DNA from: a virus
Length of the DNA stretch: 24,022 nt
Reading direction: 5' to 3' (one strand)
IMG/VR virus record: IMGVR_UViG_3300044645_000254
Span: 1 to 24,022 of that record
In this document: piece after piece, positions 1 through 24,022 of the stretch
How the letters are laid out: each line of letters starts with the position of its first letter
Position numbering within the stretch: the first letter of the stretch is position 1
Made by a program: the position numbers and the translations under genes
The notes under the pieces: model-generated
What the model saw: only the letters and a program-made list of their open reading frames with translations
Databases searched by the model: none
Told to the model about the DNA's origin: nothing

Positions 1-722
1 TAGGGTTTGTTTTGCTCTATTTCTTTCTTCAATGTTTGCCAACTCCAGTAGAGGCTGTAGTAATCAGCATCTAGTGAGAATCGTTTCATATGTCGTACTA
101 GCGCACCTGTGTGTGCGTATAACGGAATTCCTGCTTCTTTAAGTTTGCGGAAGAAAACAATGTCTTCTCCTACAAACTTATCGCCAATACCTTCTTGCTC
201 TGCGAACAATGACTGGTCTGGGAACTTCTCGCGCAGTGCGGGAATTACAGACTTGTGCATCAATGTAAAGCCAAATCCTGCTGAGTCAACTGGTATTACT
301 TGATTCTCAGGTAGTGGATGTACGTGACGAATAGTGTGTTCACTTACTTCGGTAAACAAAGCAGGAAACGGTTGGGCTAGTGTGCCTTCGTTTTGCTTTG
401 AAATGAAGTAAGTACCAGATACAACTGGCTTACCAATCTTGTCTGCTGCATCCCATACTTTAGTAAGCACGTGGATATCCATAACAATATCTGAGTCAAC
501 CCATAAGAGCCAATCAGTTTTAATCTGGTCTGCCCAGTAATCAAAGAGTACTTGGCGTTGTCTTCCAATTTGGTTGCCTTGCACTCGCATACTGTGTGTA
601 ATTTCAATACCATTAGCAGGAGCCTGGAGGGCAATGGAAACCATACCCTCTGTGAACTTGCCATCAGTGTTACCGTTGTCACACCAGCCTAATGCTACTG
701 TTCCTTTATTTACTTTAGCCAT
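1..722 (-). CDS. Phage-encoded GT-A type glycosyltransferase (reaches window edge)
   Basis: The frame reads 240 residues from the ATG at 722, and the last codon is cut at TA-, so the next base could make a stop or extend the protein. A hydrophobic strand ending in a DSD triad at residues 76-78 (WLLWVDSDIVMD) is the DXD-type nucleotide-sugar/metal site of GT-A enzymes. A GED at 185-187 followed by a Lys/Ala/Gly-rich helix matches the acidic catalytic region of family-2-like transferases. The expected role is transfer of a sugar from a nucleotide-sugar donor in the host cytoplasm. The acceptor is unknown: phage fibre or capsid protein, host surface glycan, or DNA. It is the last gene of the virion block, just behind the fibre genes. 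An AAGGGGA Shine-Dalgarno sequence lies 7-8 nt upstream of the ATG. The fold class is fairly secure; the substrate is not. Confidence 0.82.
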   Translation of the reverse strand, partial: MAKVNKGTVALGWCDNGNTDGKFTEGMVSIALQAPANGIEITHSMRVQGNQIGRQRQVLFDYWADQIKTDWLLWVDSDIVMDIHVLTKVWDAADKIGKPVVSGTYFISKQNEGTLAQPFPALFTEVSEHTIRHVHPLPENQVIPVDSAGFGFTLMHKSVIPALREKFPDQSLFAEQEGIGDKFVGEDIVFFRKLKEAGIPLYAHTGALVRHMKRFSLDADYYSLYWSWQTLKKEIEQNKP

Positions 723-728
723 TATAGT

Positions 729-771
729 CCCCTTAAATGTTAGTGAGCAGTTTAAACCCAATGCTCAGGGG
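729..771 (-). promoter_or_regulatory. Possible hairpin masking the glycosyltransferase ribosome-binding site
   Basis: In the 61-nt gap before the glycosyltransferase, TGAGCA (minus strand, 767-762) can pair with TGCTCA (749-744) around a 12-nt loop. Just outside it, CCCC (771-768) can pair with GGGG (732-729), which is the core of the AAGGGGA ribosome-binding site. Such a fold would lower translation of the glycosyltransferase relative to the fibre genes. The pairing is visible in the sequence; the regulatory role is inference. Confidence 0.3.
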
Positions 772-783
772 TATGATTAGTTG

Positions 784-1023
784 TTATTCAGCAGCAGGTG
801 CAGCAGGTAGTGCTGCTAGTTCTGTCTGATGAGTTGCAATAGCAGCCTCAAGGATAGTCAATGCCTTGTCAGCATTTGCTACACCTTCTTCATCATTGAG
901 TGACTCACAAGTAGTCTTGTTCAATGAGTGCTGGTATGCCTCTGATGCGAACTGTGATACTCGCTGTGAAAGGATACTGCGCTTCTGCTCATCTGTAAGT
1001 AGTGATGCGTAGTCAATTGACAT
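784..1023 (-). CDS. Small helical protein downstream of tail fibre, function unknown
   Basis: The 79-residue product is predicted to be mostly alpha-helical, with an acidic middle and an Ala/Pro-rich C-terminus (ends LPAAPAAE). There is no signal peptide and no membrane segment. Its ATG overlaps the stop of the preceding 63-codon gene as TAATG, so translation is probably coupled. Small genes directly behind a long fibre gene often encode fibre-assembly helpers or minor virion parts, but no family motif here proves this. I do not recognise the gene; the coding call rests on the overlap and on frame continuity within the operon. Confidence 0.72.
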   Translation of the reverse strand: MSIDYASLLTDEQKRSILSQRVSQFASEAYQHSLNKTTCESLNDEEGVANADKALTILEAAIATHQTELAALPAAPAAE

Positions 1024-1214
1024 TAGTTTGTTCCTTCTGTTAAGTCAGCCTCGTCAGGCTGGGTTGATTCCATTATAGCAGGTGCTGTCAAGTAATTGGC
1101 TTGCATAGCCTCATAAGTAGACTTAAGCATACCAGTGATAGAACCATCATCTTTAATAATATTGATATGTTCAGTACCTGTGATTTCATCTGTAAATTCA
1201 ATTATTTTTTCCAT
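1023..1214 (-). CDS. Small acidic protein behind the tail fibre, function unknown
   Basis: The 63-residue product starts MEKIIEFTDE. The frame opens five codons further upstream, but I chose the ATG at 1214 because it gives a TAA-A-ATG junction with the fibre stop codon and places GGAG about 8 nt upstream. The N-terminal half looks like short beta strands (KIIEF, HINIIKDDGS) and the C-terminus is acidic and probably flexible. It is translated in series with the fibre above and the 79-residue gene below (TAATG). It might be a fibre-associated or chaperone-like protein; I recognise no family. Confidence 0.7.
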   Translation of the reverse strand: MEKIIEFTDEITGTEHINIIKDDGSITGMLKSTYEAMQANYLTAPAIMESTQPDEADLTEGTN

Positions 1215-1215
1215 T

Positions 1216-4200
1216 TTATAACTCCGCACTTAAGGCAAAATAGGTCGAATTAAACTGCCACAATGTTCCTGCAGTAAATACGGCAGAACCGTGTGTATAT
1301 CTTAAAGTTGAATAATTTGGTCCAGTAGAAACAATTGACCAAGTTCCACTAGTATATGACGGTGTTCCACCACCAGCCATTGAATAAACTCCACCACCTG
1401 AAACTTCGTGACTAACTGCACCTTGGCGCATAGTAGGCGGATTAATAATTGTATCTACAATAGTTGTTGATACTGCTCCAGCAATTTGTTGCAAAGTATT
1501 TGCTCGCCAATAATACCGATGGCACGCAGCAAGTTCAGCCTGTGGATTTCCTGTTGCAGTAGTAAATGGTGTGGCAACAGAACCTGCTTCTAGTTGCAAT
1601 CCCCACATATCAAAAGTACCAACTCGAATTGGTAAATTAAAAATTAAACTTAGGGCAGAGCCTGTTCCAATAGTTTTTCCTGAAATACTTGGTACTGTAA
1701 AAGTTACTGATTTTCTGACCCACGATGAAGTTAGTCCATTATCAGCAGGCGTAATACTTGTATTAACACTCCCACTTCCACCAGTACCAAAGTATTGCTG
1801 TATTGTAACTGAAAATGCTGAGGCTACAGTTGCATCAGCACGAACCCAATATGAAATAGTTGCTGTTTGCCCAGCAAGTGTTCTAACATCTTCAATTACA
1901 TTTGAGTGCTGAAGCAATGTGCAACCGTTTGTTGCAGTTACATTTGAACGGAAGAAATTTCTTCCTTCGTATCCTGCAACTGGAGCAGCACCAGGGGTAA
2001 AAGTTTCCTGTGTTACCGTTCCACTTGGAACAGCACTTGCAACACCATAGTCCCAGCGGTCTAATGTTCTACCACTTGCAGCGTATGTAAAACTGGTACC
2101 TCTTTGCGAAATTGCAAAATCACCGTTTAGAACTTTGTTCTTGCCAGCGGCAAAGAAGTTAGTAAAGTTCGCAGAGCCATTAACATCTAACTTTGCAGCA
2201 GGTGTGGTGGTGCCAATGCCAACATCGCCAGTAGCGCTAACACGCATACGCTCAGTATTGTTAGTAAGAAATCTCATAGGATGGTTAGAAGTTGCAGCAG
2301 CAGTTATTCCATTAAAAGCATCTCCACCAGTTCTGTCCGCTCCAAAATAACCAGTTTTATTACCGTTATCGTTTGTAAGAAACACTCCAAAACCTGCAGA
2401 TGCTGCGTTACCACCGCCAGCATAAGATACTAAATTTCCTGCTGTTGGAGCAGTTACTCCTGCTGCGCTAAACAAATCAGTATGTAGTTTAGTAGCAGGT
2501 GCGCTGGTGCCGATGCCGACATTTCCAGCACTGTCAACTTCAACTAATACAGTTGAAGCACTATTTTGAATCTGCAATAAGTCACCACTCTGTGATGCTG
2601 CGCCCTTAACAACTAATGCAACATCAGCAGCGGTTGTATTTACAACCTGTGCCATTGCACCGCTAGTTAGAGCGGCACCAATACCTGTACGACCAGCAAA
2701 GTAGTTTGCTGCAGTGCCTCCAGCGTAGAAGTTCCAATCGCCTGTTCCAGCAGGAATTGCACCATAGAATCCGTAATTGTTAGTTGCACCAACAATGCTT
2801 GCTTCGGCAGCAAAACCAATTTGACTGCCAACTGTTGAACCTGCACCAATGGTGTTTTGATTGGCTCGGTAGTGAACAAGATTTCCAAGTGTAAATGCGG
2901 CAGCAGCGGTTGACAAGAAAGTATTAAAGCCACGGGCATTTGTTGTTACATCTGAGGCAATTGTGGTGACTAAGTTTACACCTTGTGCAGATGCGGAACC
3001 TGTCATACCAAGTGAAATAGTTAAAATATCACTGGCACTAGGCAAACTTGTTCCAATTGAAACCTTACCAACTGAATCAATAAATAAACGATTGGCTGAT
3101 TGGGTTTGAAATCCAATTGCCGCGACTTCTTGTGTGGTGAAAGTTATCCCACCAGTACCACGGTGAATGATTTGTGTAACTCCATTAGCACCGCTTGCAC
3201 GGATGATTCTCAAACCATAATCAGTGTATGTTGTATCACTAATGAAGTCAATGTAGGCATTGCCATCTGCAGTTCTATTTGGACCAAGTTCAATAGTTGC
3301 ACTTGTTGAGCCAATTCCTTGCGCAAGAACCAAATTTCCATTTTGATTAATGGAGCCTATTGTACCTCCTGTGCTGTTTTGTAACTGCAACAGGTCAGCC
3401 GACTGAGATGCAGCGCCCTTAACAATAAGTGGAACACTTGCAGCAGAAGGTCCTGATATTGTATTTGTCCAAGATACTGCGGAGCCATTAGTTCCTAAGA
3501 ACTCACCAGCGTTGCCAGTTTGAGATGGGACTACATATCCTGCAGCAGCAGTTGCTGATGCAGCAGCCGAAGTTGCAGAAGTTGCAGCAGCGGTAGCAGA
3601 TGCAGCAGCAGATGTTGCACTTGTAGCAGCAGCCGTAGCGGAAGCAGCAGCGCTTGTAGCGCTAGTTGCTGCAGCGGTCTGACTAGTCAAAGCAGATGAG
3701 GCTGATGTGGCTGCAGCACTTGCAGATGATGCAGATGCTGTAGCAGAAGTAGCAGATGCTGTTGCACTATTAGCAGAAGCAGTAGCGCTTGCTGCAGCAC
3801 TAGTTGCACTAGTTGCTGCTGCTGTAGCCGAAGCCGCTGCGGAGGTTGCACTAGTAGATGCTGCGGTTGCACTTGCCGAGGCTGATGTAGCAGATGTAGC
3901 CGCTGCCGTAGCACTTGCTGCTGCGCTTGTTGCGCTAGTAGCCGCTGCGGTGGCTGATGCTGCTGCTGCAGTTACACTTGCTGCCATAGTTGATGCAGAA
4001 GTTGCTGCACTAGCAGCAGATGTTGCTGCTGCAGTCTGAGAAGCACTTGCTGAGTTAGCAGAGGTTAATGCAGAAGACGCTGATGTTGCTGCCGATGCAG
4101 CAGATGTGGCAGCACTTGCTGCGCTTGTCGCTGCTGCTGCTACCTGAGCATCTGCAAAGTCTTTACGTACTGCATCACTTGCTAGTGTTGGTGTAGCAAG

Positions 4201-4878
4201 ATTCGTAATCTTGAACCCACCAGCATTAAGGGCATCGCCCATAGTCTTATTAGTAAGAGTCTGTACTGCGTTAGCAATTACTACTGTACCAGTTGTATTA
4301 GGCAGGGTAATTGTATTATCTTGAGTTGGGTCTACTACTGTAAGTGTGGTTTCGTGAGCATCCGCAGTTGCACCTTCAAAGACAATGCTTGCATCTACGC
4401 CAGCACCAGAGATGCTTGGGTTAGTAATAGTAGGGGATGTTAAAATCTTATTGGTAAGGGTTTGTGACTTGTCTGTGCCAACCACAACACCTTCACCCGC
4501 TGCAATACCGTGCATTGTGTGTGCGCCAGTACCGTCGTTGTATCCACCAGTTGCTTCGATGTGAAGGTTGGCTTCGCGGAAGTCACGACCAATTGCCATA
4601 TGGCGAACAGCAGCACCAGCAGAGTGAGCCTGACCAGTACCAGCGTTTTCAACACCACGGGTAATTGTTAATACGTTAGTACTAACAACCGTGACGTCTA
4701 CAATTTCTTCAAGGGCTGTATCTGGGTCAATGACAACAGTAAATGTTGTACCAGCAGGGACGGTTGCTCCACCAAGTAATGCTGAGCCAGATACTACTGT
4801 ACAACTTGTTGCTGTATCTGTAATACCTGCTGCTAGCGTAGTTTGCTGGGAGCGAGAGGAGTATTTTCTTGTTGTCAT
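1216..4878 (-). CDS. Long tail fibre / receptor-binding protein with Ala-Ser-Thr repeat shaft
   Basis: The 1220-residue virion protein is probably the trimeric fibre that contacts the host surface. The N-terminal ~240 residues form an attachment region with TLTNK motifs (about 140-144 and 207-211) and a GGFKITNLATPT-DAVRKDF segment at 220-241, both typical of phage fibres. Residues 247-446 are an Ala/Ser/Thr tract with 7- and 14-residue periodicity. The middle has two copies of a VKGAASQS-DLLQ-QNS module (about residues 480 and 755) and several short VGIGT-type repeats. From about residue 912, NGDF...RGTSF...DRW and a later QLEAGSVATPF, then LAACHRYYWR, match the jelly-roll ends of carbohydrate-binding fibres. 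I see no intramolecular chaperone or enzymatic motif. The start has an AGGTAA ribosome-binding site next to the stop of the 305-residue gene. Confidence 0.9.
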   Translation of the reverse strand: MTTRKYSSRSQQTTLAAGITDTATSCTVVSGSALLGGATVPAGTTFTVVIDPDTALEEIVDVTVVSTNVLTITRGVENAGTGQAHSAGAAVRHMAIGRDFREANLHIEATGGYNDGTGAHTMHGIAAGEGVVVGTDKSQTLTNKILTSPTITNPSISGAGVDASIVFEGATADAHETTLTVVDPTQDNTITLPNTTGTVVIANAVQTLTNKTMGDALNAGGFKITNLATPTLASDAVRKDFADAQVAAAATSAASAATSAASAATSASSALTSANSASASQTAAATSAASAATSASTMAASVTAAAASATAAATSATSAAASATAAATSATSASASATAASTSATSAAASATAAATSATSAAASATASANSATASATSATASASSASAAATSASSALTSQTAAATSATSAAASATAAATSATSAAASATAAATSATSAAASATAAAGYVVPSQTGNAGEFLGTNGSAVSWTNTISGPSAASVPLIVKGAASQSADLLQLQNSTGGTIGSINQNGNLVLAQGIGSTSATIELGPNRTADGNAYIDFISDTTYTDYGLRIIRASGANGVTQIIHRGTGGITFTTQEVAAIGFQTQSANRLFIDSVGKVSIGTSLPSASDILTISLGMTGSASAQGVNLVTTIASDVTTNARGFNTFLSTAAAAFTLGNLVHYRANQNTIGAGSTVGSQIGFAAEASIVGATNNYGFYGAIPAGTGDWNFYAGGTAANYFAGRTGIGAALTSGAMAQVVNTTAADVALVVKGAASQSGDLLQIQNSASTVLVEVDSAGNVGIGTSAPATKLHTDLFSAAGVTAPTAGNLVSYAGGGNAASAGFGVFLTNDNGNKTGYFGADRTGGDAFNGITAAATSNHPMRFLTNNTERMRVSATGDVGIGTTTPAAKLDVNGSANFTNFFAAGKNKVLNGDFAISQRGTSFTYAASGRTLDRWDYGVASAVPSGTVTQETFTPGAAPVAGYEGRNFFRSNVTATNGCTLLQHSNVIEDVRTLAGQTATISYWVRADATVASAFSVTIQQYFGTGGSGSVNTSITPADNGLTSSWVRKSVTFTVPSISGKTIGTGSALSLIFNLPIRVGTFDMWGLQLEAGSVATPFTTATGNPQAELAACHRYYWRANTLQQIAGAVSTTIVDTIINPPTMRQGAVSHEVSGGGVYSMAGGGTPSYTSGTWSIVSTGPNYSTLRYTHGSAVFTAGTLWQFNSTYFALSAEL
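3541..4140 (-). repeat. Ala/Ser/Thr codon-repeat tract in the fibre shaft
   Basis: Exactly 600 bp encode 200 residues that are almost only Ala, Ser and Thr. The best-kept unit is SATAAATSATSAAA (14 residues, 42 bp), itself two 7-residue halves, and it recurs many times with degenerate copies at both ends. Heptad spacing suggests a coiled trimeric shaft. Repetition at DNA level makes the tract prone to length change by recombination. It also creates long, meaningless open frames on the opposite strand. Confidence 0.9.
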
Positions 4879-4886
4879 TTAGTTAC

Positions 4887-5804
4887 CTATCGGCTGTAGT
4901 GGACACGAATTGGATATTGGGCTTGTTGTCTGTCTGTTTCTTCCTTAAGGCGTTGCTGGTACAATGCGTACAACTGCTTGGTAGCAGTACCGCTAGCACC
5001 GAACGGACGCTTGCTGTCTGTCTCGTCAGCCTGTGGGCTAACTTGAGCAGCACGTGCAGGGTCAAGATATGTAAGAAGACGGTATGATGCACCAAGAACT
5101 GCTACGTCCCGTGTAGAGTTTGGCAGACCAGTTTGTGTTGAGTAGTCTTGTGTGTTCGTTGTAAATGGTTCAGGGTCTGTTGCATAGACAACTTTGATTG
5201 TACGACCAGGTTGTACCCAGTCACCAATTGTTACTGTCTGCGCTCCAGAACCAAATGCTGTTGTAGATGCTAGTGAATCCCATGACCAGTGACGGATAGG
5301 AATCCATTCCTGAGAAGGTCCAATGTCTTGCCACATCATTGACATGACATTGTGAATGTTTAAGTCGTTAAATGCATACGTTGTCTGTGCTGCGTTAAAA
5401 GTAAATGTTGTTGTCTTGACTGCAAAGATGATAGCGCCAAAGGCTGCAATAGTATCGTTGATTGCCTTCTTGATAACATAGCGTGGGAAGGTTGGTGTGA
5501 TTGTAACCTTATCGCCAGCAGTGTGTGCTTCTCTGTCTGTACCTAGGTAGCCACGACCCCAAGGTGGTACAGTTGCTGTATTAGATACACGGTCAAATGA
5601 ATCTAGCCAGATTAACTCTTCACCAATTTCAATTGTACCTTTACCGATATTATCAGTAGAAGCCAACTGTAAGATTATTGGGCTAGCAATAGTGGATGCA
5701 CTGTCGCTTACATTCTCTGTGATGTAAGTTGCTCTGTCCTGCTGGTATGTGTAACCTGCAAGATTGATAAGCACTTCATCAATCATACTATTCAGATTAG
5801 GCAT
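4887..5804 (-). CDS. Probable head-tail connector / tail adaptor-type virion protein
   Basis: The 305-residue protein begins with a short helix (MIDEVLINLAGYT) and is then beta-rich, with ELIWLDSFDR and PPWGRGYLGT segments. The C-terminus is a long helix (LYALYQQRLKEETDRQQ) ending in HYSR. Position between capsid-proximal genes and the fibre fits a structural adaptor joining portal to tail or fibre. That is inference from gene order and overall make-up, since I recognise no named family. Its ATG lies inside the end of the 90-residue gene (8-nt overlap ATGCCTAA), with AAGGA 7 nt upstream, so translation should be coupled. Other possibilities are a tail nozzle or a fibre-anchoring baseplate-like protein. 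Confidence 0.75.
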   Translation of the reverse strand: MPNLNSMIDEVLINLAGYTYQQDRATYITENVSDSASTIASPIILQLASTDNIGKGTIEIGEELIWLDSFDRVSNTATVPPWGRGYLGTDREAHTAGDKVTITPTFPRYVIKKAINDTIAAFGAIIFAVKTTTFTFNAAQTTYAFNDLNIHNVMSMMWQDIGPSQEWIPIRHWSWDSLASTTAFGSGAQTVTIGDWVQPGRTIKVVYATDPEPFTTNTQDYSTQTGLPNSTRDVAVLGASYRLLTYLDPARAAQVSPQADETDSKRPFGASGTATKQLYALYQQRLKEETDRQQAQYPIRVHYSR

Positions 5805-6069
5805 TAATAGTCCTTAATGCTGCAAGAGCAGATAGTCCAGTAGTAGATGCTAACTCATTACAGATAGCATTAAGATTCTTAAAGTTGTTAGGTTGACGAT
5901 TTGCATCAGCCTTGTAGTTAAGAGCGCCAATTAGCCCCTTACCTGATGTTCCAGCCCAGGCATTGGCAGCACCCTGCGATTCTTTGAATGCAGTCATTAG
6001 TGGATAATCTCCACCATTTGCTAAACGATTAAGTTCAGCAGTCATTGATAAACCAGGAATGCTTGCCAT
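5797..6069 (-). CDS. Small probable structural protein, Ala/Asn-rich
   Basis: The 90-residue product (MASIPGLSMTAELNRLANGG...) has a repetitive pattern of small helices separated by Gly/Asn turns: QGAANAWAGT, GLIGALNYKA, LNAICNELA. There is no membrane segment or signal peptide. AAGAGGT lies upstream of the ATG at a workable distance, and the end overlaps the next gene by 8 nt. A small virion or head-completion protein is likely from its position before the adaptor. I have no firm family assignment. Confidence 0.75.
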   Translation of the reverse strand: MASIPGLSMTAELNRLANGGDYPLMTAFKESQGAANAWAGTSGKGLIGALNYKADANRQPNNFKNLNAICNELASTTGLSALAALRTINA

Positions 6070-6089
6070 GCTTGGACCTCTTTCTTAAA

Positions 6090-6875
6090 TTACTTGCGCT
6101 TGTTAGATGCTAGAGATGCTCCAGCAGCCTTCTTCTTTGTAACCTTAGATGCTGCTGCACGTGCTGCATCTGGACCAGACATACGTGACTGGATAGTTGC
6201 GCGTGCTCCTGATTGACCAGCCTTTGATGCGTACTCTGATGGAGTACCCTTGCCTGACTTAGCCTGCTGCATTGTGGTCTTACCGAATGAACCCTTAGGT
6301 CCAACTGTAACCTTCGCTGCTGCTGCCTTTGGTCCTTGTGAAGCCTTGAACTTTGCAAGCATTGATGGTGACATCTTTGGTGTTGAACCAACTAGAGCAC
6401 GACCTACTGCTGACTTTGCAAGTCCTGGAGATAACTTAGCCGCAACTGATGCGCCCTTACCCTTTGATGCTGCTAGCACGCCAAGTGCTGCTGCTGTTCC
6501 AAGAGTTCCCTTAATTACATTTGACTTAGTGTTGCTCTTTGCTGCTGGCTTCGCTGCTGGCTTAGATGCTGGCTTGTTAGCCCCCATTGCCTTTGAGCGA
6601 GCAGCATCTGCTGATGTTGATGCTGGCGAAGAATACTTAGACTTCGCTGCTTCTAGACGCTTTGCGCCGTACATGCGACGAACGCCTTCTTGGAACTCAC
6701 GTGCCATTCCACCAGATGTCTTACCATTTTTACCAGCAAGTTTTAGGGCTTCTGTCATGCCCATCTTCTTGATGCTATCGATAGTTGCCTGTGATACCTT
6801 GCCAACTAGAGCATCTCCTGATAAACCTTTTCCTCCGCCTTTGCGAAGTTTTCCTGTTACGGGTTTCATTGCCAT
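6090..6875 (-). CDS. Very basic Lys/Ala/Ser-rich protein, histone-H1-like composition
   Basis: I place the start at 6875 (MAMKPVTGKL), which forms a TAATG overlap with the preceding gene and has AAGGTG about 10 nt upstream. The frame stays open a few codons further up but would then overlap the neighbour by about 25 nt. The 261-residue product has a G/K-rich N-terminus, a KPASKPAAKPAAKSNTK linker, a central hydrophobic stretch (GTAAALGVLAAS) and a strongly basic C-terminus ending SNKRK. The composition suggests a nucleic-acid-binding or condensing role, perhaps packaged with the genome. No catalytic motif is visible. It is the last of five consecutive basic genes. Confidence 0.8.
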   Translation of the reverse strand: MAMKPVTGKLRKGGGKGLSGDALVGKVSQATIDSIKKMGMTEALKLAGKNGKTSGGMAREFQEGVRRMYGAKRLEAAKSKYSSPASTSADAARSKAMGANKPASKPAAKPAAKSNTKSNVIKGTLGTAAALGVLAASKGKGASVAAKLSPGLAKSAVGRALVGSTPKMSPSMLAKFKASQGPKAAAAKVTVGPKGSFGKTTMQQAKSGKGTPSEYASKAGQSGARATIQSRMSGPDAARAAASKVTKKKAAGASLASNKRK

Positions 6876-7153
6876 TACCATTTCACCTTGTCTGCCCAAT
6901 ATGCGGCACTCATTTTTCCTTTGGATATATTGCTTGCGTGTCTTGCTTTGAAAGACTTTCTTCGTGCTGCATTGGCAGCAGTTTCTCCTGCTTTTTTAGG
7001 TGAGCCAGAAACGCCTTGTTGTCCAAAACGTATGGTCTTAACCTGGCTACCTACCTTAGCCACAACAACGTGTGACTTAGTAGGGTGGCTTGGTGTACGC
7101 TTTGGCTTGTTATAGCCTGCGACACCAGCCCGAGTCAATCTTGAGTCTTTCAT
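6875..7153 (-). CDS. Small basic protein, DUF6321-like
   Basis: The 92-residue basic protein has a compact conserved look: RLTRAGVAGYNKPKRTP near the start, SHVVVAK at 27-33, IRFGQQGVSGSPKK at 41-54, then RRKSFKARHA and GKMSAAYWADKVKW at the C-terminus. From memory this matches a family of unknown function common in aquatic phages (DUF6321), which a profile search would settle. No biochemical role is known to me. Both ends overlap neighbours by TAATG (7153 and 6875), so it is translated in lock-step with the other basic genes. Confidence 0.85.
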   Translation of the reverse strand: MKDSRLTRAGVAGYNKPKRTPSHPTKSHVVVAKVGSQVKTIRFGQQGVSGSPKKAGETAANAARRKSFKARHASNISKGKMSAAYWADKVKW

Positions 7154-7548
7154 TATCGATACCTTGCTGTCTTTTTTGCTATCTTTTTAGGTTGCCTTAC
7201 GAACTGCTTACCTTGACTTGTTCCTTCACGCTTTGCTCTAGACGTAGCAGCATATTCTTTTGCAGTTAGAGACTCGCGTGCCTTCTTGGGTAGGTATCTT
7301 TCTCCAGTAGCCTTAGTACCTTGCGTGCTAGGTCTGCCAGATTTAGTCCCCCATTTTTCTTTAGTCCACTTGGACAAAGACTTTTGTTTAGTTGTCTTAG
7401 CGCCAGAGTAACCACCGCCAGCCTTTTCATAAGCCTGTGCTAGCAACTGCGCTTTGCGAGCAGACCATTGACCAGGGTTACCACCTTTAGAACCAGACAT
7501 AATTCGGTTCTTGATGCTTTCCCGTAACTCTGGTTTAGTGTATGCCAT
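7153..7548 (-). CDS. Basic DUF5872-like protein
   Basis: The 131-residue, Lys/Arg-rich protein carries the block KWTKEKWGTKSGRPSTQG (60-77), then GERYLPKKARESLTAKEYAA (82-101) and KQFVRQP (114-120). I recall this signature as DUF5872, a domain scattered in phages and large viruses, with unknown function. The N-terminus holds an IKNRIMSGSKGG segment and a helix with WSARKAQLLAQAYE. It is flanked by TAATG overlaps on both sides. A nucleic-acid-binding or virion role is plausible from charge and from its place in the basic cassette. Confidence 0.85.
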   Translation of the reverse strand: MAYTKPELRESIKNRIMSGSKGGNPGQWSARKAQLLAQAYEKAGGGYSGAKTTKQKSLSKWTKEKWGTKSGRPSTQGTKATGERYLPKKARESLTAKEYAATSRAKREGTSQGKQFVRQPKKIAKKTARYR

Positions 7549-7688
7549 TACTTCTTCTTAATCTTCTTTGGTGGACTTTTCTTAGTTGGCTTAGTGTATC
7601 CCATGCCAGGAATAATTACATCGTAATCTGGTGGAATAACGTTCTTTTTTGGCGGAGTCTTAATTGTTGGTTTTTTTGCTACTGGCAT
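7548..7688 (-). CDS. 46-residue Lys/Pro-rich micro-protein
   Basis: The product is 46 residues with 13 Lys, 10 Pro and only 2 acidic residues. Lys-rich ends (AKKPTIKTPPKK and KKSPPKKIKKK) flank a short uncharged centre (VIIPGMGYTK). The stop overlaps the next ATG as TAATG, and the ATG follows the previous stop by 2 nt, so the frame sits tightly in the operon. It is likely disordered and may bind DNA or RNA. It is short enough to be missed by gene callers; coding status rests on the junctions and shared composition with its neighbours. Confidence 0.72.
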   Translation of the reverse strand: MPVAKKPTIKTPPKKNVIPPDYDVIIPGMGYTKPTKKSPPKKIKKK

Positions 7689-7690
7689 GA

Positions 7691-7852
7691 TTACATACCC
7701 TTCTTACGTACCATTGAAGACTTCTTTGCTACACGCTTTGCTGTCTTCTTTACTGCCTTCTTCATTGGCTTGCCTGACTTCTTAGCCTCAGCCTTAGCCA
7801 TTGCCATACCTTTTGCTGTATAAGCAAATTCTTTGTTTCCTACCATTGGCAT
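7691..7852 (-). CDS. 53-residue Lys/Ala-rich micro-protein
   Basis: The product is 53 residues with 15 Lys, 2 Arg and 2 Glu. It is a probable basic helix: AKAEAKKSGKPMKKAVKKTAKRVAKK carries Lys pairs at near-helical spacing, like the tails of histone H1 or HU-type proteins. The ATG overlaps the stop of the Cys-rich 145-residue gene (TAATG at 7850-7854). A second in-frame ATG two codons later could also be used. The role is inferred as nucleic-acid binding or charge neutralisation; no family is recognised with confidence. Confidence 0.75.
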   Translation of the reverse strand: MPMVGNKEFAYTAKGMAMAKAEAKKSGKPMKKAVKKTAKRVAKKSSMVRKKGM

Positions 7853-8289
7853 TATATTGCTCCCACTTCTTTGAGTACTTCAACCGATTTTTTATTAATG
7901 TCTTGCGCCTTGGGCATCGTGTTAGCGTCGTAAGGCTTATTGAGAGCCTCACTAGCAGCGTACGCCTGCTGGATGTGTCTATGTGTTGTTCCTGCTGGTT
8001 GGATGCCTTGTGCTCTCGCATCTTTATAGGCATTCAACTCACCTACCCACTTCTTATCAGCGATAGGTCGTTTTGCATCTCCTGCATTAAGTTGTAGATT
8101 TTTAGCCTTACAGCCAAAACATTCAGGTCCACACTTGGTGTGGTCTACAAACACATCGGTAGTAGGAAATGGTTCCTCTGATGTGGCATTGCATTCAGTG
8201 CAGCCATACAAAGCAGAATAGGGAATCATATCCCCATCTTCTAATCTGTAGCCCCACTTAAGCACTTTACTAATATGTTCGTGTCCCAT
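7852..8289 (-). CDS. Cys-rich, probable zinc-binding protein of unknown function
   Basis: The 145-residue protein has C30-x2-C33, then H50, C53, C57 and C60, a ligand set that fits a zinc ribbon or a two-site zinc fold. A conserved-looking LQLNAGDA segment follows. The C-terminal half is helical with GIQPAGTT and an Ala-rich helix. I recognise the overall pattern from hypothetical genes of aquatic phages but know no function. Possible roles are a virion morphogenesis factor, a DNA-end or nucleic-acid binding protein, or a host-takeover factor. The start lies 5 nt after the stop of the 89-residue gene, whose TAGGGA provides part of the ribosome-binding site. Confidence 0.8.
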   Translation of the reverse strand: MGHEHISKVLKWGYRLEDGDMIPYSALYGCTECNATSEEPFPTTDVFVDHTKCGPECFGCKAKNLQLNAGDAKRPIADKKWVGELNAYKDARAQGIQPAGTTHRHIQQAYAASEALNKPYDANTMPKAQDINKKSVEVLKEVGAI

Positions 8290-8294
8290 TGTCC

Positions 8295-8564
8295 CTACAC
8301 TTCTGTGAAGTTTGCTTCTGTAATATCAATATCTGCTGCGATTAAAGCAGCCTTAGTTGCATCGCTTACTTCATAGTTTCTTCCACCACGATAGACTTCT
8401 TCGTATTTAGGAATATCAGAGTCTAGCAAGTAACGCGCAAGATAATAGACGCCTTCGTCTTTTACGACTGATACGCCAACATCCATCTTGTAAAAGTAGA
8501 ATAGGCGTGCTCCGCCTATAGGACCTTCTTGTACTGTTGGTGTTTTGAATAGCCAAGTAGCCAT
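8295..8564 (-). CDS. Small protein directly behind the capsid gene
   Basis: The 89-residue product has an N-terminal beta-rich part (ARLFYFYKMDVGVSVV, GVYYLARYLL) and a C-terminal helix (SDATKAALIAADIDITEA). A strong AAGGAGGA ribosome-binding site sits at 8568-8575. The gene follows the capsid gene after a 64-nt gap holding a stable hairpin. Genes in this place are often head-completion or head-decoration proteins, but no motif here decides that. It has no transmembrane helix and no signal peptide. Confidence 0.8.
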   Translation of the reverse strand: MATWLFKTPTVQEGPIGGARLFYFYKMDVGVSVVKDEGVYYLARYLLDSDIPKYEEVYRGGRNYEVSDATKAALIAADIDITEANFTEV

Positions 8565-8590
8565 TAGTCCTCCTTAGTGAACTTACTGAT

Positions 8591-8612
8591 GAGCAGAGGT
8601 TTCCCTCTGCCC
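8591..8612 (-). other. GAAA-tetraloop hairpin behind the capsid gene
   Basis: On the minus strand GCAGAGG-GAAA-CCTCTGC forms a perfect 7-bp stem with a GNRA-type loop, extended by one G-U and one G-C pair to 9 bp. It lies about 17 nt downstream of the capsid stop codon. No U-tract follows, so it is more likely an mRNA-stabilising or processing hairpin than an intrinsic terminator. It could help raise capsid mRNA over downstream genes. Confidence 0.6.
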
Positions 8613-8628
8613 ACCCGTCAATTAACTA

Positions 8629-9828
8629 CTAGAGAGCAGCGATTGATGAGCCTGTTTCGATACGATACAGTGCTTCTTCACGGTAGCGTGCAAAGCCGAG
8701 TACGCCGTACCAACCCATTGGGCGGAAACGCATCAACTTGTCAACGACTGGTCCGATAACTGTGTGTGGCTCTTCTGCAACAGCCTGAGCCATTGCTTGC
8801 TTTCCACATACGATTGTAGAGAATACGCGAGTTACTGGAGTTACAGTTACTGTTGCTCCAACTGTTACTGCTGCAGTGTTTGCTGTGTCAACTGTAATGG
8901 TTGTTGTTGAACCTGATGTTGAGATAGCAGTAATCTTTGCGCCAGATGCGATACCTGTTGCAGCAATCTTGTCGCCAATTTCGGCGCGAGATGCGATAAC
9001 AGATGATGATGCAACACCAATAGTAAATCCTGCTGATGTTCCTGCAACTGTTGCTGTTGTTGTAGCCAATGCTGTCTGGTCTGCACCTGACTTTGTTGAG
9101 TACAAGCGTGGTGACTCTACGAAGAACGCGCCTTCGTACTGTCCAATTTCTCCTGCCCAGATGTTATCTGGTGCTGAGTAATTGTGTGGGTCGCGCCATC
9201 CTGCTGCGCCTGTCTCTGCACGAAGGTCGTGTGAAACTTCTGGGTGGATACCTGTCCAGTATAGTGAACCCTTGCGGTATGCAGCCTTGTTTGAACGCAA
9301 CTTAGCAACAGCCTTGCGGATGTCTGCTGAGTCTAGTGTTGCAGCAGCAGTGATTGTTGCTGTTGATGTAGCGGTTGAACCGCCGTAGATTACGTTGCTT
9401 CCACCGTTAAGTGTAGTCATCGCAACCTTATCGATTGAGTCTGCAAGGTTGAACGCGATTACGTTAGCAATTGCTGGGTCAACGTCTGCAAGTGAGAATA
9501 GTTCCAAAGCACGTGTTACAAGAACAGAGTTACCGTACTCGTTAAGAGTAATTGTAACTGTGTTAGGTGTTGACAATGCTACTGCATCTGGGTCAACTGT
9601 CTCTGTAAGTGTGTCTGTTACTGCGTTTAGGTCAACGTACTTCTGTAGAACTACTGTTGAACCTGGGATTGATTGCTGTGCTGGAGTCTTGTCTGCGACT
9701 GAACGAATTAGTGGTTCGGCGCGGAGTGCGAACTCTAGAAGACGGTCGTACGCCTTCTGTACAAGACCTGCACCGCCGACTGTACCACCAAGAGTGGTAG
9801 AGCCTGTGGATGTATATGCATTAGGCAT
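8629..9828 (-). CDS. Major capsid protein, N4-gp56 family, with inserted beta domain
   Basis: The 399-residue shell protein has an HK97-like fold by family. Family-type segments are the N-terminal helix and QKYVDL (62-67), NEYGNSVLVTRALE (97-110), the helix around ADSIDKVAMTTLNG, WTGIHPEVSHDLRAETG (191-207) and GEIGQYEGAFFVESPR (226-241). The C-terminal MGWYGVLGFARYREEALYRIE closes the domain. Residues about 246-332 are Thr/Ser/Ala/Gly-rich and look like an inserted beta domain (GDKIAATGIASGAKITAIS). Without it the length would be about 312, close to my recollection of family size. The GGAGGTGA site 6 nt upstream and the following hairpin fit very high expression. Confidence 0.93.
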   Translation of the reverse strand: MPNAYTSTGSTTLGGTVGGAGLVQKAYDRLLEFALRAEPLIRSVADKTPAQQSIPGSTVVLQKYVDLNAVTDTLTETVDPDAVALSTPNTVTITLNEYGNSVLVTRALELFSLADVDPAIANVIAFNLADSIDKVAMTTLNGGSNVIYGGSTATSTATITAAATLDSADIRKAVAKLRSNKAAYRKGSLYWTGIHPEVSHDLRAETGAAGWRDPHNYSAPDNIWAGEIGQYEGAFFVESPRLYSTKSGADQTALATTTATVAGTSAGFTIGVASSSVIASRAEIGDKIAATGIASGAKITAISTSGSTTTITVDTANTAAVTVGATVTVTPVTRVFSTIVCGKQAMAQAVAEEPHTVIGPVVDKLMRFRPMGWYGVLGFARYREEALYRIETGSSIAAL

Positions 9829-9834
9829 ATGCGG

Positions 9835-9842
9835 TCACCTCC
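9835..9842 (-). promoter_or_regulatory. Strong Shine-Dalgarno of the major capsid gene
   Basis: GGAGGTGA on the minus strand matches the 16S rRNA anti-Shine-Dalgarno sequence over all eight bases and is spaced 6 nt from the capsid ATG. It is the longest such match I noticed in the window and fixes the capsid start. Confidence 0.85.
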
Positions 9843-9863
9843 AAGTGACTATGAACGGATAAA

Positions 9864-10340
9864 TTATTGTTGCGAGCGAAGAATTGCTAGGATGTCCTCT
9901 TCGGATGTTGCTTGGGACATTCTGTATTCAATATCGTTTGCTCGGTCTGGCGTCAAAGCATTTTGTGTAACCATGTCTTGATTGCGCAATGCTGCGCGGT
10001 CATGTTGGCTCACATCTGACTCTTGTGCAACCGTTAGTCCGAACAAGTCTGCATTATCATCAAGCCAGTTAGAAACTGACTCCTCGTTAATGTCATCCAA
10101 GTCCTTCATTACTAAACGGGCTGCCTTAAGATTGACGCCCTTCTTTTCTAGTGTCGACTTGACAATTGACTCACGTTGTGCCTTGGAGAAACCTTCAAGT
10201 TGCTCTGTAAGTTCTTTGATACGCTTCTCGTCTGCACGCTTGGCTTTACGCAACTTTTTAAGTAAGTCGCTTCCATCCATCGGTGCTTCTTCGATTGTAT
10301 CTAGGTCATCGTCTTCGTCGTCCCAGTAGTTGTTGCTCAT
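9864..10340 (-). CDS. Scaffold-like capsid assembly protein
   Basis: The 158-residue protein lies directly before the capsid gene. The N-terminus is very acidic (WDDEDDDLDTIEE), followed by a Lys/Glu-rich coiled coil at about 26-58 (LLKKLRKAKRADEKRIKELT...), a compact helical part, and a C-terminal helix ending ILAILRSQQ. Acidic N-terminus, coiled coil and position before the capsid gene are the usual marks of scaffolding proteins, which fill the procapsid and are lost or digested before packaging. It may therefore be a substrate of the Ntn-hydrolase encoded upstream. AAGGGTGG precedes the ATG. The gene is separated by 122 nt from the upstream gene and 35 nt from the capsid gene. Confidence 0.78.
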   Translation of the reverse strand: MSNNYWDDEDDDLDTIEEAPMDGSDLLKKLRKAKRADEKRIKELTEQLEGFSKAQRESIVKSTLEKKGVNLKAARLVMKDLDDINEESVSNWLDDNADLFGLTVAQESDVSQHDRAALRNQDMVTQNALTPDRANDIEYRMSQATSEEDILAILRSQQ

Positions 10341-10432
10341 AGCAACGCCACCCTTCTATTCGTAGTTAGTTCGCAGGCCACAGAATCCATTCGGGGAAAT
10401 GGTCTGGCTCCTACTGTCGGTCTATTACACTG

Positions 10433-10451
10433 GTGGGGCCGATGGGTCCAC
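10433..10451 (-). other. Imperfect hairpin in the gap before the scaffold gene
   Basis: GTGG/CCAC and CC/GG pair around a CATC loop with a small internal mismatch, starting 11 nt past the stop of the 768-residue gene. No U-tract follows on the minus strand. The 122-nt gap (10341-10462) holds no open frame I believe and no clear -35/-10 pair. It may hold a processing or attenuation site that separates capsid expression from the large upstream genes. Confidence 0.3.
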
Positions 10452-10462
10452 TCAGGATTCTA

Positions 10463-12769
10463 TTATATTACTCTATTTGCTCTGTTGCGTGATGCTAGGC
10501 TTCGTGAACCAAGTGTTCCAGAAGACCCGCCGAAGCGTGCAATTTCTTTTTCTGCTTCTAGACGAATTTGTTCTTGTGCCTTTACATCTTGCTGGAATAG
10601 AGATTTAATCAAAGTTCCCTGTGCATCAGTTGGCTTTACTGCCTGACCTGTGCTAAATTCAGTTAACTTCTGCAAACCTGGCGCAGCCTTTGCGACTGTA
10701 CCAAAGTTAGTAAGTGCTGTACCGTAGTCGACACCTCTAGCAGCAATATCTGCAGCAAGAGTGTTTTCGATACCAATACCTTGTGACTTAGCAGCAGATA
10801 GAACAGATACTTCCTTGATTTGCTTCTGTAGTGCATCAGCACCTCTTTGTCCAAGAAGCAATGCTTTAGCAATAGATGTTCTATCTATTCCTGGAGCAAC
10901 TACTTGTAGGTCTTTCTTGAGTGCATCTGGTGCATTATCAATAGTCATAAAGACATCATTAACTAGGTTGAGTACAGCAGCAACTGACTTACCAGTTCCT
11001 AGTACTTCACCAAGAATTTCATTGGTTGCAATATCACCTAGACCAACTTCGCGCAGTCTATCACCTAGTGTTACTTGTGACTTAAAGAACTCTGCAATAG
11101 TTGGCACATCAAGCGCTTCGCCTTTTGCTCGGCGGTCTTGTAGCGCAAATACACCAGCAAAACGCTTAGTGAATGGTTCAAGAACTGGGTTATTGCGTGC
11201 TTCCTGTAATGCAAGATTAAGTGATTCGTCAATAGTAGAGCCACTCTTATAGTAACCTGATACAACCTTAAATAGAGCATTTGCCCATGGCTGTGACATT
11301 TCACTTGCGCCAAAGTATAATGCAAGGGTATTCTTAAAAGTATCTTGGGCAATTGTTCTATCACTGCCTGCTTCCATACCAGTTGAGCCTGGGGTTACCT
11401 TTGTATCAACCCATCCTTCAAGATTATCCCAAGTCCAGTTGCCTTCTCCTGCTGGCTTTGCTGGCATCTTCCATGTTTTTGACAAAGGGTCATATACGAA
11501 TGCTGGTGGGGTACCGATTGGTCGGTCAGTTGTAGATACTGTTTTTGTCCCAGTTGTCTCCTTGGAACCATCATCATAGGTAATGGTAAATGTGCCATCA
11601 CCATTGTCTACTTTAGAAACTTCTTTTTTACCAACAGGTGGTACAGGTGGTACAGGTGGAACGGGAGGAACTGGAGATACAGGTGCCTTAAGAGTGCTAC
11701 CTTCAGGATTAGCATCAAGCCACTTTCGTTCTTTAGTAGTTAAAGGATTACCAGCAACTAACTTGCCAACAAGTACTTTACGAAACTCATCAACAGAACG
11801 ACCACCAGTATCTAAGCCAACGGCTGAACCAGTTGTATATTTAGTTCCTTCTGGAATAACACCAGAAGTAAAATTAGTTATTGCGGTTGGACCTTTATAG
11901 TTAGGGGGTTTAATAGCAACATATGCTCCGCGTCCGCCAGCGCCTTCGCGTACCCATTGAACCTTCATTCCGCCATCAATTTGTTCTTGAGTTAAAATTG
12001 GCTTAGAAACTAATTCTTTGTAAGCAGCGCTAATGCGCTCATTGGCTTGTGCAGAAGTTTCACCTGGAAGTTGGTTATTTCTATCAGTTGATGAACCACC
12101 AGCAGTAACAACTGCGCGGGTTACTTCAGCAATTTGTGCTGGAGTCATATCCTTAATATTCATCTCCTTGGCAGGAGTGGTATTAGCGGGAGGAGCCTTT
12201 ATTGCACCATTGGAATCTGCAATCTCCTGCCACGATGGACCAGTAAGTGGAGCAATTCCTTTGTTTACAGCAGGGGTTGATATACCAAGAATTTTGTTTT
12301 CAGCATCAGTTAATGGTTGACCAGACTGTAGTTTTCTTACAGCCGTTGTAGCGTCTGTTGTATCAAGATTTTTAATACCTGGTGTTGTAGTTCCATCAAA
12401 TGGCATTGTCACAGTTGTTGCTGGTTTTGTAGAATTATACGGCATCTTTATAGCAGAATCAACAATTTTAGTTACAGCAGCAGGTGTTACTGTTTGTCCT
12501 GCTGGTGCAGCAATAACTGCAGGATTTGTAACAACCGCTTGAGTTGCTTGTCTTGCAATTTGACGTAGTCTATTGTCGCTATCATCTGGTGCAACTGCTT
12601 TTATTACAGCAGTTACAACTTTTTCAACTTCTGCAGCCTTTGGCGCTACGTTTGCTGGTGTCTTAACTACTGCAGGGGAAGCAACTGCCGCTTGTACGGC
12701 AACGGCTACCAGAGATTCATAGTCTCCCCCGCCATCAATCATCATCATGCCTGGATTAATTCTAGCCAT
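10463..12769 (-). CDS. Large virion-associated protein with repeats and a Pro-rich linker, function unknown
   Basis: The 768-residue protein has a modular build. Residues 26-57 and 77-108 are a gapless duplication offset by 51 residues (QAAVASPAVV against QAVVTNPAVI, both ending in xKxVxxxIK). A second pair, LQSGQPLTDAENKILG (147-162) and LVAGNPLTTKERKWLD (337-352), shares the LxxGxPLTxxE pattern. A VPP-repeat linker at about 363-379 precedes a small beta motif (DNGDGTFTITYDDGS). The remaining C-terminal ~330 residues are a helical domain ending in a basic tail. There is no signal peptide, membrane helix or enzyme motif. Its position between portal and scaffold suggests an internal or ejected virion protein. 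ATG overlaps the previous stop (TAATG). Confidence 0.82.
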   Translation of the reverse strand: MARINPGMMMIDGGGDYESLVAVAVQAAVASPAVVKTPANVAPKAAEVEKVVTAVIKAVAPDDSDNRLRQIARQATQAVVTNPAVIAAPAGQTVTPAAVTKIVDSAIKMPYNSTKPATTVTMPFDGTTTPGIKNLDTTDATTAVRKLQSGQPLTDAENKILGISTPAVNKGIAPLTGPSWQEIADSNGAIKAPPANTTPAKEMNIKDMTPAQIAEVTRAVVTAGGSSTDRNNQLPGETSAQANERISAAYKELVSKPILTQEQIDGGMKVQWVREGAGGRGAYVAIKPPNYKGPTAITNFTSGVIPEGTKYTTGSAVGLDTGGRSVDEFRKVLVGKLVAGNPLTTKERKWLDANPEGSTLKAPVSPVPPVPPVPPVPPVGKKEVSKVDNGDGTFTITYDDGSKETTGTKTVSTTDRPIGTPPAFVYDPLSKTWKMPAKPAGEGNWTWDNLEGWVDTKVTPGSTGMEAGSDRTIAQDTFKNTLALYFGASEMSQPWANALFKVVSGYYKSGSTIDESLNLALQEARNNPVLEPFTKRFAGVFALQDRRAKGEALDVPTIAEFFKSQVTLGDRLREVGLGDIATNEILGEVLGTGKSVAAVLNLVNDVFMTIDNAPDALKKDLQVVAPGIDRTSIAKALLLGQRGADALQKQIKEVSVLSAAKSQGIGIENTLAADIAARGVDYGTALTNFGTVAKAAPGLQKLTEFSTGQAVKPTDAQGTLIKSLFQQDVKAQEQIRLEAEKEIARFGGSSGTLGSRSLASRNRANRVI
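11633..11686 (-). repeat. 9-bp tandem repeat encoding the VPP linker
   Basis: Six 9-bp units (tacaggtgg and variants on the plus strand) lie head to tail and encode Val-Pro-Pro repeats on the minus strand. The first three units are nearly identical and the last three have diverged. The copy number probably varies between relatives by slippage, giving a linker of adjustable length. Confidence 0.8.
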
Positions 12770-13701
12770 TATACTCCAAATCCAAACGCTCTTGCAAGTC
12801 CTGTTGCTGCATCGCGTGCATTCTCGTTTGCTTCTTGTGTGAGGTCGTATTTAGGGTCGTTCTTAGCCTTCATCAACAAGTCATAGTATGATGGTTGTTT
12901 TCCTTTACCATCTGGACCTGCGTAGTTAAGATATGACATTACGAATGGGTTATCCATCTTGACTGTCTTTGGGTCCATCTGCCATGTTTTTGCTAACATG
13001 TTGATGACAGGAGAAGCAATATCATATGTAGTTAAAGTTGGGTCTTTAGCGAAACGGTCAGCAAACTGTGGATACTCTTTGCTAGCAATCTGCTGTAGTT
13101 CTACATTGTAATCTTCAATAGTCTTATTACCCATTGCAATTTCTTTTGCTGCAATACGCATATCATTCTCTGATACTCCAAGAAGTTGGAATGCATCTAC
13201 TAATCCACGAACCTTAGCAAAAGCATCAAGTGACTTCGCACCTAACTTGCTTTGGTCCTTGAAGTCAATCTTAGACCAGATAAAGTTCTTTGCAAAGTCG
13301 GTAGGCTTAAAGAACGATGGAAACTCTTGACGAGCAACAGATTCAATAATCTTCTTTTGTGCTTCTGCAGTTGCGCCAGGCTTAATTTGAGTACGGGCAG
13401 ATGTAACAATCTTTTCAATTTGCTTATTCTGCTCTGTCTCAAAAGCCTTCATAAAGTCTTTGATATCGTCTGCACTTAACTTACCTACAAAGTCAGCCTC
13501 TTTCATAGCCGCTTCAAGAAGCGCCTTGGCTGAGTTGTAAGTTAGTTTAGTAACAGATGTTTGAGTTGAAGACTGTGATGTGTCTGTTGGTCCACCTTTA
13601 CCAGTATCTTGTGCAAGTAAACTAGCAAGAAAAGGTGCGATGCTAGCCAAGATGGAAGCATCTTGCGCATCCTGGTTAGGTGTTGTTGACTTTTCTGCCA
13701 T
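12769..13701 (-). CDS. Helical virion-associated protein, function unknown
   Basis: The 310-residue protein has a Ser/Thr/Gln-rich flexible stretch (about 30-50), then continuous helices, for example KLTYNSAKALLEAAMKEAD and AFQLLGVSENDMRIAAKEIA. The C-terminal region has YYDLLMKAKNDPKYDLTQEA and ends in Ala/Arg-rich RAFGFGV. I have the impression of having seen similar 'DP-x-x-x-T-x-x-A' ends in virion proteins of actinobacterial phages, but cannot name a family. TAATG overlaps at both ends couple it to the 1664- and 768-residue genes, so the three are probably made in fixed ratio and may assemble together inside the head or tail. Confidence 0.8.
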   Translation of the reverse strand: MAEKSTTPNQDAQDASILASIAPFLASLLAQDTGKGGPTDTSQSSTQTSVTKLTYNSAKALLEAAMKEADFVGKLSADDIKDFMKAFETEQNKQIEKIVTSARTQIKPGATAEAQKKIIESVARQEFPSFFKPTDFAKNFIWSKIDFKDQSKLGAKSLDAFAKVRGLVDAFQLLGVSENDMRIAAKEIAMGNKTIEDYNVELQQIASKEYPQFADRFAKDPTLTTYDIASPVINMLAKTWQMDPKTVKMDNPFVMSYLNYAGPDGKGKQPSYYDLLMKAKNDPKYDLTQEANENARDAATGLARAFGFGV

Positions 13702-16700
13702 TAGTTAACCGCCTTCAAACTGTCGTTATCGAAGTAATTCTTAATCAGAGTTTCCAAGTTAGGGTCCCACTGCTTCACATACTGAGCAACCCACTGGTTG
13801 TATCCATCACGAATTACAGCCTTACGAGGGTCATAATCTGGTAATGATTGATAGAACATAACAAAGATGTTACGTGCCTTCATGAATAACTGAGTATCTT
13901 TCCAGAACTGATTGCCCTGCTGCTTACCCATAAACTTAGGGTCTTGAGTGATAAGAGTTAATGCTCGAGCATACTTGTAAGATGTATCTCCACTAGCAGA
14001 TAGTTGGTACTCATCATACCATGCTTGGCTTTGATTTTTAAATGTAGTCTCTACTAATTGGTCTAGTGGAGCCTTTAGTTCTGGGTGAGCACGTAGTGTC
14101 TTACCATCAGTAATCTTAGCCTCTAGTGCATCACGAACCAAATTATACTGGTCCCACGTACGCTGCTTCAAGCGCTCGCGCTCAACTTCTTGTGGCGTTA
14201 ACTTGAAGTCGTTGATACGCTTGCTAGTACCTGGAAGTTGAAGATTAGGATTACTTAAAATAGAAAGAATATTGGCTGACTGCTCTTCTGGGTTTCTACT
14301 TAAATCAGCAGTCAATAGACTTACCAATCCAACATCGCCCTTTTCAATTGCAGCAAGTTTACCAACTAGGTCATCATTATCTTCAAATACGCGCTGGTAT
14401 GCTTCGTATGTCGCTGGAATACTAATGTTCCTTGAAGAACCAGTAAAAGTGATGCGGTCAAGCATAAACTTAGGACCCATAATACCAAGCATTTCATCGC
14501 CTGCAGCATCGCGTGCCTGCTGTGTTCCGTAACCCATCTTATCATATTTATCAAGCAACTTGTAATACAAGTTAGTTGACATACGCATAGGGTTAGTCTC
14601 TACTTTGAAAGGCACACCAGTAATAGAAGCAAAGCCTGAAATAAACTTTTCAGCCCATAAAGCATCTACTTCTCTTAAAATCTCTGCATCTGTTGGGAAC
14701 TTATCTGTAACGCCCATTTCTACCAACATTTTGTGGTAGTTGTATACTGAACGCCATGATGCTAAGTAATCTGCTTTGCCTGGGTCACCAGTTGCAGCAT
14801 TCCATAATGAGTTAGCCCAAGGTGGAGTTAACTGCTTAGTTAAAGATGTTGGCGCTCCGTAAGGAAAGATAACATCAAAGTAATTGGTTCCATTAATAGT
14901 TAATGCTTTTTTGATACCTTCTTCGGTACCAGGAAACTTCTGCATTATTTTACCAACAGACAACGCTGTAATAAATGATGGAGATGGCTGGTTAAGCAAG
15001 AATCCAAGAGATTTTGCATTAAGTGCTACACCCTCATCCATGTACCCAAGACCCATTTCTTTGGTTCCTGGAAGGATTAGGTGAGTCATATCTGCTAGGT
15101 TCTCTGTTGGATTACCATTCTCATCTACGCCGAAGTTCTGGAATACTCGTCCATAGTTGTATGCAAACTGTGTAGCACGAACTGGGTTCTTTGCTGCAAG
15201 TCGACCATAGCGGTAAAAAGCATTAACTGTTGCTGTTGGAAATGCTACGGCAAAGCGTGCATTATGCAGCAAACGATTCTCACGTCGTACTGTATAAACA
15301 GTCTTCTCTAGTTCTTGAATTGCTTCACGACCAGAAGATTGACGTAGTGCGTTCCAACGTGCAGGTGTCATTTCGATGCCCTGTTGAATCATGTACTCTG
15401 CTTTGCGAGCCATTACATCTAGTGCTACGTTATCAAAGAATGCATTACGGATAGGGTTTTCAGCACTAGCCATCTTGCGGAAAATTGCTGCACTAAAGTT
15501 GTTTACAGCGTTGCTTAAATCAGCATATCTACCAACACCTAAGTTGGCTGAACCATAATTGTAATTACTTGGTACGATATCGTACAGTTCATTTACGTAA
15601 GGAGCAAGCCATCCTTGAAGTTCTTGTCCTGTTACCTCACGCTGCAGTATTGCTGCACGTGCCTCAAATGATGGGAATGTGCGATTAACTAAAGCAATCT
15701 TGTCTGCAAGATATGAATTAACCTCTTTAGGGTCAAAGATATCAAATGCACGCAGGTATTGAATACCTGCGCTACTAGACGCCCAGCGTTGCAGTTCACC
15801 AATTGGTGTGTTGCCTAGGATTAAATCGATAAGTGGGTCTCCACGCATTACGCGGTTAGCAATGTATTCTAACTCACCAAAGTAAAGTGGGTCTGACACG
15901 CGTACTACATCTAATGGAATCTTGCGCTCTACAAGAGACTTGCGAGTTCCAACAGATAGTTCACCTAGGAAGTTAATGTCAGTTGTACGTGCATTACTTA
16001 CTTCTGCACGTATCGCTGCGCTAAAGTTTTTATCTCCAGTTACGAATGAGTCAATTGACATGTATTGACCATTAACCATACGATACTGTGATTCTCTAGA
16101 ATAGTAACGCTTCTTAAACTTAGCACTCTTGCCAAACACATCTGCTTGTTGCTTAAGAGTTACACCTAGTTCATTAAGAACATTGTCTATATTCTGGTAT
16201 GCTGCAGCAACTGCGTTGTCCGCATCAAGAATAACCTGCTTATTGCTTGCCATCTTGTTAATGACGTTTCTGTAGTTAGCAAGTGCAGCCTTGGCTGCTG
16301 CAATCTCTGCTTTCTTGCTTGAAGCAGTTGATTTAGATTCTAAGAATGCAATGCGACGCTCTAGTGTTGTAACGCCTGGGATTGCTTCTTTGACTCCTAA
16401 TGGGACTACAGCGGAGCGCAAGTCTAGTTCAATCTCATCTAGAATAGATGATGCTGACTTGAGTGCCTCACGTGCTGCATCTAAATGCTGTGCTTTAGTC
16501 GCAGGAGATGTATTACCAGATAACAAGTCTTCTAGTGAAGCCTGTGCATTATCCTTAATGGCCGCTGCGCGAGCATACATTTGCTTCTTATCGAGAACTG
16601 CCTTATTAACAGCAATGCGTTCTTTTCGATTTGCAACGTTTGATACTTTGCCTCTACCCCAGTTGCTAAGATTACGAAAAGCATTATTGCGAATGCTTGC

Positions 16701-18695
16701 CATATCTTGCCATAAAAATTCCATACCTTGCGCAATAGTTGCACTAACGATAGGCTCACCAAGTGATTGCTTAACAATGTACATAGGGCGTACAAGTACG
16801 TCAAATGTCCATAGACGGTTAAGGTCGCGGAATACTTGCTGACCAAGATTTGCTGTAGCGCGTGCGCCAGCCTTTAAACCACTCTTTTCAGTAGTTGCAA
16901 TGAACTGACCTTCGATTGCATCCCATGGAGTAAAGCGATATGATTCAGTCATCTGACGAATAGTCTGGGGGTCTACCAAAATCTGGCTACCGTCATGACC
17001 AATACCAAAGCCATTTTGCTTTACTGAGTCAATACCACGGTTTACATTACCACGGAATGAGCGGATGTGTGCTGAAATCTCACGCTCATCATAGATACCA
17101 GCCTTGTATGCAAGCATACGACCGATTGATTCATCAATACTGTCAAGTACTTCTACTTCATTCTTTCCAAGAGCGTTCATGTAGCGTGATTCAAACTCAC
17201 GACGAACATCTGCTACTTTTGCTTTTACGCCTGGAGCAATTTCAATATCTTTTGCACCATCTTGGAATATCTTAAGGTTATTAAGGAATGCATTAAGTTC
17301 TACGCGACCATCAAGTGGGCGTACACCAGAGAATGTAACGAAGCCTAGTGGCTTGTATTCTGATTGGCGTGTACCAAACTTTACTAGGCGTACAGTTGCA
17401 CGACCTACACCTTTACCAATTTTAGTCTCAAAGATGTCAGCAAACTTATCAAACTCACGGTATGCTGCAACAGACTTAAAGTCACGAATCTTTTCGCCTG
17501 CACGAATTGCTGCAGACTTACCAATTACTGGCTCCATTGGGTTGTATAACTTACCGCCAGGAGTTAGGCTGTAGTCAGGGTCAAAGAATGCATCACGAAT
17601 CTTTGCAAATTGTGGCTCATTAGCAATAGCAGAGTCAAATGCAGACTTCAAGCGTGGCACTGCTGCGCCTTCTGGAATGTATGTCTGTCCTGTTTGCAAG
17701 AACTTATTCTGCAACTGAGATGATGTGTTTGACAAATCAAACAACTTATCTGGCGCGGTAGCAGCAAGGCGCTCTAATGCAGCAATGTTACCTTTGTCCG
17801 CAAGCAGCAAGTCCTTAATTGCATCAGCATCTGTTGCTTCATGAATAAGAGGAATAAGTTTTTCATTAGTGCTGTACTTAGATACAAGATTGGTGATAGT
17901 TCCCCAGTCCTTGCTTTCTGCAAGTACAACAGCATGGTTTCCTGATACGGTCTGAGAACCCATAGCGCCATTAGTCTTAGCGTACTGGATACCATTTTCC
18001 ATATCCATTGCCAATTGGTCTACGGTCTTGTTCTTAGTATAAAGACCAGCCTTGCCAAATCCTACTTTACCAGCAGCAACGCCTGCACGTCCTACGCCAC
18101 CAAGTACTGCGTTACCAACAGCAAAGTCAGTAAGACCAGTAAACCAACGACCAACTGCGTTGTCCACAAAATTCTGCTTAAGACTTTCGTCATTCCACAA
18201 GTCAATCTTGTTAACATCTAGTCCACCCATAGGTAGAACTACTGCTGCTACACCGCTAATAGGTGTCAGGTCTGACATTGTAAGTGCTTGACCTACAGAT
18301 ACCTTAGCACTGCGGTTATATGCAGCCTTTACGTCATCAAACTGAAAGCCTTCTTCGTATTGACCCTTCTTGTAAAGGGGAGACTGAAAGTCTGTAAGAA
18401 GTGCAGCAGTTGATACTGGACGAAAAATATATGGTGATAGTACTTCTTGATTGAGAGTAACTGCGCCCTGGAGTAACTTATCTCCAACACCCTTAACTAC
18501 CTTTTTACCAATACCAAATCCAGGAACATTACTTAATCCTGAATCAATACCGCGTAGTGCATCTTTTACAGTGTTGTGAAGAACTTCTTCTTTTGCTCGT
18601 TCTTCATCACTGAGGTAGTTTCCGCCACCTGTAAGTCTCTTAAGAGCCGTAGGTACTGCAGCAATAGAGGTTGTGAAATCATTCCACCAAGCCAT
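13701..18695 (-). CDS. Giant 1664-residue protein, candidate internal/ejection protein
   Basis: This is the longest gene in the window. The N-terminus has a short amphipathic helix (MAWWNDFTTSIAAVPTALKRL) followed by Gly-rich hydrophobic segments near 50-70 and 190-215 (VGNAVLGGVGRAGVAAGKVG) that could insert in or contact membrane. A long charged helical region lies at about 685-850. Near 1147-1175, FAVAFPTATVNAFYRYGRLA and repeated RYG/NYGR aromatic-basic stretches occur. The remainder is mixed helical with no cysteine-rich, Walker or lysozyme motif that I can find. Size and position suggest an injected internal protein, by analogy with T7 gp16 or the N4 virion RNA polymerase; I see no polymerase motifs. 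AGGAGGT lies 5 nt before the ATG. Confidence 0.85.
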   Translation of the reverse strand: MAWWNDFTTSIAAVPTALKRLTGGGNYLSDEERAKEEVLHNTVKDALRGIDSGLSNVPGFGIGKKVVKGVGDKLLQGAVTLNQEVLSPYIFRPVSTAALLTDFQSPLYKKGQYEEGFQFDDVKAAYNRSAKVSVGQALTMSDLTPISGVAAVVLPMGGLDVNKIDLWNDESLKQNFVDNAVGRWFTGLTDFAVGNAVLGGVGRAGVAAGKVGFGKAGLYTKNKTVDQLAMDMENGIQYAKTNGAMGSQTVSGNHAVVLAESKDWGTITNLVSKYSTNEKLIPLIHEATDADAIKDLLLADKGNIAALERLAATAPDKLFDLSNTSSQLQNKFLQTGQTYIPEGAAVPRLKSAFDSAIANEPQFAKIRDAFFDPDYSLTPGGKLYNPMEPVIGKSAAIRAGEKIRDFKSVAAYREFDKFADIFETKIGKGVGRATVRLVKFGTRQSEYKPLGFVTFSGVRPLDGRVELNAFLNNLKIFQDGAKDIEIAPGVKAKVADVRREFESRYMNALGKNEVEVLDSIDESIGRMLAYKAGIYDEREISAHIRSFRGNVNRGIDSVKQNGFGIGHDGSQILVDPQTIRQMTESYRFTPWDAIEGQFIATTEKSGLKAGARATANLGQQVFRDLNRLWTFDVLVRPMYIVKQSLGEPIVSATIAQGMEFLWQDMASIRNNAFRNLSNWGRGKVSNVANRKERIAVNKAVLDKKQMYARAAAIKDNAQASLEDLLSGNTSPATKAQHLDAAREALKSASSILDEIELDLRSAVVPLGVKEAIPGVTTLERRIAFLESKSTASSKKAEIAAAKAALANYRNVINKMASNKQVILDADNAVAAAYQNIDNVLNELGVTLKQQADVFGKSAKFKKRYYSRESQYRMVNGQYMSIDSFVTGDKNFSAAIRAEVSNARTTDINFLGELSVGTRKSLVERKIPLDVVRVSDPLYFGELEYIANRVMRGDPLIDLILGNTPIGELQRWASSSAGIQYLRAFDIFDPKEVNSYLADKIALVNRTFPSFEARAAILQREVTGQELQGWLAPYVNELYDIVPSNYNYGSANLGVGRYADLSNAVNNFSAAIFRKMASAENPIRNAFFDNVALDVMARKAEYMIQQGIEMTPARWNALRQSSGREAIQELEKTVYTVRRENRLLHNARFAVAFPTATVNAFYRYGRLAAKNPVRATQFAYNYGRVFQNFGVDENGNPTENLADMTHLILPGTKEMGLGYMDEGVALNAKSLGFLLNQPSPSFITALSVGKIMQKFPGTEEGIKKALTINGTNYFDVIFPYGAPTSLTKQLTPPWANSLWNAATGDPGKADYLASWRSVYNYHKMLVEMGVTDKFPTDAEILREVDALWAEKFISGFASITGVPFKVETNPMRMSTNLYYKLLDKYDKMGYGTQQARDAAGDEMLGIMGPKFMLDRITFTGSSRNISIPATYEAYQRVFEDNDDLVGKLAAIEKGDVGLVSLLTADLSRNPEEQSANILSILSNPNLQLPGTSKRINDFKLTPQEVERERLKQRTWDQYNLVRDALEAKITDGKTLRAHPELKAPLDQLVETTFKNQSQAWYDEYQLSASGDTSYKYARALTLITQDPKFMGKQQGNQFWKDTQLFMKARNIFVMFYQSLPDYDPRKAVIRDGYNQWVAQYVKQWDPNLETLIKNYFDNDSLKAVN

Positions 18696-18704
18696 TGCTA
18701 CCTC

Positions 18705-18914
18705 CTAGAAATCTCGTTTAATGTAATTATATTCTCGTCCGCCTTTGACGTCTTCGCCAGTAACACCCATAATGAAAGCATCGCGGTCATCTATTGACTT
18801 CCAAGGGATTAACGCAAGTTCAAATACTATTCCTGCATTTTGATAGCCAAGTGAAGTTGCAAACTTGTCTACATTATCAAAGAAACTGCCAGGCATGAAT
18901 GTTACATCTGCCAT
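18705..18914 (-). CDS. Small 69-residue protein of unknown function
   Basis: The product is MADVTFMPGSFFDNVDKFAT... with a short aromatic N-terminus, a central FELALIPWKSIDDRDAFIMG segment and a basic end (REYNYIKRDF). It is probably a small globular alpha/beta protein; no motif is recognised. The ATG overlaps the stop of the 153-residue gene (TAATG), and its own TAG stop runs into the AGGAGGT ribosome-binding site of the giant gene, so termination and re-initiation are close together. Position implies a minor head component or assembly helper. Confidence 0.72.
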   Translation of the reverse strand: MADVTFMPGSFFDNVDKFATSLGYQNAGIVFELALIPWKSIDDRDAFIMGVTGEDVKGGREYNYIKRDF

Positions 18915-19375
18915 TATTGTGCCATTAAGTAGTTAACGAAACGCTTAAATGAATCTGGTGCATCCTTAGACTGTGCAGCAATTACCAAGTCTGGTAGATA
19001 TTGCTTTGCAAGCATCGCATTCTCGTCTGGACGAGTGTTGTTCTGCATTCCCTTAGGAAGTGCTTCTGAGCCTGCACCACGGAAACCGTCTACACCTGTA
19101 GTCATTGGTTCCATTGGGTTAGGGTCTGGGTCAAATAATGTACCAAGTTGTGGGAAATTCATCCCAGCATAAGGTTCTGATGGTGCTGAAACATCTGATG
19201 CTTTAATAGATTTCACTGCTTGATTACCTGCCACACGGTCTTGGTTAATTGCTTTATTTTGTCCATAGGCAAAGCCTGTATAGTTGCCACTTTGTCCAGC
19301 GCCGCCCGTACCTGAAACGTTGGCTGGATTATACTGTGGTCCACCGTTGGCGCCACCACGATTCTCTACAGCCAT
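18914..19375 (-). CDS. Gly/Asn-rich, largely disordered protein of unknown function
   Basis: The 153-residue product has an N-terminal ~45 residues rich in Gly, Asn, Gln and Tyr (NRGGANGGPQYNPANVSGTG), almost surely disordered. A Pro/Met-rich centre follows (FDPDPNPMEPMTTG), then a C-terminal helix (KQYLPDLVIAAQSKDAPDSFKRFVNYLMAQ). It has a clear AGGAGG ribosome-binding site and follows the protease by 8 nt. A disordered body with one folded helix would suit a scaffold-like or portal-binding adaptor, or a protease substrate; this is inference. I know no named family. Confidence 0.75.
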   Translation of the reverse strand: MAVENRGGANGGPQYNPANVSGTGGAGQSGNYTGFAYGQNKAINQDRVAGNQAVKSIKASDVSAPSEPYAGMNFPQLGTLFDPDPNPMEPMTTGVDGFRGAGSEALPKGMQNNTRPDENAMLAKQYLPDLVIAAQSKDAPDSFKRFVNYLMAQ

Positions 19376-19383
19376 TGTTCCTC

Positions 19384-19950
19384 CTACTTAAATTGTTTAA
19401 ATGTATGAATTGGTTCAGAGCACATGTTATCGTATTGAATTGCAATAGCAATTGCTTTACGAATCATTGTCTCTGCTTGATTAACTGTCTTTACTTTTTC
19501 CACACCCAACGCTGCCAATGCACCGAGGGCGACATCACCACCGCTACCCATAACATATACATTACGAACATCGGTATCCCAAGAGTAATCATCAGAAATC
19601 GAAAAAACTTGACCCTTAATGGATACGAGGAATCCACCTTCGTTTTGCGCAACATCGCCGTCCTCTTTCATATCAATACCTGCATCTACAAAGTTCTTAC
19701 GCATCTGCGGAATGAACTTCTGTGTCATGTAAGTATTCAAATCTTCTTTTACAGTTGGCTTAGGTTGCACATAGCCGTAATGTAACACGTTACTTGCGCG
19801 AGATGAACCACATCCAGCAATCAACACACCATTGTTTTCTACAATCTTTGGTGTTTTGCTTACTTGAAAGCGCCCATTGTCGTCGCTTAATCGGGAATCA
19901 CACCCTAGTACCGACCATCCGTCACCCTGGATTGCTACTAGCGTAGTCAT
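19384..19950 (-). CDS. Proteasome/HslV-like Ntn-hydrolase (putative head-maturation protease)
   Basis: The 188-residue protein has the hallmarks of proteasome beta/HslV threonine proteases. The start Met-Thr-Thr-Leu-Val has no propeptide, as in HslV, so Met removal would expose Thr as nucleophile. GCDSR gives an Asp at mature position 17; a Lys follows at mature 34 in SKTPKIVE (alternative 31); LIAGCGSSR matches the Gly-47 loop; and VMGSGGDVALGALAALG matches the conserved SGG helix. It lies 1 nt behind the portal gene (TAA-A-ATG, with AGGGGA), exactly where most tailed phages encode the prohead protease, and I see no other protease here. It may cut scaffold or capsid precursors. No unfoldase ATPase is in the window, so ATP-dependent degradation is not supported. 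Confidence 0.88.
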   Translation of the reverse strand: MTTLVAIQGDGWSVLGCDSRLSDDNGRFQVSKTPKIVENNGVLIAGCGSSRASNVLHYGYVQPKPTVKEDLNTYMTQKFIPQMRKNFVDAGIDMKEDGDVAQNEGGFLVSIKGQVFSISDDYSWDTDVRNVYVMGSGGDVALGALAALGVEKVKTVNQAETMIRKAIAIAIQYDNMCSEPIHTFKQFK

Positions 19951-19951
19951 T

Positions 19952-21733
19952 TTATCCCCTAGTTGTTACTCGTCCCGTTGCTTTACCACTACCACTGAGG
20001 GTAGATAAAATTGTTTGAATGTCTGGTGCTGGTTCTGCTGGTGGCATACCCATCATGCCTGCTTCTGGTGGAAGGCCTCCTGCTGGAGCCGCGCCTGGAA
20101 CAGGGGACGGCTGCTCAACAGGGGAAGGTGCAGCCCCAACAGGAGGAACTTGTTGCTCAGGAGCAAATGCTTCTGCAACAGCGTCTTCAAGAGTTGTACC
20201 CTTTTGACGAGCAGTAATAACTCCCGCAATCTTAGTTACGATAGATGCTGGGTCTCCGCCTGAGGTAGCCATTGCTGGAATAGCCTGAGCCATTGCAGTA
20301 ATACCACCAAGGAGTGATGCACGCATACTTTCAATTTCAATCTTTTCAAGTTCTTGTGTTACGTTAACTGTAAATGGCAGTTCACGCATAGCCATATCCT
20401 TAGAGATAAGACCGCCACCTAGAGCCTGTAGCATAAAAATAAGTCCCTGTGCTGGGTTAAGACCCGCAAGCATACCATAACGCACATCTGCAGAGAAGTC
20501 GCCCTTGATGTCTCTTGATGGTTTGTATGTAATTTCGTATGGAGAACCAGAGTCTACGCCACGAATGGTCTTTTCTTCTGGATACATCTTTTCGTCAATT
20601 TCAAAGCATAGGCTAATGACATCACGTAGTGATGATGCAAAGATTGCCTGTGCTGATTTGACCTGTGTATCAAATGCACCCATGAGTGCTTGTACGCCTT
20701 GACCAGTAACGATGCTTGCATCGATGTTACCTGAACGTCCTTCTGGGTAACGAGTACCTGCACGAAGTTCCTGGTTAAGTAGGTTCTGCTCTGTGAACGC
20801 GCCTGCTGGAATGTTTAATTCGACACGTCGAACGCCAGCAGGGTTGGCGGTACGGATAACCGCATCGCCACCCAACTGGAGTTCTTGTACGTCTTGAGGT
20901 AATACAATTGGTGCTTGAACACTTTTCTCTGCTGCTTCCATTGCCAATAAGGCGAAACGGTTGCGGAGAAGTTGGATACCTAATACGTCGTCGAATTGTC
21001 CACGCAGTTCGCCATCAATCGACGGCTTACGCGCCACGACAACCATCATCTTACCGAGGGGATTAGCCGCGTAAGATAAAACTAAATTCTTTTTGGTTGG
21101 TAAATAAATTAATGATTGGTCCTTATCATAGTACCGAACCATCTCTACCTGTGAATACAAGTCTTGCTTGTATCCGTTAGCGCCAAGTAGTTCGCGCTCA
21201 TACTCGGGGAACTGAGAAACCAGTTCTCCAAGTGTCATTAGATATCGCTTAGCAAATGCAACGCAGCGTCCATAGCGGTCGAATTCTGGGTAAGCCCCAA
21301 TCGGATTTTCTATGCGAATACGCGGCATCTTTGCTTCTTCGTCCAACTCAATCATGAATGGAACGAAACCATATGTTAGATACCAGTCTGCACCTGAGTA
21401 CATTTGTACTGATAGGTCAGAGTGTGAAAAGTAATTTGATGCGATACGGGTACGCTTGTCAGCAAAGGCGCGAGCCTTGTCTGATACAGAGTTTGCAGCA
21501 GAGCAGTTAACTGCAGGGAGTGGAGCCATTACCTCGGATAGGTCGCGTGCTACAACATCAATGAAGTTGGCAACTACGTTAGCATCTACACCATCTGGAA
21601 AGAAGTCAGGGTAAACCTGTGAAATTTGACCCTTACGGACTGCAAGGACATCTTGGTTGCGAGCATCGCGCTCGCTATTACGGTAACGTAACGCTTCAAC
21701 GCGTGCTGCTACCTGTTCCATCGATAATGCCAT
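19952..21733 (-). CDS. Portal protein
   Basis: The ring at the capsid vertex through which DNA enters and leaves. The 593-residue protein follows the large terminase by 7 nt. I start it at the ATG at 21733 (MALSMEQVAARVEAL), with AGGA 6 nt upstream; the frame opens 16 codons earlier but would run into the terminase end. The N-terminal half is mixed alpha/beta with YSGADWYLTYGFVPFMIELD and ENPIGAYPEFDRYGR, typical of phage portals. The middle has a long helix (LLRNRFALLAMEAAEKSV) and GAFTEQNLLNQELRAGTRYPEGRSG. The final ~70 residues are Pro/Ala/Gly/Met-rich and flexible (PPVGAAPSPVEQPSPVPGAA). Family is judged by pattern and position. The length lies within the usual portal range. Confidence 0.92.
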   Translation of the reverse strand: MALSMEQVAARVEALRYRNSERDARNQDVLAVRKGQISQVYPDFFPDGVDANVVANFIDVVARDLSEVMAPLPAVNCSAANSVSDKARAFADKRTRIASNYFSHSDLSVQMYSGADWYLTYGFVPFMIELDEEAKMPRIRIENPIGAYPEFDRYGRCVAFAKRYLMTLGELVSQFPEYERELLGANGYKQDLYSQVEMVRYYDKDQSLIYLPTKKNLVLSYAANPLGKMMVVVARKPSIDGELRGQFDDVLGIQLLRNRFALLAMEAAEKSVQAPIVLPQDVQELQLGGDAVIRTANPAGVRRVELNIPAGAFTEQNLLNQELRAGTRYPEGRSGNIDASIVTGQGVQALMGAFDTQVKSAQAIFASSLRDVISLCFEIDEKMYPEEKTIRGVDSGSPYEITYKPSRDIKGDFSADVRYGMLAGLNPAQGLIFMLQALGGGLISKDMAMRELPFTVNVTQELEKIEIESMRASLLGGITAMAQAIPAMATSGGDPASIVTKIAGVITARQKGTTLEDAVAEAFAPEQQVPPVGAAPSPVEQPSPVPGAAPAGGLPPEAGMMGMPPAEPAPDIQTILSTLSGSGKATGRVTTRG

Positions 21734-21740
21734 TGTTATC

Positions 21741-23606
21741 CTAACTGTATTGTTGTGACCATTGGTCAGCGAATGCGTCATCTAAGTTGATTGCGTATCT
21801 GCGTTCAACCTGAGCGCGGGTCGCCCATCTGTTGCTTGCGTACTGTGATGCTTGGCTTGAGCGTTGCATCATTTCTCTAATGCGAATCACTGCAAACCAT
21901 AAAGCCATAACGACGTCAGTTGGGTTCTTAGTGTCTGGCTTCCAAGTAATGAGTTCTTGTACCAAGGTCTTCAGACCTTCAGAACCTTCGTTACTTGGTA
22001 GTTCAATAATGTTGTTATCCTGGAAACGACCATCGCGGGTATTACCAAAGAGCGTAGCCATAGAAGCCACACCGAAAGAGGTGTCCCACTTGTTCTTACC
22101 AGTAAAGTGTGAATTCAATTGTGTGCCATACCCTGCAAGGAAGTTACGCAAGTTATCATCCAGGGCGTAAGCCTTCTGGTGTGCGTTAATTTCAATACGC
22201 AGTTCTTGCGGTCTGTACTTCTCAACCCAGTCCTCGATGAGGTTTTGAATCTTAGCAGGAGTTGGCTCTGTCATGTTGACAGCATCTAGAACGTAGATAC
22301 GCCCATCTGCTCTGTTGTAGGTACATACCACCGCACCTGTAGCACCTGCCATAGCAGGGTCAAGTCCGATGATGGTGTAACCTTCAACGTGGCTAGGATG
22401 TCCAGGAGCGCCAGGTTTTAGAGGTCCTCTTTTTCGCATTCCGTTGACTGAGCCAGCCACACAGGTTGGAGAGAATATGGAGTCTTCTTGGACGTCTTCT
22501 TGTTGGTAGACCATAGCCCATACAGACGGAGCGACCTCAGAGCGACGCTTAAAGAGCGAGGGTCCATCCCATTTCGGATAAAGTCCATTTTCAAGTATGT
22601 CGTCCAAATCATTTTCTTGCTGGTCAGTTTCTGGCCAGAGGGTTTGCCAATTCTTAGGTTTTTCATCAAACTGCAATACAGCAGGCATAGCACAATATGT
22701 GAAGGGGGTTTTGCCACCTGTCCATTGTGAGCCATCACGTATCATCTTATACAGGTCTACAGAGGCTACACGGGTACCTACAATGATAAGTTTACCGTGT
22801 CGTCCCAAACGGGTTATAACTTCCTTTTGCAACCACTCAATTTGTTTTTCCCACTCATGAGCGTTAGAACCCATCACCACGTCATCTAGGATAATTAAGT
22901 CTGCACGTGCTCCGTAAATCTGAGAACCAAAGCCCAGTGCTTGGACTGTAGGGTCCTTTTCACCTGAGTCACGTCCTGTGCCTAGATAAATCATATCGGC
23001 GGACCATTGTGTTGCGTCCGCCTTGTACCCACCGTTAGGACCGAAAGCGGTCTGTAACTTCATGTAGCCTGGGTGGGAAAGGCGCGTCTTAATAGCGCCT
23101 AGGAACTTGCGAGCCATACCCTGGGTTTTAGAAACGATGATTACTCGCGTATTAGGGTTGGTCACAATCTTGTATGTCACATAGTTAGTTGTGATAGTAG
23201 TTGACTTGGCGTGCTCGGGTGGTACGTTGATGAGCACACGGTTGGGGTCTCCCATCTCGTAGGTCATACCAGGCGGTAGCCAACGAGGGGTATTACCCTC
23301 AATTAGGTCAATCCAGTTCAGTTGGTGGTTAAATAACTTAGAACCAAGGAACTGCTCTGAGAACTCATGGAAAGGCATATCCTTAAGTTCTGCTAAATCC
23401 TGTTTGATGCCCTTGCCTGCAAGGCGGGCTTTATCAGCCTTTTCCTTGAAGTCAGCATCTTGCATAGACCACTGGCGGAAGGCGGTGTCCTGACGGTCCA
23501 CGGCGGCCATAGCGGCTGTAATAGTGGCACCCTGTTCTAGGAGGGCTAGTACTTTAGCCTGTGCCTCGTCCTTACTAAAGGACTGTTTTCCTGCTTTTCG
23601 ACCCAT
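21741..23606 (-). CDS. terL: Large terminase subunit (DNA-packaging ATPase-nuclease) with N-terminal HTH-like domain
   Basis: The 621-residue motor pumps DNA into the prohead and cuts it. The ATPase domain has a variant Walker A, VPPEHAKST (128-136), as in T4-like terminases, Walker B LIILDD (237-242), and a VGTRV coupling motif near 277. The RNase H-like nuclease domain has Asp416 (IIGLD), Glu472 (IEIN) and Asp564 (NPTDVV) as candidate metal ligands. Residues about 12-63 (ALLEQGATITAAMAAVDRQD, then FRQWSMQDADFKEKADKARL) resemble the helix-turn-helix of small terminase subunits. No separate small-terminase gene is seen in the window. The ATG at 23606 has only a weak GGACGGGA upstream. It is the first gene of the block. 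Confidence 0.96.
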   Translation of the reverse strand: MGRKAGKQSFSKDEAQAKVLALLEQGATITAAMAAVDRQDTAFRQWSMQDADFKEKADKARLAGKGIKQDLAELKDMPFHEFSEQFLGSKLFNHQLNWIDLIEGNTPRWLPPGMTYEMGDPNRVLINVPPEHAKSTTITTNYVTYKIVTNPNTRVIIVSKTQGMARKFLGAIKTRLSHPGYMKLQTAFGPNGGYKADATQWSADMIYLGTGRDSGEKDPTVQALGFGSQIYGARADLIILDDVVMGSNAHEWEKQIEWLQKEVITRLGRHGKLIIVGTRVASVDLYKMIRDGSQWTGGKTPFTYCAMPAVLQFDEKPKNWQTLWPETDQQENDLDDILENGLYPKWDGPSLFKRRSEVAPSVWAMVYQQEDVQEDSIFSPTCVAGSVNGMRKRGPLKPGAPGHPSHVEGYTIIGLDPAMAGATGAVVCTYNRADGRIYVLDAVNMTEPTPAKIQNLIEDWVEKYRPQELRIEINAHQKAYALDDNLRNFLAGYGTQLNSHFTGKNKWDTSFGVASMATLFGNTRDGRFQDNNIIELPSNEGSEGLKTLVQELITWKPDTKNPTDVVMALWFAVIRIREMMQRSSQASQYASNRWATRAQVERRYAINLDDAFADQWSQQYS

Positions 23607-23690
23607 TATATATCCCGTCCAATAACGCCGATTTAACGCCTCTTAGAAACGGCATAAGGGGGGCATTCTGATAAAAAATTCAAAAATTAT

Positions 23691-23719
23691 ATTATATATA
23701 GGAGGAGCGGAGTCTTAAA
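23691..23719 (-). promoter_or_regulatory. Candidate promoter for the terminase-led operon
   Basis: On the minus strand TATAAT (23696-23691) is preceded, 17 bp upstream, by TTTAAG (23719-23714), a weak -35 match. It lies about 90 nt before the terminase ATG. The -10 is consensus but this stretch is AT-rich and such matches arise by chance. It is the nearer of two candidates. Confidence 0.3.
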
Positions 23720-23732
23720 CGGAGCGACTCCG
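23708..23732. other. 7-bp inverted repeat, CGGAGTC/GACTCCG
   Basis: A perfect 7-bp stem with an 11-nt loop (ttaaacggagc). GGAGCG also occurs as a direct repeat at 23704 and 23721. On the plus strand it is followed by an AT-rich run. It overlaps the weak -35 of the candidate promoter, so it could be an operator or an mRNA 5' hairpin. Confidence 0.5.
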
Positions 23733-23759
23733 TATATATTATCTATATACTATAGAAGA

Positions 23760-23779
23760 CCCGTTCAAACGGGCCTTTT
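23760..23779 (+). terminator. Possible intrinsic terminator (plus-strand direction)
   Basis: CCCGT-TCAA-ACGGG forms a 5-bp stem with a 4-nt loop, followed by CCTTTT. Read on the plus strand it is a weak rho-independent terminator. On the minus strand the trailing run is TCTTCT, which is poorer. No plus-strand gene precedes it in this window, so it may serve transcripts arriving from either side. Confidence 0.35.
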
Positions 23780-23785
23780 CCGAGT

Positions 23786-23812
23786 GGGTTGGGAAAGTAT
23801 TTTCCCAGACCC
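23786..23812. other. Bulged hairpin, GGGT..GGGAAA/TTTCCC..ACCC
   Basis: GGGAAA (23791-23796) pairs with TTTCCC (23801-23806) over a GTAT loop, and GGGT pairs with ACCC outside a 1/2-nt internal bulge. At about 10 bp in total this is the most stable fold in the gene-free region by eye. It sits just right of the possible terminator, giving tandem hairpins. Confidence 0.5.
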
Positions 23813-23831
23813 CCTCTCTGTAAGCGTACGA

Positions 23832-23847
23832 TGTGACGTACGTCACA
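23832..23847. promoter_or_regulatory. Perfect 16-bp palindrome, possible protein-binding site
   Basis: TGTGACGTACGTCACA reads identically on both strands with no spacer, the form expected for a dimeric DNA-binding protein site. It lies in the gene-free region upstream of the terminase gene. No cognate regulator is encoded in this window. Confidence 0.45.
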
Positions 23848-23856
23848 CTCTCCGAG

Positions 23857-23873
23857 GAGTACTTTAGGTACTC
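23857..23873. other. Hairpin GAGTAC-TTTAG-GTACTC
   Basis: A perfect 6-bp stem with a 5-nt loop, followed on the plus strand by TGAGGGGGG. Neither side carries a clear T-run, so I do not call it a terminator. It is the rightmost of the clustered inverted repeats. Confidence 0.45.
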
Positions 23874-23903
23874 TGAGGGGGGTATTAAATATAACAGAAA
23901 ATT

Positions 23904-23931
23904 ATTATGGGAGTATATATATACAATACAA
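23904..23931 (-). promoter_or_regulatory. Second candidate minus-strand promoter
   Basis: TTGTAT (23931-23926) and CATAAT (23909-23904) are separated by 16 bp on the minus strand. A transcript from here would run through all the hairpins to the terminase gene about 300 nt away, giving a long structured leader. AT-rich context makes chance matches likely. Confidence 0.28.
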
Positions 23932-23959
23932 GTCGGTTTTAATAAACCTCGGCTCAAAG

Positions 23960-24000
23960 ATGCGCATTTATGCGCTCATTGTGCGCTTATTGTTATGCGT
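23960..24000. repeat. Short TGCGC-type repeats at the right edge
   Basis: TGCGC occurs at 23961, 23971 and 23982 and TGCG again at 23997, each separated by TTAT/CATT-like AT-rich spacers of similar length. The array is degenerate, short, and may continue beyond the window. It resembles iterons in form only. Confidence 0.35.
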
Positions 24001-24022
24001 GTGTGAATTGTGAGTGAGTAAC

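Follow-up and report, generated by a model that had tools for sequence, protein, structure and literature searches.

A predicted N-terminal threonine hydrolase with a proteasome fold is a dispensable neighbor of the portal gene in a clade of freshwater phages

Introduction

Does a protease gene that directly follows a phage portal gene have to encode the enzyme that matures the phage head? This question was raised by a 24,022-bp virus record (the whole of this stretch of DNA is referred to as the window), in which the gene for a putative N-terminal threonine hydrolase (the Ntn gene) touches the portal gene. The original prediction placed a proteasome/HslV-like threonine protease in the prohead protease position and proposed that it matured the head or digested the scaffold, or that it acted on host proteins. 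PPH and AAH, which are proteasome homologues encoded by Caudoviricetes, were described by Fuchs, Alva and Lupas in 2021, and the genomic context of such phage homologues was found to be uninformative (PMC8665760). The Ntn gene analyzed here is likewise proteasome-like and Caudoviricetes-encoded, but it differs in having an informative context.

Results

The window contained terminase and portal genes, the Ntn gene, g153, g69, a gene for a 1,664-aa protein, two large genes, a scaffold-like gene, and an N4-gp56-type capsid gene. The coordinates of the features that are discussed below are shown in Table 1. The nearest named relatives of the window virus were OX376640 and OX376641, whose portal proteins were 82 to 84% identical and whose capsid proteins were 90 to 91% identical to those of the window. 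These phages are LanE43-AprE7 and LanE43-AprF5 (E7 and F5), which were isolated on "Ca. Planktophila," a member of the order Nanopelagicales (PMC10202952). The two records (L085 and L086) represent the first isolated Nanopelagicales phages, and they are unannotated and filed as "Caudovirales sp. ct2KA10." Streptomyces phages of the Beephvirinae came next, with a portal identity of about 44% and a capsid identity of 55 to 59%. Because phages of Planktophila and Streptomyces were the nearest relatives, the window virus probably infects a freshwater actinobacterium. The clade as a whole consists of podovirus-like freshwater phages, and its isolated members infect "Ca. Planktophila."

Table 1. Positions of the Ntn gene, its catalytic codons, and the head and packaging genes discussed in the text (window coordinates)
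Feature	Position	Strand	Basis
Terminase large subunit	21741..23606	-	phrog_38, E 1.8e-64
Portal protein, 609 aa, immediate upstream neighbor of Ntn	19952..21781	-	phrog_104, E 3e-30
Ntn threonine hydrolase (predicted), proteasome fold, 188 aa, type A	19384..19950	-	Profiles, fold model, residue conservation, dN/dS
Putative catalytic Thr1 codon (residue 2; exposed after Met removal)	19945..19947	-	Invariant, 206/206
Putative catalytic Asp17 codon (residue 18)	19897..19899	-	Invariant, 206/206
Putative catalytic Lys codon, mature position 34 (Lys33 equivalent, residue 35)	19846..19848	-	Invariant, 206/206
Putative oxyanion-hole Gly47 codon (residue 48)	19807..19809	-	Invariant, 206/206
g153, small glycine/proline-rich protein	18914..19375	-	Gene order and sequence similarity
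Probable scaffold, 158 aa, encoded immediately upstream of the capsid gene	9864..10340	-	phrog_7813, weak scaffold-family matches, position
Major capsid protein, N4-gp56 family, 399 aa	8629..9828	-	TIGR04387, 121.7 bits (cut-off 60)

The Ntn reading frame began with Met-Thr-Thr and lacked a propeptide, and the Asp at mature position 17, the Lys at mature position 34, the LIAGCG loop, and the GSGGDVALGAL helix were all found where they had been predicted. In the superfamily, the catalytic triad and the oxyanion residue are Thr1, Asp17, Lys33, and Gly47 (PMC8665760). These four residues, or the equivalent in the case of Lys33, were 100% conserved across 206 homologues with identities down to about 28%, and none of the homologues had lost the Thr, Asp, or Lys. 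The Ntn gene matched PHROG_1040 (phrog_1040, "peptidase HslV family") with an E value of 9.3e-25, and the values for four Ntn versions ranged from 9.3e-25 to 4e-30. The protein also scored 25.0 bits against the Pfam Proteasome family (PF00227; curated cut-off, 22.4), and four further versions likewise scored above the cut-off. As sequence-profile matches, these were far beyond chance. The median pairwise dN/dS value was 0.073, compared to 0.106 for the portal gene, 0.049 for the terminase gene, and 0.197 for g153, which indicated that the Ntn gene is under strong purifying selection, with a constraint similar to that of the portal and terminase genes and greater than that of g153. The start codon lies 1 nt past the stop codon of the portal gene, and an AGGGGA motif of the ribosome-binding type overlaps the portal gene end. 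The gene is real, its catalytic set is intact, and its product appears to be an active enzyme. No match to known defence-system proteins was found with PADLOC.

A search of the PDB with the Ntn protein sequence yielded chance-level matches only, and a fold search was needed for this reason. With an alignment of 29 sequences as input, AlphaFold returned a model with a mean pLDDT of 88 and a pTM of 0.86. When the model was compared to the PDB with Foldseek, it matched HslV (E 4e-11), BPH (TM 0.74 to 0.76), and 20S beta subunits with a probability of 1.00, and it displayed the four-layer Ntn sandwich, as anticipated by the original prediction. Based on the model, HslV and BPH are the closest solved folds. 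The Ntn gene encodes what looks like an active N-terminal threonine hydrolase, with a proteasome fold and membership in PHROG_1040, the phage "peptidase HslV" family.

With regard to subfamilies, HslV (ClpQ) has the fold and the catalytic residues in common with the Ntn protein, but the scores against the HslV equivalogs TIGR03692 and NF003964 (18.6 and 18.9 bits) were far below the cut-offs (157.75 and 137, respectively), the phages lack an HslU-type ATPase, and HslV is absent from Actinobacteria (PMC5666114). HslV proper was rejected on the equivalog scores. The PPH subfamily, which is defined by a length of about 140 residues and the lack of helix H2 (PMC8665760), was ruled out by the length of 188 aa and by a helix at residues 71 to 89, the H2 position. 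The features of AAH and BPH group I, namely, a compact fold with helices H1 to H4, no propeptide, and no insertions, fit the Ntn model. On features and fold, the protein may belong to AAH or to a BPH-like group I. BPH resembles the Ntn protein in its fold, its lack of a propeptide, its acidic loop after helix 2, and its lack of a partner ATPase; on the other hand, the two are only about 16% identical, BPH is a bacterial gene, and ring assembly is a proposal in the case of the Ntn protein. The Ntn protein of DSL-LC01, an Actinomycetia phage, belongs to the same PHROG_1040 family and shares the N-terminal Thr, the lack of a propeptide, and the catalytic set, with an identity of 34%.

To determine how tightly the family is tied to the portal gene, we combined four scans (with the window Ntn protein, an E7-type protein, portals, and a mixed alignment), which yielded 283 Ntn genes in the clade. 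The portal gene was directly upstream in 280 of the 283 loci, at a distance of -43 to +20 bp in 279; these numbers refer to loci and not to independent genomes, since some contigs were sampled repeatedly. The three exceptions were L165, L339, and L027, the last of which is interrupted by the end of its contig. The Ntn genes of the other two (L339:6001-6567 and L165:1064-1609) belong to types A and B and were located away from head operons, among small genes or next to a peptidoglycan-hydrolase-like gene. In the other annotated phages that we examined, the Ntn homologue was also located away from head genes; the PHROG_1040 genes of these phages were found among early or nucleotide-metabolism genes, whereas the window gene is fixed beside the portal gene. 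Thus, the idea that the family always adjoins the portal gene held within the clade, with the exceptions noted, but not for the family at large. A narrower bacterial search produced a single relative (L268:6380-7009), which was 32% identical, had no adjoining portal gene, and was located on a contig that had been assigned to a Gammaproteobacteria MAG.

We also examined a portal-based sample that was drawn regardless of the Ntn gene. The gene was present in 54 loci, absent from 20, and truncated in 5, numbers that are not prevalence figures because the sample was ordered by its similarity to a Streptomyces portal. Loci with and without the gene were closely related in some cases: L211 and L214, which lack it, had a portal identity of 91% to L202, which carries it, and the corresponding value was 93% for L238 (without) and L226 and L229 (with). 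Two contigs of 40.0 and 24.6 kb had no Ntn gene anywhere on either, and they encoded full-length capsid proteins that were 68 and 80% identical, respectively, to that of the window, with a closely similar capsid N-terminus and scaffold. The Streptomyces relatives lacked the Ntn gene as well. Parsimony on a quick portal tree indicated that Ntn presence changed at least five times. Most Ntn-less loci showed the clean gene order portal, small gene, g153, and giant gene, and in the rest g153 directly followed the portal gene. The g153 gene, which was kept in the Ntn-less and Streptomyces relatives, is the conserved right-hand border of this accessory slot. The Ntn gene is therefore dispensable in the clade, an optional extra and most probably not a head maturation enzyme, because closely related viruses do without it.

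The content of the slot varied in two further ways. Three Ntn types, A (the window type), B, and C, were found at the one locus; their mutual identities were about 28 to 40%, and the portal tree required six or more switches of type. In a quick tree with long branches, the DSL-LC01 protein fell into a loose group with types A and C, whereas type B stood apart, and a single origin of the three types had an AU p value of 0.06. In addition, a family of 75- to 86-aa proteins with a basic N-terminus, an acidic C-terminus, and the motif YCIWLHEY...YPDW occupied the slot in 10 Ntn-less loci (L190:5763-5996, L201:2211-2447, L211:2823-3080, L238:5760-6020, and six more), and it was never found together with an Ntn gene (10 loci versus 283). 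The type switching and the mutual exclusion fit replacement within the slot between the portal gene and g153 by recombination between conserved flanks. A second small family of 80 to 85 aa with a GWVLISEW motif was found in 79 loci, all of which carried an Ntn gene, and in none without one. Where inspected (L085:8033-8287 and L229:5091-5336), its gene directly followed the Ntn gene with an overlap of a few base pairs, and it is possible that this protein is a partner or adaptor of the Ntn protein. A portal-side locus that is fixed but dispensable appears to be new for phage proteasome homologues.

The original prediction had noted that no partner ATPase was visible, and this was confirmed for the window. 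Furthermore, Clp/HslU-type AAA_2 domains were absent from nine related phage records, whereas 14 of 14 control genomes were positive. A Pfam "AAA" match in E7 was considered as a phage-encoded unfoldase and rejected, since it corresponded to a DnaB/KaiC-type RecA-fold helicase; no other ORF of E7 or F5 had this Walker-A pattern. The suggestion that the enzyme borrows a host unfoldase now seems unlikely for HslU, because Actinobacteria lack HslV (PMC5666114). The loop that follows helix 2 contained 30% acidic residues, compared to 10% elsewhere in the protein, and was net acidic in all 206 homologues. BPH also has a long acidic loop after helix 2 and appears to be unfoldase independent (PMC8665760). 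Together, the lack of an encoded unfoldase and the BPH-like acidic loop favor a self-assembled, ATP-independent ring.

Discussion

The position of the Ntn gene suggests a prohead protease, housed in the procapsid next to the portal, that would digest the scaffold or trim the capsid protein, and classical prohead proteases (S78, S77, and ClpP-like) share this portal-side position. The late-operon location, the portal gene directly upstream in nearly all loci, and the search for another head protease are consistent with such a role: no S78, ClpP-like, or S77 protease was found in 10 Ntn-bearing and Ntn-less records, although the S77 part of the search panel lacked a strong positive control. However, the classical enzymes have an unrelated fold, and conservation of the Ntn gene does not follow that of the head genes. 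It is missing from relatives with the same portal (91 to 93% identity), scaffold, and capsid protein, and from the Streptomyces relatives, and no head protease of a known family was found in the Ntn-less genomes either. No delta domain was visible at the N-terminus of the capsid protein, which was alike in phages with and without the Ntn gene. The scaffold and capsid proteins of the window and of E7 and F5 were about 90% identical, whereas the Ntn proteins were only about 29% identical. Phage D'Alembert encodes a head maturation protease in addition to its Ntn protein, and in other phages members of the family are found away from head operons, as are two genes of the clade's own types. We therefore consider head maturation, which the original prediction had put forward, to be highly improbable. 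Since none of these was found in the Ntn-less genomes, the capsid seems not to need a head protease of a known family, and the simplest reading is that the capsid of this clade matures without a protease of the S78, ClpP-like, or S77 families. As a separate observation, the capsid protein contained an extra domain of about 80 aa (residues ~250 to 332) that was absent from the 315- to 317-aa capsid proteins of L256 to L258 and was independent of the Ntn gene.

The gene order also brings to mind an enzyme that is packaged in the virion and cuts or accompanies ejection proteins, since the Ntn gene is located between the portal gene and a giant/ejection-type block, with g153 following either directly or after one small gene. 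The candidate substrates would be g153, the giant 1,664-aa protein, and neighboring internal proteins. Against this, the Ntn-less phages retain g153 and a giant protein. The Ntn proteins of E7 and F5 are 92% identical, yet the two phages carry an unrelated 8-kb island in the block (PMC10202952), and L036 encodes a type A Ntn protein that is 90% identical to that of the window but a giant protein that does not match. Coevolution of the Ntn gene with the block was thus not supported, and because these phages share the enzyme but differ in the block, the block is probably not the target; we regard this function as unlikely. A role as a portal or neck assembly factor, interchangeable with the 75- to 86-aa protein for one portal task, would explain the shared position, the perfect mutual exclusion, and the translational proximity to the portal gene. 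Moreover, the near-total tie to the portal gene exceeds what a free-floating accessory gene would need, and it could reflect an assembly role that some lineages have replaced. Nevertheless, L206, L213, L242, L244, and the Streptomyces phages have neither gene, the replacement is too small for such an enzyme, the Ntn protein keeps all of its catalytic residues, and the mutual exclusion may reflect merely one recombination joint, which together make an assembly factor very unlikely. Finally, the superfamily includes a ligase, connectase, and many uncharacterized members (PMC8665760), so the protein might be a different Ntn-type hydrolase or a protein ligase. No two-helix insertion of the connectase kind was visible around the N-terminal strand, though, and HslV and BPH are the closest folds; of all the readings considered, we give this one the least credence.

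We think it probable, with a good deal of doubt remaining, that the Ntn protein is a dispensable accessory threonine hydrolase, encoded in an exchangeable late-operon slot, that forms an unfoldase-independent ring and acts on proteins in the infected cell. In the mechanism that we propose for this accessory hydrolase, the gene would be expressed with the late genes from the slot between the portal gene and g153, and methionine aminopeptidase should expose Thr1 as the nucleophile. Self-assembly would then probably give a ring whose pore loop is acidic, and this ring, needing no ATPase, would act late in infection on proteins that are unfolded or otherwise selected. By elimination, the substrates would be host or phage proteins of the infected cell, with those of the host the likelier. 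Action on host proteins was the better branch of the original prediction, and it is the best remaining guess. The enzyme may serve in amino acid recycling, in the clearance of host regulators, or in counter-defence, roles that the present data do not distinguish. The isolation paper mentions host-protein degradation genes in E7 and F5 (PMC10202952). E7 also carries an ArdA-type antirestriction gene (L085:423-773), in agreement with that paper. A more specific version, which we offer tentatively and consider doubtful, is that the slot is an arms-race locus of freshwater actinophages at which divergent Ntn versions, or the small protein, take each other's place by recombination and that the enzyme destroys host (defence) proteins without an ATPase.

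Phage proteasome homologues have been known from sequence, and their context had pointed to no function (PMC8665760). The clade described here provides a very tight context together with natural pairs with and without the gene at portal identities above 90%. The findings also advise caution, in that a protease gene next to a portal gene need not encode a prohead protease. Because carriers that infect Planktophila (LanE43-AprE7 and LanE43-AprF5) have been isolated, the role of the Ntn protein could be tested in viruses of a very abundant freshwater bacterial order. Phage enzymes of this kind were known already; what is new is the setting, which is unusually regular and lends itself to testing.
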